NCBI GenBank assembly: GCA_023488885.1
Contig: JAMDDH010000033.1
Coordinates: forward strand, 1 to 64,000
Direction: 5' to 3'
DNA length: 64,000 nt
Source of the DNA: Thermoplasmatota archaeon
GTDB lineage: Archaea; Thermoplasmatota; Thermoplasmata; Thermoplasmatales; Thermoplasmataceae
Shown: piece after piece, positions 1 through 64,000 of the stretch
How positions within the stretch are numbered: position 1 is the first letter of the stretch
Layout of the letters: the number at the start of each line of letters is the position of its first letter
Translations under genes and position numbers: made by a program
The notes under the pieces: model-generated
Seen by the model: only the letters and a program-made list of their open reading frames with translations
Database searches by the model: none
Told to the model about the DNA's origin: nothing

Positions 1-17
1 AATGATTTTCTCGATGC

Positions 18-248
18 TTAGAGTGTTTTCTGTATGCTTTCCCCTGTCGGGAAAATTTTGTGGGTGTCTCCGGTCGAACGAATGTAGTCGTAGAGAGTGT
101 AGTATGGCTTTGTCTTTCCTTTCTCAACAATCCTCGTTGCTGTGGAAAAGTTGAAACATAGGTTGCATTTCACAGGGAATCCTGCATGAAGGGAACATAT
201 TCCCCCATCATTAAACATGCACAACGATTCCATAGATCTGTCGCTCAA
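18..248 (-). CDS. small four-cysteine protein, unknown function
   Basis: This 76-residue protein has cysteines at 10, 18, 28 and 31 (C-x7-C-x9-C-x2-C), a pattern that could bind zinc or an Fe-S cluster. I do not recognise the family. The start is TTG at 248; its last two bases lie in the TGA stop of the upstream ATPase gene (TTGA overlap), so the two are probably translationally coupled and may work together. An in-frame ATG five codons later is an alternative start that would keep all four cysteines. There is no signal peptide or membrane segment, so it should be cytosolic. The real existence of the gene is supported mainly by the tight overlap and the cysteine pattern. Confidence 0.6.
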   Translation of the reverse strand: MSDRSMESLCMFNDGGICSLHAGFPVKCNLCFNFSTATRIVEKGKTKPYYTLYDYIRSTGDTHKIFPTGESIQKTL

Positions 249-2809
249 ATAAATCTCGCCTCCCGACTGGTTTCCGCAATCTTGTTTAGCAGTAAATTGC
301 AGGCGGTAGTTCCGTTTTCTTTGATATCATCCTGACGCAATTCCAAAAGCACCTGCGCAGCTAAATGTATCACACTCTGTGGATTCTCTGTGGAAGAAAT
401 GTCCATTACCCCTCCCGTCGCATAATTCCTGAAGATCGGAATCAGACTTGCATAGAAATAGTTCTGTGTGGTCTCGTCAAAATTCTGGTCAATGTATGTT
501 TTCAACTCTTCCTTCGTTCCATAGGCAACTAGCTCTAAGCATCTGGCGATCTTGGACATTTCGATTCCGAAGAAGTCGCCAAGTGCTTTCGCTGAATTCT
601 CTGAGCGCTCATATGAAATGCGAGCCTTATCCTCAAACCCCCTCAGGGAGAAATAGATGCCAGTGATAGTATACCATGTTGGAAGATAATCATCGGGTAT
701 ATTGAATTCTGTGAACAGAATATCGTCCATTTCTGGAAATATGTGACCTTCTCTGAATGCTTCCCCGATCAGTTTGATTCCCATTGCCATTCTCTCCTTA
801 TTCCTGTCATGTGAATCCTCGGCCAATTTAATGAGTTCCTCAGCATAAGTCAAACCGGCCTTTATATTGAAGAGATTAAGAAGGACAGTAGCTCCAAACC
901 TGAAAAATGAAAATGACAGGTTACCTTCATTGACCAGCTTGACCAGTCCTGCCTCACTCTGGAAATATAGCTTGAATTTATCAAACTGATTTGCGTTAAA
1001 ATACATTTCACACAGATTGTGCGTCGCATAGGCTCTTGCGACCATATCCCCAGACATGTAAGATTTCTCGATGATTTCTGTAAGAATCCGGGCCGCTTCG
1101 TCGAATCGACCCCAGTAACTGTAAATTATTGCTATGTTGTTCAGATTGAGGAGCTCCTTCTCAAATCTCTTCAGTTTCTGGTTAATTTCAAGCGATTGTC
1201 TAAAGCATTCGAGACCGCCCTGAAGATCAAATCGTCTGGTCTTCACAGTGCCAAGGCTGTGATAAGAATCCGCCATAACACTGTCTATTCCTTCTGTTTT
1301 GCCTACATCCATTGCTTTTCTTGCAAAATCCTCTGCGAGGGAGATGTTGTTCAGGTACGAATAGTCCATGGACAGCGTAATGTAAACCTCTGCTTTGTCC
1401 ACTGGATTAAGATCCTTCATGGACAGAATGTCCTCGCATGTGTGAATAGATTCTTCGTATTTGTCGACCTTTCTGTACAACTTGGCAAGTTTCAGTTTGA
1501 CCAGTGAAGGTTCATACCGGACTATTTCCTCTGATGTATATATGTCTCTGGCCGCGTCGTTGTTTCCCATCAGCTGAAGCGAATCTGCAGCGAGGATTTC
1601 GAGATGGGCTTTAACCTGGTTGTCAGAGACCAATTTCTCAAGGTTACGAAAGACGTCCGCTGAAACGTTGAGGTGACCAAGTCTTTCCATTATTTTCCTC
1701 CATTCTGAATCCAATGTGCGTTCTATCAGCTCAGGGTACTTCATGAGCTCGAATATCTTTATCCTAGTCATTACTGGAAGATCAGCGAAAATTGGCTGAT
1801 TCACAAACTCTTCGCTGAGTATGTAGCTCTGAGTGGAAGGAATTTTCTTGATAATTAGTTCCGCTACCCTCTTGTTTATTATGCTGTAGTTTAGATTATT
1901 CTCGATAACAAATCCTTTATTTTTTAATTTTTCAAGTATCTCGAGAACTTCAGATCTTTTTATTTGAATCAGTTTGGAAATGAAGCTGGGAGACAGTTCT
2001 TCCCCAATAAGTGCAATGATTTCAAGAATTGCGCATTCAGCCTCATTGAAATCTAGCAGGGATCGCTCGTATTTCAATTCTGAACTTGGAGGTATGGGGA
2101 AAAACCTGTAAGTTACCTCTTCCAGTTCCTTTTTTGCGTTTACGATACCCTGCTCCTGATAATACCTAAGGGTGTAATTTACGTATCTGATGTTTCCATT
2201 GGTTAGCCTGTAGAGTTCCTGTATAAATGAATCCGGGAGTTTGTACTTCTCTTCTACAAGTAAGTATTTGATATCATCTATGGTTGTTTTTTGAAATGAG
2301 ATGAACTGTATATTCGGCTCAAGCGATACGAGATTAAGAAAGCGGGAAACCGAAGCAAGATCTTCAGCGTAATCTTCCGTAAGTGTACCTATTAATACAA
2401 AACCATTCTTTTCGGCTATTTTACTCAGAAAAATGAATAGTTCCCTTGAGTTTTGCCTCATGTTTTCAAGGCCCTCTACAATGAATATTGTTTTTTTCAC
2501 TTTTTCTCCATTGTAGTCGGCAAACCTTTCCACTAGTTCAGGGAATTCACGTTCACTGAAAGAACCGTTCAACTGGTTCAATAATTCATTGTAAGCCTGA
2601 TACATGAAAACCTCATTTGATGAATAAGATCTTGCGCGATAAATAACATAACCTCTTGACTTTGCTTCAGTCTCAAAATTATTGAGAAGATGCGTCTTGC
2701 CAGTTCCTTCGCGGCCGAAGAGAATAAAAGAGCTTCCCGACAATTGCGAAGTGCCAATCAAACCTTTAAAGAAATTATTGGCATCTTTGTAGGAGAAAAC
2801 TCTTTGCAT
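245..2809 (-). CDS. STAND-like ATPase with TPR-type repeat region
   Basis: The protein has 854 residues. A P-loop (GREGTGKT, residues 32-39) and a Walker B-like strand (FIVEGLE, near residue 110) form an N-terminal NTPase module. A helical, probably winged-helix segment follows around 250-330, and the C-terminal half is a long run of helical pairs with TPR character (for example AEVYITLSMDYSYL and ADSYHSLGTVKT). This layout is that of STAND signal-transducing ATPases, which use NTP-driven oligomerisation to pass a signal; no ligand can be inferred. There is no membrane segment. A TATA-like box at about 2843-2854 lies some 36 bases upstream of the ATG, suggesting a near-leaderless mRNA. The next gene is the overlapping four-cysteine protein. 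Confidence 0.75.
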   Translation of the reverse strand: MQRVFSYKDANNFFKGLIGTSQLSGSSFILFGREGTGKTHLLNNFETEAKSRGYVIYRARSYSSNEVFMYQAYNELLNQLNGSFSEREFPELVERFADYNGEKVKKTIFIVEGLENMRQNSRELFIFLSKIAEKNGFVLIGTLTEDYAEDLASVSRFLNLVSLEPNIQFISFQKTTIDDIKYLLVEEKYKLPDSFIQELYRLTNGNIRYVNYTLRYYQEQGIVNAKKELEEVTYRFFPIPPSSELKYERSLLDFNEAECAILEIIALIGEELSPSFISKLIQIKRSEVLEILEKLKNKGFVIENNLNYSIINKRVAELIIKKIPSTQSYILSEEFVNQPIFADLPVMTRIKIFELMKYPELIERTLDSEWRKIMERLGHLNVSADVFRNLEKLVSDNQVKAHLEILAADSLQLMGNNDAARDIYTSEEIVRYEPSLVKLKLAKLYRKVDKYEESIHTCEDILSMKDLNPVDKAEVYITLSMDYSYLNNISLAEDFARKAMDVGKTEGIDSVMADSYHSLGTVKTRRFDLQGGLECFRQSLEINQKLKRFEKELLNLNNIAIIYSYWGRFDEAARILTEIIEKSYMSGDMVARAYATHNLCEMYFNANQFDKFKLYFQSEAGLVKLVNEGNLSFSFFRFGATVLLNLFNIKAGLTYAEELIKLAEDSHDRNKERMAMGIKLIGEAFREGHIFPEMDDILFTEFNIPDDYLPTWYTITGIYFSLRGFEDKARISYERSENSAKALGDFFGIEMSKIARCLELVAYGTKEELKTYIDQNFDETTQNYFYASLIPIFRNYATGGVMDISSTENPQSVIHLAAQVLLELRQDDIKENGTTACNLLLNKIAETSREARFI

Positions 2810-2880
2810 ACCTAATAGCCAATGGCAAGGAATACTTAATGGTTATTTTTTATAAGTCGTGCATGAAATGACGGACAAGA

Positions 2881-3630
2881 TCATTTTGGAAGAGCAATTC
2901 GTTTACCGCTCTCAGTTAATTTGAACGCTCCGAACTCATGCATTCCGGAAATCTGCTTTTTGCTGAAGGTTGGGCCATCCCTGCACAGTTGATATCCGTC
3001 AATTGAGCATGAATCACAAACTCCAATGCCGCATTTCATAAGCCTTTCCAGGGAGAATTCAGCATCTACATCAATCTCACGGATATACCTATACACAGAC
3101 CTGAGCATCAGTTCAGGACCGCAAATGTACATTTTTGTGAATTTTTGCAGATCAAGACCTTTTAGGCCATCAACGGCGATTCCCTTGATTCCGGCGCTAC
3201 CGTCGTCCGTCACCTTAATCACATTGCCTTCAAGGAAGCGATCTACAAATAACAGTTCATCCTTTGTTCTGGCGGAAACCACGCCCACTGTATCACTGTT
3301 TATGAGAGGGAGTAGCCCAGCCATGCCGGAGCCGCCGCCCACGACAAGTATTTTTCCCTTTACCTGAGTAAATGGTCTTCCATATGGACCACGGAAAAAT
3401 ATCCTGTCGCCTTCTTTCATTTTCGTAAGAGCTTCACTGGTCGGTCCGAAACTTTTGATGGTGATACCTTTTATATCCCCTATGTGAGAAAGTGATATGG
3501 GTATTTCCCCAAGCCCCGGTATCCATACCATGATAAACTGTCCGGGAAGGACAGCAGCCTCCCATGGAAACCTTATCGACACAGTAGTGGGAGAAACCCT
3601 TTCTATTCCTGTAATGGTAGAATGTATCAT
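2881..3630 (-). CDS. pyrK: dihydroorotate dehydrogenase electron transfer subunit
   Basis: PyrK is the FAD and [2Fe-2S] subunit that passes electrons from dihydroorotate dehydrogenase PyrD to NAD+ in pyrimidine synthesis. The 249 residues show an N-terminal ferredoxin-reductase-like FAD domain, a glycine-rich nucleotide motif (VVGGGSGMAG, about residues 95-104) and a C-terminal cluster site with cysteines at 200, 205, 208 and 216. The length and layout are normal for the family. Its ATG overlaps the TGA of pyrD (ATGA, 3627-3630), so the heterodimer subunits are co-translated. Confidence 0.93.
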   Translation of the reverse strand: MIHSTITGIERVSPTTVSIRFPWEAAVLPGQFIMVWIPGLGEIPISLSHIGDIKGITIKSFGPTSEALTKMKEGDRIFFRGPYGRPFTQVKGKILVVGGGSGMAGLLPLINSDTVGVVSARTKDELLFVDRFLEGNVIKVTDDGSAGIKGIAVDGLKGLDLQKFTKMYICGPELMLRSVYRYIREIDVDAEFSLERLMKCGIGVCDSCSIDGYQLCRDGPTFSKKQISGMHEFGAFKLTESGKRIALPK

Positions 3631-4529
3631 GGCAGGGCAGCCCCCACCATTTCCTTAATGCTGCCAAAGCCTTCAGATTTCATAAATTGTGTGATCCCGC
3701 TGGATATCTCTGCGAACGCCTGTCTTCCTTTTTTATAAAGAACGGTACCAAGCTGAACCGCCGATGAACCTGCCATTATGTATTCAATTGCGTCCTCAGC
3801 ATTTTCTATTCCGCCAACCCCGATAATTTCCTTTCCGGTTTCCATCTTGACTTCATAAACATATCTCAGGCCAATGTTCTTAATGGCTTTCCCAGAAAGA
3901 CCACCATATGTGTTGCTCAGTACTGGTTTCCTTGCGTATACATCTATTGCCAAACCCCTCACAGTGTTTATCATTACCAGGGCATCGGCTGCTTCCGCAG
4001 CGATGGCTATTTCCAGCATGTCTGTAACATTGGGGCTCAGTTTTGCAAAAACGGGGATCTTTACTCTTTTCTTGATTTCAGTTACTATATCCGTCACAAG
4101 TGCCGGGTCTGAACCAACCTCAGAACCCACCCCTTTAACATGCGGGCATGAAAGATTTAATTCAATTGCATTGGCGCCGTAACCCTCCATTTTTATTGCT
4201 AAATCAACAAATTCCTGCACGCCGCCACCGAATATGCTTCCAATAACTGGTTTACCTGCCTCCAATGCGACCTTGATCTCCTCGCCGAAACTATCAATGC
4301 CTGGATTGGGGAGACCTACCGCGTTCAACAGGCCCCCGGTTACTTCCGCGACAATGGGGGGACGATAACCTGTTCTTTCAACGGTTCCAATTGATTTTGT
4401 AACTACTCCGGCAGCCCCTTCCTGAAGAATCTTCTTCATGGTATATCCATTTTCATCAAGGATTCCGGAAGCCAAAATTAGGGGATTCTCAAAATATATT
4501 CCTGCGACCTCTGTTTTCAGGAGAGACAT
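3627..4529 (-). CDS. pyrD: dihydroorotate dehydrogenase, class 1B catalytic subunit
   Basis: PyrD oxidises dihydroorotate to orotate with FMN in de novo pyrimidine synthesis. The 300-residue protein carries the class 1 signature ELNLSCPH with the catalytic-base cysteine at residue 128, and a phosphate-binding glycine stretch (GVGGIENAEDA) near the C-terminus. A cysteine rather than a serine base, together with the adjacent pyrK, indicates the NAD+-linked class 1B heterotetramer. A TATA-like AATTAAAAAG at about 4563-4572 lies some 38 bases upstream of the ATG. pyrD is the first gene of a two-gene operon with pyrK. Confidence 0.93.
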   Translation of the reverse strand: MSLLKTEVAGIYFENPLILASGILDENGYTMKKILQEGAAGVVTKSIGTVERTGYRPPIVAEVTGGLLNAVGLPNPGIDSFGEEIKVALEAGKPVIGSIFGGGVQEFVDLAIKMEGYGANAIELNLSCPHVKGVGSEVGSDPALVTDIVTEIKKRVKIPVFAKLSPNVTDMLEIAIAAEAADALVMINTVRGLAIDVYARKPVLSNTYGGLSGKAIKNIGLRYVYEVKMETGKEIIGVGGIENAEDAIEYIMAGSSAVQLGTVLYKKGRQAFAEISSGITQFMKSEGFGSIKEMVGAALP

Positions 4530-4621
4530 TTGATAATAACCATTCCCCCTATCTTTGAATGCTTTTTAATTCCTTTGGCTCCTGTTCATTTGTCTTGGAT
4601 GCTAACGGAAAAATAACAGAA

Positions 4622-5092
4622 TCATTCATAAGATCTTCCATACCTGAACATGTAGGACGCGACCTTGACTGTCTTGTCTTTCAGCACTCCGGACAGTTCT
4701 TCCCTTGATAAACCGGGTTTCATAACAGGGGGTTCAAGAATTGCATAAAGCTGGAAGAAATATCTGTGAACGCGCTTTCTGGGTGGACAAGGTCCACCAT
4801 AACCTATTTTACCGAAGTCGTTAATGCCTTGGGCATATCCCTGCGGAGTTAGCTCAACTTTCGGGATATTTTCTATCAAACTCTTCACGTCAGGCTTTAT
4901 GTTATAAATAATCCAGTGCACGAATGTACCCCGTGGTGCATCCGGATCATCCATGATAAGCACGAATGATTTGGTGGAAGCAGGCGGCTCTTCCCATGCT
5001 ATTTCCGGAGATATATCGGGGCCATCACAAGTGAACTTCTGGCTGATGATACCGCCATACTTTGAAGAGGGGGACCAGATCTTAAACGTCAT
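4622..5092 (-). CDS. YbhB/YbcL-type PEBP family protein
   Basis: This is a member of the phosphatidylethanolamine-binding protein (Raf kinase inhibitor-like) family, 156 residues, the usual prokaryotic length. The diagnostic anion-pocket motifs are present: MDDPDAPRGTFVHW (residues 47-60) and GPCPPRKRVHRY (about 99-110). Prokaryotic members have no firmly known role, so none is assigned. There is no signal peptide. A TATA box CTTTTTAAAG at 5113-5122 lies about 25 bases before the ATG, so the mRNA should be leaderless. The gene is divergent from the pilin-like gene at 5231. Confidence 0.88.
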   Translation of the reverse strand: MTFKIWSPSSKYGGIISQKFTCDGPDISPEIAWEEPPASTKSFVLIMDDPDAPRGTFVHWIIYNIKPDVKSLIENIPKVELTPQGYAQGINDFGKIGYGGPCPPRKRVHRYFFQLYAILEPPVMKPGLSREELSGVLKDKTVKVASYMFRYGRSYE

Positions 5093-5230
5093 CCAGTAAG
5101 AATTACTATGGCTTTAAAAAGCCTATCGTGACCGCCCATGTTCAAGTAATTTGTTCTATGTATGAAAATATGCATGTTGTTCCATCTGTAATAAGGTTTA
5201 AATGTTGGTTAAAACTTAAAAGGATTGTAG

Positions 5231-5725
5231 ATGAAAGAAATACTGCTAAAAGATGATAAGGCTGTATCTCCAATTATTGCAACTGTACTTCTTGTCGGTA
5301 TAACTGTCACGATGATAGCAACTGCTTACTCGCTTCTTGAAAACTACATTCCAAATCCAGTTCCGCAGAGTCCTACGGCTGCAATACAGATCGTAAATAA
5401 TACTGTTATTAACAATGGGAACAATATTACAGGGAATTATTCTATCTCCTTCAACTCACTGAACGGAAACCTTTCGGTTAACGACGTGACCCTGATTATC
5501 ACCTTCTCCAACCTCTCTGTATCGGAAGTTTCGTTGAGTTCCGTATACATGACAGGAAACCTGAGTCTTACCCCTTCCGTCACCATTTTCCTTAGTAGTA
5601 GTGCCGGATACCTCACAAGCACCAGTTCCATAAGAATTGAAATAAACCACGCCAGTGCGATTTCCAGGATAGCACTCGCCGACATACAGACTGGGAGTTC
5701 CGTTGGAAGTGGCTACGTGTCCTGA
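5231..5725 (+). CDS. type IV pilin-like protein with class III signal peptide
   Basis: The 164-residue protein starts with a short charged leader (MKEILLKDDK) followed by AVSPIIATVLLVGITV, the archaeal pilin N-terminal motif; cleavage by a prepilin peptidase would fall near residues 10-11. The hydrophobic helix (about 11-35) would form the filament core. The remainder is Ser/Thr/Asn-rich beta-type sequence with several N-glycosylation sequons, as expected for a surface protein. A box GTTTAAATG at about 5191-5199 lies some 35 bases upstream of the ATG. No assembly genes are adjacent; the filament machinery at 49.7-54.4 kb could be the partner, by inference only. Confidence 0.85.
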   Translation: MKEILLKDDKAVSPIIATVLLVGITVTMIATAYSLLENYIPNPVPQSPTAAIQIVNNTVINNGNNITGNYSISFNSLNGNLSVNDVTLIITFSNLSVSEVSLSSVYMTGNLSLTPSVTIFLSSSAGYLTSTSSIRIEINHASAISRIALADIQTGSSVGSGYVS

Positions 5726-5894
5726 GATTCAGCAGCCTCGTTATATTGATTCCCGGATTGCGTGAAATGAATCAATGCGTCACATGAAGAATCTTGAAAT
5801 ATACCCTGAACGCTTGGAAATCCGCTTATACATTATGAATTAGTGTTTTTGTCCCTATGCAAAGTTTTTTATACAGAGCCAAACTGGATTGTTG

Positions 5895-7157
5895 ATGAAT
5901 AAGTCTGTAACAGTCGTAATATCAGTTCTTGTTGTAATTGTTGTAGTATTTGGTGCCCTTTACGGGCTTGGTTTAATTCACATGAACACTCCTGCGGCAT
6001 CAACAAACTCAACAGGAGCGAAGAATGTGGTTGGTGCAAATATTGTCAGTAGTTCCCTAGGAAATACATGGAAACAGGATTATGGCGCTACTGGGACAGT
6101 TTCGAACCTCAGTACATTCATGTCCATCACCAGCGGACGAAGCCTTGGCGGGATACCCACAGTCCAGTATTCTCCCACTGTTCAGTATAATTCAGTTGTC
6201 AGTGCGGCAAGTTCACCGCCTCCTTCTAATAGCGTAGCGTTTAGTATCTCCAGCTTCCAGTTCGCCGTATTCTCCCCGAACGGATCAGGATTTGCCACTA
6301 TTGGATATGCAGAATACAAGAGTGCCGCTAATGCAAGCGCAGTCTTCGGATACATTTTCGATCATGCAAATAATACCACTTCAGCGGGTTCTTCTCATAT
6401 TACCACTGGAAAGACAAGTGCTGGATATCAATACATTTATGCGTGGAATGCCACATCATCTCCAACCCTGAACCCGCACCAGCAGAATATGTCAATACTT
6501 CTGGGACAGTATAATGCCTACCTAATAGTAATATTCTATCTCACGCCTACAAACGGCACACTTGCTAAGTTTGTAAATCTGTATTCAGCCGAAATTAATG
6601 TCCTTTCAAGCGCATCTACAAGTACTCCGGTGAGTACATTTGTTTCGGACACGAAACTAGGAACAGATATAGGAAATAACTGGACAACGTCGCTTTCCGT
6701 TAGCATAAATGTGACAAATGCGACCAACATTATCAAGGAGTTTTCTGGTAACATAAATGGTACCAACGCCACCCAGAGAATGTTGCTGAATCAGACACTT
6801 GGTAATCTGACCGAGTTTGGAATGCAATCATACGGAGCTGGTACAACGAATCTATCAGTTATTAGCTACGCTAAGTTTAAAAGTAGCACTGCTCCCACCC
6901 TAATATTTGATGGGATAACTGCAAGCATACATAATAAAAGCATAAAACCTGTGGGATTCAATGGCTCAAATTATCTCTATTTCAACTATAACTATTCAGG
7001 CTCCGGGAACTCTTCTTTCGTGATGCATTCATACAATGTATCACTCCTGATTGCGTACTACAACGACTACATAGTCTTCATGTATTATGTTGGTTCTAAT
7101 GCTGTAACGCAGGCGCATTTCCAACTTCTACTGGGCGATGAATTAAAGTTGCTTTAA
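5895..7157 (+). CDS. membrane-anchored secreted protein, unknown function
   Basis: A single hydrophobic helix (about residues 5-28, VTVVISVLVVIVVVFGALYGLGLI) anchors a large outside domain of about 390 residues that is rich in Ser, Thr, Asn and aromatic residues. Many N-x-S/T sequons suggest a glycosylated surface protein. The outside part seems to contain two similar halves, since matching stretches run from 'TWKQDYG...' and 'NWTTSLS...', each ending near a tyrosine-rich segment. Two TTG codons precede the chosen ATG in frame; the TATA-like TTTTTTATA at 5866-5874 places transcription start right at ATG 5895 (leaderless). I do not recognise the family. Confidence 0.7.
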   Translation: MNKSVTVVISVLVVIVVVFGALYGLGLIHMNTPAASTNSTGAKNVVGANIVSSSLGNTWKQDYGATGTVSNLSTFMSITSGRSLGGIPTVQYSPTVQYNSVVSAASSPPPSNSVAFSISSFQFAVFSPNGSGFATIGYAEYKSAANASAVFGYIFDHANNTTSAGSSHITTGKTSAGYQYIYAWNATSSPTLNPHQQNMSILLGQYNAYLIVIFYLTPTNGTLAKFVNLYSAEINVLSSASTSTPVSTFVSDTKLGTDIGNNWTTSLSVSINVTNATNIIKEFSGNINGTNATQRMLLNQTLGNLTEFGMQSYGAGTTNLSVISYAKFKSSTAPTLIFDGITASIHNKSIKPVGFNGSNYLYFNYNYSGSGNSSFVMHSYNVSLLIAYYNDYIVFMYYVGSNAVTQAHFQLLLGDELKLL

Positions 7158-8057
7158 AGCAACACCTTCCACTTTTGTCAAATTAAAATATACGTCTTCA
7201 AAATTTGTTACCAAGTTGAATGATTTTATCCTTACACCCATCCTGACAAGTTCCTCTAGAACCTCGTGATTGCTGGATTTTTCCAACGTGCGAACTCTAA
7301 TTATATCGCCCTCAATTCTGCAATCCCTGATAACGGGGCTATGCAATGATTTATCGAACGGTATCTCGGTCCTGATCTCGATCCATTCTTCCTCTTCGGA
7401 AAACATGGAGTCGTATTCCACCTTCCCGGAAGTCATGATTATCCTGCGATCACAGAGTTCCTCAATCTCTTCCAGAATATGTGAAGTCAGTATCACCAGC
7501 CTGTCACCGGATGTACTCAATTTTTTTATCAGAGCCCTCACTTCCTTTGCCCCTCTAGGGTCCAGTCCGTCTGTGGGTTCATCCAGAATAATCACGGGAG
7601 GTTCACAGACTATTGCAGAAGCGATAGCCAGCCTGTGAAGCATTCCGGTTGAATAGGTAGACGTTTTTCGATCAATATATTCATTCATACCGGTTATTCT
7701 GACAGCATCGGCAACATAACTGGCACAGGCTTTGTCATCACGTTTCCTGATGGCACAGATGAATTCCAGCACCTCTTTCCCAGTAAGATACGGATATGGT
7801 TTCGCTGATTCGATGGAAGCCCCCATAACGGAAAGTGCGTCCAATCGATCCTTAATGAGATCAAAACCGTTTACACTGACGGTTCCGGAGGTTGGGGGTA
7901 TCAACCCGGTAAGTAATTTCAGCAGCGTTGATTTGCCTGCTCCGTTCGGGCCGAGTATACCTATGCAGCCAGACCCGTGGAAACTGAGATTCACATCCTG
8001 TACGGCCGGATTTCCCCTATAAATTTTTGACAGGTTCTTTAAAATAACGTCGATCAT
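7143..8057 (-). CDS. ABC transporter ATP-binding protein
   Basis: The 304-residue protein shows Walker A (GPNGAGKS, residues 36-43), an atypical signature (YSTGMLHR in place of LSGGQ-like) and Walker B with D-loop (ILDEPTDGLDP). The C-terminal ~80 residues form an extra domain common in ABC-2 export ATPases. The start is ATG 8057, which overlaps the permease stop (ATGA at 8054-8057); a longer in-frame reading to 8138 would run deep into the permease gene and is rejected. It is the last gene of a three-gene operon and should energise the permease encoded upstream. The substrate is unknown. The gene end overlaps the 3' end of the convergent secreted-protein gene by 15 bases. Confidence 0.9.
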   Translation of the reverse strand: MIDVILKNLSKIYRGNPAVQDVNLSFHGSGCIGILGPNGAGKSTLLKLLTGLIPPTSGTVSVNGFDLIKDRLDALSVMGASIESAKPYPYLTGKEVLEFICAIRKRDDKACASYVADAVRITGMNEYIDRKTSTYSTGMLHRLAIASAIVCEPPVIILDEPTDGLDPRGAKEVRALIKKLSTSGDRLVILTSHILEEIEELCDRRIIMTSGKVEYDSMFSEEEEWIEIRTEIPFDKSLHSPVIRDCRIEGDIIRVRTLEKSSNHEVLEELVRMGVRIKSFNLVTNFEDVYFNLTKVEGVALKQL

Positions 8058-8896
8058 AAAGTTGCACGATTCCCGGTAAAAACAAGATATGCCACCGTCA
8101 GGGATGCTACGGCATAAACGAACATTACTCCAGAGCAATACATTATCTGTGAAAGTCCCGCTGGAGATAGCGTTCCGCCTGAAAGGAATATTGTCGGGTT
8201 AATGTTGACATACACTCGATCTACGATTCCCCCAGCATTATTCAATAGCAATAAGGGAGATACCACAGCGGCAGCTCCGAATATGGCGGAAAGTAAATTG
8301 AGTCCGACGAAATAGATCATGAGAAACGCTATTATTGAGTAGGATGAATTAACCATCATGGAACTTATCATAAAACAGAACGAAACCACTGAGAACGTAA
8401 GTAATGCGAGAAGAATATAGGAGATATAGAACTGTTCTGACGGAAGAGAGTGAAATTTTGCAATAGATACAATAACCTGGACTGCAGGAAATATCGACGT
8501 AACAAGAAAAGTCACAGTAAATGCTGAGAGTAATTTTCCAGCGAGCACCAAACCTTTTTCAACGGGAAGGCTAAAAAGTTGAAAAATGGTTCTGTTTTCA
8601 TATTCCATTGAGATTGACGGTGAAGCAAATAGTGCAGCAGCTATGGGAAGTATGTTGACAAGAATGTATTCCCATGAGTAGTTAAAGAGAGAAATCCTCA
8701 GCACTATGGGTAGTTGTGTGATGATTCCGCCATTGTACGAAAGATATGAGGAAAAAGTATCCCCCATGAATATGCTGAAGAATGTGGCCATTGAAGAAAC
8801 AAGAATCATTAGTCCAATCATAAAAGCAAGTGACCGTGACCTTCCGTAATTTTTCAGAAAATAGAGGTAAATGGTTACGAGATTATTAGTGTTCAT
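8054..8896 (-). CDS. ABC-2 type transporter permease
   Basis: A 280-residue integral membrane protein with about six hydrophobic segments (near residues 24-45, 75-95, 107-130, 145-175, 180-205 and 250-275). It contains the ABC-2 permease-like stretch SISMEYENRTIFQLFSLPVEKG that follows the second membrane segment. Its ATG overlaps the TGA of the upstream gene (8893-8896) and its stop overlaps the ATPase start, so all three proteins are coupled. The likely role is export, or maintenance of the cell surface; the sequence does not show the substrate. Confidence 0.85.
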   Translation of the reverse strand: MNTNNLVTIYLYFLKNYGRSRSLAFMIGLMILVSSMATFFSIFMGDTFSSYLSYNGGIITQLPIVLRISLFNYSWEYILVNILPIAAALFASPSISMEYENRTIFQLFSLPVEKGLVLAGKLLSAFTVTFLVTSIFPAVQVIVSIAKFHSLPSEQFYISYILLALLTFSVVSFCFMISSMMVNSSYSIIAFLMIYFVGLNLLSAIFGAAAVVSPLLLLNNAGGIVDRVYVNINPTIFLSGGTLSPAGLSQIMYCSGVMFVYAVASLTVAYLVFTGNRATL

Positions 8897-9741
8897 TCAA
8901 ACCCCTTTATATGAAACTTTCCGGCGATTGGGCTGATGAAAGGATAAACTGGTAAATATGAAAGGTCTCTGTCGCTGATGCTGAGAGTAAAGGAGTGCAG
9001 CCCCGCCCAAATCACTGTGATCCCGGGAACATTGGCGTAAATGAATAATATGAAGAACCTGAAAGCCTGGACTGGAGATGTAAAATCAAGGTAAAGATTC
9101 AATGAGGCTGCGGTAAGATTGCCGCTTACGTGATTCATAAAACCACCGGGTTGAGGAAAGAAATAAAATGATAGAATTGCGGAATCATCGAAATGCACAC
9201 ACCTCACGGCATTGAGATTTAATCCATTATTATTTACCGCAATAGACTGCAATATTGACTGGAGACCACCTACAAGCACAATGTTACTCTCAGGAGTACA
9301 GAAATACCCTGTGTCGTTGTAAGGAAAAATTTTATGATTATTCAGGCTGAAGATTTTTGCAATTTCGAATAACTGCCTGTTTCCGTAGATGGATGAGAAA
9401 TTCATTCCAGAGATAGAATATATGGTATTTCCAAGATAGTTTCCATAATCATTAATCGTAACATTCTGTGACGAATTCAGATTACTTCTGATCACATTGT
9501 TTGTGAATGCATACAGAGACCCTGAAAAAACTAATCCCGCGGTAACATGGTTATAGTAGATAACTATGCGATATGCGTTCATATTCAATTCTGCGACAAA
9601 CGTTGAATTTCCCGGAATATACGTTGTAGGGTTAGGATATCTTGTAACGCTTGGTTCGTAGAGAGCGAGCACAGATGAAACCGGAACAAGAATTAATAAA
9701 GAAATTAGGACTACAATAAGTCTCGGCCTGGACAGCGTCAC
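8893..9741 (-). CDS. membrane-anchored protein of ABC operon, unknown function
   Basis: The first gene of the ABC operon, 282 residues. A hydrophobic helix near residues 8-27 would act as a signal anchor and a second hydrophobic stretch lies near 225-250 (FRFFILFIYANVPGITVIWAGL). The middle ~190 residues are predicted to be outside the cell and carry several N-x-S/T sequons. This arrangement, with two membrane segments around an extracytoplasmic domain, resembles a degenerate ABC-2 permease with a large loop or a dedicated accessory subunit. No family was recognised. Overlap with the permease start shows that it belongs to the transporter. Confidence 0.65.
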   Translation of the reverse strand: MTLSRPRLIVVLISLLILVPVSSVLALYEPSVTRYPNPTTYIPGNSTFVAELNMNAYRIVIYYNHVTAGLVFSGSLYAFTNNVIRSNLNSSQNVTINDYGNYLGNTIYSISGMNFSSIYGNRQLFEIAKIFSLNNHKIFPYNDTGYFCTPESNIVLVGGLQSILQSIAVNNNGLNLNAVRCVHFDDSAILSFYFFPQPGGFMNHVSGNLTAASLNLYLDFTSPVQAFRFFILFIYANVPGITVIWAGLHSFTLSISDRDLSYLPVYPFISPIAGKFHIKGFE

Positions 9742-9915
9742 ATGTCTATATTTTCTGTAGCGTATTTAATCTTTGATCGACAGAGAAATTTGAGTTTGGA
9801 TATATACTGAATTTCGACATAATATTTTGCGAAAATTCATAAAAGGTTGATAGGCAGAATGGCATTAGAACTGCATCGATCGAAAACACGATATTATCCT
9901 GATTCAAAGATGGAA

Positions 9916-9990
9916 CGGGCCCGGTGGGATTCGGACCCACGATCACCGACTTAGAAGGACGGTGCCTTATCCAGACTAGGCCACGGGCCC
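9916..9990 (-). tRNA. tRNA-Arg (anticodon UCU)
   Basis: The minus strand folds as a complete cloverleaf: a 7-bp acceptor stem (GGGCCCG/CGGGCCC), D-stem GCCT/AGGC with G18G19 in the loop, a 7-base anticodon loop CTTCTAA (anticodon UCU) and T-stem GTGGG/CCCAC, with G73 and no encoded CCA. Two positions are odd: the anticodon stem has a U30-U40 mismatch (CCGTC/GTCGG), and the T-loop reads TCCGAAT, with C in place of the near-universal U55. A box CCTTAAAATTC at about 10010-10020 would be its promoter. Either the RNA is corrected or tolerated, or the gene is decaying; acceptor, D and T stems are perfect. Confidence 0.9.
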
Positions 9991-10256
9991 CAACGCTTAA
10001 CGTTGGAAAGAATTTTAAGGTTTCGTATTTCGTTTTCTAGAGTGTTGGAATCTGCACTTATCAACAGAATGCTGCTCTGTATTTGATCATTTTGTCCTGG
10101 ACTGAAACTCTCGAAAAATTTTTTTGAGACTGTACACGTCCTAGCGGGAATACGATCAGCTGCAAATGATAGTGGATCCTTGCAAAATGGTTGAGAAAGT
10201 GAATTTGCGCTCACAGTGTTAAATATTTGTAATTGGTTGAATTAATCTATTAATTG
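9991..10256. other. intergenic region with divergent promoters
   Basis: This region carries the tRNA promoter (minus strand, TTAAAA near 10012-10017) and the pcc1 promoter (plus strand, GTTAAATATTTG near 10218-10229). Apparent reading frames here run through the tRNA and look non-coding. I see no other feature. Confidence 0.5.
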
Positions 10257-10261
10257 ATGCG

Positions 10262-10495
10262 ATGCAGTTCGAAGTAAAAATTTCCTTGGAAAAAGAGAGA
10301 TACTCCAGCTATATTGAAGCGGTAAAGCCAGACCTGGATGCAAATGTTGGACGTTCAAAGACAAGGGTAGAAGAGGGGGATGGATTTTTTTATATTTATA
10401 TATCTTCTCCTGATACTGTTGCAATGAGAGCCGCACTGGGGTCTTTAACCAGGTGGTTTAAAGTCGTAAAAGACATAATTGAGGGAATTGATTAA
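10262..10495 (+). CDS. pcc1: KEOPS complex subunit Pcc1
   Basis: A 77-residue protein with the Pcc1 fold pattern: beta strand FEVKISL, helix containing YIEAVKPDL, a basic strand RSKTRVE, strand FFYIYISS and final helix VAMRAALGSLTRWFKVVKDII. Pcc1 is the dimerising subunit of KEOPS, which with Kae1, Bud32 and Cgi121 makes the threonylcarbamoyl group of t6A37 in tRNAs reading ANN codons. The next gene follows directly after its stop codon. Pairing with prefoldin genes is common in archaea. Confidence 0.85.
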   Translation: MQFEVKISLEKERYSSYIEAVKPDLDANVGRSKTRVEEGDGFFYIYISSPDTVAMRAALGSLTRWFKVVKDIIEGID

Positions 10496-10870
10496 ATGGA
10501 GCCAAATTTAAGTCAGTATATTCAGAATCAGATCAGACAAGCTCAACAACTGGAAGCCCAGATTGAACAGGTAGCCAACCAGAAATACCAGCTCGATATG
10601 AGAATTAAGGAACTGGAAAAAACTCTCAAGGAGCTGGAGGCGATAAAGGAAGAAACACCAGTTTACAAGAGCGTCGGCAATATTCTCTACCAGGTTGAAG
10701 ACAAGAAGAAACTTCTTGATGATCTTTCGGAACAAAAAGAGCTTAGCGAGATCAGAATCAAGACTCTGGAAAAACAGCAAAAAACATTGGAAGAAAAGTA
10801 CAAGGAACTGGAAACTATTCTTCAGCAGAAGTATGAGGAAGAGACCAGAAGAAGAGGATCTTCTCAGTGA
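10496..10870 (+). CDS. pfdB: prefoldin subunit beta
   Basis: A 124-residue protein with two long amphipathic helices (about 5-50 and 70-120) joined by a short hairpin with the conserved VYKSVGNILYQV, as expected for archaeal prefoldin beta. It assembles with the alpha subunit (not in the window) into the jellyfish-shaped hexamer that holds unfolded proteins and passes them to the thermosome. The ATG follows the pcc1 stop immediately and its TGA overlaps the GTG of mptA, so three genes form one transcription unit. Confidence 0.92.
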   Translation: MEPNLSQYIQNQIRQAQQLEAQIEQVANQKYQLDMRIKELEKTLKELEAIKEETPVYKSVGNILYQVEDKKKLLDDLSEQKELSEIRIKTLEKQQKTLEEKYKELETILQQKYEEETRRRGSSQ

Positions 10871-11763
10871 TCGATCTTGTTGATGTCCAGGCCGGTAAAC
10901 CGTCAATTTCGATTCCAATTGCTCAAGTAGGAGTTAGTGGGATCAGATACCCTGTGCGGGTGAAAAGAGGGGACAGAGAAATCGATCTTCTCACTGAAAT
11001 TGACATATCCGTAGACCTGCCTGCTACGAGAAAGGGTGCTGACTTTTCCAGGAAAATTGAGGCAATTAATGAAATAATCCTTAACCGGAAAGTGGTTCCG
11101 AGCATCGAGGATCTTAGCCAGGAGATTGCCCGTAAGACACTTGAGAAACTTGAATACTCTGACGGTTGTGTCGTAAAGATTTCAGCAGATTATCTTGTGG
11201 AGAGAAAGACCAAAAGAGGATCTCCGATAGTGGTTCCATACAAGATCAAGGGAGAAACGCTTTTAATTCGCGGTAAGCCAAGCCACAAATTCGTAGGTGT
11301 TGTTGTTCAGGGCATGAACGCGTGCCCATGTGCAATGGAGACCACAAGATCATTGATTTCAAGCGATTTCCCGGGAAATGAAGATTTGCTTTCCAGGATT
11401 CCATCAATAACCCATAACCAGAGAAACACAGTTATACTGACTATGCAGGTTCCTCATGAAAAGAGTGTTGAGGCGGATGATCTCATAGAAATTTGTGAAA
11501 AAACTCTTGGAGGTTCGTTATATTCTCTCCTGAAGAGAATTGATGAGGGTGAACTCGTCTACAATGCACATAAAAACCCTAAATTTGTTGAAGACATCGT
11601 TCGAGAGATAGCTGCAGAAAGTGCAAAGAAATACTCTGCATTCCCCGATGATACAAAGATCTCAATTGAATCCAGAAGCGACGAAAGCATACATCCCCAC
11701 AACGCCTTTGCGAGGATTGATTCTACTCTGGGCAGTATCAGGAAATCTATAGCTTCCAGCTAA
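10867..11763 (+). CDS. mptA: GTP cyclohydrolase MptA (FolE2/type IB family)
   Basis: The 298-residue protein matches archaeal GTP cyclohydrolase MptA, a metal-dependent enzyme that opens GTP to a 7,8-dihydroneopterin cyclic phosphate, feeding pterin cofactor synthesis or 7-deazaguanine (archaeosine) synthesis. The central region has the conserved NACPCAMETT segment, with a cysteine as candidate active-site metal ligand, followed by IPSITHNQRN, which supplies a conserved histidine. The start is GTG 10867, overlapping the pfdB stop (GTGA); no ATG lies nearby. Confidence 0.9.
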   Translation: MIDLVDVQAGKPSISIPIAQVGVSGIRYPVRVKRGDREIDLLTEIDISVDLPATRKGADFSRKIEAINEIILNRKVVPSIEDLSQEIARKTLEKLEYSDGCVVKISADYLVERKTKRGSPIVVPYKIKGETLLIRGKPSHKFVGVVVQGMNACPCAMETTRSLISSDFPGNEDLLSRIPSITHNQRNTVILTMQVPHEKSVEADDLIEICEKTLGGSLYSLLKRIDEGELVYNAHKNPKFVEDIVREIAAESAKKYSAFPDDTKISIESRSDESIHPHNAFARIDSTLGSIRKSIASS

Positions 11764-11892
11764 TGCTGATCCATGTTTGATGAGCACGTATTCCTCAAGA
11801 TGTTGGAATTTCCTAACTAAATTTTGAAAAGTTTGAGGTTGGTTTGCACAAAAAATGAGAGAATATTTCCATTCTTTTCAGGAAATACTGGC

Positions 11893-12300
11893 TCACAGTT
11901 CCTTCAATCGGGTGAGCATCTTTGCAACGCTCTCAACCGAGTCCTTGGCCATTTCTATCCTGGCCTGAGCCTGGAGCCTTGTCTCATTAGGTCCTGAAAT
12001 GCCCAGTGAAACCGGTTTTGAATATTCGACAGACAGGTCTTCGATCTTCCTGGCAGCGTTTTGCATTATGATCTGATCGTGATCGGTCTCACCCTTGATT
12101 ACAGCACCAAGTGTCACGACGGCATCTATATCCGTTCTTCCGAGCATTTTTTTCACTCCTAGAGGAATGTCGAATGTCCCCGGAACCCTGAGTACCTTCG
12201 TAACGTCAAGGTTTAGAAACTTAGCGTGCTCCTCAGCTCTCTGTAACATCATCATTGTTATGTCATAATTGTATTCCGACACTACTATTCCTATTTTCAT
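11893..12300 (-). CDS. ribH: 6,7-dimethyl-8-ribityllumazine synthase
   Basis: RibH condenses 5-amino-6-ribitylamino-uracil with dihydroxybutanone phosphate to lumazine in riboflavin synthesis. The 135-residue protein has the phosphate and pyrimidine pocket motifs VPGTFDIP (39-46) and GAVIKGETDHDQI (65-77), with catalytic His74. It is the last gene of the ribB-ribL-ribC-ribH operon, 10 bases after ribC. Confidence 0.93.
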   Translation of the reverse strand: MKIGIVVSEYNYDITMMMLQRAEEHAKFLNLDVTKVLRVPGTFDIPLGVKKMLGRTDIDAVVTLGAVIKGETDHDQIIMQNAARKIEDLSVEYSKPVSLGISGPNETRLQAQARIEMAKDSVESVAKMLTRLKEL

Positions 12301-12310
12301 GTTAATTCTC

Positions 12311-12802
12311 CTAATGTCTTACTCCCGTATTTACAGGTTCCGAAACGGATCCTACGTCCGAATATCCCTGTCTTAGTCCCTTTCCTGCCTTCTCTGTCAG
12401 TTTTTTTGGATCAAAAACCAGATTGTAGGCGTTCACAGCATGTTCTCTTGCCCTGCGATCCGAGAGCCACGCCAGTTCTGAAGGGGTCCCTGCCTCATCT
12501 TCGTGAACGAAAACTTCGATTACATGCCTGTTCGTCTGTAGCTGCACTTCCATGATGCCCATGCTTGCAACCTGCGCGGAAATCTTATCTACTGCCTTTG
12601 GACCCGGCATGCCGCAAGCTATCACAATGTCACATCCCTGTTCTTCCATAAGTTTCTTTGATGCGACCGGAATATCCTTAATTCCTGGTACAGTGTATCT
12701 AACTATGGTAAAACCCGTTCCTGACCTGTGCAATTCATCTATGACGGAAGCACCCATATCATATCGTGCAAAGGTCGTGTCAACTACTCCAAATTTCTTC
12801 AA
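12311..12802 (-). CDS. ribC: riboflavin synthase, archaeal type
   Basis: A 163-residue protein of the archaeal riboflavin synthase family, which is related to lumazine synthase and not to the bacterial RibE fold. It dismutates two lumazine molecules to riboflavin. Typical features are the start KKFGVVDTTFARYDMG, the VPGIKDIP segment (about 39-46) and IACGMPGPKAVD. Its ATG overlaps the stop of ribL by four bases. Placement beside ribH agrees with the shared substrate. Confidence 0.92.
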   Translation of the reverse strand: MKKFGVVDTTFARYDMGASVIDELHRSGTGFTIVRYTVPGIKDIPVASKKLMEEQGCDIVIACGMPGPKAVDKISAQVASMGIMEVQLQTNRHVIEVFVHEDEAGTPSELAWLSDRRAREHAVNAYNLVFDPKKLTEKAGKGLRQGYSDVGSVSEPVNTGVRH

Positions 12803-13230
12803 AATGCACCCTCTATTATCTCCATAAGTCTCTTTTTAACGTCAGAACTGCCCTGGTACTTTTTTCCATCGTAACGCGAGATTCTCACAACCCTGGTTTT
12901 CAAGCCGAGTTCCCTGCATTTTCTTTCTATTGCGTCAGCGTCAAATCTCTGGTCATGCCCAAGAGCAATTATATCAGGCCTGTTTTCGGAAACCGTAGTG
13001 AATATATCTCCCTCGTGTCCGAGAATAGCGACATCCACCGGCTTGATCTGCGATACGATCTTGAGTCTGGTATCCTCGTCAAAGACCGGACTTTTGCCGT
13101 TTCTCACTGCAGTAGAATCCCTTGCAACAACCACCAGAAGCTCGTCTCCCAATTTTTTCGATTCAAGCAGATAGTGTATATGCCCCATGTGAAGAATGTC
13201 AAATACTCCTGTAGCCATTACTCTGGTCAT
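12799..13230 (-). CDS. ribL: FAD synthetase, archaeal cytidylyltransferase type
   Basis: RibL adenylates FMN to FAD and belongs to the nucleotidyltransferase superfamily. The hallmark HMGH motif occurs about 14-17 residues from the start used here, and the second motif appears as a basic/Ser stretch near the C-terminus (SRYDGKKYQGSSDVKKR). Start candidates are ATG 13245, 13230 and 13215; 13230 gives MTRVMATGVFD, the usual N-terminus. All overlap the 3' end of ribB, so translation is coupled. With ribB, ribC and ribH this operon leads to the finished FAD cofactor. Confidence 0.88.
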   Translation of the reverse strand: MTRVMATGVFDILHMGHIHYLLESKKLGDELLVVVARDSTAVRNGKSPVFDEDTRLKIVSQIKPVDVAILGHEGDIFTTVSENRPDIIALGHDQRFDADAIERKCRELGLKTRVVRISRYDGKKYQGSSDVKKRLMEIIEGAF

Positions 13231-13900
13231 TTTGCCACTGCTCAATTATAGTATTTCCCTCTATAAATGTTAGCGAATTTTCTCTGGCAAACTGTATGGC
13301 TTTATCACGTGGTAATGAATTCCCATCGTCGTCAAGCATCTCCACGATCGTTGCAGATGGTATAAGATTGGCCTTTTCCACAAGGTAAGTACTGAGTTCA
13401 GTGTGCCCTCTTCTTGCCTTGAAATATCCATTCCTTGCGATAATCAGGATCACGTGCCCGGGCATCCTGAACTGATCAGAGAAAAGGGTTCTTGCATCTC
13501 CGTTGTACTGTTCCAGATGGGATAAGAAACTTGAGAAACGTGAGATTGTAAGTGATCTGTCTTTATCGGGTACGCCTGTGAAAGTGCTTCTGTGGTTTAT
13601 CGTCACAGAAAAAGAGCTGTTGTGGTCATATTTCAAGTCCGAGTGATCTGTAACTCTTGGGTCGAGACCGAGGTATTCCCTGTAAAAATCTTGTATAAAC
13701 GGAAGACCGAGATGGCCTGCATCACTCTCCCTGATTGTGGTGCATATCAATCCCCCTCCCATTTTTCTCATGAACTTCACCTTCTCATTATCAATGAATT
13801 GAGAAGCGTAGACAATGTCAGTTTCTCCCTCCCTGTCCTTGGCATCAAATATGAGGACCGGCTTTCCTGACTGGATATCCTGCAGAGCTTTTTCCAACAT
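13199..13900 (-). CDS. ribB: 3,4-dihydroxy-2-butanone 4-phosphate synthase
   Basis: RibB converts ribulose 5-phosphate to formate and dihydroxybutanone phosphate for riboflavin synthesis. The 233-residue monofunctional protein has the acidic metal-binding motif DREGETD (residues 22-28), the GGGLICTTI strand and the RRGHTELS motif near residue 165. It is the first gene of the rib operon. The minus-strand TATA box TTATTATATAG at about 13916-13927 lies about 22 bases from the ATG, so the mRNA should be leaderless and no flavin riboswitch can fit upstream. Confidence 0.93.
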   Translation of the reverse strand: MLEKALQDIQSGKPVLIFDAKDREGETDIVYASQFIDNEKVKFMRKMGGGLICTTIRESDAGHLGLPFIQDFYREYLGLDPRVTDHSDLKYDHNSSFSVTINHRSTFTGVPDKDRSLTISRFSSFLSHLEQYNGDARTLFSDQFRMPGHVILIIARNGYFKARRGHTELSTYLVEKANLIPSATIVEMLDDDGNSLPRDKAIQFARENSLTFIEGNTIIEQWQNDQSNGYRSI

Positions 13901-13993
13901 AACGTTTCATCGCAGACTATATAATAATGATTTTGGTAATTACCCATATATTAGTAATAGAAGAATAATAACCGGGAACAAATTTACCCTCTG

Positions 13994-14443
13994 GTGGATT
14001 TCAGGAGATATTCTAGCAGCGATATCGATGCCATAGCTGCACTTGAACTTGAGGCATTTTCCGTTGGACCTTACTCAAAATACATGTTAAAGAAGATATT
14101 TCATTCCAGCAATTCTTTTAATTACGTGGGAGAGGAAAACGGCACAATTGCCGGATATGTTGTAGCGCTTCCTCTTGATCGCACATCAGCGGACATCGAG
14201 AGCATAGCTGTCCGCCCCTCGTTTCAGCATAGAGGGCTGGGAGGGAAACTCATGGATCTTATTGAAGCGGAAATGCGCCAGAGAGGTTACAAAAAATCAA
14301 TTCTGGAGGTTAGGGACAGGAACGAAGAGACCATTCAGTTCTACGTTAAACATGGGTACTCAGTTACTGCTCATCTCCCAACGTACTATCGCGAACTTTA
14401 CAGGGGGTCAAGGGGTGCGTACAGGATGGAGAAGGACCTGTAA
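13994..14443 (+). CDS. RimI-like GNAT N-acetyltransferase
   Basis: A 149-residue GNAT protein with the full motif A (IAVRPSFQHRGLGGKLM, coenzyme A pyrophosphate loop) and motif B (YVKHGY). Archaeal proteins of this size and type are the N-terminal acetyltransferase (RimI/ArdA) that acts on many protein N-termini. The start is GTG 13994, giving MDFRRYSSSDIDAI, a usual N-terminus. It is divergent from ribB and shares the AT-rich promoter region 13916-13970. Confidence 0.85.
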   Translation: MDFRRYSSSDIDAIAALELEAFSVGPYSKYMLKKIFHSSNSFNYVGEENGTIAGYVVALPLDRTSADIESIAVRPSFQHRGLGGKLMDLIEAEMRQRGYKKSILEVRDRNEETIQFYVKHGYSVTAHLPTYYRELYRGSRGAYRMEKDL

Positions 14444-14447
14444 TCAC

Positions 14448-15605
14448 CTATTTCGTTGACCTGACAAGTTCTTTTACTTTTTCGTATGACCATCTGGATG
14501 AGGAAACCACGATTACTTTGTTTTCCAGCGTTTCTTTAAGTGTCCTTATTAAAGGTGAAGCTTCGGTTATTCCTGTAAGTTTCCCATCCTTCAGCATCCT
14601 TAGATCGGACTTTATTCTGTCAGGGCCGCTGAATTCCAACGGGGGAATCACATCTATAATGTAGTCGGTCCGATCCAGACCGGCAACATCTGTCAACATG
14701 TTCTTAATCTTCTTGACGGCTTCGGTGGAATACGGGATGCGCAAGACAGGTTTGTAAAGCTCCCTGTTGAGTACAGACCTCGCTATCCTGTCTTCCTTCA
14801 GGTTTCCGAGAATACTGTAAAGGTGGTTGTCGTTCATAACAAAAGGATCTGAAAAAAATTCAGGATGAGATTCCACTACATATTTGACCATAGTCTGGGC
14901 AATTCGGGCCGTCTTATGGAAATATACAGAATCGTACATCAATATGCGTGCTATTAACACAGATTCCAGTGTCCCCAAGCCCTTTTCCTCTATAACTATG
15001 TCCCGATCGTGTTCTATGGCGACGTTTATGATTCTCCTGTAATCTATATTGCCTATAGCAACACCGCAGTACATTGAATCCCTTCGGAGATAGTCAAGCT
15101 CGTCCACGTCAACCGGACCGCTTATCATTCTCGATAGTGTCCTGAATTTCCTTTTGTTTCCAAGAAGTACGGATACAACATCTCCAGGCGATATTCCTAT
15201 CGATTCGAGAATGGATGGTATCAGGCTGCCATCATATTTTCCCTTGCCCAGGATCATAGAAATTCCAGCCTGAAGGTGGTCCATTCCACTAAATTTTTCG
15301 AAGAGTTCTTCAAGGCTATGGCTCAGTGGTGGATGACCGATATCGTGCAGCAATGCCGATGCCATGAGGAGCTTCTGATCCTCCAGATGCAGCGCATCTG
15401 AAAACATGTTTGCCAGATGCATTGTGCCGAGGGAATGCTCAAATCTTGTGTGATTGGCGCCGGGAAATACAAGATGACACATACCCAGTTGCCGTATGTA
15501 TCTCAGCCTTTGGAATTCACAAGTATCTATGAGTCTCTGGAAGTCTGCTGTAACTTTTATGGGACCGTTCAATGGATCCTGGATTATTTTAAATTCCTTT
15601 GACAT
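14448..15605 (-). CDS. HD-domain phosphohydrolase (dNTPase-like)
   Basis: A 385-residue protein of the HD superfamily most like dGTPase/SAMHD1-type and related archaeal HD proteins. Metal ligands are seen as H57 in RFEHSLG, H87-D88 in LLHDIGHPPLSHS, and an aspartate in PVDVDELDYLRRDS. The likely reaction is hydrolysis of deoxynucleoside triphosphates; substrate choice cannot be read from sequence. The ATG at 15605 (MSKEFKII) is preferred over an upstream in-frame codon at 15632. It lies just after the SRP RNA gene on the same strand and tail-to-tail with the RimI-like gene. Confidence 0.85.
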   Translation of the reverse strand: MSKEFKIIQDPLNGPIKVTADFQRLIDTCEFQRLRYIRQLGMCHLVFPGANHTRFEHSLGTMHLANMFSDALHLEDQKLLMASALLHDIGHPPLSHSLEELFEKFSGMDHLQAGISMILGKGKYDGSLIPSILESIGISPGDVVSVLLGNKRKFRTLSRMISGPVDVDELDYLRRDSMYCGVAIGNIDYRRIINVAIEHDRDIVIEEKGLGTLESVLIARILMYDSVYFHKTARIAQTMVKYVVESHPEFFSDPFVMNDNHLYSILGNLKEDRIARSVLNRELYKPVLRIPYSTEAVKKIKNMLTDVAGLDRTDYIIDVIPPLEFSGPDRIKSDLRMLKDGKLTGITEASPLIRTLKETLENKVIVVSSSRWSYEKVKELVRSTK

Positions 15606-15654
15606 GATAATACCCTTCCCGGAATAAAGCATGGCTCATTCTGTAATTAACGAA

Positions 15655-15969
15655 ATTGGAAACCGGACACGCCTGAATCGGGCCAGATGTCCTGGCAGGT
15701 TCCCCCTGTTTCCTCTCGATCCCGCACCCCTTCAGCATCAAGAGTCCAGGATACCGTTGCTCCCTTCCGGTCCTGGCGGAGTCTCCTGGCAGATTAGGGA
15801 CTCTGGTTCCTTCGATCCTGAATCCTTAAACCTTCGATCCAAAGGGACAGAATGTCATTGATTTCACAGGGCCTGACAGAAGTCTGGTTGACCTCTTCAG
15901 GCTGTCGCCCCCGCATGTAGGCTTCGGGTAACAGGAAGAGCCTATCTTCCCGGCCTAGTCCGGTCTAGA
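15655..15969 (-). ncRNA. ffs: signal recognition particle (SRP/7S) RNA
   Basis: Read on the minus strand, this ~310-base stretch has the marks of archaeal SRP RNA. The 5' part contains a GGCCGGG stem and a CCTGTTACCC segment with the UGUNR turn of the Alu domain. The S domain holds the SRP54-binding helix (GGACCGGAAGGGAGCAACGG, about 15753-15774), whose symmetric and asymmetric loops are almost invariant. The ends pair: ACCGGAC near 15960-15966 with GTCCGGT at about 15662-15668 (helix 1). A TATA box TTTTATAAGT at 15984-15993 lies about 25 bases upstream. Ends are approximate to about 5 bases. Confidence 0.93.
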
Positions 15970-16031
15970 GGAATTGATAACTACTTATAAAACATTTTTC
16001 AGAGAGAAGAATCTGTTATACTTCTAAGGAT

Positions 16032-16205
16032 ATGCGAAAAACGGATTCCTGTTGTCATGAAAGGATAGGTATTTACCTGTATTCAAAAGGTCTCCAGATC
16101 ATATTTACAGGAGGCACGGTCTTCATTATGTGCAGCATTGATGGCAAACAGTGTACTTTAACCAATGGCTTCCTTACAAATTATGTGTCACGTTGGGAAC
16201 GATAA
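16032..16205 (+). CDS. possible 57-residue small protein
   Basis: An open frame from ATG 16032 to TAA 16203-16205 gives 57 residues, starting MRKTDSCCHERIG and containing the cysteine pairs CC (7-8), C34 and C41 (CSIDGKQC). The frame stays open across nearly the whole gap between the SRP RNA promoter and the cobT-like gene. The AT-rich TTATAAAA at 15985-15992 could serve as a divergent plus-strand TATA box, with an AGGA just before the ATG. No family is recognised and chance is a real possibility. Confidence 0.3.
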   Translation: MRKTDSCCHERIGIYLYSKGLQIIFTGGTVFIMCSIDGKQCTLTNGFLTNYVSRWER

Positions 16206-16227
16206 GAACGGCTGTTGAATGGAGTGA

Positions 16228-17223
16228 CTATTTCAGAAGTGATCTGTAAACTCCGTAAATTTCCTTCTTTATATCGTCTTCAGACAAAAACTCCCTTGCT
16301 GCATAATAGGAACCACCCATTCCGGCGCCTTCCCTGACATGACCATCGTCATATTTCCTGAGTCCGTCTATATCCGAATCCCTGAAGGATAAATCTGCAA
16401 TTATCAAGTCGTTGCCTACCAGCTCTTTCAGTGTAGATGGACGATGGCTCATGACCCAAGACGTTGTTATAACCTTACGGCTATTCCCGGTACCGTTTAT
16501 TTTCTTATCCAGGTGATAAACCGTTGCCATTTGTGTTCCCCCGCAAAACAGAACCTCCGTCTTTCCTGCACCTGAGCTGATTCCCACGGCAGTTGACATC
16601 ATGTAATCCCCGAAGTTTTCCATAGCTTCTTTGGCGTCATAGTCTGCGGATATCTTCCCGGACAGGGCCTTCTTCACAAGTTCATTCTTGAGGTTTGTTG
16701 GATCGTGCTGCATACTGCTGCTGGTTTCCATTGAGTGCCCAAGGGCACTTAGGACAATCGCAGAGGTAGTCGTGCCTCCGGGAACGCTCTCGCCAAGATA
16801 TATCCTTTTGAAACCCCGTGAGAGAAATTCCCCTATCCTTTTTCCCGCCTCTATTGATCTATCCATTTCGGGAAGAGCAAGATGTTTTGTGGGATCGTTA
16901 GCCGGTTCCAGGAATGTCTCCATGAAGGGGACCTTTGGCTTTGCCTTGAGTCCCGAGTTCAGGATCAATATAGGCATCTCTATGGACTGCAATGCAGCCC
17001 TCGTTATAACTGCCGGGGTAGGAATACCATCCGGAGTCATTGGAGGTTCATTCATGCTGAGCGGTTTGCCTGCAACGATTATTTCTGAATCAACCACGGG
17101 AGTCATAAAAGTCAGTTCAGGAGATACTCCGGCAGCGGTAAGACCGGGAATCTTAGAAATTTCCGTGCAGCCAGCGAGAAGGACAAAGATGGAATCTTTT
17201 ACACGAGTTTCTTCACCTGTCAT
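16228..17223 (-). CDS. cobT: CobT-like nicotinate-nucleotide phosphoribosyltransferase (archaeal type)
   Basis: A 331-residue protein of the archaeal CobT-related family, expected to activate the lower-ligand base as an alpha-riboside phosphate for cobalamin. Conserved stretches include PVVDSEIIVAGKP, PGGTTTSAIVLSALG and SSGAGKTEVLFCGGTQM (phosphate-binding glycines). ATG 17223 is chosen; a TTG at 17235 directly after the cbiB stop would add four residues. It is the third gene of cobD-cbiB-cobT, the nucleotide-loop part of cobalamin synthesis. Confidence 0.85.
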   Translation of the reverse strand: MTGEETRVKDSIFVLLAGCTEISKIPGLTAAGVSPELTFMTPVVDSEIIVAGKPLSMNEPPMTPDGIPTPAVITRAALQSIEMPILILNSGLKAKPKVPFMETFLEPANDPTKHLALPEMDRSIEAGKRIGEFLSRGFKRIYLGESVPGGTTTSAIVLSALGHSMETSSSMQHDPTNLKNELVKKALSGKISADYDAKEAMENFGDYMMSTAVGISSGAGKTEVLFCGGTQMATVYHLDKKINGTGNSRKVITTSWVMSHRPSTLKELVGNDLIIADLSFRDSDIDGLRKYDDGHVREGAGMGGSYYAAREFLSEDDIKKEIYGVYRSLLK

Positions 17224-17235
17224 GATTATTTCCAA

Positions 17236-18183
17236 TCAAGGAATTAAAAGGATATAGATAAAGAACAATACAGGTAATACAAATATGATAACGAAAATAT
17301 AAGATGAATATCTGTACATTTTCAGGGATAACTCTATGTCAGAAATTGTCGGCTCCCTGTAATTATCGTTGATTACATATTCACCCTTCTTCTCCAGCCT
17401 TACTCCAAGGCAGTTTGAAAAACTTCCCATCGGCCAACCCGCATTTGCGCTCGCTGTGCTTGATGCGGCCCTTGGTGCATCATATGAAGCAGGTTTCAGC
17501 CGTAATACGCTGGAAGAAGTATATATGATAAATGAGCTGATCCTCGCAGGAATGTAATTAAGCAAAGTGTCAAGTAAAGATGCAAATTTTCCAAATTTGA
17601 GGTATCTAGAGTCTCTGTACCCTATCATGGAATCGAAGGTATTTGCAATTCTGTAAAAAAAGGCACCAATTACGCCGAAAAGTGAGAAATAGAACAGGGG
17701 TGAAATAAAAGCATCGACAAGTCCCTCCGAGATCGTCTCAATTGCGGCAGAGCAGATCAATTCGGGGGGGAGTTCTGCAGTTGGTCTTCTTACGACCTTG
17801 GCCAGAGATTCCCTTGCACTGTCGAGATCGTTTGCCTTCAGTGCAGATATTATGGGAGTCACATGCCGGGCCATTCCTTTAACCGAGAATGTGCTTTTCA
17901 GTAAAAAGACAGAAATCACAAGGAGAATCATAGTGGAATGCGAAGACAGACCGAGTATCAACCCAAGTATTATTACAAATATAGACTCAACGGCAACAAC
18001 AAATAATATTCCCGCTAAATACTGGTTTTTCAATTTGTTGAAATATCCTTCAAGCTTTTCAATGCTTTTTCCAATCAGGACAACCGGATGCAGCCTTGAT
18101 GGGTATTCTCCGAGTACTGCATCGGTGATGAGAGAAAGAATCACAGTAAAAACTACAAAAACAATGGGTACTTCCAGGATCAT
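17236..18183 (-). CDS. cbiB: adenosylcobinamide-phosphate synthase
   Basis: CbiB attaches aminopropanol phosphate to adenosylcobyric acid in the membrane. The 315-residue protein has the family pattern: an N-terminal hydrophobic helix followed by YPSRLHPVVLIG, further membrane helices near 60-100, 150-180 and 295-315, and the conserved FDSMIGYRDSRYLKFG and DAPRAASSTASANAGWPMG segments. It sits between the decarboxylase that makes its substrate and the CobT-like gene. Gaps of 55 and 12 bases suggest one transcript. Confidence 0.92.
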   Translation of the reverse strand: MILEVPIVFVVFTVILSLITDAVLGEYPSRLHPVVLIGKSIEKLEGYFNKLKNQYLAGILFVVAVESIFVIILGLILGLSSHSTMILLVISVFLLKSTFSVKGMARHVTPIISALKANDLDSARESLAKVVRRPTAELPPELICSAAIETISEGLVDAFISPLFYFSLFGVIGAFFYRIANTFDSMIGYRDSRYLKFGKFASLLDTLLNYIPARISSFIIYTSSSVLRLKPASYDAPRAASSTASANAGWPMGSFSNCLGVRLEKKGEYVINDNYREPTISDIELSLKMYRYSSYIFVIIFVLPVLFFIYILLIP

Positions 18184-18238
18184 CCGGAATCACCTAAGTT
18201 CAGATGATGATTTCCAAGAACCTCGGATTTACGGACTA

Positions 18239-19330
18239 TCATAACTTTCTTCCCGTTGTCATTGCCTTTTCCAGAGCTTTAAGGAATATTGTGTTGTTAG
18301 CCCTATTTTTTACTGAAATTCTGGCATACCTCTTCCCATCATTCATGAAATCGCCGAGTTCCTTGATCATTATACCGGATTCCCCCAGTTCCTCAACGAC
18401 GCGTGATACATCGGTGTCTCCGGGAAACGAAAACACAAAATAATTTGCAGAGGGAGTGCCCAGAATTTTTAATCTCAGATTTTCAACGCCTGTTATCAGG
18501 AATCTCCTTTCCTGGCTTGTCTGTGAAGGTAAGTCTTTAAACCTGTTATAGTCCATTGTCGAAATTATTTCCGCTGCGAATTGCCCCAGTGCCCACGGTT
18601 CCATTAACATAGATATGAGTTCCGTGTTCCGCTTCGCTGACATAAGATAGCCCATCCTCACAGATGCCATTCCAAATAGCTTTGTAAGTGATCGCCCGAA
18701 AATAACATTTTCATAATCTCCCAATATCTTCGACGGAAAGCTTCTCTGGTATTGTTCTGAAAAGTCCACAAATGCTTCATCGATGAATACTGTTGCCCCT
18801 TTTTTTCTTGCATAATCTATTATTTCAATCAGTTCGTTTGGGGGAATCGATGTGCCTACTGGATTTGAAGGGCTCGCTACAAACAGCAAATCGAAATTGC
18901 GTTGTGCGATTTTCTCGCTCATTCCCTGTAAATCAATACTCTGAATCGTATCCACTGTCATCTCGGATGACCTGGCAGCACGCTCGTATTCAGAAAAACA
19001 AGGTTCTATTATAAGTGCCTTTTTTCCGCGATTCAACTGACATATCCTATATATAAGATACGTCAGTCCAGGGCCCAGAAGTATTTGTTCTGGTGACATT
19101 TGAGACCATTCGGAGAGTCTTGTGACATAATGTGAAAGATCAGTGTCCGGGTAAGCTCTGTACCAACTCTCCTTTAGTTTGATTTCATCCATTGTTACAG
19201 GGTTGAAGTCATTGAGGTTTGAACTGTAGTCAAGCACTGACAAAGGATCTATTCCGTGTTTCCTCGAAAAATTCCAGATATTTCCTCCATGTGAGTTAGT
19301 GCCGTAGTGCAATGGAATAAGTAATTCCAA
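18239..19330 (-). CDS. cobD: threonine-phosphate decarboxylase-like PLP enzyme
   Basis: A 363-residue fold type I PLP enzyme of the histidinol-phosphate aminotransferase/CobD group. It begins HYGTNSHGGNIW, the CobD/CobC-type N-terminus, and has NPVGT, DEAFVDF and the PLP lysine K217 in SLTKLFG. CobD decarboxylates L-threonine phosphate to aminopropanol phosphate, the substrate of the neighbouring CbiB; the context supports this over histidinol-phosphate aminotransferase. A minus-strand box CAATTTATG near 19358-19366 lies about 30 bases upstream of the ATG. Confidence 0.87.
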   Translation of the reverse strand: MELLIPLHYGTNSHGGNIWNFSRKHGIDPLSVLDYSSNLNDFNPVTMDEIKLKESWYRAYPDTDLSHYVTRLSEWSQMSPEQILLGPGLTYLIYRICQLNRGKKALIIEPCFSEYERAARSSEMTVDTIQSIDLQGMSEKIAQRNFDLLFVASPSNPVGTSIPPNELIEIIDYARKKGATVFIDEAFVDFSEQYQRSFPSKILGDYENVIFGRSLTKLFGMASVRMGYLMSAKRNTELISMLMEPWALGQFAAEIISTMDYNRFKDLPSQTSQERRFLITGVENLRLKILGTPSANYFVFSFPGDTDVSRVVEELGESGIMIKELGDFMNDGKRYARISVKNRANNTIFLKALEKAMTTGRKL

Positions 19331-19587
19331 TCAGCTTTAAAACATAACCATTAGTACATCATAAATTGTAACACTTCCTCATGCTTCTTTTTATTATCAA
19401 GGTTCACATTCTTTAGTACTTAGGCCACATCCACTTTCGAACCCGCCATTGATTAAAAAAACCAATTTTTAACAGCAGTTAGATCGCGCGAAGTAGACGG
19501 GACTTCCGAACAATACCCAACTGTTGCAGTGTAATTGTTTTCGACTCAACCCGTAATTTTTTGATGTTCATCTAGATTCCATAAGAT

Positions 19588-20364
19588 TCAGGTTTGCACT
19601 CCGAAGTTTTCCTGATAGAATATTGTTCCTACCTTTGTTACTATGGAGATTTCTGTTTCGTAGCTGTTTTGAGCTGTCCCATTGATAAACTTGAAATTTT
19701 CAGTTAAGGGGGCATTTCCACTAAAGTTGTAATAAGAGTATCTCGGGAGTGAGCCTGTTGAGTTCTTAACATCCACAGCTACTTTTACCGTCGAATTAGA
19801 GGTATGCCCAAATATGGACGCAGATATAGAAGCACCAGTTGAGTTTGTGGAAATATTACCATAAATGCCGTAAACCGCGATAGGGTTTACAGGCAAATGA
19901 TAATGCACAACTAAATTAGGAGACCCGTGAATAACATTGCTCCCCTCCATAATCAGGTAATACCCAGCAGGAGCGAGTGAATAAGAACCAGGAGAGTCCA
20001 ATACTGTTGAATTCCATTCAGTATTGACATGTTTTTCATTGGAAGAGATATTGTATTTTGCGATGCCATGAAACGGAGAAGGAGCGGTAGTGCTAATTTC
20101 ACTAGGATTCACGCCTTCATAATACACAAAGAGTCCTTTCAGGTAAGTACTTCCATCGATGTTGAAACCCCCAGATGCGTTTGAAATAACTATGCTCATG
20201 TTTATTGGGAGTGCTTCACCTTGCTTGATAGTATCATTTGCCGTAGTTACATAAACATTCACAACTTCCAACCTATTCGTAGATAATTGCAAATATATCG
20301 CTGTTGAAATTATGATCATAAACGCAACAGCCAAGATAACTAACAACCTTAGCCTTTTACTCAT
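19588..20364 (-). CDS. membrane-anchored secreted protein, unknown function
   Basis: A 258-residue protein with a basic start (MSKRLR), one hydrophobic helix (about 7-26) and a beta-rich extracytoplasmic domain with many N-x-S/T sequons. I do not recognise the family. A box ACTTTTTTAAT at about 20386-20397 on the minus strand lies roughly 27 bases before the ATG, so the gene probably has its own leaderless promoter. It is single-gene and lies within the cobalamin region without an evident link to it. Confidence 0.65.
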   Translation of the reverse strand: MSKRLRLLVILAVAFMIIISTAIYLQLSTNRLEVVNVYVTTANDTIKQGEALPINMSIVISNASGGFNIDGSTYLKGLFVYYEGVNPSEISTTAPSPFHGIAKYNISSNEKHVNTEWNSTVLDSPGSYSLAPAGYYLIMEGSNVIHGSPNLVVHYHLPVNPIAVYGIYGNISTNSTGASISASIFGHTSNSTVKVAVDVKNSTGSLPRYSYYNFSGNAPLTENFKFINGTAQNSYETEISIVTKVGTIFYQENFGVQT

Positions 20365-20593
20365 TTTATTATAGCTAAAGAAAGATCATTAAAAAAGTTT
20401 GGTTTGTCCATAGAATTTCTAAAAATGTTGGAAATAAGCTGTGAAATGTCGTGCATTCGTTCCATCCCTCAACAGATCAATAAATTAGTAACTTCAAAGG
20501 CAATTTTTTTCTGTCTGTTTACAAGAATAATTAGCTGTGACATTCCGAAAGACAATTTAACGGAGAATACATCTATATCAGCAGGAAATATAA

Positions 20594-21343
20594 GTGTCGT
20601 ATACTGGAAAAAAAGGATTCCGATGTGCGCTTTCGTTCTTCACCACCATACCGTGTCGATGTTATGAATTCAACTCCAGTATGATATATTACCTAGGAGT
20701 GGTGGGCTTAATTACCGGCGTGATCTCGGGACTTGTCTTCTTTTTCACTTTACCCTATCTCGGGCACATTATCGCTGCCTCGATTGCACTCAGTTCAATA
20801 CTTATCATAACAGGGTTTAACCACATGGACGGAGTGCTTGACACCGGAGATGCACTCATGTTTCGCGGATCACCGGAGAGGAGACTTGAGATACTCAAGG
20901 ATCACTATCTGGGGGCGGGTGGATTTGGCTCTGCTTTTGTAATATATCTGCTTACCTTCAGTTCCTTGACTGCTTATTCACAGATCATTGGTTTTTCCGC
21001 CATTTTATCTGCAGAGATTCTGGTAAAATCATCCTACCCAATCATGGTGAGAAATGCACCCGGCCTCTTTCAGGCTGGTCTTTTCACGAAGTTTAAAACA
21101 ATGTCAGCTGATGCTGGAGGTATTCCCTACGTAATTAATTTTGGAATCCTGATACTGGTGAGTCTGTTCTTTAATCGAATGATTATCATAACAGCTTTTT
21201 TTTCACTAATCGTTCTTCTCATTGTAAAAAATCGTCTGATCAAAATTTTTGGAGGCTTGAATGGAGACATACTGGGCTTTATCGGAGAATTTATCCGCCC
21301 AGTATTCTTGCTGATTTTACTGACTCTTATGCTATTCGTTTAA
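20594..21343 (+). CDS. cobS: adenosylcobinamide-GDP ribazoletransferase
   Basis: CobS joins AdoCbi-GDP with alpha-ribazole (phosphate) in the last step of cobalamin assembly at the membrane. The 249 residues include the N-terminal ALSFFTTIP motif, the conserved acidic motif FNHMDGVLDTGDALMFRG near residue 77, and about five hydrophobic segments. The start is GTG 20594, placing the usual basic segment (KKGFR) before the motif. It is separated from the other cob genes by the secreted-protein gene and lies on the opposite strand. Confidence 0.9.
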   Translation: MSYTGKKGFRCALSFFTTIPCRCYEFNSSMIYYLGVVGLITGVISGLVFFFTLPYLGHIIAASIALSSILIITGFNHMDGVLDTGDALMFRGSPERRLEILKDHYLGAGGFGSAFVIYLLTFSSLTAYSQIIGFSAILSAEILVKSSYPIMVRNAPGLFQAGLFTKFKTMSADAGGIPYVINFGILILVSLFFNRMIIITAFFSLIVLLIVKNRLIKIFGGLNGDILGFIGEFIRPVFLLILLTLMLFV

Positions 21344-21370
21344 TCGGATTACGCTAGACCGCTTTCGTGA

Positions 21371-22657
21371 TTATGAAGGTTCCTTTCCATAATCAATATT
21401 CACATTTCTGGTCTCTATGCCGACTATGTACCAGATCAGTGCAGCGATAAACCCAATGACCCAGAGGCCAAGATTGAGAAGAATGAAATCGAAGATGCCC
21501 AGCATAGCGGTTAGGTAAACAGATATGACGTAAGCTGCCATTGGAGCCAGCCGAATGATTCCTATTGAAGTCGATCTTATTCTTGTAGGAACAAGTTCCG
21601 GTTCGAGCGTTGTTCTGGATGCCCATGCAAATTCGCTGAATATCATGTTGACGAATAGAAGTGGGAGGAATACCACCATATTGGCTAACATTGTGTTGAA
21701 TGCAAGAATAACGACCATCGATATTGCGCCGCCCAGAAATGATAACAACGTGAAATTTCTCCTTCCCCTGTTAATCAGGAACATGGCTGCAAAACCAGCC
21801 ACCGATGCACCTAGAAGGGCAACAAAGATGAGGACTGGATAATTGTTCGGAAAATTATAAGGGCCTATTATGTACGCCATCAGGCCAAATGTCAGGTACT
21901 GTGATACACCCATCACCATTAGTATAGCCACACTGAACAGATAAGAAGGCTGTTTAACATATTCTTCCTTCCCCTGGATAATAAGTTTTGATTTCTCCTG
22001 TTCCGCCTCGTTTTCCTTGCCCATAACCCGAAGCCATCTGTACGACTCAGGAAGCAAAATCCGTGAATATATCATGAGAAAGACCAGTATTGTAGCAGAT
22101 ACAAGAAGAATGAACCTGAAGGAGAGATCTCCAGAACCGGACATTCCAATGAAAATATGGTTCAGCACTGGACTCAGGCGCGATTCAAGTGTAGCTTCTA
22201 TCAGGAATATTCCGGACATGAATGCAGAACCTATGTTATTGAAATTTGCAACGAACGTCAGGAGCTTGGATCTTTCAGCGAATGAGAAATCCTCTGAAAT
22301 CAGTGAAAGCCCGGACGGTTCCTCGCCTCCGACTCCGAATTCGGAGAGGATTAACCCGATAAGGAGAAGGATAAGATTGGAAGCGAAAACCAGGAAAATT
22401 ATCCCAAAACCGTAAGAAATCATGGTGGCAATAAACACTCTTTTCCTGCCAATCTTATCCGCCATAATCCCCATTATGAGATTCCCTAGCATTATGACAA
22501 TCGGACCGATGGCGAGAACCAGTGTCTTTGTCTGTAGTGAAACGCTGCTCAGGAAAGGGAATGAGAGAGAAAGCGGCCCTATTGTTGCTATAATTCCCCA
22601 CATAAAGAAACTTGAAGTGGTCGAAACCAAAATTGATCTTTGTTTACTGGAATGCAA
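21371..22657 (-). CDS. MFS transporter under TPP riboswitch control
   Basis: A 428-residue, twelve-helix major facilitator protein of the sugar-porter/SP type, with motif A (GIMADKIGRKRVF) between helices 2 and 3 and PESYRW after helix 6. The start is taken as TTG 22657, because a perfect Shine-Dalgarno GGAGGTG (22664-22670) stands six bases before it; a longer frame to 22675 would place the ribosome site inside the gene. The upstream TPP riboswitch makes transport of thiamine or a precursor the best guess. Thermoplasmatales are known to have THI-element-linked transporters; specificity here is inference. Confidence 0.85.
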   Translation of the reverse strand: MHSSKQRSILVSTTSSFFMWGIIATIGPLSLSFPFLSSVSLQTKTLVLAIGPIVIMLGNLIMGIMADKIGRKRVFIATMISYGFGIIFLVFASNLILLLIGLILSEFGVGGEEPSGLSLISEDFSFAERSKLLTFVANFNNIGSAFMSGIFLIEATLESRLSPVLNHIFIGMSGSGDLSFRFILLVSATILVFLMIYSRILLPESYRWLRVMGKENEAEQEKSKLIIQGKEEYVKQPSYLFSVAILMVMGVSQYLTFGLMAYIIGPYNFPNNYPVLIFVALLGASVAGFAAMFLINRGRRNFTLLSFLGGAISMVVILAFNTMLANMVVFLPLLFVNMIFSEFAWASRTTLEPELVPTRIRSTSIGIIRLAPMAAYVISVYLTAMLGIFDFILLNLGLWVIGFIAALIWYIVGIETRNVNIDYGKEPS

Positions 22658-22660
22658 TAA

Positions 22661-22670
22661 ATACACCTCC
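22661..22670 (-). promoter_or_regulatory. strong Shine-Dalgarno fixing the MFS start
   Basis: GGAGGTG at 22664-22670 is fully complementary to the archaeal 16S 3' end (CACCTCC) and lies six bases from TTG 22657. It decides the start codon and is the likely control target of the upstream riboswitch. Confidence 0.75.
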
Positions 22671-22739
22671 AGCAAATAATCTGCTGCTAATCCAAATTGC
22701 TAACACGATAACTCTACGAAAAACGCTTGTTATACACAT

Positions 22740-22828
22740 TTCATTCCCTCCGCCAGCATTACCTGGATCAGGTTCTAAGGGTCGATCATTTGATCCTCTC
22801 AGCCTCATACGAAGCTCCCCGAACTGAC
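22740..22828 (-). promoter_or_regulatory. TPP (THI-box) riboswitch
   Basis: The minus strand carries the two conserved TPP riboswitch blocks: CTGAGAG (22797-22803) in the pyrimidine-sensing arm, and ACCTGATCCAGGTAATGC followed by TGGCGGAGGGA (about 22745-22773). The P2/P3 arm has a GATCAAATGATC hairpin. The element is 70 bases upstream of the Shine-Dalgarno of the MFS gene. A TATA-like AATATTTATG at about 22853-22863 would start the transcript just upstream. How ligand binding is read out (ribosome site masking or early termination) is not evident. Confidence 0.95.
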
Positions 22829-22851
22829 TAATTGCCTCATTATCCCCCAAT

Positions 22852-22863
22852 ACATAAATATTA
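22852..22863. promoter_or_regulatory. shared divergent TATA element (riboswitch-MFS and cobY)
   Basis: The near-symmetric ACATAAATATTA can serve both strands. It lies about 25-30 bases upstream of the riboswitch on the minus strand and about 33 bases upstream of ATG 22891 of cobY on the plus strand. No other AT-rich box is present between the two genes. Confidence 0.5.
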
Positions 22864-22890
22864 TGGCAAAGAGTGTGGTACTTAGAGAAG

Positions 22891-23439
22891 ATGCAGGGAG
22901 GACCTTCGACGATACTGAAAAGTGTAATAATTATGGCAGGCGGAAAAGGGACGAGATTTGGAAGACCTGATAAGACCCTCGTTGAAGTTAAAGGCGAAAC
23001 ACTACTCGAAAGACTCATGTCGCAGGTGTCAGAATTTTCTGGGAATATCTTTGTTTGTTCAAGCAATAATAGTCCCACAGTTGTGGAAGTTTCCAGGAAA
23101 AAAGAATATAAACTTCTCATGGAGCCAGGAAATAACTTTGTAGAAGCGGTGCGAACCTGTCTTACATCCATAAATAAATTCCCCTGCCTTGTTCTGCCGG
23201 GTGACATATTTCTCGGTGACGCCCGAGTGTTAAGCAAATTTATTGATTTTTTCACCTCCTCGCCGGCGGACCTGGTTACACTAATCCATAATTCCATGCC
23301 GCTAGGGATCAGCATTTATCGGAAATTACCGGGGGCAGGGGAAGTATTGAGTCACGAAAATTATGATTGTAATGAAAATATGATCTATAATGTAAATACA
23401 GGAGAGGATTACATGGCCCTTCTGCATCAGCTTCGATAG
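22891..23439 (+). CDS. cobY: CobY-like adenosylcobinamide-phosphate guanylyltransferase
   Basis: A 182-residue nucleotidyltransferase with the N-terminal signature IMAGGKGTRFGRPDK (about residues 13-27) and a metal site LPGDIF near residue 105. Its size and motif fit archaeal CobY, which transfers GMP to AdoCbi-phosphate and replaces bacterial CobU. MobA-like molybdenum cofactor guanylyltransferase is the main alternative; the nearby cobS, cobT, cbiB and cobD favour CobY. ATG 22891 agrees with a TATA box some 33 bases upstream; an upstream GTG at 22873 is less likely. Confidence 0.8.
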   Translation: MQGGPSTILKSVIIMAGGKGTRFGRPDKTLVEVKGETLLERLMSQVSEFSGNIFVCSSNNSPTVVEVSRKKEYKLLMEPGNNFVEAVRTCLTSINKFPCLVLPGDIFLGDARVLSKFIDFFTSSPADLVTLIHNSMPLGISIYRKLPGAGEVLSHENYDCNENMIYNVNTGEDYMALLHQLR

Positions 23440-23446
23440 GAGATCA

Positions 23447-24781
23447 TTACATTTCCACATTAAAGTTGATATCAGAGTAATATTTTCCTGTTCGTACCCG
23501 CACAAACAAAACGATGCAGAAAGCGATGAATATCAGCATGATGCTTATAACTGCGGATGTGTGTGCGACAGAATTCGATAGTATTATGCTTTCAAAGATT
23601 ATAAACACGAACGACAGGATTGATACCATTGGAATGGGCATTGACAGGTAAGATCCCGCCGACTTCAGATATCTGATAAGGGCAAAGTTTGAAATCGTGT
23701 GAACTGTCAGAAACAATATGCTGACTATTCCGGTAACTACGATGAAATAGTAATACAAATCCTGCGTCAAATTTGCAATGGCAGAAAGTGTTATTGTTAT
23801 CACCATTATTGTTACGGCCACCATGCGCAGGGTTGTTCTTGTACCCTTCACTGCAATAATGATTCCATCTTCCAGAACTTTTGTGAACGAATTTCTGAAA
23901 GCATTCAGATAAGCAGCTGAGAGATTGAGGGCACTGTTTATGGCAATTACAGAGAAAAGTAATTCCCCAAATAGACCCAGTGATGACGGCAACCCGTAGA
24001 ACAAACTTAAAGGATTCACAGTGAAGGCGGCAATACCTGCTGAAGAAAAAAATACTGAGATAATAAAGACCGGTGCAAGCATGAGGGCTGAAAGCAGGAG
24101 ATACGCGTATAAGACCGATCTGTGTGTATTGCGTTTCCAGTCCTTTGTGTTTTCCGACAGGAATATGGATGACCCTATGCCGGCAAAAGCCAGAATACCA
24201 AAAGGAAGTGCAGAAAACAGTGAATTGCTGGAAAAGCTGTATTTCAGTACGTTGTGTGGAGTTCCACTTAATGCCATGAATACAGATAAGCCAATAATAA
24301 AACCAATTTCTATGATACCAGAAACTAAGATGTAACGCATAGTTATTCTCAAGCCACGAAAAACTATGAGGATAAGGTAGAGTGAAATTACTGATGAGAA
24401 GCCAACATTAAAGAATAGATTCCCAGAAAGATGTGCAGGGACAAAGGTGTCCACAAAGAAATTCAAAAAGAGAACTATTGAAGGAAACGCCATGAAGCTG
24501 TATGTTAGATAAAGAATCGCCGTGAATATTCCTGCACCTTTTCCGAACGTGCGTCCTACGTAACTGTAGTACCCGCCATTCGTTGACATAACTCTTGAAA
24601 AGGAATACCCAGTAAAAACAGTAAAAGCTCCTACTAATGTTGATAACATAAGAGCCAGAAATGACCAGTGCCCCATGATGCCCAAGACTATGGGAAATAG
24701 TGCGACGAGATTCAATACTGGACCAGCTGAGGAAAGTCCTTGCATAAGTGCCTCGTAAAAGGTTATCTTGCCATTTTCCAT
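23447..24781 (-). CDS. APC family amino acid permease
   Basis: A 444-residue protein with twelve hydrophobic segments and the APC N-terminus (ITFYEALMQGLSSAGPVLN, unwound helix 1 region) and the GGYYSYVGRTFGKGAG loop between helices 2 and 3. Members are secondary transporters of amino acids or polyamines; substrate is unknown. A TATA-like ACTAAATTTTTT at about 24809-24820 (minus) lies some 30 bases from the ATG, and two inverted repeats farther upstream (24847-24862, 24874-24885) may be regulator sites. Confidence 0.88.
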   Translation of the reverse strand: MENGKITFYEALMQGLSSAGPVLNLVALFPIVLGIMGHWSFLALMLSTLVGAFTVFTGYSFSRVMSTNGGYYSYVGRTFGKGAGIFTAILYLTYSFMAFPSIVLFLNFFVDTFVPAHLSGNLFFNVGFSSVISLYLILIVFRGLRITMRYILVSGIIEIGFIIGLSVFMALSGTPHNVLKYSFSSNSLFSALPFGILAFAGIGSSIFLSENTKDWKRNTHRSVLYAYLLLSALMLAPVFIISVFFSSAGIAAFTVNPLSLFYGLPSSLGLFGELLFSVIAINSALNLSAAYLNAFRNSFTKVLEDGIIIAVKGTRTTLRMVAVTIMVITITLSAIANLTQDLYYYFIVVTGIVSILFLTVHTISNFALIRYLKSAGSYLSMPIPMVSILSFVFIIFESIILSNSVAHTSAVISIMLIFIAFCIVLFVRVRTGKYYSDINFNVEM

Positions 24782-24846
24782 ATTTACAGCATCGTGCGGT
24801 TATGAAAAAATTTAGTTCGCTTTCTTAACTTGAAAAGTCTTAAATT

Positions 24847-24862
24847 GTGAAGTATACTTCAC
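24847..24862. promoter_or_regulatory. perfect 16-bp palindrome, candidate operator
   Basis: GTGAAGTATACTTCAC is a perfect palindrome located 66 bases upstream of the APC permease ATG and upstream of its TATA-like box. This location fits an activator or repressor dimer site. A shorter repeat with a related half-site, TTACT-TT-AGTAA, follows at 24874-24885. Confidence 0.5.
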
Positions 24863-24981
24863 TAAATTCAACTTTACTTTAGTAACTTATTCGACAACCT
24901 TGTGCGTAAATGCCGGTTAAAACAGCAAACTGCGTTTTACGGTGCAAATATCATACAATCATCCCCTTTTTTTATCGGATG

Positions 24982-25001
24982 GGGACCGGCGATCCGGTCC
25001 C
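24982..25001. terminator. 8-bp GC-rich hairpin next to transposase 3' end
   Basis: GGGACCGG-CGAT-CCGGTCCC forms a perfect 8-bp stem, 17 bases beyond the stop of the transposase gene. A run of seven T on the plus strand lies just to its left, which on the minus strand reads as A, so it is not a classical T-tailed terminator for the transposase. It may be a transposon end structure or mRNA 3' stabiliser. Confidence 0.4.
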
Positions 25002-25018
25002 AGGTAGGTAATGCAGCT

Positions 25019-25879
25019 TCATGACTGCTCACTGGCAATCGGGTAACTTTGCTGATCCGTCAGATATCTCTCCATAATTTCGTTTGGAGTTGTTACCTGG
25101 TTGTCCATCTTACTAATCACGGGTCTGTTGTTGTACCAGAACATGAAACTGTCGGGGCTTCCAAATGTCCATCTGAACTTATCGTAGTTTTGCCAGAGTC
25201 TTGAAAGTGCGAGATGAACTCTGTTCCCATGCTTGTCAGCTTCTACGTTCACCACTCCTTTTTTCTTCATGTAGTACCTCAGGTCAGTTGCCCCATATAG
25301 AATGCTGAGTATTCCACTCCTCAGGTAGAGATTTTGAATCTTCAATGTGGTGTGGTTTGTGAATTCAGATATTGAATCAACAAGCGACTGCAGGGCCTCC
25401 TTTGTGATTTTCCTGGATTCGATTATTGATAGGATTTTTTTTGTCGCCATGTCCACACACACAACTGCATATGGGTGATCCATAGCTGATTGGTGATAGT
25501 CCATGTAGATAGTTGAAAGAGGTTCTTCATGGTTCCTGCTCCTGCCATTTTGGTACGATGCCCCTTTTGACCGTATCATGTTTCGATTTCTCATGAAATT
25601 GTAAATCTGATAATATGAAACGTTCTTGCCCTTACTCTTCATGAGGTAATATATTGTTCTGGACCCTATTTTGTAATTGATCCAAAGGTCCTCTATCTCT
25701 TTAGCCTCTTCCTGCGAAAGTGAGGAAAACTTCCTCTTGGTCCCGTTCCCGCTAACGTCCTCTTTGAGGATTTGCTGAACACGTCTTGGCGTTACATTGA
25801 ACATCTTAGCGAGATCACTGACCTTGTATCCATTTTCGACGCTTTTTATTATGAATCTCTTGTCATCAGTGCTAAGCAT
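25019..25879 (-). mobile_element. IS481/IS3-like transposase with degenerate catalytic site
   Basis: The 286-residue protein has an N-terminal helix-turn-helix pair (about 8-40 and 55-105) and an integrase-like core from about 120 to 270. D127 in YMDYHQS matches the first DDE residue. The second motif, expected as D-x-G, reads RSG (187-189), and the expected glutamate after the 'NG' turn is H222 (HGNRVHLAL). The wyNnRP and TPNE motifs at the end are kept. So the frame is intact but the catalytic triad seems lost. ATG 25879 is chosen since a box CCCATAAAAGTA lies about 27 bases upstream. I could not define terminal inverted repeats or target duplications. Confidence 0.7.
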
Positions 25880-26033
25880 AGTATCAAGAATACATGACAC
25901 AGGGTACTTTTATGGGTTTTCTGTATGGCGTATGACAGGAAACACTGTATAGATATTGTCTGTAGTTGTGTATGAAATGAAACATAATGTTAATAAGGGA
26001 ATGCGAAATATTTTCGTTCCCAGCGTTACGCCG

Positions 26034-26042
26034 TTTATATAG
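26034..26042 (+). promoter_or_regulatory. archaellin promoter TATA box
   Basis: TTTATATAG lies 55-60 bases upstream of the archaellin ATG, giving an mRNA leader of about 30 bases that includes an AGGGG Shine-Dalgarno-like site at 26081-26086. This differs from the leaderless layout of most single genes here and suits a highly translated gene. Confidence 0.6.
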
Positions 26043-26095
26043 AAATATAGGGATATACATTAGCTCATACAGTCAAACATAAGGGGTTACATGTA

Positions 26096-26821
26096 ATGGG
26101 AATGAAAAATAGCATCTTCACTCTGAGTCGCTTCCTCAAGAAGCAGTTCAGTTTGAAGGCTGATGTTAAGGCTGAATCTGGAATTGGAGTCCTTATCATA
26201 TTTATAGCTCTGGTGCTGGTTGCCGCTGTGGCTGCTTCGGTGCTAATACACACAGCAGGGATATTACAGCAGAAGGCCAGCGCTACGGGAACAACCACAA
26301 TAAACCAGGTATCTACCGGTTTGGTCATTAGCCAAATCCTCGGGTATGATGGCGCTTCTCCGCCAGAAGCTGGTGGAATCCAGTTCCTGGCAATATTCGT
26401 AACTGACAATTCGGGTGGGAATTCCATTAATATGGCCAACGTAACCTTAACTCTAACGCTTCACGGTGTTACAGCCGTACTGGTATATAACAACTCCATC
26501 TTTGAAAGCGTTTCTCAATCGGGAACCAGTAGCGTATTTGGTTCGACAGTCTGGAATAACTTGAGTGCATCTCATAACAATCCAAATAATTTCGGTATAT
26601 TTGTGATCTCCGATCCTTCACATTCGTTGAACGCAAAATACCCGGTGTTGTCACCGGGATCACAGGCAGCCATCATACTGAATGTAACAAATACTTTCGG
26701 AACCAACCTGACACAAAACACGCATGTGTCGGGTCAGATTACTCCACAGATAGGAATCCCGGCACTCGTTAATTTTGTCGCACCGGAAGCGTTCCTCAAC
26801 CACGCTATGACACTGCAGTAG
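26096..26821 (+). CDS. flaB: archaellin (archaeal flagellin)
   Basis: A 241-residue preprotein with a basic leader (about 1-26) and the archaellin N-terminal core: SGIGVLIIFIALVLVAAVAAS (28-48), followed by the conserved VLIHTAGILQQKAS. Cleavage by the prearchaellin peptidase is expected just before ESGIG. The outside domain (from about 60) is beta-rich with several N-x-S/T sites for glycosylation. No other archaellum genes lie in the window, so the motor and export genes must be elsewhere if functional. A hairpin directly follows the stop codon. Confidence 0.93.
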   Translation: MGMKNSIFTLSRFLKKQFSLKADVKAESGIGVLIIFIALVLVAAVAASVLIHTAGILQQKASATGTTTINQVSTGLVISQILGYDGASPPEAGGIQFLAIFVTDNSGGNSINMANVTLTLTLHGVTAVLVYNNSIFESVSQSGTSSVFGSTVWNNLSASHNNPNNFGIFVISDPSHSLNAKYPVLSPGSQAAIILNVTNTFGTNLTQNTHVSGQITPQIGIPALVNFVAPEAFLNHAMTLQ

Positions 26822-26830
26822 ACACCTCGT

Positions 26831-26854
26831 GCCTCCCATTTGGCCATGGGAGGC
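26831..26854 (+). terminator. hairpin after archaellin gene
   Basis: GCCTCCCAT-TTGGCC-ATGGGAGGC is a perfect 9-bp stem with a 6-base loop, 10 bases after the archaellin stop. It is not followed by a T-run, so it may stabilise the abundant mRNA 3' end or assist termination. Confidence 0.6.
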
Positions 26855-26902
26855 AATTCAGCTCATTACCGGTTAAATACATGGAGAAGATATTCCCACC
26901 GG

Positions 26903-27289
26903 ATGAAAACGCATATCCGCGGGAGCCCATTGGATTCTTCTATAGTGTCAATAATCGGGGGAATAATAATCTTGTATGTTGGAGTATATGGGCTGTACAT
27001 TCTTCTCACTGTGGGATCTTATTCAGTTTATGATCTTCTTGAAGTGATTTTTGGTACAACCTGGGGACTATTAATTGTGGTGTTCAGTGTCCTGCTATTT
27101 TTTGACAGGAATCGCCACCGGAAATATGGTTCCGCCATAATTATACTGTCTTTTGCCAGTTGGTATGGTACATCCGGAGGTCTGTTTGTAGGATTCATTC
27201 TTGCATTTCTTGGCGGCATTATGGGTCTTGTATGGAAACCAGCGAGACAAAAAACCAATGAACCTGAAGATTCGAGCAGTAGAACCTGA
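26903..27289 (+). CDS. small multi-pass membrane protein
   Basis: A 128-residue protein with four hydrophobic segments (about 12-37, 47-68, 77-92 and 95-115) ending in LGGIMGLVWKP and a polar tail. It resembles small membrane proteins of DUF6114 type, with low certainty. ATG 26903 is chosen because TTAAATA (26873-26879) lies 27 bases upstream, implying a leaderless mRNA; the longer frame from 26840 would start inside the archaellin hairpin. The stop codon lies inside a short inverted repeat ACCTGAAA-T-TTTCAGGT (27284-27300). Confidence 0.65.
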   Translation: MKTHIRGSPLDSSIVSIIGGIIILYVGVYGLYILLTVGSYSVYDLLEVIFGTTWGLLIVVFSVLLFFDRNRHRKYGSAIIILSFASWYGTSGGLFVGFILAFLGGIMGLVWKPARQKTNEPEDSSSRT

Positions 27290-27300
27290 AATTTTCAGGT
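27284..27300 (+). terminator. inverted repeat at end of small membrane protein gene
   Basis: ACCTGAAA-T-TTTCAGGT is an almost perfect 17-base palindrome that includes the TGA stop. It separates this gene from the leu promoter and may mark the 3' end of the transcript. Confidence 0.4.
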
Positions 27301-27359
27301 ATTAACTATTCTCCCCCATTAACTGATTTCTACAGTCACATCCGATCATGCGAAACAAA

Positions 27360-27365
27360 TTTATA
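27360..27365 (+). promoter_or_regulatory. leu operon TATA box
   Basis: TTTATA within CAAATTTATACC is preceded by the purine-rich CGAAA (BRE-like). Transcription would begin near 27386-27390, about 135 bases ahead of the leuA start, so the leu mRNA has a long leader unlike most genes in the window. Confidence 0.6.
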
Positions 27366-27385
27366 CCATTAAAGATTTCTGCAAT

Positions 27386-27523
27386 ATTGTCGTGCTACGA
27401 CATGACAATGCAGAACCATTGGTGAACAAAGTGTTGACGTTATTAGTGCCGGAATTTCTTTTACTTGGCCAGTCAACACTCTCACCAGTGGTTCTGTAGG
27501 CAAAGAATTTTTGGTGGTGAGTT
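27386..27523 (+). ncRNA. structured 5' leader of the leu operon (unknown class)
   Basis: Two hairpins fill the leader. The first pairs ATTGTC with GACAAT (27386-27391/27404-27409), or TGTCGT-GCT-ACGACA inside it. The second is large: 27411-27425 pairs with 27482-27496 (15 bp, one G-U), then an internal loop of 4 against 1 base (ACAA/C), then 27430-27438 pairs with 27472-27480 (9 bp), closing a 33-base loop. The element ends about 27 bases before the leuA GTG. Such a layout suggests control of translation or termination. A short transposon-derived repeat (MITE) is the main alternative, although no target duplication was seen. Confidence 0.65.
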
Positions 27524-28759
27524 GTGGATTTTGTAAATGGTAGTGGAGACTATATTCTATCGGCGGGTTACGTTGAGTCATCTCTGAGAACTGGCAAGTA
27601 TTATTCTTGGGGAATAGATAAAACCAATGTTCCAGAAAGAATCACGGTGCTTGATACTACGCTCAGGGATGGGGAGCAATCCCCTGGGGTATCAATTTCT
27701 CCCGTTGAAAAAATGAAGATTGCACAGATGCTTGAGGAAGCAGGAGTTGATGTAATAGAGGCGGGATTTCCAGCTGCTTCGGAAACTGAAGGAATTGCAG
27801 TTTCGCAGATCAACTCAGTTAGCAGAAAATCACAGATTTGCGCTCTTGCAAGGTGCGTACCGGGAGACATTGAGGCAGCTGTGAATACTGGTGTGAAAAG
27901 GATTCATCTTTTTATTGCCACGTCAGAGATACATATGAAACATAAGCTAAGGATGACTGAAGCCCAGGTTCTGGAAGCGGTTGAACGATCCGTATCATCG
28001 GTTGCGGAGAGAGGTATAAAGGTGGAGTTTTCCTGTGAAGACGCCACCCGGAGTGATTTGAATTTTTTGAATGAAGTATTCCTTGCAACCAAAAGAAATG
28101 GTGCAACAATTGGTAACATACCGGATACAGTAGGGGCGGTCTCGCCACCTGCCATGATGGAAATTGTGAAAACGGTCAGAAATGCCACGAAATCAGATAT
28201 CAGCGTTCACTGCCATAACGACTTCGGACTTGCTACGGCAAATACCCTTTTCGGAGTTATGGGAGGTGCGTCCCAGGTGCATGTCACTGTTAATGGCATA
28301 GGTGAAAGGGCTGGAAATGCAGCGATGGAAGAAGTAGTAATGGGTATCCAGACGTTTCTCGGAGCGAGAACTGGGATGCGAACGGAGAAATTGACAGAAC
28401 TGTCAGAGTATGTGTCTGAAATCACAGGAATGCGAGTGCAACCAAACAAAGCAATAGTGGGAGAAAATGCCTTTTCCCATGAAGCGGGGATTCATGTTCA
28501 TGGCCTGATAAATGATGTATCGACATACGAACCGATTGATCCATCGCTGGTTGGAACTGGCAGAAAAATTATTCTGGGGAAACATTCCGGCCTAGGCTCC
28601 ATTCAATGGATAATGAAACGAAACAATATTTTTGCGGATAACTCAGTGGCAAAAGAAATACTGCGCAGAGTTAAAGAACTCAGCGAAAGCGGAACGAAGG
28701 TAGATGAAAGCATGGTTGTAAATATGTTTGCAAAAAGCTACCCTTCCAGAATAAACTGA
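27524..28759 (+). CDS. leuA: 2-isopropylmalate synthase family enzyme
   Basis: A 411-residue member of the DRE-TIM metallolyase family with DTTLRDGEQSPG (about 44-55), HCHNDFGLATANT (metal histidines) and the GKHSG segment near the end. The adjacent leuC, leuD and leuB and the facing ilv genes point to leucine synthesis. Two things are unusual: about 40 residues precede the TIM barrel, and the ~130-residue C-terminal regulatory domain of classical LeuA is missing, so feedback by leucine may be lacking. Homocitrate or citramalate synthase activity is possible for such short forms. GTG 27524 is the first start after an in-frame stop at 27518. Confidence 0.83.
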   Translation: MDFVNGSGDYILSAGYVESSLRTGKYYSWGIDKTNVPERITVLDTTLRDGEQSPGVSISPVEKMKIAQMLEEAGVDVIEAGFPAASETEGIAVSQINSVSRKSQICALARCVPGDIEAAVNTGVKRIHLFIATSEIHMKHKLRMTEAQVLEAVERSVSSVAERGIKVEFSCEDATRSDLNFLNEVFLATKRNGATIGNIPDTVGAVSPPAMMEIVKTVRNATKSDISVHCHNDFGLATANTLFGVMGGASQVHVTVNGIGERAGNAAMEEVVMGIQTFLGARTGMRTEKLTELSEYVSEITGMRVQPNKAIVGENAFSHEAGIHVHGLINDVSTYEPIDPSLVGTGRKIILGKHSGLGSIQWIMKRNNIFADNSVAKEILRRVKELSESGTKVDESMVVNMFAKSYPSRIN

Positions 28760-28778
28760 ATCTAGAGGTGAAAGATGG

Positions 28779-30050
28779 ATGAAAAATAATGGAAAAACAG
28801 CGGTTGAAAAGGTATTTTCGGAGAAATCTGGTGAGGATGTATATGCAGGGAGTATAGTAGAGGCAGAGCTGGACTATGTCATGGTGAATGATATAACAGG
28901 ACCTTCAGCAATTGATGCTTTCTACCAGCTAGATGTTGAACCGAAGAAAGAAAAAATAGTGCTCATTCCTGATCACTTCGTTCCAAGCAAGGACATTGCA
29001 TCCGCAACACAGTCAAAAAAGTTGAGGGACTTTGCTTGGAAACACGAAATGCCCAATTACTTCGAAGTTGGGAGAGGAGGAGTTTGCCACCAGGTTATGA
29101 TGGAAAAGGGCTTCGCCACACCTGGTGCACTTATTGCAGGGGCAGATTCACACACTTGCACTTACGGCGCCCTGGGGGCCATTTCAGTTGGAATAGGCGG
29201 AACTGAGGCAGGCGTTATTTTTGGAACCGGTAGGATGTGGTTTAAGGTTCCCGAAACAATGATGTTCAGGATTAATGGCGAGCTTGATTCTTCAGTTGAA
29301 GGTAAGGATGTCATACTTAACCTGATCTCAAGAATAGGAGTTGAGGGAGGGAGATACAAATGCCTGGAATTCAGGGGTGAAGGTGTTGAAGGCCTAGGTG
29401 TATCTGATAGAATGACGATGGCCAACATGGCGTCAGAAGCTGGAGCAAAGTGTGCTTTCATGGCACCTGACAAAAAAACAGAAGACTATCTTAATTCCAG
29501 ATCGAGAAAAACATGGTCTTTTATTGATTCGGACAGTGATGCTAATTATGACAGGATCTTCGATATTGATGCGTCAGAACTTGAACCAGTTGTTTCTATG
29601 CCAGGTTCTCCGGCGGATGTTAAGCCTGTTTCAGAAGTGAATGACGAGATAGACCAGGCCTATATTGGATCGTGTACAAACGGAAGAATAGAAGACATAA
29701 GGCGAGCTGCCCAAGTTCTGAAAGGAAAGAAAGTGCATCCCAGAACCAGACTGATTGTGGTTCCATCAAGCCAGCAGGTTTTCGAGGATGCAGTATCTGA
29801 AGGTCTCGTAAAATTGATTGCAGAAGCCGGCGGATATGTGTCTGGACCGACATGTGGTGCATGTCTGGGAGGATACATGGGTGTTCTGGGCCCGGGTGAA
29901 AGATGTATCTCCAGTACTAACAGGAATTTTCTTGGAAGAATGGGAGACAAGGATTCTAAGGTCTATCTTGCGAATCCATCTGTTGTTGCTGCCAGTTCCA
30001 TACTTGGAAGAATAGCTTCACCGAGAGAGGTGTATGAAATTGTCAAATGA
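28779..30050 (+). CDS. leuC: 3-isopropylmalate dehydratase large subunit
   Basis: LeuC is the [4Fe-4S] subunit of isopropylmalate isomerase. The 423-residue protein has the aconitase-type cysteines: one in GSCTNGR and two in PTCGACLGG. DSHTCTYGALG is the substrate-binding loop. The ATG is preceded by AGAGGTGAAAG, a good ribosome site. The archaeal-type length also occurs in homoaconitases; context favours leucine. It overlaps leuD by 17 bases. Confidence 0.9.
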   Translation: MKNNGKTAVEKVFSEKSGEDVYAGSIVEAELDYVMVNDITGPSAIDAFYQLDVEPKKEKIVLIPDHFVPSKDIASATQSKKLRDFAWKHEMPNYFEVGRGGVCHQVMMEKGFATPGALIAGADSHTCTYGALGAISVGIGGTEAGVIFGTGRMWFKVPETMMFRINGELDSSVEGKDVILNLISRIGVEGGRYKCLEFRGEGVEGLGVSDRMTMANMASEAGAKCAFMAPDKKTEDYLNSRSRKTWSFIDSDSDANYDRIFDIDASELEPVVSMPGSPADVKPVSEVNDEIDQAYIGSCTNGRIEDIRRAAQVLKGKKVHPRTRLIVVPSSQQVFEDAVSEGLVKLIAEAGGYVSGPTCGACLGGYMGVLGPGERCISSTNRNFLGRMGDKDSKVYLANPSVVAASSILGRIASPREVYEIVK

Positions 30051-30534
30051 TCTTATCAGCGGTAAAATCTGGCGGCTTGGAGATAATGTCGATACCGATC
30101 AGATCATACCGGCGAAGTACCTGGTCACCTCTGATCCAGATAAACTGGCGATGCATTTTATGGAAAACACACACCCTGAACTGGCAAAGTCGATCGGGAA
30201 AGGTGACATAATCGTTGCCGGGAGGAATTTTGGATGCGGGTCAAGCAGGGAACATGCTGTAAAGACGATACAGGGATGTGGAATCAGGCTGGTCATTGCC
30301 GAGAGTTTTGCCAGAATATTTTTCAGGAATTCTATTAATCTTGGTCTTCCCGTGATAGAGGCAAAAATTGAAGCCCCTGAGGGAACTGTTCTGAATGTCG
30401 ACATGGAAAAGGGGAGAATACACTGGGATTCCGGTGAATCTGAATTTCAGAAATATCCACCTTTCCTGAAAAAGATCGTCGATAGTGGAAGCATCATAAA
30501 TTATGCAAAGGAGGGGTTAATACGGCAAAAGTAG
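30034..30534 (+). CDS. leuD: 3-isopropylmalate dehydratase small subunit
   Basis: LeuD is the swivelling small subunit that completes the isomerase active site. The 166-residue protein has the motifs NVDTDQIIPAKYL and GRNFGCGSSREHA, the latter with the conserved serine-arginine pair, and AESFARIFFRNSINLGLP. It overlaps both neighbours (17 bases into leuC, 13 into leuB), so the leu genes are strongly coupled. A YLVT-type specificity loop (KYLVTSDP) follows the first motif. Confidence 0.92.
   Translation: MKLSNDLISGKIWRLGDNVDTDQIIPAKYLVTSDPDKLAMHFMENTHPELAKSIGKGDIIVAGRNFGCGSSREHAVKTIQGCGIRLVIAESFARIFFRNSINLGLPVIEAKIEAPEGTVLNVDMEKGRIHWDSGESEFQKYPPFLKKIVDSGSIINYAKEGLIRQK
30510..30524 (+). promoter_or_regulatory. 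Shine-Dalgarno and ACG start of leuB
   Basis: GGAGGGG (30510-30516) is followed after five bases by ACG GCA AAA GTA, in frame with LeuB. No ATG, GTG or TTG lies between the in-frame stop TAG at 30483 and the nucleotide-binding motif GDGIG, so ACG at 30522 is the best start candidate. Confidence 0.6.
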
Positions 30535-31616
30535 CAGTAATACGGGGAGATGGCATCGGTAAGGAGGTTATCCCTTCAGCAATCTCCTGTATAAAAAGCG
30601 TTACGGATGATAGTGTAGAGTTCGTGGAATTTGACATCTCCGCTGAGAGATATCTTGATTCCGGAAGACTGTTGTCTGAAGAAGAAATAAATCAGATCAG
30701 GTCAATGGATTCGGTGCTATTTGGAGCAGTTGGTGATCCGAGAGTCAGACCAGGCATACTGGAGCGGGGAATTATAATCAAGCTTCGTACTGAGCTTGAC
30801 CTTTTTATGAATCTGAGGCCTTCGTGGTCTCTCCCGTTCTCCAGCACCAAATTCAATATCGCTGTGGCCAGAGAGAATACTGAAGAGTTTTACATCGGAT
30901 TTGGCGGAAAGCTGGAAAAAAGCCCTACCACTTTTTCATATTCCAGTCAGGCGTGGAAAGGAAACGTGAAGATATCCGGTGATACAGACGACGACGTATA
31001 TTTCAACGTAGGAATGATGAGTAGAAGGAACACCGAACGATACTTTGAGATGGTCTGTGATCTGGCAGATGAGAGAAAGGTAAAAGAAGTGACTGTTGTA
31101 GACAAGGCTAACGCGGTTCCGGGTATATATGATATCTGGCGTGAAACTGGGAAGAGGGTTCTTGGGAAACATGGTATTGGACCCTCGTTCATGTATGGTG
31201 ATGCCGTTGCATACGGGCTTGTTATGAAACCTGACAGATTCAACCTTATTGCTGCCTCAAATCTGTATGGAGATATCCTTTCAGATCTGTGCTCTGGACT
31301 CATGGGGGGGCTGGGTTTCACACCAAGTGGAAATTATGGATCTGGAAGAATTGCTCTCTTTGAACCGGTACATGGTAGTGCTCCTGATATTGCAGGAAAA
31401 GGCGTCGCGAACCCCATCGGTACAATTCTTTCCTCATCAATGATGCTTAAGCATCTTGGAATGAAAAAAGAATCACGGATCATCAGGGAAGCAGTTGATT
31501 TAACCATATCTCAAGGCATCAGGACTTTTGATATTGGCGGTTCCGATGGTACCAGTAAAGTTACTCAGGCAATCATGAAAAATATTGAACGGAAAATAAT
31601 TGCAAATGATGTGTGA
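30522..31616 (+). CDS. leuB: 3-isopropylmalate dehydrogenase, ACG start
   Basis: A 364-residue beta-decarboxylating dehydrogenase that oxidises 3-isopropylmalate with NAD+. The N-terminus AKVAVIRGDGIGKEV carries the conserved nucleotide/substrate site; ARENTEEFY, the VVDKANAVP catalytic lysine segment and SNLYGDILSDL (metal aspartates) follow. The first canonical ATG (30624) would remove the whole GDGIG region, so translation must begin earlier; a strong Shine-Dalgarno fits ACG 30522. Homoisocitrate dehydrogenase is a close paralogue, and context favours LeuB. The stop is followed by a short gap to the convergent ilvC. Confidence 0.85.
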   Translation, partial: TAKVAVIRGDGIGKEVIPSAISCIKSVTDDSVEFVEFDISAERYLDSGRLLSEEEINQIRSMDSVLFGAVGDPRVRPGILERGIIIKLRTELDLFMNLRPSWSLPFSSTKFNIAVARENTEEFYIGFGGKLEKSPTTFSYSSQAWKGNVKISGDTDDDVYFNVGMMSRRNTERYFEMVCDLADERKVKEVTVVDKANAVPGIYDIWRETGKRVLGKHGIGPSFMYGDAVAYGLVMKPDRFNLIAASNLYGDILSDLCSGLMGGLGFTPSGNYGSGRIALFEPVHGSAPDIAGKGVANPIGTILSSSMMLKHLGMKKESRIIREAVDLTISQGIRTFDIGGSDGTSKVTQAIMKNIERKIIANDV

Positions 31617-31674
31617 TTAGCCGCGAAAAAATAAATTATTAAAAAAATAGATGTGTGTCTGGAAACGGCTACCA

Positions 31675-32670
31675 TTATTTTTTAACAAACATGCTTCTTA
31701 GTTCTTTGCCAACCTGTTCCAGAGTTTCTTTCTGAGAATCCGATCTCATTTTACTAAGATTCGGGATTCCTTTGTGGTATTCGTTCATCCACTCATCAGC
31801 AAAATTCCCGTTTTGAACCTCTTTAAGAACTTCCCTCATGTTATTGACGACATGCTGATCTATAATCCTTGAGCCTCTTGTTCGTCCACCGTATTCAGCT
31901 GTGTTGCTAACTGCGTTCCACATATTTTCAAAGCCGCCGTTCTGTATTAGATCAACGATGAGTTTCATCTCGTGGAGAACCTCGAAATATGCTATCTCTG
32001 GTTGATATCCTTCTGAAATGAGTATTTTGAATGCCTCGCCAATTAAACCTGTTATTCCACCACAAAGAACTGCCTGTTCTCCAAAATTATCCGTCTCCGT
32101 CTCTTCCTTGAACGTTGTCTTTATCACGCCTGCCCTGGTAGCCCCTATGCCCTTGGCAAGTGCCATAACAACGTCCCAAGCTTTTCCTGAGTAATCTTTT
32201 TCAACCGCAACTAGCGAAGGTGTGCCGAATCCTTCCTCGTATGTGCTTCTTACCTTTGGTCCCGGGGATTTGGGTGCAACCATTACAATATCCACCCCAT
32301 CAGGCGGCGTAATTCGTTTGAAATGTATATTGAAGCCATGACCGAAATCAAGCGTTTTCCCCGGTTTCAGAGCAGGAGCTATTTCACTCTTGTAAACTTC
32401 TGACTGCACTTCGTCCGGAATCAGAACCATGATCACATCTGCCTTTTCACAGGCTTCCCTGACACCCATTGGCTTGAAACCGTCAGACTGTGCCTTTGTC
32501 CAGCTTTTTCCCTTTTCTCTGAGTCCTATGGTTACGTCCATTCCGGAATCTCTCAGGTTCATGGACTGGGCTCTTCCCTGACTCCCATATCCAACAACAG
32601 TTATTTTCTTACCCTTTAGAGCTTTCAAATCCGCATCTTTTTCATAGTATGCTTTCACCAAATATTTCAC
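31675..32670 (-). CDS. ilvC: ketol-acid reductoisomerase, class I
   Basis: IlvC rearranges and reduces acetolactate or acetohydroxybutyrate for valine, leucine and isoleucine synthesis. The 331-residue length is the short class I form. The Rossmann motif GYGSQGRAQSMN is near residue 27, and metal-binding acidic residues are in the TETDNFGEQAVLCGG and YFEVLHEMK segments. It starts inside the 3' end of ilvN (29-base overlap) and is the last gene of ilvB-ilvN-ilvC. Confidence 0.95.
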   Translation of the reverse strand: MKYLVKAYYEKDADLKALKGKKITVVGYGSQGRAQSMNLRDSGMDVTIGLREKGKSWTKAQSDGFKPMGVREACEKADVIMVLIPDEVQSEVYKSEIAPALKPGKTLDFGHGFNIHFKRITPPDGVDIVMVAPKSPGPKVRSTYEEGFGTPSLVAVEKDYSGKAWDVVMALAKGIGATRAGVIKTTFKEETETDNFGEQAVLCGGITGLIGEAFKILISEGYQPEIAYFEVLHEMKLIVDLIQNGGFENMWNAVSNTAEYGGRTRGSRIIDQHVVNNMREVLKEVQNGNFADEWMNEYHKGIPNLSKMRSDSQKETLEQVGKELRSMFVKK

Positions 32671-32899
32671 CTTCTTTCACTAATACAATCTCGGCGTTCC
32701 TTACGCCATATATCTTGCTCAGATTCCTCAGCACCTTCTGAGCGTCTTCTTCCCTGTTCAAGGAGAACTGCATTGTTATTCCGCTTGTTCCTCTCCTGTA
32801 GAACAGTCCTTCTATTGGAATGTTTCGCTTGCTGAACTCAAATATTGCCCTCTGTAGAGTCCCTTCTTCATCATCTGCCAAAATTCGCAATTTCACCAT
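32642..32899 (-). CDS. ilvN: acetolactate synthase small (regulatory) subunit
   Basis: An 85-residue protein made of a single ACT domain (KLRILADDEEGTLQRAIFEFSKRNIPIEG...), the core of the acetolactate synthase regulatory subunit that binds branched-chain amino acids. It lacks the C-terminal domain of longer IlvH proteins. It overlaps ilvB by 29 bases at its start and ilvC by 29 at its end, so all three are tightly coupled. Confidence 0.87.
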   Translation of the reverse strand: MVKLRILADDEEGTLQRAIFEFSKRNIPIEGLFYRRGTSGITMQFSLNREEDAQKVLRNLSKIYGVRNAEIVLVKEGEIFGESIL

Positions 32900-34586
32900 T
32901 GCTTATATTCCCCCATTTGCATTTCCCAAAAACAACTGAGCTTCTGCCAGCACCTGCCGGAATCATCGGGAGGCAATCTTCCATCACGTCGACCCGGACA
33001 TCGGCCACAAAAGGCACGTCACTTTTCAATCCTGCTTTTATCGCATCGGCCACTTCGCTTGCTTTTTCCACTACAACACCGTTTCCTCCCATTGCCTCTG
33101 CAAATTTAGCAAAATTGGGTCCCTTTTCATAGTCTGTAGAGAAAATATGGTGGTTGTAGAACTGTTTCTGGAACTGTCTGACCATTCCCAGGCTGCCGTT
33201 ATTCATCACGATGATGAATACGGGTACATTGTTTTCAACTGCCGTGGAAAATTCAGAAAAGGTCATCTGGAAGCCTCCGTCCCCTACAAGGCTGACCACT
33301 TTCCTGTCCGGCGCAGCAATTTTCGCCCCGATAGCTGCCGGTAGACCGAAACCCATGGTTCCAAGACCACCGGAAGTTATGAAGTTCCTCCTTCCCCTTG
33401 TCTCAAAATAATGCGCTGCAAACATTTGGTGCTGTCCAACGTCAGCGGTCAGGATAACGTCATCCGGCAGGAGTCTTGACATTTCGTATATCAACTTCTG
33501 TGGTTTCAAAGGTTGATCTCCATAGTTGATGTCACATTTACAAAAGGACTTCATGGAAGCTGCCCTGACGGTCCACTGTATTCTTTTCCCTGCGTAATCC
33601 TGAATGTGACTGTTAAGCAAGCTGACTATTTCGATGCATGATCCGGTCAGTCCTATCACTCCGTCAACGTTTTTACCTATTTCCCTGCCATCTATATCCA
33701 CATGGATGACTTTGGCAGAGGGGAGGAAGTCGGAGGTTTTACTTGTGGTTCTGTCGCTGAAGCGTGTTCCAAGTGCTATTACAAGATCCGTCTCATTCAT
33801 AAGTTGTTGTGTGGACCACCTTCCAAACATGCCTGTTGTGCCCATGGAGAGGGGGTGATCTTCTGGAACAGCTCCTTTCCCCATTACTGTAGTAATTACC
33901 GGAGAGCCCATCTTCTCAGCGAATTTCATGATATCCGCACCGCAATCATCCCATTTTGCACCACCTCCTACTAGAATTACGGGTCTCTGCGATGAATTCA
34001 GCGCGTGAAGCGCCTGTGAAAGTGCCTCAAAGTTTGTCTCGTACAATAGTTCCGGAATCTTGCCTGAAACTCTTGAAGTTGCATCTTTCATTGCCACGTC
34101 CGCAGGAACATCAATAGACACCGGACCAAATCTTCCTGTCATTGATACTTTATATGCCTTATCAACCGTGATCGGAATCTCTTCGGGAGATTTCACCTTG
34201 AAGTTGAATTTTGTCACAGGTATCATAAGATCAAAGGCGTCGGATTCCTGGAAGGAGTCCCTGCCCATTGCTCTGGTTGAAACCTGCCCAGTTATTCCAA
34301 TAACGGGAGATGAGTCCACATATGCCGTGGCCATTCCAGTGACCATATTAGTTGCACCCGGACCAGAAGTAACCAGACAAACCGCCGGTTTTCTTGCCAC
34401 TCTGGCATAACCATCAGCCATGTGAACTGCACTTGCTTCCTGTCTCGCAAGTATATTCAGGAAATTACTGGAAAACAACTCATCGTATATTGCCAGGTTC
34501 GCACCGCCCGGAATACCAAAAACTGTATCCAGACCGCGTTCGTAAAGGGATTCCAGAAGAATTTTAGCTCCTTTTATAACATTCAC
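32871..34586 (-). CDS. ilvB: acetolactate synthase large subunit
   Basis: A 571-residue ThDP enzyme that condenses pyruvate to acetolactate. The catalytic glutamate is E50 (ARQEASAVHMADGYAR); the ThDP motif GDGGFQMTFSEF...NN lies in the last third. The frame starts with GTG 34586 and continues NVIKGAKILLESL, the usual N-terminus. A TATA box is found about 140 bases upstream, giving a leader of about 110 bases, and an inverted repeat lies across the predicted transcription start. First gene of the ilv operon, convergent with leu. Confidence 0.95.
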   Translation of the reverse strand: MNVIKGAKILLESLYERGLDTVFGIPGGANLAIYDELFSSNFLNILARQEASAVHMADGYARVARKPAVCLVTSGPGATNMVTGMATAYVDSSPVIGITGQVSTRAMGRDSFQESDAFDLMIPVTKFNFKVKSPEEIPITVDKAYKVSMTGRFGPVSIDVPADVAMKDATSRVSGKIPELLYETNFEALSQALHALNSSQRPVILVGGGAKWDDCGADIMKFAEKMGSPVITTVMGKGAVPEDHPLSMGTTGMFGRWSTQQLMNETDLVIALGTRFSDRTTSKTSDFLPSAKVIHVDIDGREIGKNVDGVIGLTGSCIEIVSLLNSHIQDYAGKRIQWTVRAASMKSFCKCDINYGDQPLKPQKLIYEMSRLLPDDVILTADVGQHQMFAAHYFETRGRRNFITSGGLGTMGFGLPAAIGAKIAAPDRKVVSLVGDGGFQMTFSEFSTAVENNVPVFIIVMNNGSLGMVRQFQKQFYNHHIFSTDYEKGPNFAKFAEAMGGNGVVVEKASEVADAIKAGLKSDVPFVADVRVDVMEDCLPMIPAGAGRSSVVFGKCKWGNISNGEIANFGR

Positions 34587-34684
34587 CTCATTTTTGCGAC
34601 AAAACAGAAGAAGTTAAGTCGCTTACCGAATAACTAAGCCAATAATACCCGAAATAGTGTTCAGAATAACGTTGCTAGCAGTTG

Positions 34685-34703
34685 GGTTAGGCCTCATCTA
34701 ACC
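34685..34703 (-). promoter_or_regulatory. inverted repeat at the ilvB transcription start
   Basis: GGTTAG-N7-CTAACC lies about 25 bases downstream of the minus-strand TATA element TATTTATA (34721-34728), which places it on the expected start of transcription. A wider pairing GTTG/CAAC (34681-34711) extends it with a bulge. A repressor operator is the simplest reading; a 5'-terminal RNA hairpin is the alternative. Confidence 0.5.
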
Positions 34704-34862
34704 TGTTCAACCCTATGTTGTATAAATACCTTGTTATTTTGTGTCACGGGAATTGCCGAATATTTCATCCGGAATATCGGAAAACTCCTGTGTCGTTGAG
34801 ATAAGGACAGTCCTGTCGGAGAAAAAGGAATCACTTTATACTGGTTACCGACTCTGTTAGTT

Positions 34863-35300
34863 ATGAACGACGCGAATCGAGACTGCAACGGGATTTCGCC
34901 GGATGATTTGTTGAAAAATATTGACAATGCAGTTGAACAGGAGATGTCGGCGATGAAGGATGAGATTTGCAAACTGGTATTAGGTGTTCTTAGTGCTGAA
35001 ACAGTTGCAAAAAACGAACTTTTCAACAAATTGGCCAATATTACGGACAACGTGTCAGGTAAGCTTGGAACGAGCGATGAACCCGAATTCCATGCTCTGG
35101 TTGAGAGAAGAGTCCACCATCTGCTGCTAAAGAGAATCTTTGGCATGGCAGATGTTAACAACTGGATAAAGGATCAGGCGACTACCATAGCAAAAGATCT
35201 CTCCCGGTTTGGAGCCCTCCAGATAACGATATCGTTTTACGTTGGAATTGCGTCTGTTTCGGTAACTTTTGACGTAAAACAGCTCCTTGCAATGGCCTGA
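34863..35300 (+). CDS. uncharacterised cytosolic protein
   Basis: A 145-residue, mostly helical protein without a signal peptide or clear membrane helix; the C-terminal part (ALQITISFYVGIASVSVTFDV) is beta-like and hydrophobic. It is acidic at the N-terminus. I do not recognise it. The box CTTTATACT (34832-34840) lies about 27 bases upstream of ATG 34863, a strong sign that the start is right and the gene is expressed without a leader. Confidence 0.65.
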   Translation: MNDANRDCNGISPDDLLKNIDNAVEQEMSAMKDEICKLVLGVLSAETVAKNELFNKLANITDNVSGKLGTSDEPEFHALVERRVHHLLLKRIFGMADVNNWIKDQATTIAKDLSRFGALQITISFYVGIASVSVTFDVKQLLAMA

Positions 35301-35345
35301 TGCTGTAGTTGAATGTTGCTGGATCAGTCCTGACATGAGAAACTG

Positions 35346-35759
35346 ATGCTGCGATTATTCTTTCTTTTCACGAAACCTTTTTCAGGTCGAATTGGTTTCA
35401 AAGAAAAGATGCACATAAATCAGAATACACGAGAAAATAGTGAAGTAAAAAAACTTAACCAGATTTTTTCCTTTTTCGCTTATGCCGTTTCCTCAGTGAT
35501 TTTCGATATTTTGGCATATTCTATCAGTGGAGAAGTTCGTGGATTCGTGCTGACCCATTCAGTCATTCTTTTCTATTTTCCATTATTTATGTTTCCCTAT
35601 CTCGAAGATGCCTCTTTATCAGCTGTGCAAGCATATATGTTCAGGGGAATAACTCAAGGAGAATTGCTGATCATAGGATTAACTATCTTTGCATTTTTAC
35701 TCGGAATCCTCGCACATAGGCACGTGACGGAAAAATGCAATGGAGAAACTGAAGATTAA
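35346..35759 (+). CDS. small membrane protein, unknown
   Basis: A 137-residue frame with three hydrophobic segments (about 43-60, 72-87 and 107-125). An alternative ATG at 35409 (MHINQNTRENSEV) would remove the first 21 residues, which look less like a natural N-terminus. No family is recognised. Its neighbours on both sides are also small genes of unknown function. Confidence 0.5.
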   Translation: MLRLFFLFTKPFSGRIGFKEKMHINQNTRENSEVKKLNQIFSFFAYAVSSVIFDILAYSISGEVRGFVLTHSVILFYFPLFMFPYLEDASLSAVQAYMFRGITQGELLIIGLTIFAFLLGILAHRHVTEKCNGETED

Positions 35760-35887
35760 CTTATTTTGTGAGGCCTACACTTTTTCTGTAATTCTGGAAA
35801 AAAGCCTTATTGGATTGCTCGGAATCCAGACTGGTTTCCTAGAACCCAGTAAAAATTGTTGAAAAGACAATGATCTGACCTATGCAA

Positions 35888-35911
35888 AAGTAATTAATCA
35901 TTCTATTACTT
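35888..35911. promoter_or_regulatory. inverted repeat over promoter of small membrane protein
   Basis: AAGTAAT-N10-ATTACTT spans the TATA-like TAATTAATCATT that lies about 27 bases before ATG 35923. The symmetry and overlap with the promoter suggest a repressor site. Confidence 0.35.
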
Positions 35912-35922
35912 AGGGTTTTAAT

Positions 35923-36243
35923 ATGGCAAAGAGATCTCTTGAGCAGACGCTAGGACTTGCGGGCGGACTAATTGCGATTGCGATTGGCGCACTTTCAGAT
36001 CTTGTTGCGAACATAGGTCAGACCTTGCATCTGGGAGGATCCGGACTCCTTTCTGGAGCAGAAATAGGCATATTGTTCGGGTTAATTGGTCTTTTTGGAG
36101 CGTTTATAGTAACGTCAAAAAAACATGACGGTGGACTTATTATGCTAGTAATAGGAATCGCAGGTATAATCGCGCTTGCGAACGGGATTTACCTTATACC
36201 TTTCGTACTTCTCATTGTGGCTGGAATTATTGCCAGAGCATAA
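35923..36243 (+). CDS. small membrane protein (DUF4064-like)
   Basis: A 106-residue, very hydrophobic protein with three to four helices (about 9-30, 43-63, 70-85 and 88-105). The start AKRSLEQTLGLAGGLIAIAIGAL resembles DUF4064-type membrane proteins, with modest certainty. The start is supported by a TATA-like box 27 bases upstream. Function unknown. Confidence 0.6.
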   Translation: MAKRSLEQTLGLAGGLIAIAIGALSDLVANIGQTLHLGGSGLLSGAEIGILFGLIGLFGAFIVTSKKHDGGLIMLVIGIAGIIALANGIYLIPFVLLIVAGIIARA

Positions 36244-36310
36244 ATTAGTTGAACGAATTTAGCTTATTCGTCTAACTAGATTTTAATATTAACCGAATCA
36301 TAATTAGTTA

Positions 36311-37261
36311 ATGCTCTCATTAGTGTTGCTAAATATGGTTGCCCTCGTTGCAGCCATTTTCTTCGCAGGGATATCACTCCTTAAAGGAAAAGATAGGTTT
36401 GTTGTTCCATATGCGTCGATTCTGCCAATTTCAATATATCTCTTCCTGGCTTATGGCACCACTATGCCCGCACTTGTTATGGTTCTCTCCATAATAAGTA
36501 CAAAATTCCTTTACTCCAGGTTATTTTTCTTGTTTGGCATATTTATTCTTGGAATAAGTATCGTTATGGAAATCCTTCAGGTATCACAGGAGATATGGAG
36601 GATTTATGATCTGTCTATCGGAATCGGGATCTCTTTAGCCTTGATCACTGATAAACAGAGCCTCAATTACGTCAAATTGAATGATCAATCAAAGGGAGCT
36701 AACAGAGGCAAAGAATTGAAGCGGGATGTAATCCAGATTCTCGCTGGTCTAGTTCTCCTCGTCATCTTATATTCTATTGGCCAGAATAATTCAAGGGTAG
36801 CTATCAGTATCGTGGTCATCCTGCTTTACATGATCGGGAATTACTATTCCCTGTTTCCAGACACCCGGATTGGTAAAACACTGGCCTACTTTGAGCGACC
36901 AACGACACCACTCGGCATGGGAGCCATATGGTTTGCAGCAGGAATGATGATTGCTTTCGGTATTGTTCATTCTTTGCCGATTCTTGTATTTATCGTCTTT
37001 GTCACAACCATTGGTGATCCTCTCGCTACGCTATTTGGAAGCACTATTAAATCGCCAAAACTTCCGTATAACCGGAAAAAATCTCTTGCCGGATTCATGG
37101 GTATGTTTGTATCTTCAGCAATATTTGGTTATGCACTTATGGGATTCTTGGGCGTAGGACTATCTTTCATTTCTGCCATCGTTGAAAGTTTGTCACTCCA
37201 CCCTCTCGATGATAATTTCGCACTTCCTGCAGTCATTGGTGTGATATCTCTATTCGTTTGA
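36311..37261 (+). CDS. dolichol/phytol kinase-like (CTP-dependent polyprenol kinase) family protein
   Basis: A 316-residue membrane protein with eight to nine helices. The second half matches the dolichol kinase/phytol kinase family: FVTTIGDPLATLFGS, NRKKSLAGFMGMFVSS and VESLSLHPLDDNFALP, the last carrying the typical DDN motif. Such enzymes phosphorylate polyprenols with CTP and could support lipid-carrier recycling for S-layer glycoprotein glycosylation in archaea. The first ~110 residues are extra hydrophobic sequence. TTTTAATATTA at 36280-36290 gives a leaderless start at ATG 36311. Confidence 0.75.
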   Translation: MLSLVLLNMVALVAAIFFAGISLLKGKDRFVVPYASILPISIYLFLAYGTTMPALVMVLSIISTKFLYSRLFFLFGIFILGISIVMEILQVSQEIWRIYDLSIGIGISLALITDKQSLNYVKLNDQSKGANRGKELKRDVIQILAGLVLLVILYSIGQNNSRVAISIVVILLYMIGNYYSLFPDTRIGKTLAYFERPTTPLGMGAIWFAAGMMIAFGIVHSLPILVFIVFVTTIGDPLATLFGSTIKSPKLPYNRKKSLAGFMGMFVSSAIFGYALMGFLGVGLSFISAIVESLSLHPLDDNFALPAVIGVISLFV

Positions 37262-37269
37262 ATTAAAGG

Positions 37270-38199
37270 TCAGATATGGTAGAAAATTTCCTTCATGTCA
37301 GAAACGGATCTGAATCCAATTTTCTCATAGAGACTACGGGCCGGATTCGTTTCTGAGACCCACAGAATGCACTGATCGTACCCCATACTCCTTAACGATA
37401 TGAGCGAGTTTACCAACAACATTTTTCCAAGACCTTTTCCTTTGAATTCCGGAGTCACGAATAAATCGAGCAACAGGGCCGTCTTAACGTCAGTAAAAGT
37501 TTGCTGATGAGTTGTAATCACGGACCCAACTATCTGACCATGAAAAGACAATATGATGCTGGAGTCTGTTATTATCTCACCGAACTTGCCTTTAAAAAGT
37601 GACTTTACGAATTCAATCCTTTGATTCCGATCTTTACTATTGAACAGTATTTCATCAGCAGTGCCAACGTACGACTTGAATTCTGAGTCGGCATAACCAA
37701 CCATATCAAGTCTGTCCACGGGAACCGGAATAAATTGTTCATCGAAATTCCTATGAATTTGCAGGAAGGAGTCGTCAAGATACAGCTGCATTCTGTTTCT
37801 CTCAAATTTCTTAAACCCCATCCTGGTGAGCACAGCCTCCGACAATTCGCCGCCATTGAAAATCTTGTTTAGCATCAAACGTTTTTTTCGATTCTGCGAG
37901 ATACTCACCAACCATGAGAGCAGATTAGAGATTCTCTCATCTGTTGCAAAAGCAATGTCGGTAAAACCGATTGAACCATAAAGTCTGTCATTGAGTTCTG
38001 AACTCTCTTTAATGAATGAATACGCAGCCACATTGATGCCATTAAGAATTACTCTTGACGGGATTGCGTTCTTGTTCAATTCCTCTATTATAGATTTATA
38101 GGAAACCCTGACGGGCAACTCGGGATAGAGGAATTCCATGTGCTTAATCTCACCCTCAAGGATTTGCGCCCAGTCCAGTTTAACATTATTGAGTTCCAT
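37270..38199 (-). CDS. GNAT-family acetyltransferase, two-domain
   Basis: A 309-residue protein. The C-terminal half is a GNAT domain with motif A (LFVTPEFKGKGLGKMLL) and motif B (ARSLYEKIGFRSV). The N-terminal half looks like a diverged second GNAT fold. Substrate unknown. ATG 38199, preceded by CAGGA, is preferred to the in-frame TTG at 38217. It is convergent with the polyprenol kinase-like gene, only 8 bases apart. Confidence 0.75.
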   Translation of the reverse strand: MELNNVKLDWAQILEGEIKHMEFLYPELPVRVSYKSIIEELNKNAIPSRVILNGINVAAYSFIKESSELNDRLYGSIGFTDIAFATDERISNLLSWLVSISQNRKKRLMLNKIFNGGELSEAVLTRMGFKKFERNRMQLYLDDSFLQIHRNFDEQFIPVPVDRLDMVGYADSEFKSYVGTADEILFNSKDRNQRIEFVKSLFKGKFGEIITDSSIILSFHGQIVGSVITTHQQTFTDVKTALLLDLFVTPEFKGKGLGKMLLVNSLISLRSMGYDQCILWVSETNPARSLYEKIGFRSVSDMKEIFYHI

Positions 38200-38318
38200 T
38201 TTTCCTGATTCTTTCAAAAACTAAATTCTTTCTAAAATGAAATACGGCAATAAGCGATATGAACATCGCTATATTTAGACAATCTTAATAAAGATAGAAA
38301 AGTTCAACGTACGATTAA

Positions 38319-39662
38319 ATGGATGACAACTCCAGAACCGAAGGTTTCAACCGTGATGCACTGAGATACTCTGAATATTATAAGGGAAAAGTGCAGGTGA
38401 TCCCGAAAGTGCCCGTGAGACACCTTCAGGACTTCTCTATCTGGTATACCCCGGGAATAGCGGCAGTATCTAAGAAGATAGCCGAGAATGCCGAATTATC
38501 ATTTGATCTGACCGGGCGATGGAACAGTATTGCCATCATCACAGATGGTTCCAGGGTGCTTGGTCTAGGCAATATAGGTCCGGAAGCTGCCATGCCGGTC
38601 ATGGAGGGAAAATCACTGATTTTCAATTTTCTGGGAGCAGTCAATGCAATGCCACTGCCCATAAGGACGAAGACCAGGGACGAATTTATCACTGTGGCCA
38701 GGGCATTGGAGCCATCTTTTGGGGGTTTTAACCTTGAAGACATTGAGTCCCCGAAATGTTTCGCAGTACTTGAGGCTCTTCAGAAAGTTCTTTCCATTCC
38801 TGCGTGGCATGATGATCAACTGGGAACAGCATGTATAACTCTTGCTGGTATCATAAATTCGCTCAGGGTAGTGGGAAAGAAGATTGAAGATGCCAGAATC
38901 GTTCTTCTTGGCTCTGGAGCCGCTAACATTGCCACAGCACATCTTCTATTTACTGCCGGTTTCAAGGAAGGCAACATAATTCTTGCAGATTCCAAGGGAA
39001 TACTTGAACCAGAGAGGGAAGACATGGATAGCTTAATGCTTAACAATCCCTGGAAATATCAGTTGGCCATGCGTACCAATTCCGACCGCCTAAAAGGGCC
39101 GTCTGAACTGGCTTTTAGGGGAGCAGATGCAGTTATTTCTGCTTCGAAACCCGGGCCGGATACTATCAAATCAGACTGGATCAGGAGCATGAATCCTGAC
39201 AGCATTGTTTTTGCTCTTGCCAATCCTGTACCGGAAATATGGCCAGAAGTTGCCCGGAAAGCTGGTGCGAAGATTGTTGCGACCGGAAGGGGAGATTTTC
39301 CGAATCAGGTCAACAACAGCCTTGTTTTTCCAGGTGTATTCAGAGGAGTACTCGATGCCAGGGCTAAAGGGGTCAATTTCGAAATTATGGTTGCTGCGTC
39401 ATATGAGATAGCCAACTTCGTAAAAGATCCAAGTGAGGATAAGATTGTGCCAAACATGGAAGAGTGGGAACTTTATCCAACAGTCGCCTCGGCAGTGGCT
39501 GCCAAAACTGTGGATATGAACCTTGCGAGAAAGATTAATTCAAAAGAGGGATTCTTTAAGAATGCCAAGGAGATGATTGAAACGAACAGGAAACTTTACA
39601 TGAAGCTGATGGATGAGAAACTAATAAAGGAACTTCCAGGAGGTATGGAAATTGAAAAATAG
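38319..39662 (+). CDS. malic enzyme (malate dehydrogenase, decarboxylating)
   Basis: A 447-residue malic enzyme that converts malate to pyruvate and CO2 with NAD(P)+. Seen are WYTPGIAAVSKKI and the tyrosine-containing N-domain, IGPEAAMPVMEGK (catalytic lysine), IPAWHDDQLGTA (metal aspartates) and the Rossmann motif VLLGSGAANIA. It is a single-domain enzyme without the phosphotransacetylase-like extension of MaeB. The TATA-like CTTAATAAAG (38283-38292) lies about 30 bases upstream. It is co-transcribed with the GNAT gene that overlaps its end. Confidence 0.93.
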   Translation: MDDNSRTEGFNRDALRYSEYYKGKVQVIPKVPVRHLQDFSIWYTPGIAAVSKKIAENAELSFDLTGRWNSIAIITDGSRVLGLGNIGPEAAMPVMEGKSLIFNFLGAVNAMPLPIRTKTRDEFITVARALEPSFGGFNLEDIESPKCFAVLEALQKVLSIPAWHDDQLGTACITLAGIINSLRVVGKKIEDARIVLLGSGAANIATAHLLFTAGFKEGNIILADSKGILEPEREDMDSLMLNNPWKYQLAMRTNSDRLKGPSELAFRGADAVISASKPGPDTIKSDWIRSMNPDSIVFALANPVPEIWPEVARKAGAKIVATGRGDFPNQVNNSLVFPGVFRGVLDARAKGVNFEIMVAASYEIANFVKDPSEDKIVPNMEEWELYPTVASAVAAKTVDMNLARKINSKEGFFKNAKEMIETNRKLYMKLMDEKLIKELPGGMEIEK

Positions 39663-40143
39663 CGTGATTGTCAGGGAGCTGGAAGAGAAAGATATAAATT
39701 TGGCTGCAGAGCTTTTGATCAGACTGAAAAAACTCAATGGGGAATTCGATTCAATCTTTAACGTTTCTGATGAGGTAGAGGATGATGCCAAGAAACATCT
39801 CAGAAATGTGATTTCAGGAGATGGAGACCATGTGGCATTTGTTGCTGAGAAAGGTGCAAAATTGATTGGAATACTGACAATGATCTTACTTCGCAGGCAA
39901 TACTATCTGCCTGAAAGAGAAGCCAGAATTGTTGATTTCTATATCATGCCAGAAGCCCGAAGATCTGGGGCAGGAAAAATGCTGATCGACAGGACATATA
40001 AGTATCTTAGAAGCGAAAAAATAAAACTCATAACTGCTGAATTTCCATCACTGAATCCAATAGCCCTGAGCTTCTACAAGAGATTGGGATATAGGGAAAT
40101 AGTAGGAATATATGGGAAAATAATCGATGATGAGCAGGCATAG
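39652..40143 (+). CDS. GNAT-family acetyltransferase
   Basis: A 163-residue single-domain GNAT protein with motif A (FYIMPEARRSGAGKMLI) and motif B (ALSFYKRLGYREI). The start is TTG 39652, seven bases after AGGAGGT, inside the end of the malic enzyme gene (11-base overlap). The coupling suggests related regulation, but a function beyond acyl transfer cannot be assigned. Confidence 0.8.
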   Translation: MKNSVIVRELEEKDINLAAELLIRLKKLNGEFDSIFNVSDEVEDDAKKHLRNVISGDGDHVAFVAEKGAKLIGILTMILLRRQYYLPEREARIVDFYIMPEARRSGAGKMLIDRTYKYLRSEKIKLITAEFPSLNPIALSFYKRLGYREIVGIYGKIIDDEQA

Positions 40144-40213
40144 ACAAAATCGTGTATCATTTACCTGAGAATCCGTCAGAGTTCAGATCAGGTTGGCCGA
40201 TAATACGTAATGC

Positions 40214-40600
40214 CTATGAGGACTGGATGGAATTTATAACCTCTATTAGTTCATCCTCATATTTCTCTGCGTGTTCCGGTGAGTCCTGAAGATGTTTTTG
40301 TGCCATATCTGAAACCCTCAGCATTGAAACCTTGGCTGAAGGACCATCGCCTGAAATCACAATCTTGCAGGGCAGGAACAACCCATATTCTTCGTTCCTG
40401 ATAATAAGCTCTCTTGCTGCAGCTGGTTTACACACATCCAGAATATAATATCCCGGAAAATCTTCATTGAACTTGTTCTTTATTATTTCTTTGACGTCAA
40501 CGTAAGAGAGAATAACATAACCCTTTTCTTTGAGACCCTGAGAAAGTTTTCCGTATGCTTTATCCACATCCATATTCAAGATCCTTTCAAATTTGTACAT
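40214..40600 (-). CDS. DUF302 family protein
   Basis: A 128-residue protein with the DUF302 pattern: an N-terminal helix with AYGKLSQGLKEKGY, then VDVKEIIKNKF, the YYILDVCKP segment and LPCKIVI. DUF302 proteins are small alpha/beta proteins linked by context to redox and metal stress, with no firm function. The neighbouring AhpD-like and hemerythrin genes agree with such a role. A hairpin-forming leader appears upstream (40645-40733). Confidence 0.82.
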   Translation of the reverse strand: MYKFERILNMDVDKAYGKLSQGLKEKGYVILSYVDVKEIIKNKFNEDFPGYYILDVCKPAAARELIIRNEEYGLFLPCKIVISGDGPSAKVSMLRVSDMAQKHLQDSPEHAEKYEDELIEVINSIQSS

Positions 40601-40644
40601 GATTTAGGATTTCCGTATCCTACTTCTATGTTTTCATAACAGGC

Positions 40645-40733
40645 GCGCACCGAAGAGTGGCATAGCATCCTCACCAGAGAATACTTGCCCATCTTCTGCT
40701 TGTTCCGGCGACTATGCTTCTCTTTTTGGTGTA
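40645..40733 (-). ncRNA. possible structured leader or small RNA upstream of DUF302 gene
   Basis: On the minus strand CTTTAAAGG (40753-40762) is a TATA-like box; about 25 bases on, the predicted transcript begins with a long stem that pairs 40712-40717 with 40660-40665 (6 bp), then about 40720-40730 with 40649-40657 (8-9 bp with a small bulge). The loop is about 46 bases. It could be the DUF302 mRNA leader or a separate RNA. No known class was recognised. Confidence 0.35.
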
Positions 40734-40767
40734 AAAATTGCATCTTTGAAAAACCTTTAAAGCAAGT

Positions 40768-40784
40768 GACAAATAGGTATTGTC
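40768..40784. promoter_or_regulatory. inverted repeat near AhpD-like promoter
   Basis: GACAA-N7-TTGTC lies just upstream of CATAATAAG, a weak TATA-like box ahead of the AhpD-like gene. It is a candidate regulator site, short enough to be due to chance. Confidence 0.3.
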
Positions 40785-40821
40785 ATAATAAGAGGGGAGA
40801 AAAATTAGCTCAAAGGAAATA

Positions 40822-41133
40822 ATGGAACAGGTCGTTGACACAATAAAATACACTAGTCAGAAAGAGCCACATATTCAAAAGGCTTTCATGGACTTCAACA
40901 GCGCGGTGCTGAGTCCGGGGAAGCTATCCACCAAGACAAAAGAGCTCATAGCCCTTGCACTCTCCCTATCAAGCACCTGCGAATGGTGCATAACATTTCA
41001 TGTAAAAATGGCTCTGGAAAGTGGAGCCACTGAAGAAGAAATTCTGGAAGCGTCATATGTCGCCGTCCTTATGGCGGGAGCCCCGGCACTTATGCACATA
41101 ACTATCGTGAAGGATGCCCTCTCGTCACACTGA
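40822..41133 (+). CDS. AhpD-like carboxymuconolactone decarboxylase family protein
   Basis: A 103-residue protein of the CMD/AhpD fold with the redox motif CEWCITFH (about 53-60), where the CxxC plus His is typical of peroxidase-linked members. It should form oligomers and take part in thiol or peroxide chemistry. It lies between the DUF302 gene and the hemerythrin gene, forming a redox neighbourhood. The ATG 40822 is preceded by AAAGGAAAT. Confidence 0.87.
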   Translation: MEQVVDTIKYTSQKEPHIQKAFMDFNSAVLSPGKLSTKTKELIALALSLSSTCEWCITFHVKMALESGATEEEILEASYVAVLMAGAPALMHITIVKDALSSH

Positions 41134-41196
41134 GGAATTTAAGCTTGTTCGGGCAAAATAACTCATTTTCCAATAGATAACCGTGCTACAGATGAT

Positions 41197-41649
41197 TCAC
41201 GCAATTTTTTCATTATTTTCTGCGTCTATCATTATGAGGTCTACCGCAGCCATAGCTGCCGGATAAAATATTTGCTCCTCCAGAGCTATGTGATGGGCAA
41301 TGTTCTTTACGAATTCCATTACCTCCACCTGATATGTTTCGTGGAATGCCTCCTCCAGCAAATTCATGATGTTTATGTGATCTTCAATGAGCTCCCCATA
41401 CCCAAGAATCATCTTGTTACGTATCTCGTTAAGATCTGGTGAATATTTTTTATTTTTTCCGTCAAGTCTGTATTTCAGGTATCTAAGAAGCGGGATTATG
41501 GTTTCCTGTTCTCTTTCGATGTGCAGATAAGATAGTTTTCTAAGTTCTATGAATATTTTGGATGAACCTGCTTCCCTCTGCGCCAGATCATTGATTTTCT
41601 CGAGCAGGTAAGAATGTTCTGATCTTAGCGCGTCAATTTCGGTGTCCAT
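41197..41649 (-). CDS. hemerythrin HHE-domain protein
   Basis: A 150-residue four-helix protein with the di-iron pattern of hemerythrin-like proteins: EHSYLL (H11), HIEREQETIIP (about H43/E47), EDHINIM (about H90) and HHIALEEQIFYP (about H117/E121). Such proteins bind O2 or NO or serve in iron and oxidative stress handling. The promoter TTTTATAGG at about 41680-41688 lies about 35 bases upstream, and a strong palindrome sits just above it. Confidence 0.87.
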   Translation of the reverse strand: MDTEIDALRSEHSYLLEKINDLAQREAGSSKIFIELRKLSYLHIEREQETIIPLLRYLKYRLDGKNKKYSPDLNEIRNKMILGYGELIEDHINIMNLLEEAFHETYQVEVMEFVKNIAHHIALEEQIFYPAAMAAVDLIMIDAENNEKIA

Positions 41650-41693
41650 AGATTTCTTTCAGAATTTGAAATATGCCTGCCCCTATAAAATAA

Positions 41694-41713
41694 TTGGCTA
41701 AACAATTAGCCAA
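41694..41713. promoter_or_regulatory. palindromic operator upstream of hemerythrin gene
   Basis: TTGGCTAA-ACAA-TTAGCCAA is a perfect 8-bp inverted repeat with a 4-base spacer, directly upstream of the hemerythrin TATA box where the BRE would be. A dimeric regulator bound here would compete with, or recruit, TFB. Confidence 0.6.
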
Positions 41714-41814
41714 ATTTCTTTTATATTCAAGTGTTGCGAATTCGTTTCCTAAGTAGTATATCGTTTGACAGGACACCGATTAATGTTTTATTATGAATAA
41801 GATATCAGAAACTT

Positions 41815-42444
41815 ATGCATCCTGATTCTACGTTCAACGTTGCGAATTTTCTTGAACCTAAAGATTCGATCATCGTCCATGTGAACATGAAAAGCGATAT
41901 CTTCAGCAACATATTCAGCAAATTTGAAATCAACAATGCATTTAGTTACATCAAAGAAGCTCAAAAGATACTTCATCTTCCAGAGATATATGCAGGAAAT
42001 GGGAAGAGAGACGTTGCGGGAATTACTGATGACACGGATTATCAGGGAATAAAAGAAAAACGCAGATTGGGTAAAGCTGCCGCGAAATCCACTCTAGATG
42101 GAAAACTCCTGGACGATTTTGTAAAGTTTATGCCGGACGCAAATGAAAAAGAGATTATAACCGGGAAAGGAGATCTTTTTCTTGATGCTGAATTCAGAAA
42201 AAGACTTGATGACCTGAATCGGAACACTATCCTTTTTACTGGCTTTTTCACCGAGATCCAGATATTACGCACTGCATTTTCCTGCGCGGATTATGGGTAT
42301 TTTGGCGTCGTCGTGTCCGATGCTACATCCACATATTCGGAGAGAATTTATTACGAAGCCCTTGATGTAATCTCTCAGGCTGTGGAAGTGGTTGATACCA
42401 GAGATTTGATGAGAATTTGGGTACAGTCAACTTCACATACCTGA
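41815..42444 (+). CDS. isochorismatase-fold protein lacking catalytic residues
   Basis: A 209-residue protein matching the isochorismatase/nicotinamidase fold. VHVNMKSDIF aligns with the IDMQNDF motif and has Asn in place of the catalytic Asp. GKGDLFLDAEF keeps the lysine region. TGFFTEIQILRTAF aligns with GxxTxxCVxxTA but has Gln in place of the nucleophilic Cys. So two of three catalytic residues are missing, and it is probably not a hydrolase. ATG 41815 is the start; the role is unknown. Confidence 0.7.
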   Translation: MHPDSTFNVANFLEPKDSIIVHVNMKSDIFSNIFSKFEINNAFSYIKEAQKILHLPEIYAGNGKRDVAGITDDTDYQGIKEKRRLGKAAAKSTLDGKLLDDFVKFMPDANEKEIITGKGDLFLDAEFRKRLDDLNRNTILFTGFFTEIQILRTAFSCADYGYFGVVVSDATSTYSERIYYEALDVISQAVEVVDTRDLMRIWVQSTSHT

Positions 42445-42589
42445 CGAAATAGCCTATCTTGAATACCGAATAGTTCAGATATGCTGAACCTGGGAAAAAA
42501 TACTCTTGCGACTGAAGCGGGCTACATTCGTAGATACCGGGTTCCTCCTTACCAAAGGGTTGGGATATCCTTGTAAGACTGAATGAGTG

Positions 42590-43480
42590 TTACCATTTTT
42601 GCCCGGTAATTCTTTCAAACATAGTTACATAAAGATCAGACGTTTTCTTAACAATGTCATCAGGCAGACTCGGAATTTGAGGTTCCTCTTTCTTATTTTC
42701 TCTGGCCAGATAGAGTTCCTTGTGGTATCCTATCGACCTGTAATACTGTCGTACAGATTCCTTGCTTAACTCTATGATGTTGCCCTGATCGTAAGCTGGT
42801 TTGTCCCAAAAACGATCCTCGTCAGCGGTTCCGAATGTATCAACGATTATAGGTTCCCTGCCTGCACCAAATGCGAATTCCTTCTTGCCATCCACATGAA
42901 TTAGGCCCCTCTGCAAGACCTGTTTGTTGATTCTCCTGTCGATCTTGAGAATTGTTTCACGTACGTTGTTCAGTTCAGAACCTGACATACCGCCAATCTC
43001 GATTGCCTCACCCTTGGTGAGAACCCTGTCAAATTTTTCATATTTGGTTGTTACCTCGAAATAAGGATCATCGAGTTCCTCTCCGTACTTCGGTACGTGA
43101 TTGAGACCGAGGTTTTCCGGGGTAATCTTACCTTTACTGACACGATCGAATAATGTCCCGGCAACGTAATATCTGACAACGAATTCTAGAGGTATAACGT
43201 ATTCAACTTCGTACGGATTGCCTTTTCCTTCCGGGACATAGAATTTCTTTACCCTCATTTCATTCTTTGAAGGCATCTCAATGAAATGTGTTGGGATCCT
43301 TGCGGAATCCCTGGCCACGTTAAACCAGTAAGCAGAAGTTCTGCAGAGAGATTCTCCTTTGTTGGGAATGAGATTTGGGATCATTTTGTCAAAAACCGAT
43401 ATTTTATCAGTGAACCTGAAAAGAAGAGTCTCACCCTCATCATAAACTTCCTTCACTTTTCCTACACGAATAAGTTCCAT
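42590..43480 (-). CDS. purC: SAICAR synthetase
   Basis: PurC joins aspartate to CAIR with ATP in purine synthesis. The 296-residue protein begins with GKVKEVYDEG (glycine-rich lid), and has the signature PLEFVVRYYVAG and the nucleotide/Mg segment GREPIIVDTFGTADEDRFW. Its length is the longer form compared with ~240-residue bacterial enzymes. It is a single gene facing the methyltransferase. Confidence 0.92.
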   Translation of the reverse strand: MELIRVGKVKEVYDEGETLLFRFTDKISVFDKMIPNLIPNKGESLCRTSAYWFNVARDSARIPTHFIEMPSKNEMRVKKFYVPEGKGNPYEVEYVIPLEFVVRYYVAGTLFDRVSKGKITPENLGLNHVPKYGEELDDPYFEVTTKYEKFDRVLTKGEAIEIGGMSGSELNNVRETILKIDRRINKQVLQRGLIHVDGKKEFAFGAGREPIIVDTFGTADEDRFWDKPAYDQGNIIELSKESVRQYYRSIGYHKELYLARENKKEEPQIPSLPDDIVKKTSDLYVTMFERITGQKW

Positions 43481-43571
43481 TTATTATTAATCGCAATGAT
43501 TTAATAATAACTTTTGCCCCGTGTAAAAAAATAATGATGACATAATTATACATTATTGCATTGACCGGTTA

Positions 43572-44768
43572 TTGACTAAGACTGAGGACTGGATAAAGTT
43601 ACTTGATCGTGTAATTAAGAATGATGACCTCAAGGAACAGAAGAATGCGGAAATTGAACGATGCATTGATCTGATCAGGCAGGGAGTGGGCAGAAATGAC
43701 ATTCAGGCTAAGATTGGAAAAGGGAAAACCGAGAGTGATATATTGTATGAACTTGCCCGATCCAGAATTTCCGCATCAGGTAAATATAGCATGTGGAACC
43801 GATTATGGCTTGATCATTACCTGTCCAGCTACTCAACACCTGAAATAGTTTGTAAATACCGTTCTGGCAGGATCAAGGATTCCAGGGTTATCGATGTTGG
43901 CACAGGTTCAGGCATTCAGGCCATATTTCTATCACAGACAAACGATAAAACAACCAGCATTGACATTAAGCCGGAGAGAAGTAAAATGGCACGGCTAAAT
44001 TCCATGGAGTACAAGACCGGGAATCTTAAATTCCTGACTGGTGATGTTTACAATCTGTCAGAGTCCTTTGAAATCGATGAAAACACTGTAATTTTCAGTG
44101 ATCCGGAAAGACCCCCGACTACGGCGGAGAGAACAATGAATCAACTTATACCATCTCCGGAAAATCTGATCAGAGTATTTGGTGACAGAACCAGTAACTT
44201 TGTTTTTGATCTTCCTCCTCAGATGAGAATGTCCAACATAGGAATAGAAGGTGAGAAAGAGTATTTGTCAATTGACGGGCAGTTGAACAGACTGACGCTA
44301 TACTGCGGTAACGTCGCGGAAGACGAAGTCTCAGCAACAGTTTTGCCTTCAAACTACCGGATTACCGGTGAACCTGAAGAAATAGAGTTTCCTTCTAATC
44401 CTGTAATAACCGACATAATAGCAGTCCCTGATGTAGCTATCACATATGCGATGCTTCTGGGAAAATTATCCGAGCACTATCCGATTACCGCATCGTGGAA
44501 GGATAACCGGAGAGCTGTGTTCAGTGCTGAAGAACACATGAAAGGATTCCCGGGATACCAGTACCGGGTCCTGTCAAGGGTAGACAGTTCAAATGTGAAC
44601 CTGGAGCTGAGGCGTTTAAACTCCCGCAGAGTTTTCCCACGTTTCCTGATAAAGGACAGCGGGTATTATGAAATTAAGCGAAAATGGGAAGATGGCCTTA
44701 CCGGAACAAATGATATTTATGTCTTCAGGAAGGGAGAAATTTATTTCCTATGTGAAGAAGTAATCTGA
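43572..44768 (+). CDS. class I SAM methyltransferase with THUMP-like C-terminal domain
   Basis: A 398-residue protein. The central Rossmann fold has the SAM motif VIDVGTGSGIQAI (about 106-118) and an acidic SIDIKPE at the end of strand 2. The motif IFSDPERPPTT occupies motif IV. The C-terminal ~150 residues resemble the THUMP-like domain found with such methyltransferases (FPRFLIKDSGYYEIKRKW). An N-terminal helical domain of about 90 residues precedes it. A nucleic acid substrate is possible. The start TTG 43572 fits the box ATTATACATT (43545-43554), implying leaderless expression. Confidence 0.72.
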   Translation: MTKTEDWIKLLDRVIKNDDLKEQKNAEIERCIDLIRQGVGRNDIQAKIGKGKTESDILYELARSRISASGKYSMWNRLWLDHYLSSYSTPEIVCKYRSGRIKDSRVIDVGTGSGIQAIFLSQTNDKTTSIDIKPERSKMARLNSMEYKTGNLKFLTGDVYNLSESFEIDENTVIFSDPERPPTTAERTMNQLIPSPENLIRVFGDRTSNFVFDLPPQMRMSNIGIEGEKEYLSIDGQLNRLTLYCGNVAEDEVSATVLPSNYRITGEPEEIEFPSNPVITDIIAVPDVAITYAMLLGKLSEHYPITASWKDNRRAVFSAEEHMKGFPGYQYRVLSRVDSSNVNLELRRLNSRRVFPRFLIKDSGYYEIKRKWEDGLTGTNDIYVFRKGEIYFLCEEVI

Positions 44769-45024
44769 CCTTGCTGGAATAAGCGTTAGTTGAACATAAT
44801 GCAAGAGTAACAAAGTAAGAGTCGTGCCCATGGCACCGTTCACGGATCGGGCTGCCTGACGGAATAAGATGTAGATGAAGCGATTACAGCGAAGTATATT
44901 GTGTGCGGCAGAAGTCCTCACGCAGGATAGACATAAAATTTAAAGCTGTTAATCCATTCTTAGCGGTAGACTAAAATCATTACCTATGTTTTTATAGCTC
45001 GTAAAAATTCTAAGTGAGATCGAA
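44769..45024. other. intergenic region with short inverted repeats
   Basis: No convincing frame longer than about 22 codons. Visible are a GTGCC-CAT-GGCAC hairpin (about 44824-44836), a CCGT/ACGG pair around it and a possible minus-strand TATA (TTTAAATTTTATG near 44933-44945). The ribA promoter TTTTTATAG is at 44990-44998. A small RNA could lie between 44800 and 44920 but the evidence is weak. Confidence 0.35.
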
Positions 45025-45603
45025 ATGCTTGAACTATATTCTAAAGCGAAGCTTCCTACTATGGCCGGAACCTTCGAGATCTATACATTCAAATGGGAAG
45101 ACAGTAAAGACCATGCAGTCCTTGTTAAGGGTGATGTCATGAACGCCCAAAACATCCCCGTTCGAATTCATTCGGAATGTTTCACCGGCGATGTTCTGGG
45201 ATCCCTTAGATGTGACTGCAGGGATCAGTTGATGAGGTCGCTGGTCTATCTTGGAAAACAGGACGTCGGGATGTTAATATACCTGAGACAGGAGGGACGT
45301 GGAATTGGGCTCCTGAATAAGGTGAAAGCGTACGATCTGCAGGATCAGGGATACGATACCGTCGAGGCTAATCTTCTTCTCGGCCTGCCTGTGGACCGGA
45401 GAGACTACACTTATGCTGTTGAAGTTCTGAGGTATTTTAACATACATTCAATAAAACTTATAACGAACAATCCGGCTAAAGTTGACTTCCTCAGTGGCAA
45501 CGATATCGTGGTCTCTGAGAGGATACCCATAAAAAGCACTCCCACTCCTTATGATGAATTTTACCTTTCCACGAAAAAAGTAAGGATGGGTCACCAACTC
45601 TAG
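45025..45603 (+). CDS. ribA: GTP cyclohydrolase II
   Basis: RibA opens GTP to the first riboflavin intermediate, releasing formate and pyrophosphate. The 192-residue protein has the zinc site [16 protein letters not shown] (three cysteines) and the conserved [11 protein letters not shown] motif. Many archaea use the unrelated GTP cyclohydrolase III (ArfA), so the bacterial-type enzyme is notable here. It is unlinked to the ribBLCH operon at 12-13.9 kb. TATA box 44990-44998 lies about 30 bases from the ATG. Confidence 0.93.
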
Positions 45604-45607
45604 TCAG

Positions 45608-45618
45608 ATATTTATATA
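45608..45618 (+). promoter_or_regulatory. glucose dehydrogenase promoter
   Basis: ATATTTATATA lies about 27 bases upstream of ATG 45640, directly after the ribA stop. It shows that the glucose dehydrogenase gene has its own leaderless promoter. Confidence 0.6.
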
Positions 45619-45639
45619 ATTTAGGTAAATTCCTATTGA

Positions 45640-46728
45640 ATGGCAAAGTATAATTCAATTTTGACAAATGCCCCTGAAGGCGGAGTCAGCTATGAAAAAT
45701 TCGAACTGGACATTAGTGGCTTTGAAGTGAATCTTAAACCGCTACTCACAGGAATATGCGGCACCGATCGGGGCATAGTCTATGGATCGCTTCCCTTCGC
45801 GTACAATCCTCACGGTTCTTCCAGACTTGTACTTGGACACGAGAGCCTGTGCCGCGTCACAGATGCATCTTCGAACAATTTCGGAATAAAAAAAGGCGAT
45901 TATGTTATTCCTATGGTTAGAAGACCTGGCAAATGCCTGAACTGTCTGGCAGGCAGATCGGATAACTGTTCTGACGGAGACAAGCATGAAGCAGGAATAA
46001 CAGGTCTCCACGGATTCATGAGAGAGGAATTTGGAGATTCCGCAGAATATCTTGTGAAGGTCCCTGATCCAGAGATAGGTGATGTTGCAGTCTTGACTGA
46101 ACCCCTCAAAAACGTATGCAAGGCATTCGAGGTTTTCGACACCGTCTCAAGGAAATCAATATTCACGGATAGTGCGGGAACTTATCACGAGAAAAAAAGT
46201 GTTGTTGTAGGAACCGGAAGTGAAGCTTTTCTGTTTGCTCTTAAGTCCATTGATTATGGTTTTCAGACATATATTACCAACAGGCATGGCCTGGATGATG
46301 TAAAGGACGAGTTTGTACAGAAAACTGGCATGAATTTCTACGACTATAGTTCTAGCGTCGAGCCTGAAAAAGATGGATTCGATCTGGCAATTGACACCAG
46401 TGGCGATCCGTCGACAATATTCAGATTTCTAAGGAAGTTGAATAACAACGGAATTCTGGTACTCTTCGGAACCAACGGAAAAGCTCCCCCAGCCAATCTT
46501 GACGGGAGCGACATAGATCACATAATAGAAAGAAACATCGCTGTAATAGGTTCAGTTGACGGTGCCAGAATTCATTACGAAAAGGCACTTCAGGATCTGA
46601 CCAGATGGAGATATCAGTACGGTTCAGCTCTTCAGAGCATGATAACGGATAAGGTCAGCCCTGAAGATACTCAGATATTCACAAAAAAACCATCAGATGA
46701 AATAAAAACAGTGATAGACTGGAGTTGA
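45640..46728 (+). CDS. gdh: glucose 1-dehydrogenase (zinc, MDR family)
   Basis: A 362-residue medium-chain dehydrogenase closely resembling the Thermoplasma acidophilum enzyme, for instance in TGICGTDRG, GHESL, VRRPGKCLNC, the KHEAGITGLHGFMR stretch and LTEPLKN. It oxidises glucose (often also galactose) with NADP+ as the first step of the non-phosphorylative Entner-Doudoroff pathway. Catalytic zinc ligands lie in the GICGTD and GHE motifs; a cysteine group C-x2-C-x7-C (about 94-104) forms the structural zinc site. The Rossmann motif is VVGTGSEA. Its stop overlaps the folD start. Confidence 0.93.
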   Translation: MAKYNSILTNAPEGGVSYEKFELDISGFEVNLKPLLTGICGTDRGIVYGSLPFAYNPHGSSRLVLGHESLCRVTDASSNNFGIKKGDYVIPMVRRPGKCLNCLAGRSDNCSDGDKHEAGITGLHGFMREEFGDSAEYLVKVPDPEIGDVAVLTEPLKNVCKAFEVFDTVSRKSIFTDSAGTYHEKKSVVVGTGSEAFLFALKSIDYGFQTYITNRHGLDDVKDEFVQKTGMNFYDYSSSVEPEKDGFDLAIDTSGDPSTIFRFLRKLNNNGILVLFGTNGKAPPANLDGSDIDHIIERNIAVIGSVDGARIHYEKALQDLTRWRYQYGSALQSMITDKVSPEDTQIFTKKPSDEIKTVIDWS

Positions 46729-47582
46729 AGAACATAAAAACTGGAGTAGTAGACTCAAAGGCGATCGGACAGAGGATCAGGGCCGATATTGAGAAGAACC
46801 TTGAAATCCGGGGCAAACGCGGTTATCTTCCGGGAATCGCTATTGTAAGAGTTGGCAGAGATCCTGCCTCAGAATTTTATTTTAATGCAAAAATCAAAAG
46901 AGCGAAGGAATTCGGAATAGAGGTAATCGCAACAACACTTGAGGAAGATGCCCGGGAAAAGGAGGTCCTTGAATGCCTGAAGGAACTTTCTAACGACAGT
47001 ACAGTCCATGGAATTTTGCTGGAAAGTCCCGTCCCTGGGCATCTCGATTACAAGAAACTTGTTAATACAATACCATTTCAGAAGGACATTGACGGCGCCA
47101 CAGATATCAGCCTTGGCAGACTTATGTCCGGAGAAGAAACGCTTGTAGCTGCAACCCCTCTCGCTGTCATGGAGTTTCTTGGAGAAATTTCTCTCGAAAG
47201 CGGCAGCCTGGTCTCGATCATCAATCGTACAATAACCGTAGGGAAACCGCTGACAATGCTCCTCCTTAACGCTAATTACACTCCGGTTGTATGCCATAGC
47301 AGGACAAAGAATCTTAAGGAGATATGCAGAAGATCTGACGCAATTGTTGTGGCAGCCGGGCGACCCAGGTTTTTGGGACCGGAATACGTTAACAACAACT
47401 CAGTGGTGGTAGATGTTGGGATAAATTCCGAAAATGGAAAGATCGTCGGAGATGCTGATTTTGAGAGCCTGAAAGGAATTGTCAAAACTATAACTCCGGT
47501 ACCAGGCGGTGTCGGATCCATAACCAGCCTTATCATTTTTAAGAATTTGTTGCAAGCTCAGGAGTTACAGGAAAAATTTTGA
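46725..47582 (+). CDS. folD: methylenetetrahydrofolate dehydrogenase/cyclohydrolase
   Basis: FolD interconverts methylene-, methenyl- and formyl-tetrahydrofolate. The 285-residue protein has the catalytic Tyr/Lys segment SEFYFNAKIKRA (about 46-57), the ESPVPGHLD variant of the QLPLP motif, DIDGATD, and PVPGGVGSIT near the end. The Gln-to-Glu-type change in the QLPLP motif is a variation to note. The start TTG 46725 overlaps the gdh stop (TTGA), so it is translated from the gdh mRNA. Confidence 0.9.
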   Translation: MKNIKTGVVDSKAIGQRIRADIEKNLEIRGKRGYLPGIAIVRVGRDPASEFYFNAKIKRAKEFGIEVIATTLEEDAREKEVLECLKELSNDSTVHGILLESPVPGHLDYKKLVNTIPFQKDIDGATDISLGRLMSGEETLVAATPLAVMEFLGEISLESGSLVSIINRTITVGKPLTMLLLNANYTPVVCHSRTKNLKEICRRSDAIVVAAGRPRFLGPEYVNNNSVVVDVGINSENGKIVGDADFESLKGIVKTITPVPGGVGSITSLIIFKNLLQAQELQEKF

Positions 47583-47670
47583 TCGAGCATCCGGTTTAAC
47601 ACAGAAACATTCGGACTTAACATTAATAATGTTTATTTATTGACCGCCGATAAAGTTTAGTGGTAAATGC

Positions 47671-48393
47671 ATGCAGGTTCAGGATGAAATTGACACGATA
47701 ATCAGTTTTTTAAGGGAACAGATTGGCGATCGCAACCCGGTCATCGGAATAAGCGGTGGCATTGACAGTGCGGTTACCCTGATGCTCTTGGCGAAGGCTT
47801 TCGGGAAAGAACGGATTCATGCTTATTTTATGCCGGATGAAAAAACCCCTGAGAAAGACCGCCTAGATGTTGAAGCGCTCAGCAGAGTGAGTGGGGTCGG
47901 TATCGAAACCGTGAAAATAGATACTGTCGTTAATGCATTTAAGACGCTTCTTGAGGTGGATACCAGGGAAGCCCTTGGGAATATAAAATCAAGAACTAGA
48001 ATGACCATATTATATTATTATGCAAATTCGAACGATGGAATTGTTGTTGGGACAACTAACCGCAGTGAGTATCTGATAGGGTATTACACTAAATTCGGTG
48101 ACGGAGGCTGTGACATTGAGCCCATAATACACCTTCTTAAGTGGCAGGTGAAAAAGTTGGCTTCAGCACTCAATGTACCAGAAAGTATAATCAACAAGAA
48201 ACCTTCCGCAGGATTGTGGGAATCCCAGACAGATGAAACTGAACTTGGAATATCATATGATGAACTTGATGAGATCCTTACAAACATGTTTGTTGCAAAG
48301 TCCGGTTCAGGTGGAGAAATTTACCATAAGGTGAAGGAGATGTACGATAATTCAATGCATAAAAGGTGTATGCCGAAGTCTTTGTTGACTTAA
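47671..48393 (+). CDS. nadE: NH3-dependent NAD+ synthetase
   Basis: NadE amidates nicotinic acid adenine dinucleotide. The 240-residue protein has the PP-loop GISGGIDSA (about 24-32), the GTTNRSEYLIGYYTKFGDGGCDIEPI segment and KKPSAGLWESQTDE loop. It lacks a glutaminase domain, so ammonia is the donor. A TATA-like GTTTATTTATTG at about 47631-47642 lies 30 bases upstream of the ATG. Confidence 0.95.
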   Translation: MQVQDEIDTIISFLREQIGDRNPVIGISGGIDSAVTLMLLAKAFGKERIHAYFMPDEKTPEKDRLDVEALSRVSGVGIETVKIDTVVNAFKTLLEVDTREALGNIKSRTRMTILYYYANSNDGIVVGTTNRSEYLIGYYTKFGDGGCDIEPIIHLLKWQVKKLASALNVPESIINKKPSAGLWESQTDETELGISYDELDEILTNMFVAKSGSGGEIYHKVKEMYDNSMHKRCMPKSLLT

Positions 48394-48402
48394 GAGGAAG
48401 TG

Positions 48403-49692
48403 ATGATCTCAACATTTGCTGTACAGTATTACCAGATAAGTCTGATTCTCATACTTGCAGCATTTGCCATACCCATATCGCGAAAAATCGCAGTAGCTGA
48501 TATCCCAATCCTGATCATTCTCGGAATAATTTTCGGCCCAGGCCTGGAAATAATTAACAATAATTTTGCTTCCCAGTTTCTCACTCAGTTCGGCGGGCTT
48601 GGCGTTGGACTGCTTGGAGTCATGATCATACTCTACTATGAAAGCCATCACATGAATTTCCGAATTATCCGCAGGCATGTGTACAAGATAGTTGCCCTTG
48701 ACACTGCAGGAGTTATCATCACTGCGGTTGTCTCCGGCTTCCTGTTCTCCCTCATCTTCCAGGCGCCAATCAGTGTAGGATTCCTCTTCGGTGCTATAAT
48801 TTCTCCTACAGACCCTGCAACTCTGATCCCCCTTTTCAAGAGGATCAACATAAAGGACGATATTTCAGGAACACTAGTAGGAGAGAGTCTTTTCAACGAC
48901 CCCATCGGAATTATACTTGTGTCCATAGCTATCCTGCTCATAACTCCAAATGCAGTGTACATATCGAGTTTTTCCGGCCTTGCAAGTCATACGGGAGTAC
49001 TGCTCGGATCGATAATTTATTTCTTGGTACAGATTAGCATACCGACGGCGATAGGCATAACCGTTGGTTTCAGCGTGATTATCCTTAACAGGTTTCTCAA
49101 TTTCGAGAACCTGATAGTTGGATTGCTGCTGGGAATAGTAATACTCGAGTTCACCGCTCTGGAAGCAACCGGCCTGACACCGTTCCCAGCAATAATTGCC
49201 ACTGGTGCAATTGTCGGAAACTTTTCAGATAAGAGCATATTCTGGAACCGGGAGGCTAATTTTCAGGAGAATCTATCTTTTCTTGCCCAGGCAATCATAT
49301 TTCTTACCCTTGGAAGCATGCTGACAAGGCAACAGCTTGTCGAATATGCATTTATAGGTATTGCACTAACCATACTCGTTATATTTGTCTCCAGGCCGGT
49401 TGCGGTTATTGTTTCAATGTTCCCCCTATTCCGGAAGAATCGAAGAGGTATAGACCGTAATACTGTAACTTTCTTTTCAATGGTTGGCCCAAGGGGAGTG
49501 GTATCCGTAGTAATGGCTACAGTTCCTTACAGTGTGGGGTTGGAAACCGGGAATCAGGAATTATTGCATTATGGTCCCATTATTGGCGTTGTCGTCTCAT
49601 TTGTGGTTCTTTTCTCGATAATACTGCAGACCATCTATGTTCCTTATCTGTCAAGAAAGCTATTCAAGCAGGTAAACAACAATGATCATTGA
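48403..49692 (+). CDS. Na+/H+ antiporter, CPA1 (NhaP) family
   Basis: A 429-residue membrane protein with about twelve helices. The family motifs are SPTDPATLIPLF (helix 4/5 unwound region) and GESLFNDPIGI, holding the Asn-Asp pair that binds the cation and proton; GPRGVVSVV lies near the end. It exchanges Na+ (or K+) for H+ and may help pH control in an acid habitat. ATG 48403 is preceded by AGAGGAAGTG, right after nadE, suggesting co-transcription. Its end overlaps the convergent ATPase gene by 7 bases. Confidence 0.88.
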   Translation: MISTFAVQYYQISLILILAAFAIPISRKIAVADIPILIILGIIFGPGLEIINNNFASQFLTQFGGLGVGLLGVMIILYYESHHMNFRIIRRHVYKIVALDTAGVIITAVVSGFLFSLIFQAPISVGFLFGAIISPTDPATLIPLFKRINIKDDISGTLVGESLFNDPIGIILVSIAILLITPNAVYISSFSGLASHTGVLLGSIIYFLVQISIPTAIGITVGFSVIILNRFLNFENLIVGLLLGIVILEFTALEATGLTPFPAIIATGAIVGNFSDKSIFWNREANFQENLSFLAQAIIFLTLGSMLTRQQLVEYAFIGIALTILVIFVSRPVAVIVSMFPLFRKNRRGIDRNTVTFFSMVGPRGVVSVVMATVPYSVGLETGNQELLHYGPIIGVVVSFVVLFSIILQTIYVPYLSRKLFKQVNNNDH

Positions 49693-51116
49693 ATGTTGAG
49701 CAGTTCCATCGCCTTTTCGGGACTCTGGTTATATAATGAAATCACGTACCTTGCCTTTTCAAAGTTAGATATTCCTGCTTCCTTCATCCGGGAGATCACC
49801 TTCCGGCGCCGCGTGGTCTCCATTTCCAGTTGTTCATAAGGCACCCCGTCCCTTGCCGAGATGGTCTTGAACGTGTAGCTGTACTCCGAAGATTCATATT
49901 CGCCATAGTTATTTCGCTTGAATATCTTGTTTGTGATAAGTTCCCCAGTACCGGGATCAATCTCCACGATTTCCGAGACTTCCTTCACGAAACGTTGCAA
50001 TTTCCCCTGATTGTATCCGGTGCTGAGAATTATTACGACGTCGAGCGACGTCAAAAGGGTTCTTGGAATCGATATTGGTTCTGCTTCAAGCCTATGGACG
50101 AAAGTCTCCACATTATCAGCATGGAACGTCCCCATTCCGAATCTCCCTGCGGACATTGCCTGGAAAACCGTGAAGGTTTCGCCTCCCCTGACTTCTCCGA
50201 GTATTATGTAATTAGGGCGGTGCCGCAGGGCTGATTCCAGCAGGTCAAACATGTCAATAGCAGTTCCATGCGCATATCCCTTGCTAACACCTACTGAAGA
50301 ACGTGTTACGGTTGATATCCAGTTTTCATGCTTCAGATTTAATTCATTGGTATCTTCTATTGTCACAATTTTCTTCTGCGGTGAAACAAAACTCAGAATG
50401 CTGTTAAGGAATGTTGTTTTCCCGGTTGCAGTTCCGCCGACGATCATTATATTGGCCCCGTACTCCACTATGGTCCACAGAAACGCAAGTACACCAGAAT
50501 CAACGGTGTCGAGATTCATGAGATCGATCGGGCTCAGCGGCACTTCCCTGAATTTCCTTATGGTGAAACTGGGACCGCGGGTGGTTACGTATCTTCCGAG
50601 AGATGCCTGAAGTCTGGATCCATCCGGGAGTGAGGTTTCCACTATCGGAGTGGAAACGGAGATCTGTTTTCCACCACTCTGCACCAGTTTACGTATGAAT
50701 GTGTTGAGAGTGTCTTCTGACTCAAATGATATGTTTGTAGGAATGTATCCGTATTCCTTGAGAAATACGTAGACGGGAGATCCTGCGCTTTCACAGGAGA
50801 TATCTTCTATTCTGGGATCGCGCATAAGAGGCTGAATCCTGTCCATTCCGACATAAAATCTGTCGAGATAATACATATCTACTTCGTCGGGAGCACCTGA
50901 ATCCATATCTTTGATAAATGAACTAAAGTCTATCTTGGTACCAGACGAATTTGCCTCTTTAAATGCCGCTATATATCCATCAATCTTCTTTTTTTCCTTT
51001 TCTGATAACTTTTTTTCTTCTATGCGATATTTAATAATCGTGCCTGCTTTGATAATGCTAACCTGAAGTAAATCGTTGAGAAGTTTGTATTGTTCCAGGA
51101 TTTTTTCGCCTTTCAT
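49686..51116 (-). CDS. type IV filament secretion ATPase (second ATPase of operon)
   Basis: A 476-residue GspE/VirB11-type ATPase of the archaeal filament group. Walker A is GGTATGKTTFLNS; the Asp box IVTIEDTNEL, ILGEVRGGET (Walker B) and the His box MGTFHADN follow. The N-terminal domain (about 1-190) contains ISCESAGSPVYVFLKEYG, typical of FlaI-like ATPases. ATG 51116 is preferred over 51143, because an AGTGAT ribosome site lies six bases before it. It is the last gene of the filament operon and only ~30% similar by eye to the first ATPase. Confidence 0.87.
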   Translation of the reverse strand: MKGEKILEQYKLLNDLLQVSIIKAGTIIKYRIEEKKLSEKEKKKIDGYIAAFKEANSSGTKIDFSSFIKDMDSGAPDEVDMYYLDRFYVGMDRIQPLMRDPRIEDISCESAGSPVYVFLKEYGYIPTNISFESEDTLNTFIRKLVQSGGKQISVSTPIVETSLPDGSRLQASLGRYVTTRGPSFTIRKFREVPLSPIDLMNLDTVDSGVLAFLWTIVEYGANIMIVGGTATGKTTFLNSILSFVSPQKKIVTIEDTNELNLKHENWISTVTRSSVGVSKGYAHGTAIDMFDLLESALRHRPNYIILGEVRGGETFTVFQAMSAGRFGMGTFHADNVETFVHRLEAEPISIPRTLLTSLDVVIILSTGYNQGKLQRFVKEVSEIVEIDPGTGELITNKIFKRNNYGEYESSEYSYTFKTISARDGVPYEQLEMETTRRRKVISRMKEAGISNFEKARYVISLYNQSPEKAMELLNIQ

Positions 51117-51126
51117 CTTAATCACT

Positions 51127-51951
51127 TCAAATTGCACCAGCAAATGCCAGTATTATGGAGCTGGCAAGCAACATCATGCCGGTTTCCACGAAACCCGTAA
51201 CCGGGTTGCGATCGTTTACCAACCCTATTATTGTACCTATTCCTACTGCCTCAACGTAGATTCCTATGTCAAATATCCTTTTCAGAACTTTCGCACCGGC
51301 ACTCTGAAAGATAAGCCCCTGAGTACTAGCAAATTTGATTTCGGCAAAGAAGCGTATATCTATAACAACCATGACAAAAAGAAATACAGCGAAAGAGATC
51401 ATAAGGATCAGGTTATAATTTTTCATCTCGGAATTCCGTTCTTCCCTCAAAAGCTGCATTTGAGACGTGAACTGAGACACAAGGGCAATCACATCTGAGG
51501 TATTGCTCCCGGATTCACCTGCCTTCCTGAGGATGATTCCAATTCTCTGAAGTTCCGGATCGTCAAGTACCTTCCCGAACTGGTCAAGGGCGTCCTCAAC
51601 CGGGGTTCCTGTCGATACACTGGACGCCAGCTGTCTAACGTCGCCATTCAGGGCCCCGTAATTATTGCTCGACACGCGCATCACTGCCTCTGACAGTGGA
51701 ATGCCGAACATAGTAAATTCAGAAAGGTCTCTAAGAAAGTCTGAAACTCGCCTTTCCGCATCATCAAGTCTTGCGTTTATTATCCTCCTGTTGAGCCCGA
51801 TTGGAATCATGAATATAGAAACACTGATCGGAACGTACAGATACGGGCTCCCTGATGGAGGATAAACTCTGGAAAATATTGTGGACATGATCATCCCGAA
51901 TGCTACCGACAGCGCAAGAGAACCAAGTATCGTTAAATGCAGTGACTTCAT
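51127..51951 (-). CDS. type II/IV secretion platform protein, TadC-like
   Basis: A 274-residue membrane protein with one T2SF domain (about 65-200; FLRDLSEFTMFGIPLSEAV) and about five hydrophobic segments: two at the N-terminus (8-28, 38-55) and three at the C-terminus (178-200, 228-245, 255-273). It is the second of two half-length platform proteins that together match one full ArlJ/PilC-type protein. Its ATG overlaps the previous gene by four bases. Confidence 0.83.
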   Translation of the reverse strand: MKSLHLTILGSLALSVAFGMIMSTIFSRVYPPSGSPYLYVPISVSIFMIPIGLNRRIINARLDDAERRVSDFLRDLSEFTMFGIPLSEAVMRVSSNNYGALNGDVRQLASSVSTGTPVEDALDQFGKVLDDPELQRIGIILRKAGESGSNTSDVIALVSQFTSQMQLLREERNSEMKNYNLILMISFAVFLFVMVVIDIRFFAEIKFASTQGLIFQSAGAKVLKRIFDIGIYVEAVGIGTIIGLVNDRNPVTGFVETGMMLLASSIILAFAGAI

Positions 51952-52853
51952 AATTCGATCTCTCCCATGGTGCTCCTGAAGAAATATGCGAATAGTATCA
52001 GAATAATCGGGATTATCACCGAAACCGTCAAGAATAACAGATCAACAAGTCCTGCTGGTGATCCGGGGGAAAGATAAGCGACTACTCCGACGATTATCAA
52101 GAGTATTAACGGAAATGCGACACCCACCGTGACGAAACTTTCAGAAAGAATACCGAGTGAGTTTGAATTCTGCTTGATCAACGTGCTCAACTCGTTCTGG
52201 TACTGGTCTGCTTTTGCTATAAAATACAGTTTAAGGTCGCCGCCTGAACTTACACTTGTTATAATGCCCTGTAGAAATTCCGAGAATCGTTGTGAAGGTG
52301 AGTTCCTTACCGCCGTGCGAATCGATGTGATGATATCCTGCCCGAAGAGTGTGGAACGCAGCCAAATGCTTCTGGCTTCTCTGGAAATCTCTCCGTACTG
52401 TTTCGCGTTTCCAAGATCCCTCATGATAATATCCACGGGAATATCCGCGGAGGCCATTGTAGCAAAGAAACCGAGCGCAAGTGTCAGCATGGAATCGATC
52501 CTTCTTTTTCTCAGTCTGGCGATGGTGGCAGGAGTTTCCAGGATAATTGCAAGGATTAATGCAGAGGCAAGGAAACTTGCCGCCGAAATAAGGAAAATCA
52601 GGTGGACAAATTTGAGTGTCAGTATGGTACCAAGAGACAGAATAATTATTACCCCTATCAGTTCCATCATGGCACTCTGGGAATAGAATTCAATTCTGTT
52701 CATTCCCATTTTTGCCTTTCTCAGAGTCATTTCTATAGTGGGTGAGATAAAATGTTTTGAGAAAAACTCGCCAAAAAACCTGAGGCTGAGGGCGCGAAAT
52801 CTTGGGATCTTGAAGGGGGGATTCTCTGCTTTGCTGGTGAAATTGCCGAACAT
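51948..52853 (-). CDS. type II/IV secretion platform protein, TadB-like
   Basis: A 301-residue membrane protein with one T2SF domain (about 118-240; LGFFATMASADIPVDIIMRDLG) and hydrophobic segments near 65-110 (two) and 245-290 (two). It starts directly after the stop of the first ATPase. With the following TadC-like protein it should form the inner-membrane platform that the ATPases turn or pump to polymerise pilins. Confidence 0.83.
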   Translation of the reverse strand: MFGNFTSKAENPPFKIPRFRALSLRFFGEFFSKHFISPTIEMTLRKAKMGMNRIEFYSQSAMMELIGVIIILSLGTILTLKFVHLIFLISAASFLASALILAIILETPATIARLRKRRIDSMLTLALGFFATMASADIPVDIIMRDLGNAKQYGEISREARSIWLRSTLFGQDIITSIRTAVRNSPSQRFSEFLQGIITSVSSGGDLKLYFIAKADQYQNELSTLIKQNSNSLGILSESFVTVGVAFPLILLIIVGVVAYLSPGSPAGLVDLLFLTVSVIIPIILILFAYFFRSTMGEIEL

Positions 52854-54356
52854 TTAACCTTCACCTGTTGCCCATCTGGAGGAACGTTCGCGAATGAGTT
52901 CGTAGAGTTGTGAAATACCAGTCTGAGGATCCTCTGCAAGTTCCTTCAGCAAATTTGATCGTTCTCTCACTTCCACCATAAGTTCGTCGACTGAAAAATA
53001 TCTCTGTTCCGAAAGCCTGTTATAAAGGGAGCTTGATCCGCTGAATTTAAACTCATCCGTAGCCGGATCGTACCAGAATACTCTATTATAAAGGATTTCC
53101 CTATTGTCGTTTCCAATGCCAATAAGTTCATCGATTTCGGTAATGCGCCTGACAGTCTGATTCCCCTGTTTCACAAAGTTAATAAAAACCACTATGTTAA
53201 GATAGGTGATCATAACCCTGGGAATGTTCATTGGTTCGTTTTCAAGCCTGTTCATGAGCGATTCCATGGAATCTGCGTGGATCGTGGAATATGTTGTGTG
53301 TCCTGTAGCCATTGCCTGAAAGAGCGCGTACGTTTCTTTTCCCCTGACCTCGCCAACTACAATATATGTTGGTCTCTGCCTCATAGCCATTGTTACTAGG
53401 TCAAAGAGCTCCAGCTGAGCAATGCCTTTCTGCATTGAAATGTCAGGATTCTCCCTTGTTTCAGCAGCTACCCAGTTATCGTGCGGTATGTTGAGTTCTC
53501 TTGTCTCCTCTATGCTGAAGATCTTAGTATTGACAGGAGCGAAAGTCAGGAGGGAATTAAGGGCAGAAGTTTTTCCAGAACCCGGTGCTCCTACTATGAG
53601 CGCAGAATTCAGGGATTCGATCATTAGCCATAGATATGACATTATCTCCGGACTGGCAGTGCCGCTCCTTATGATGTCAATAGGAGTGAAAGGCTTCTCT
53701 CTGAAAAGCCTCAGTGTGAATGCAGGACCCCGGCTTGATATTTCACTGCCGTAAACTGCCTGCACTCTGTGTCCGTCCTTTGTTATTCCGTCCAGAATCG
53801 GCGAACTTACTGATACTGATTTTCCGCTAATCTGTGCAAGACGGATAATGTAGGAATCTAATTCTGCTGTATCCCTGAAGGAAACGTTTGACTTTATAGA
53901 TCCAAAGTCCCTGTGGTACAAAAATATTGGTAGACCTGGCCCGTCGCACGAAATATCCTCTATCAGGTGGTCTTTAACGAGAGGATCGATCGCACCGTAG
54001 CCCTCAAAATCCCGGCCCAGAAAGTATCTGATCCTCCTCAGCGAATCACCTTTTATCCAGGGCCTTCTTTCGTCTATGAAAGATCTGAGTACACTTGAAA
54101 GAGAGATATCCTCCGTTTTCATATCAGTAAGAATATCCGGAAGAAGATCGGTAATTTCAGAACGTAATGAAATAAGTTCTGATATCAGCAGAGTATCGAG
54201 TGTTGGCTCTTCTACATGGTACATTACCTCCCCATCGCGTGCGGATCGAGTAATCCTGATTTTTACCTCTGAGTTACTAACCTTGTACTCCGCAAGAACA
54301 CGGAAATCAGGACTCGGTTTAGGCGAATCCTGCATTGAATCTGATCCTTCAGTCAT
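52854..54356 (-). CDS. type IV filament secretion ATPase (first ATPase of operon)
   Basis: A 500-residue GspE/VirB11-type ATPase. Motifs are Walker A GAPGSGKTSALNS, Asp box SIEETRELN, Walker B VVGEVRGKET and His box YSTIHADS. The N-terminal domain has DISCDGPGLPIFLYHRDFG. The final ~40 residues (FSVDELMVEVRERSNLLKEL) form the C-terminal tail usual in FlaI/ArlI-like enzymes. A promoter TTTTATACG (about 54386-54394, minus) lies some 33 bases upstream of the ATG and should drive all four genes. Confidence 0.88.
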   Translation of the reverse strand: MTEGSDSMQDSPKPSPDFRVLAEYKVSNSEVKIRITRSARDGEVMYHVEEPTLDTLLISELISLRSEITDLLPDILTDMKTEDISLSSVLRSFIDERRPWIKGDSLRRIRYFLGRDFEGYGAIDPLVKDHLIEDISCDGPGLPIFLYHRDFGSIKSNVSFRDTAELDSYIIRLAQISGKSVSVSSPILDGITKDGHRVQAVYGSEISSRGPAFTLRLFREKPFTPIDIIRSGTASPEIMSYLWLMIESLNSALIVGAPGSGKTSALNSLLTFAPVNTKIFSIEETRELNIPHDNWVAAETRENPDISMQKGIAQLELFDLVTMAMRQRPTYIVVGEVRGKETYALFQAMATGHTTYSTIHADSMESLMNRLENEPMNIPRVMITYLNIVVFINFVKQGNQTVRRITEIDELIGIGNDNREILYNRVFWYDPATDEFKFSGSSSLYNRLSEQRYFSVDELMVEVRERSNLLKELAEDPQTGISQLYELIRERSSRWATGEG

Positions 54357-54660
54357 TTCGTATAGAGAACATAGGCTTAACTACGTATAAAAATTTACAG
54401 TTCATTCTTATGCATTATTGAGAAACAAAGTTACACTTATCAAAAATAATATCTATCAATGATTTATGCACAGCCTGGGACACTTTAACCTACCTTACCC
54501 AAGTATCATGCATCCCAGGCTTTAACTTCCAACTGTTCCCTTATTAAATATTTCACTCAATTCACATTTTTACATATATTACTGCCCATATTGATAATAT
54601 TCAAGCAAATTTTGTAATATAATTAAAAAAATTGAAATACGACTGTAAACTCATCGACCC
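54357..54660. other. divergent intergenic region with 9-bp inverted repeat
   Basis: About 300 very AT-rich bases between the filament operon and argG. It holds a promoter for each side (near 54386-54394, minus; TAATATAATTAAAA near 54611-54624, plus) and, between them, AGCCTGGGA/TCCCAGGCT (54472-54480 and 54513-54521) enclosing 32 bases. The repeat lies outside both predicted transcripts, so it may be a protein site or a small RNA gene. No coding frame was seen. Confidence 0.45.
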
Positions 54661-55875
54661 ATGGTTAAAAAAGGACTCCTCCTCTATTCAGGGGGACTGG
54701 ACACCTCAGTGATACTTAAAATGCTTCAGGACAAGCTTAACATGGATGTTGTAGCACTAACCCTTGACATTGGCCAGGAAGAGAATGATCTCAAGGCAAT
54801 TTCAGACAAGGCATGGAAACTCGGAGCAGTTGACGTTATCTCAAAGGATGTGAAGACAAAGTTTGCCAAGGATTTCATATCCAAGGAAATAAAGGCTGAC
54901 GGCTTGTATGATGGCGTCTACCCGTTATCCACAAGTATCGCAAGGCCTCTAATGTCACAGGAAGCCGTCAGTTATGCTGAACAGCATGATTGCGACGTTA
55001 TTGTTCACGGCTGCACGGGAAAGGGTAATGATCAGGTGAGGTTTGAAGTCTCAATCAAAGCGTTAAACTGTGATCTAGAAGTAATTGCACCGATCAGGGA
55101 CTGGAATCTCAACAGGGACAATGAAATGGAATATGCCAGGAAAAACGGTATTCCGGTTAAACTTGGAGGGAAATATTCTACAGATGAAAACCTGTGGGGC
55201 CGCTCCGTGGAAGGATCCGATCTGGAAGATCCAAGGAATCCTGTTCCAGAGGATGCATATTCATGGATTACGCCACCATACCTCTCTGCGAATGAACCCC
55301 TTGAGGTTGCCATTAAATTCGAGGAAGGCCTTCCTATATCCCTGGATGGCAAATATCTTACACCGGAAAACCTCATTGCAAAATTAAACTCGATAGCTGG
55401 ATCTGCCGGGTTTGGTGGTATAGATCATCTTGAGGACAGGGTAACCGGAATTAAGAGCAGGGAATTCTACGAATGCCCCGCCGCCATGACTATACTTACT
55501 GCACACAAAGCCCTTGAGAGAATGACACTTAACAAGGAAGAGGTGTCCATGAAGAATATACTGGATGCAAAATGGTCTGATCTCGTTTATGTTGGATTGT
55601 GGTTTGACCCGATTCTTGACCATATAAATGCCTTCGAGAACAGCGTCAATGCCAACATCACAGGCGAGGTACGATTGCAGCTTCATAAGGGAAATTGCAG
55701 GGTCGTGGGAATGGAGAGCCAGAATTCGCTATACAATTATGAAACGTCCACCTACGGAAAAATGGATATTTTCGACCAGTCCATGGCAAAGGGGTTCGTA
55801 AATATATTTGGCCTACAGACCGTAAATACCACGAAAGCCAGGAGAAACAAAATCCAGGAACTCGTAAGGAACTAG
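54661..55875 (+). CDS. argG: argininosuccinate synthase
   Basis: ArgG joins citrulline and aspartate with ATP. The 404-residue protein begins with the PP-loop LLYSGGLDTSVIL and has GCTGKGNDQVRFE and NLWGRSVEGSDLEDP, which are signature stretches. The gene is followed after eight bases by argH. It faces away from the filament operon and has its own promoter. Confidence 0.96.
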   Translation: MVKKGLLLYSGGLDTSVILKMLQDKLNMDVVALTLDIGQEENDLKAISDKAWKLGAVDVISKDVKTKFAKDFISKEIKADGLYDGVYPLSTSIARPLMSQEAVSYAEQHDCDVIVHGCTGKGNDQVRFEVSIKALNCDLEVIAPIRDWNLNRDNEMEYARKNGIPVKLGGKYSTDENLWGRSVEGSDLEDPRNPVPEDAYSWITPPYLSANEPLEVAIKFEEGLPISLDGKYLTPENLIAKLNSIAGSAGFGGIDHLEDRVTGIKSREFYECPAAMTILTAHKALERMTLNKEEVSMKNILDAKWSDLVYVGLWFDPILDHINAFENSVNANITGEVRLQLHKGNCRVVGMESQNSLYNYETSTYGKMDIFDQSMAKGFVNIFGLQTVNTTKARRNKIQELVRN

Positions 55876-55883
55876 ATTCTCAA

Positions 55884-57215
55884 ATGCCTAAAATCTGGAG
55901 TGGTGGGGCCTCGAAGGAGGGCTCCGTTGATATCAGTGAATTGATGGTCGATGACGACACGGTTATCGATCAGAATTTTCTCGAATTTGAAGTTCTTGCT
56001 CTGATAGCTTACCATCTTGAATTATTCCGTAAAGGACTTATTAATCCTGAAGACAGTATTTCAATACTCAGATCACTCATATTACTATTCGATCGCGATA
56101 TAGTGCTGAAACGTGAACTGGAGGACGTTCATGGAAACGTTGAGGAGTTCGTGATCAGCAATTCCGGAAAGGCTGGAGATAATCTCAGGCTGTTTCTTTC
56201 CAGAAATGAGCAGATACACACAGATATACGCCTATATGGTAGATCCATGCTACTTGAACTTGCTCTTCGTTCAACAGAAGTTTCACGAACCATCTTGAAG
56301 AAGAGAGACGAATTTACCGGAATTATGCCGGGATATACCCATTACAGGCAGGGGATGGTAGTTTCCGTAAAGACTTATATGGATTATATCGCCGCTATTT
56401 TTGAGGATTCAGCTAAGGAATTGCTTGAAACAGTCCATAAAATAGAGTCCTTGCCCCTTGGTTACGGATCTGGCTTCGGATCACTCAGCGATGCCGATTT
56501 CTCAAAAATTTCAGAAAGCCTTGGTTTTAACCCTGCTTCTGTCAATCCTCAGTATCTCTCATCAAGACGAGGTATCGACGAAACCGACATTCTATACCCG
56601 GTTCTCAAGCTCATGATCAATATTTCAAGGGTGTCACAGGACCTTATCATGTTTTCCGGCGATGAGATTCCCATTTTTATCCTGCCAGATGGTTTTGTGA
56701 CAGGAAGTTCACTGATGGCCAATAAAAGGAATCCGGATTTCCTCGAAATGCTGCAGGGATACGCTTCCGAACAGATTGGTTCATTCAACTCGCTTATTTC
56801 CTTGGTGTCAAACAAATCATCCGGATATCATCGCGATTTCCAGATTTCCAAGAAGATAATGGTGAGGTCTCTCCAGAGGTCCAGGTCGATTATGAAATTC
56901 CTGCCAGAATTTTTCGCGGGTATCGGTTTTGACGCTGAAGCCTCTAAGAATATAATCAAGAATTCGTCGTACGCCACTGCAAACGCCAAGAAATTATTTA
57001 GCGAAGGGCATACCTGGAAGAGTGCCTACTCAGAAGCTGGGAGAATGGTCAGAGAAGGACAGAAGCTGGAAAATATAAAACCTGGAGATGTGACAACAAT
57101 AACCTCTGATAACCTTAGTTCTATCAGGGACGCTATTCAAAAGGAAATTTCCAGATACAAGGATATTTCTGATAAATTGATATCTCACGCAAAGAAACTC
57201 ATCGTTTCAAACTGA
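55884..57215 (+). CDS. argH: argininosuccinate lyase
   Basis: ArgH splits argininosuccinate to arginine and fumarate. The 443-residue protein of the fumarase/aspartase superfamily has the signature GSSLMANKRNPD (in the place of the usual GSSxMPxKxNP) at about 273-284, MPGYTHYRQGM with the catalytic His, and HGNVEEF near residue 86. It closes the argGH operon and faces lysK/argE head to tail-to-tail, 29 bases apart. Confidence 0.94.
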   Translation: MPKIWSGGASKEGSVDISELMVDDDTVIDQNFLEFEVLALIAYHLELFRKGLINPEDSISILRSLILLFDRDIVLKRELEDVHGNVEEFVISNSGKAGDNLRLFLSRNEQIHTDIRLYGRSMLLELALRSTEVSRTILKKRDEFTGIMPGYTHYRQGMVVSVKTYMDYIAAIFEDSAKELLETVHKIESLPLGYGSGFGSLSDADFSKISESLGFNPASVNPQYLSSRRGIDETDILYPVLKLMINISRVSQDLIMFSGDEIPIFILPDGFVTGSSLMANKRNPDFLEMLQGYASEQIGSFNSLISLVSNKSSGYHRDFQISKKIMVRSLQRSRSIMKFLPEFFAGIGFDAEASKNIIKNSSYATANAKKLFSEGHTWKSAYSEAGRMVREGQKLENIKPGDVTTITSDNLSSIRDAIQKEISRYKDISDKLISHAKKLIVSN

Positions 57216-57244
57216 GATAATTTCTGTCAGGACGTTCAGGAAAA

Positions 57245-58339
57245 TTAAGGATGATGGTTGGAATCCCAGTGGTCTTGAAGCTTCAGAAGCGCGTCGCAGA
57301 CAACTTTTGATGTTCCTTCCACTTCAGTTATGCTGATCTCTTCGTGGACTGTATGCGATAGCCGCGGATTTCCAGGCCCAAATGTAATTGCGGGGATCTT
57401 CCACTTGCTTCCCAGAATGTTCATGTCTCCACTGCCGCTCTTGAACAGCATTGGTGGCTTCTTTCCGGTCGCCTCAAATACAGATTCTGCGAAACACTGA
57501 ACTATTTCACTCTTCATTGCTGACACATACGGTTGAACGCTTCCCACGATCACGTGATCCCAGCCTTCGTTTCCAATGCTGGAACTGACCAGTGCAAGTA
57601 TCTCGTTGATCAGATCATCCTCTTTGCGCGATGGTGGATATCTGACATCTAGAGTAATGTCGCAATTCGCGGGTGTCATGTTGTCTGCTTTTCCTCCGCG
57701 TATTCTGGTAAGGCTCACTGAGACTTTTGCAAAATCCCTGTTATCGCCAAACTTTTCCTTTATAATTTTCCACGCCTGTATTGCCGTGTCAACTGCATTG
57801 TTGCCCATCCATGGTGCACTGGCATGATAACTGCCGGACTTGAAACTCAGCCTCAGAAGGATTCTTCCCCGATATCCAACGGTCACGTCTGTTCCATTGC
57901 TCGGTTCTCCAAAAATGGCGTAATCGCAGATCGGTACCTCTTCGCTTACATTGTGGATTCCTTTGCTCGGACCTTCTTCTCCTACTACGGAAGCAAAAAC
58001 GATTTCTCCTCTGAAACCAAGCCTCTTCGCCTGCTCGGAACCAAGGAGTAGTGAGATCAGTGATCCTTTAGCATCAACTGCTCCTCTCCCAGTGATAATG
58101 TCGTCCTTCCTAGATACCGGGAGCCTGCCGGGAACAGTATCCATGTGACCACAGACAAGCACTCGAGGCCCTTTGCCAGGAAAAATAGCCATGACATTAC
58201 CGACAGAATCTTTGTAGACGGAATCAGCAGAGAAATCGGCAAGTTTTTCCATAAGTGCATCGGCGACTTTTCCTTCTTTGCCTGTGGGAGAATAAATTTT
58301 TACCAGGTCATAAAGAAGATCCCCTGCATCCGGAATCAT
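57245..58339 (-). CDS. lysK: [LysW]-lysine/ornithine hydrolase
   Basis: A 364-residue M20-family metallopeptidase that releases lysine or ornithine from the LysW carrier protein. The metal sites appear as CGHMDTVPG, GAVDAKGS and VVGEEGPSKG, with the late histidine in RLSHTVHEE. Its ATG overlaps the lysX stop (ATGA, 58336-58339). It is the last gene of lysW-Y-Z-J-X-K. The presence of argGH next door suggests that ornithine for arginine is at least one product. Confidence 0.88.
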   Translation of the reverse strand: MIPDAGDLLYDLVKIYSPTGKEGKVADALMEKLADFSADSVYKDSVGNVMAIFPGKGPRVLVCGHMDTVPGRLPVSRKDDIITGRGAVDAKGSLISLLLGSEQAKRLGFRGEIVFASVVGEEGPSKGIHNVSEEVPICDYAIFGEPSNGTDVTVGYRGRILLRLSFKSGSYHASAPWMGNNAVDTAIQAWKIIKEKFGDNRDFAKVSVSLTRIRGGKADNMTPANCDITLDVRYPPSRKEDDLINEILALVSSSIGNEGWDHVIVGSVQPYVSAMKSEIVQCFAESVFEATGKKPPMLFKSGSGDMNILGSKWKIPAITFGPGNPRLSHTVHEEISITEVEGTSKVVCDALLKLQDHWDSNHHP

Positions 58340-59187
58340 CTCTTTGCCTCTGAAATGACATAATCTAGCATTTCTCCAGGAACATCAACGCCGGAAACCC
58401 TGACTGTATTCTTGAACTCCATCGTTCCATTGATTTCATGTACAGTGTATCCTTTCTCTGTCTCCATCAAATCGACGCCGTATATTCCGGGACCGATGCA
58501 ACTGGCTGCCTTGACAGCTATCTCCCCTACCTCGCCGCTTACGGGGAGATTCTCTGCACGTCCGCCGATTGCGGTATTTGTTCTCCAGTCATCGCCAGCC
58601 TGGTATCGATATATGCCTGCAATTGCTCTGTCTCCCACAACGAAAACTCGCAAGTCTCTTCCCGGTTTGTTGACAAATTCCTGCAGGTAGAATATTGAAT
58701 AAAGAGGATGCATGTACTGCCTGTCTTCAATCACTGCAGCAGCGGCATCTCTGTCCTTCAGCAGCCCTACCATTCTCCCCCAGCTTCCGGTTATCGGCTT
58801 GATTACAGCCTTTCCCTTCATTCCCGTTTCAAAGAGTTTCAACGCAGAATCGCCATCAAATGCAACTCCGGTCATCGGAGTCGGTATACCTTTTCTGGAA
58901 AGAATAAGGGATGTAAGGAGTTTATTGCCCGTCAAATCAGAGGATTTATAGGTGTTCATAACCCTGTGTCCCTGGAATTCAAGTGCTGCAGTGGAATAAA
59001 GGCCCCTGAAGTGGCCGATCGAACGCTGTATGCTAACGTCACCAAACTCCTCTGGAATTTTTTCACCGATTATGGTCGTCATTCCCTTCGTGTCGATCAT
59101 CTTTATATCTATGCCTTTTTCTTCGGCCCTTTTGAGTATTGCCTTTTCCTCCCATCTCACGAGGTCGTATAGCATGGATATTTTCAT
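58336..59187 (-). CDS. lysX: alpha-aminoadipate/glutamate-LysW ligase (ATP-grasp)
   Basis: A 283-residue RimK-type ATP-grasp enzyme that links the amino group of aminoadipate or glutamate to the C-terminal glutamate of LysW. Seen are GVAFDGDSAL, KPITGSWGRMVGL, QEFVNKPGRDLRVFVVGD and VDLMETEKGYTVHEINGTMEF. ATG 59187 overlaps the lysJ stop (ATGA); a preceding GGGAGGC is the ribosome site. A much longer in-frame reading to 59607 runs against lysJ and is rejected. Whether it prefers glutamate (ArgX) or aminoadipate (LysX) cannot be read with certainty. Confidence 0.88.
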   Translation of the reverse strand: MKISMLYDLVRWEEKAILKRAEEKGIDIKMIDTKGMTTIIGEKIPEEFGDVSIQRSIGHFRGLYSTAALEFQGHRVMNTYKSSDLTGNKLLTSLILSRKGIPTPMTGVAFDGDSALKLFETGMKGKAVIKPITGSWGRMVGLLKDRDAAAAVIEDRQYMHPLYSIFYLQEFVNKPGRDLRVFVVGDRAIAGIYRYQAGDDWRTNTAIGGRAENLPVSGEVGEIAVKAASCIGPGIYGVDLMETEKGYTVHEINGTMEFKNTVRVSGVDVPGEMLDYVISEAKR

Positions 59188-60392
59188 TGCGATGCCTCCC
59201 TCTGGGTTTTCTCGTTTTCCAGGGCACCAGCGATTATGGAAACGGCTTCTGATATCTGGCTGTCCTCGATTACGTACGGAGGAAGAAGTCGTATTATATT
59301 GATTCCGGAATAAAGCGGTACAGCACCGTTCTGTATTATGCGCAGGAGAATCTCTACGAATCTCACTCTCAGTTCTATTGCGAGCATGAGTCCGATTCCG
59401 CGTACATCCTTTACGAGACGATGATCTCCAATCCCGGCCTGAAGTTCCTTCCTGAATTTTTCTCCGGCCTTCCTGACACGATCCAGCATCGTATCGGTCA
59501 ACTGATTGAGAACCGCAGTTCCGGCGGCGCAGGCAAGTGGGTTTCCCCCCATTGTTGAGGTCTGGCTCCCTACGGGCAGTTTTTCCATATACTCCTGTCT
59601 GGCCCACGTAACACCCATGGGGATTCCGCCGCCAATTCCCTTACCTGCAGTAAATATGTCAGGAACTATGTTCCAGTTTTCAAAAGCCCATAATTTTCCA
59701 GTTCTTCCCAGACCTGTCTGTATCTCATCCGTCATGAGCATGATTCCGTGGTCACTCGTGATCTGCCTGATCCTCTTCAGGTAGTCGTCCGGAGGCAGGA
59801 AAATGCCTCCTTCTCCCTGAACAGGCTCTACGAATATAGCAGCTATTTCGTCAAGGTCTTTTCTTCCCTCGATTATGTCTGCATCTCCGAATGGCAGGAA
59901 CTCAACGTGAGGATATATTAGGCCTTCAATGCCCTTCTTGTATTTTTCTGAGTGTGTCAGAGACAATGAACCAAGTGTCTTGCCGTGATATCCGCGTTCC
60001 ATGGCGATAATTTTCTTCCTTCCAGTAGCACGGATGGCGATTTTCAGGGCCGCTTCGACAGCCTCTGTTCCACTGTTTGACATGTATACCTGACCATCGC
60101 GGGACGGCGCGACCGACATGAATTTCCTGAGGAATTCACCACGGGAAGGAGTATACATAGAACCATGGGTTATTATTACCGAATCAAGCTGTGCTTTTAT
60201 GGCATCTGTAATAGCTGGGTTGGAATGCCCGAGAATTGCCACGCCATATCCGCTCATCAGGTCAATGTACTTTTTCCCTTCCTGATCCCACAGCAGTGAC
60301 CCTTTTGCCTTTGCAACATTGACTTCCAGCTTCTGGTATGTTTTCGCGATATACCTGTCCTCAAGACTTCGGCTATTTATACCGCTAATCAT
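59184..60392 (-). CDS. lysJ: [LysW]-aminoadipate semialdehyde/ornithine transaminase
   Basis: A 402-residue class III PLP aminotransferase. Typical stretches are NSGTEAVEAALKIA, TDEIQTGLGRTG and the PLP lysine in FTAGKGIGGG. In this cluster it transaminates the LysW-bound semialdehyde. The length is normal. Start ATG 60392 gives an 8-base overlap with lysZ; translation should be coupled. Confidence 0.92.
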   Translation of the reverse strand: MISGINSRSLEDRYIAKTYQKLEVNVAKAKGSLLWDQEGKKYIDLMSGYGVAILGHSNPAITDAIKAQLDSVIITHGSMYTPSRGEFLRKFMSVAPSRDGQVYMSNSGTEAVEAALKIAIRATGRKKIIAMERGYHGKTLGSLSLTHSEKYKKGIEGLIYPHVEFLPFGDADIIEGRKDLDEIAAIFVEPVQGEGGIFLPPDDYLKRIRQITSDHGIMLMTDEIQTGLGRTGKLWAFENWNIVPDIFTAGKGIGGGIPMGVTWARQEYMEKLPVGSQTSTMGGNPLACAAGTAVLNQLTDTMLDRVRKAGEKFRKELQAGIGDHRLVKDVRGIGLMLAIELRVRFVEILLRIIQNGAVPLYSGINIIRLLPPYVIEDSQISEAVSIIAGALENEKTQREASQ

Positions 60393-61188
60393 GGGTAATC
60401 ACCGTTCCTATATTGTTTAGAGCCCTTGTTACCGGATCGCTAACCAGACCATTTGCAATTACTACTTTATTAACTCCGGCTTTAATAGCCTCGGTTGCTG
60501 CAAGTATTTTCTTATCCATTCCATTACCTACCTTTTTAATTTCTTCATGAGCTTCCTCGAGATTCAAATGCGGAACAACGTTGCCGTTCCTGAGAAGGCC
60601 GTCAACATTTGTCAACAGGATGAGAACATTTGCCCTGAGTTTTCCTGCAATACCTGCAGCTGCCCTGTCTCCGTCTATGTTAAGTGCTTCGAATTCCGTT
60701 CCCAGTGCTATTGGAGAAACCACTGGCATTATTCCAGAAGTGAGCATGGATTCTAGAAGCATGCCGTTGACATCCTGTATTGTGCCTGTATATCCACCTT
60801 CTATGACCATTTTACGTCCCTTGTCATTCATCGTGAGGAGTTTCTTCTTCCTCTGTGCAACTATCGTTCCAGCATCCGTTCCGGATATACCAGCCGCCTT
60901 CACACCATTTGCAGACAGTTTCAGGATTATTTCCGTATTGATCTGACCTTTCATCGCCATTACGAAAATTTCCATGGTCTCAGAATCCGTATACCTGCTC
61001 TTGATACCATCAGGAGAGACAACAAATCTGGGTTCGACACCGAGTCTTCTCGATAATTCATTGACTTCAGGGCCACCCCCATGCACAACTACAGTTTCTT
61101 TTGGATTCAATTTTGCAATATCAACAATCAGTGAATCAGGAACACCGTGTGCAAGTATGCTTCCACCAAATTTTACAACCGTAAGCAT
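60385..61188 (-). CDS. lysZ: [LysW]-aminoadipate/glutamate kinase
   Basis: A 267-residue member of the amino acid kinase family (ArgB-like), beginning VVKFGGSILAHG and with VVHGGGPEVNEL and LTNVDGLLRNGN. It phosphorylates the carboxylate of the LysW-bound substrate. It follows lysY by six bases and overlaps lysJ. Confidence 0.93.
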   Translation of the reverse strand: MLTVVKFGGSILAHGVPDSLIVDIAKLNPKETVVVHGGGPEVNELSRRLGVEPRFVVSPDGIKSRYTDSETMEIFVMAMKGQINTEIILKLSANGVKAAGISGTDAGTIVAQRKKKLLTMNDKGRKMVIEGGYTGTIQDVNGMLLESMLTSGIMPVVSPIALGTEFEALNIDGDRAAAGIAGKLRANVLILLTNVDGLLRNGNVVPHLNLEEAHEEIKKVGNGMDKKILAATEAIKAGVNKVVIANGLVSDPVTRALNNIGTVITHD

Positions 61189-61194
61189 ATTTCA

Positions 61195-62247
61195 TCACAT
61201 TGGATGGAATGGTGCCTGCATAAGACCTTCTGTTTCCTTGAAACCCATCATGATATTCATCGACTGCACGGCGTTTCCAGCAGCTCCCTTGATGAGGTTG
61301 TCTATTGCAGATATACTGATCATCCTGTTTGCATGTTTATCATATTCAAACCCGATGTCGACGAAGTTGGATCCAGCCACAATCTTGGGATCCGGGTACC
61401 TGAAAACCCCGCTTTTATCCATTATATACCTGACAAATGGTTCGTCTTTGTACATTGCCCTCATTGCCCCCCATACTTTTGCCTCCACTATTTCCTCTTC
61501 AGTAAAGAAGCTCGAAGTGGCCAGTATTCCGCGAACCATGTTAACGGAATGGGCAGACATTGTAGCCTTCTGTTTCTTGCCGGAAACGTATGAAAGTTCC
61601 TGCTCAATCTCAGCGATGTGCCTGTGACCCCAGGGTTTGTAAATCCTAACGGAGTTCGCATGCTCGGAGAAATTGGATGCCAGGGAAACACTGCTGCCTG
61701 ATGCGGAAGATCCTGTTTTCACATCTATTATGGCAGTTCCGTTCAGCATTCCTGCCTTGGCAAATGGGGCAAGACCGTAGATGGAACAGCATGCTGTGCA
61801 ACCAGGGCTTGCAATATTTTTCGCCGATTTCAACTCTTCCCTGTGTATCTCGGCGAGACCATACGTGAATTTTGAAAGGAGATCAGGTGCAGTGTGTTCC
61901 CACCCGTACCATTTAGGATAATCTTCTGGATTCTTTAACCTGAAATCTGCACTCATATCCACCACGCGTGTTCCCTGTTCAAGTATTTTTGGAGTGATCT
62001 TGACAGATTCGCCGTGTGGAACTGCTAGAAACATAACATCCACTTCTGAAGCCACATCCAGTGGACTCTTATCGGAATACTTCAGGTCGGTGAAACCTTT
62101 CAGGTTAGTGTGTACTTTGAATACCTGTTTCCCAGCATATTTCTTGGAAGTCACCACTGAGACTTCAACATCCCTGTGCTGAAGCAGTATTCGAAGAGCC
62201 TCACCACCAGCATATCCAGATGAACCAACAATGCCGACCTTAATCAC
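61195..62247 (-). CDS. lysY: [LysW]-aminoadipyl/glutamyl phosphate reductase
   Basis: A 350-residue ArgC-like NADPH reductase with GSSGYAGGEALR at the N-terminus and the active-site cysteine in ASPGCTACCSIYGL. RPWGHRHIAEIEQEL-type (YKPWGHRHIAE) is the histidine loop. It reduces the LysW-bound acyl phosphate to the semialdehyde. It is the second gene of the lysW cluster, 71 bases after lysW. Confidence 0.93.
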   Translation of the reverse strand: MIKVGIVGSSGYAGGEALRILLQHRDVEVSVVTSKKYAGKQVFKVHTNLKGFTDLKYSDKSPLDVASEVDVMFLAVPHGESVKITPKILEQGTRVVDMSADFRLKNPEDYPKWYGWEHTAPDLLSKFTYGLAEIHREELKSAKNIASPGCTACCSIYGLAPFAKAGMLNGTAIIDVKTGSSASGSSVSLASNFSEHANSVRIYKPWGHRHIAEIEQELSYVSGKKQKATMSAHSVNMVRGILATSSFFTEEEIVEAKVWGAMRAMYKDEPFVRYIMDKSGVFRYPDPKIVAGSNFVDIGFEYDKHANRMISISAIDNLIKGAAGNAVQSMNIMMGFKETEGLMQAPFHPM

Positions 62248-62318
62248 AAAAATCTAATGCTCCTTTAAAACAGTGTAAAACTTAAAACAAATTATCGTAA
62301 GAAGGGAAAGTTTATGGT

Positions 62319-62492
62319 TTATTCTCCCCAGTCCTCTTTGATGCTCTCTGCAGCCTGAAGTTGTATCTGATTGCCGTTTACGGAAACTATTTCGTATTCC
62401 ACACCGCAGTCTTTGCATCCAACGAGTTCTCCGACTATGGAGTCATCAGGAGTAGATATTTGTCCTCCGCACGTGTTGCATTCTATCTTCAT
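62319..62492 (-). CDS. lysW: amino-group carrier protein LysW
   Basis: A 57-residue gene that is easily missed because of its size. It has two CxxC-type pairs (C5, C8 and C26, C29) forming a zinc knuckle fold, and ends in EDWGE, the strictly conserved C-terminal motif whose last glutamate carries the growing amino acid. AGGTG lies six bases before the ATG. It heads the lysW-Y-Z-J-X-K operon, and the protein acts as the carrier for all enzymes encoded downstream. Confidence 0.95.
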   Translation of the reverse strand: MKIECNTCGGQISTPDDSIVGELVGCKDCGVEYEIVSVNGNQIQLQAAESIKEDWGE

Positions 62493-62600
62493 TTTTTACA
62501 CCTATGTCATATTCTCTGGCAAGTATCTCTATTGATTGCCTGAGAATTGTTCGAAAATCATTAGCAACTATTAATAGCTTGTGACCAATCCTGTTCAAAA

Positions 62601-63275
62601 ATGCACAAAATAGAGAAGAATAACCTCAGTGTAAATCAACTTGTAAAAGAAATTCTGGAACGTGATATCTTTCTATCCATATCGTTGAAGAAGGGGTATG
62701 CCAATCTCAGTGCAGTGACTAGAACTCTTCTGCCTATGGTAGAATCCAGGTTGGGAAAAAAACTGAATCAGGAGGCTTTGATGTCCGCCCTGAAACGAAA
62801 CCGTGACTTCTCAACAAACTTTGAGCCAGGAATCAAGAGAGTACTTGCCCAGAGTTCTATAAAATTAACGACCGGGATGGTCAAAATAGTTATACCGAAC
62901 GCCTACATCAAAGAATTTCTTGATGCCATGAGTGATGAATTTGTCAAGGATACTGCGTACATGTCAATAGGTATGCAGCATACCACAATAATATTGGAAG
63001 AACGCATTTATGACGGGTTACCGCGTAATCTGAACCGGAACATCATAGATAACAGAAGATCAGTTGCCGTTATGCATATCCTGAGTCCGGAATCCGTCAT
63101 AGAAACACCTGGTTTTCTTGTTTCAATATATGAAAGACTTGCAATGGCCGGAATAAACGTTGAAGAAACAACCAACAGCTATACGGATGCCATTATAGTC
63201 GTGAAGGACCACGATGCAGGAGAAGCATTCACTGCAATCAGCGATCTCATCAAATTTTCCAGGATTAATATCTGA
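62601..63275 (+). CDS. ACT-domain protein, paralogue A (candidate amino acid regulator)
   Basis: A 224-residue protein. Residues about 155-215 form an ACT-like domain with the ligand-loop pattern ETPGFLVSIYERLAMAGINV. An N-terminal helical region (about 10-70, with ANLSAVTRTLL) resembles a DNA- or protein-binding unit, and the middle is beta-rich. It is a full-length paralogue of the convergent gene at 63288. ATTAATA (62569-62575) lies about 29 bases upstream of the ATG, implying leaderless expression. The position beside lysW suggests sensing of lysine, arginine or a precursor; this is inference. Confidence 0.68.
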   Translation: MHKIEKNNLSVNQLVKEILERDIFLSISLKKGYANLSAVTRTLLPMVESRLGKKLNQEALMSALKRNRDFSTNFEPGIKRVLAQSSIKLTTGMVKIVIPNAYIKEFLDAMSDEFVKDTAYMSIGMQHTTIILEERIYDGLPRNLNRNIIDNRRSVAVMHILSPESVIETPGFLVSIYERLAMAGINVEETTNSYTDAIIVVKDHDAGEAFTAISDLIKFSRINI

Positions 63276-63287
63276 GGAGACGGCTTA

Positions 63288-63887
63288 TCATGACAGTACC
63301 AGAGTCTCGTACGCCCTTACTCCATCACTCCTTCTTATGACAATTATTGTCTCATTGGAACACGATATCAATTGTAGCACATTTATTCCGGAAGAGTAGA
63401 GACGTTCAGTTATCCTCATAACAAACCCCGGGACTCTCTCGATTTCTTTTGGGGAAAATATATGAATCGCACTCACGTCTCTTTCCACAGTGACCTGGTT
63501 TCCCAGTGGTAATTTGCCATTTTTGAGTTCGTCAACAATGTAAACCACGGAATCAGTCAAGTACGTAGCAGAAATGTAGTTTACGTTCAGCGGTTTAACT
63601 GACATAAGTACAGTAATTTTGTCCTGTAATGTGACCTTACTCTGCATCAACAGTTCCTCAACATAGGTGAGGTCAGTTCTCCCGTCCGAGGATTCCTCCA
63701 TAAATTTGTTTAGTGAGTATCTTATGCTGGAAATATTGAAATCCGGGTATTTGCCCTTAATATCCCTTGCCAGTTTGCTCACGTTTACAACGCGGCCTTT
63801 CAGAAATGAGTAAGTCTCAGGATGTAATTTTAAGTAGTCCCGAACGGATTCCTCAACGCTTCCCCTTCGTTTCCTTGTAATTGCCAT
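63288..63887 (-). CDS. ACT-domain protein, paralogue B (candidate amino acid regulator)
   Basis: A 199-residue paralogue of the preceding gene. It has a basic start (AITRKRRGS), a helical domain (12-62, containing VNVSKLARDIKGKYP) that may be a winged helix or similar, and a C-terminal ACT-like domain (about 135-195, ERVPGFVMRITERLYSSGINV). The two genes end 12 bases apart. The box AATATATATTT (about 63905-63915, minus) lies about 22 bases before the ATG. Several ACAATAT inverted repeats sit upstream and could be its own operators. Confidence 0.68.
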   Translation of the reverse strand: MAITRKRRGSVEESVRDYLKLHPETYSFLKGRVVNVSKLARDIKGKYPDFNISSIRYSLNKFMEESSDGRTDLTYVEELLMQSKVTLQDKITVLMSVKPLNVNYISATYLTDSVVYIVDELKNGKLPLGNQVTVERDVSAIHIFSPKEIERVPGFVMRITERLYSSGINVLQLISCSNETIIVIRRSDGVRAYETLVLS

Positions 63888-63904
63888 ACTGGAAAATCAT
63901 TAAC

Positions 63905-63982
63905 AAATATATATTGTTTGTCACTTTACTAACAATATTAATAATTATTGTGATAAATTTAACAATATACTGCCATATATTG
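63905..63982. repeat. cluster of CAATAT/ATATTG inverted repeats
   Basis: Three inverted pairs occur in about 80 bases upstream of the ACT paralogue B: CAAATA/ATATTG around the TATA box (63904-63916), ACAATA-N8-TATTGT (63932-63951) and CAATATA-N6-TATATTG (63963-63982). The shared half-site suggests a set of binding sites for one regulator. The window ends soon after, so the array may be longer. Confidence 0.5.
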
Positions 63983-64000
63983 ATTCAGTTGTTGATTTTT

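Follow-up and report, generated by a model that had tools for sequence, protein, structure and literature searches.

The leader of the leu operon at positions 27386–27523 of the window (the whole 64,000-nucleotide stretch of Thermoplasmataceae DNA analysed here) is very probably a ribosome-mediated leucine leader-peptide attenuator, and its output is most likely the translation of leuA rather than the termination of transcription. Leader-peptide attenuation, often through leader open reading frames (ORFs) at the 5' end of the transcript, is also a reasonably probable general control of the leu, ilv, and his operons across the archaeal class, with an origin independent of that in bacteria. The original prediction had proposed a leucine-responsive leader, which remains the best reading, of an undescribed aptamer, tRNA- or protein-responsive class, which probably does not hold given the negative Rfam search and the conservation of a Leu-rich ORF. 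It had set leader-peptide attenuation aside as not established in archaea and had missed the coding nature of the stem-loop; the feature conserved class-wide is the Leu-rich ORF.

The features of the leu leader and of the neighboring operons are listed in Table 1. The minimum fold of the leader is −51.6 kcal/mol, and 0 of 200 dinucleotide shuffles were as stable (shuffle mean −33.0, z −5.28), so that the leader is indeed structured, as had been claimed. Comparison of the predicted fold with the earlier description revealed that (i) the 5' hairpin, the 4/1 internal loop, the 9-bp stem, and the 33-base loop were all recovered; (ii) the outer stem had 16 bp instead of 15; (iii) the TATA box placed at 27360–27365 corresponded to a TATA-like sequence, TTTATACC, beginning at 27360; (iv) the leuA ribosome site, UGGUGGUGAG, which had been called weak, paired with the 16S tail at −10.8 kcal/mol; and (v) homologues of leuA, leuC, leuD, and leuB lay downstream, in agreement with a leucine operon. 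We infer the transcription start of the operon from the TATA box alone. A search with Rfam covariance models, covering the window leader and 20 related loci, gave no match at gathering scores.

Table 1. Features of the leu leader and of the adjacent leu and ilv operons in the window.
Feature	Position	Strand	Basis and remarks
TATA-like box TTTATACC of the leu operon	27360–27367	+	Sequence
5' hairpin	27386–27409	+	Folding; holds inverted repeat TGTCRTG-N6-CATGACA (27388–27407), at the predicted start site
Leader ORF with possible leaderless extension, 35 aa, MLRHDNAEPLVNKVLTLLVPEFLLLGQSTLSPVVL	27392–27499	+	GTG in frame, 32 nt downstream of the TATA box
Outer stem, 16 bp	27410–27425/27482–27497	+	Folding; 5' arm carries the Shine-Dalgarno-like TGGTGA (27420–27425) of the leader ORF
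4/1 internal loop between outer and inner stems		+	Folding
Inner stem, 9 bp	27430–27438/27472–27480	+	Folding
Leucine leader peptide ORF MLTLLVPEFLLLGQSTLSPVVL	27431–27499	+	8 Leu in 22 codons; orthologue in G013
Apical loop, 33 nt	27439–27471	+	Folding
Leu codon cluster CTT TTA CTT (codons 10–12) within the apical loop; presumed site of stalling	27458–27466	+	Sequence and folding model
Anti-Shine-Dalgarno CTCACCA	27481–27487	+	TCACCA pairs with 27420–27425 and CTCACCA with 27515–27521; sequence and folding
T5 tract preceding the leuA Shine-Dalgarno, possible weak archaeal terminator	27508–27512	+	Sequence
leuA Shine-Dalgarno GGTGGTGAG	27513–27521	+	Predicted to be closed off in the alternative fold
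leuA homologue, 411 aa	27524–28759	+	TIGR02090, 465 bits, under the curated cut-off of 485
leuC, leuD, and leuB homologues	28779–30050, 30034–30534, 30624–31616	+	NCBIfam matches
ilvB, small ACT-like subunit (by position), ilvC	31675–34586	-	TIGR00118 and ilvC matches; small subunit without NCBIfam match
Leader ORF before ilvB, MRPNPTASNVILNTISGIIGLVIR, leaderless	34623–34697	-	ATG 29 nt from its own TATA box; sequence; ilvB leaders in other genomes

The hairpin encodes the leader ORF, and thus the apical loop consists of most of the Leu-codon stretch. In frame, the ORF reads GTG TTG ACG TTA TTA GTG CCG GAA TTT CTT TTA CTT GGC CAG TCA ACA CTC TCA CCA GTG GTT CTG TAG. A DNA search of 61 relatives yielded one clear homologous leader, that of G013, a genome from another genus of the same family, whose ORF (MLTLVLHEVLLLNESTLSPVVL) has the same length and position before leuA and no internal stop. 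Between the two ORFs, 7 of the 14 changed codons are synonymous in frame, whereas the other frames give 0 of 11 and 1 of 12; a stop codon is kept (TAG in the window and TAA in G013). The frame-specific synonymous substitution and the kept stops, taken together, say that the leader ORF is in all likelihood coding. Its possible 35-residue extension is uncertain because the GTG is out of frame in G013. The inverted repeat within the 5' hairpin is kept in G013 and occurs in one copy in the genome of the window; located at the predicted start site, it may serve either as a hairpin in the RNA or as an operator. As an operator shared with other sites, the palindrome was rejected, for a second intergenic copy is absent and the only other copy in G013 sits within coding sequence.

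Structural comparison of ten aligned leaders of the window's family concerned one segment, which follows the leader stop in the alignment, and its two potential partners. Between this segment and the first codons of the leader, 91% of the cells are paired and 4 pairs have changed on both sides, compared with 35–54% paired and 0–1 such pairs in a slid control; for this leader-start helix, the check for covariation in relatives that accompanied the original prediction was positive. Between the same segment and the leuA Shine-Dalgarno (SD), 100% of the cells are paired and one pair has changed on both sides; this covariation is weak against its control (56 of 500 shuffles reach the observed level), and a segment that matches one SD partly matches any SD, since SDs look alike. 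In one lineage, all three columns (leader-start partner, shared segment, and SD) have changed in concert, from A/T/A to G/C/G. The triple TGGTGA, TCACCA, and TGGTGA of the window corresponds to GGGTGA, TCACCC, and GGGTGA in G013, where the 5' arm of the outer stem likewise reads GGGTGA for TGGTGA; G013 carries the same parts, and its predicted fold differs from that of the window. These comparisons point to two mutually exclusive RNA structures in the window's family, with compensatory support mainly for the first helix. In the alignment of group f11, the inner stem is variable and a 6-bp stem is uninformative because it is nearly invariant.

In the mechanism that we propose, a ribosome would translate the short Leu-rich ORF within the leader, and the anti-SD would have two possible partners. 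Pairing with the 5' arm, where the leader's own initiation region lies, would leave the ribosome site of leuA free; pairing with that site would close it. When leucine is ample, ribosomes would keep loading on and traversing the leader, the 5' stem would be opened, and the anti-SD would close leuA. When charged tRNA-Leu is scarce, a ribosome would dwell on the Leu codons of the apical loop, new initiation would be hindered, and the outer stem would persist, allowing leuA to be translated. We infer the stalling on Leu codons and the sign of the leucine response with the help of a folding model, in which the leader was refolded with a ribosome-sized block placed at each codon. The window's leuA SD came out 0.75 open in the free RNA; a ribosome placed on the leader start reduced this to 0.13, and one on the central Leu codons gave 0.44–0.75. 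These values agree with a leuA that is repressed while the leader is being translated and released when a ribosome stalls. Among relatives whose leader ORFs are leaderless, the SD opened mainly when the ribosome stood at the last codon or the stop. The opening of the SD by a stalled ribosome was rejected as a class-wide rule, as the folding model gave no consistent difference outside the window's family. The clear switch appeared in the window only, so that the modeling supports translational switching there and makes it plausible for the family.

The gene leuA was detected in 17 of the 77 genomes of the window's family and absent from the window's genus-mates. Leader ORFs of the family include MNSIMFIEQLFFLLLE, MNSITFIRQLYFLLLE, MNTIIFTQQLFFLLLQ, MNGMVFTQLLFLLAE, MFNIVSNNANVLFLGLHSGH, and similar sequences, and those elsewhere in the class Thermoplasmata include MICNAFIGLLLLLE, MVNESRGLLLLLPLGLILLA, MSGNIRNQDLLLRLLPISLL, MRQSIFIGELLLLH, and others. 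Among 95 non-redundant leuA upstream regions of the class, 62 contained a Leu-run ORF (at least 4 Leu in 8 residues), compared with 7.9 expected from dinucleotide shuffles, and 33 were without a Leu run under this strict criterion; a stricter run of at least 5 Leu in 8 was found in 27 (0.7 expected). No comparable enrichment of any other amino acid was found in the 95 regions. The primary sequence of the leaders varies between class groups, whereas the Leu-run ORF persists. In 9 of 10 other leader-bearing genomes measured in the window's family, a TATA-like box lies 30–31 nt ahead of the leader start codon, an arrangement that would put the beginning of the leader ORF at the 5' end of the transcript in most family relatives. 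The corresponding distance is 73 nt in G013 and, in the window, 71 nt for the SD-led start or 32 nt for the in-frame GTG.

Named records place Leu leaders in Methanomassiliicoccales and other Thermoplasmata, plus one in Altiarchaeales; among 80 named leuA loci, Leu-run ORFs in other archaea were mostly sporadic. The Altiarchaeales case (L124, outside Thermoplasmata) is a Leu-rich ORF ending GYLPGLELLLLLLGLRE, approximately 200 nt upstream of a leuA match at 1743, and this locus looks real. At class loci such as L217 and L193, the leader motif recurs at the coding start of leuA (CCAGTGAGAGCTA and ACCAGTGAGAACGCTA in L217), which could provide a further alternative pairing.

The main rival to a translational output is transcription attenuation, in which the same peptide and stalled ribosome would act on termination by RNA polymerase at the T5 tract. 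Archaeal polymerase is able to terminate at U-tracts if no ribosome follows, and a T-tract lies just 5' of the leuA SD in the window, in G013, and in most leaders of the window's family. However, the tract has only about 5 T, it is missing at this place from several Leu-leader groups of the class, and the pairing of the anti-SD with the SD fits translation; we regard this rival as unlikely. Upon reading the window and its relatives, no separate G+C-rich hairpin that could make an intrinsic terminator of T5 was found ahead of this tract, which lies immediately before the SD.

Operons other than leu were sampled through three gene families. An ORF with a Val/Ile/Leu run (at least 7 Ile/Leu/Val in 10 residues) precedes ilvB at 13 of 30 loci (1.6 expected), with control residue groups at about expectation; the ilvB leader of the window, with a score of 6, is just under the cut of 7. 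A His-run ORF (at least 4 His in 8) precedes the his operon in 6 of 8 cases in the window's family (0.2 expected); of the two that lack it, one is the genome of the window. No Trp leader was found before trpE in the trpE loci sampled. The tracking of the pathway by codon identity in leu, ilv, and his is, as read from these sequences, the strongest sign of attenuation. In several family genomes without a Val/Ile/Leu leader upstream of ilvB (L279–L284), a common conserved element like AAGGTTTATCTAACATCTGTGGCG was observed. In the window, ilvB has ATA at 34575–34586 (minus strand), where relatives begin with ATG or TTG (MKG), and its start would be an upstream GTG or a rare codon.

The matching of Leu, Val, Ile, and His codons is left unexplained by translational coupling, in which ribosomes finishing at the leader stop would open the leuA start or be handed over to it, such that leader translation turns leuA on; plentiful leucine would then induce leucine synthesis. 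The distance from stop to start is short and fairly constant (mostly 31–41 nt, with exceptions, in a class table in which some leuA and leader starts were set by rule and may be wrong), and the modeled SD of leaderless relatives becomes accessible only once a ribosome is close to the stop. Despite these points, we consider coupling improbable. Less probable still is a structured leader that binds a metabolite, a tRNA, or a protein, with the ORF incidental: the strong fold and the start-site palindrome, which could be an operator, speak for it, but an Rfam match is absent, the Leu-run ORF rather than the primary sequence is conserved between groups, and substitution in the ORF is frame-specific. 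A MITE or a chance hairpin, as the long inverted repeat might suggest, has a negligible probability, since the leader occurs once in the genome (one full copy, other matches of 14–24 nt), which disposes of the scattered repeat considered in the original prediction, a homologous leader stands ahead of leuA in another genus, and compensatory changes occur among relatives.

Pfam HMGL-like and HCS_D2 were the only domains detected in the window LeuA, with no C-terminal regulatory domain, and LeuA measures 394–418 aa in the window's family versus 530–600 in many others of the class. Because the family LeuA is short and the window LeuA has no regulatory domain match, a further means of control would be of use, which speaks for the attenuator. 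Upstream of the leu leader (26096–27289, plus strand), an archaeal flagellin (pilin-like) gene is followed by a gene for a DUF6114 protein. A TPP riboswitch (RF00059, 66.5 bits; 22730–22831, minus strand) lies directly upstream of an MFS-type transporter gene (21371–22675).

Leader-peptide attenuation is a textbook bacterial mechanism that relies on the way in which ribosomes encounter transcripts. The proteobacterial leuL, ilvL, hisL, and thrL encode short peptides rich in codons for the end product, and the position of the ribosome picks between two folds; in these leu, ilv, his, and thr attenuators, the leader finishes with an intrinsic terminator. By contrast, the archaeal leader has no evident hairpin terminator, its alternative helix covers the ribosome site, and its ORF appears to be 5'-terminal, with no SD, in most family relatives. 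The leader resembles T-box and riboswitch leaders in being a structured 5' leader of an amino-acid gene; unlike them, it has no Rfam match and no recognized tRNA- or ligand-binding domain, and what is conserved in it is an ORF.

Among described systems, the actinobacterial LEU element comes closest; in it, an ORF with Leu codons precedes leuA, the base stem includes the leuA Shine-Dalgarno box, and alternative structures were predicted, the mode of regulation being left open by its authors (PMC1262725). The Leu-codon ORF before leuA and the pairing of the SD are common to both. In the LEU element, the run of Leu codons pairs with the SD and there is a pseudoknot, whereas in the window the pairing to the leader start or to the leuA SD is made by a separate anti-SD; the SD partner of the window, CTCACCA, is near the ORF end and is not the Leu cluster. 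The LEU element is bacterial and is set beside the archaeal leader by description. In translational attenuation of the ermC type, a ribosome stalled within a leader ORF uncovers the SD of the gene that follows (PMC10219788); the exposure of the SD is alike, but the inducer is a ribosome-acting drug, and the signal proposed for the archaeal leader is a shortage of charged tRNA. No archaeal leader-peptide attenuator was found in the full-text literature searched, a scope outside which preprints and most subscription papers fall. Two papers mention attenuation without an archaeal leader-peptide case (PMC13158618 and PMC10746257), and one tool paper remarks in passing, citing reviews, that uORF attenuation exists in archaea.

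If attenuation operates on three operon types across the class, then archaea would sense charged tRNA through translating ribosomes, archaeal transcription–translation coupling and leaderless initiation would become testable with simple reporters, and many ORFs of 13–35 codons would gain a function.
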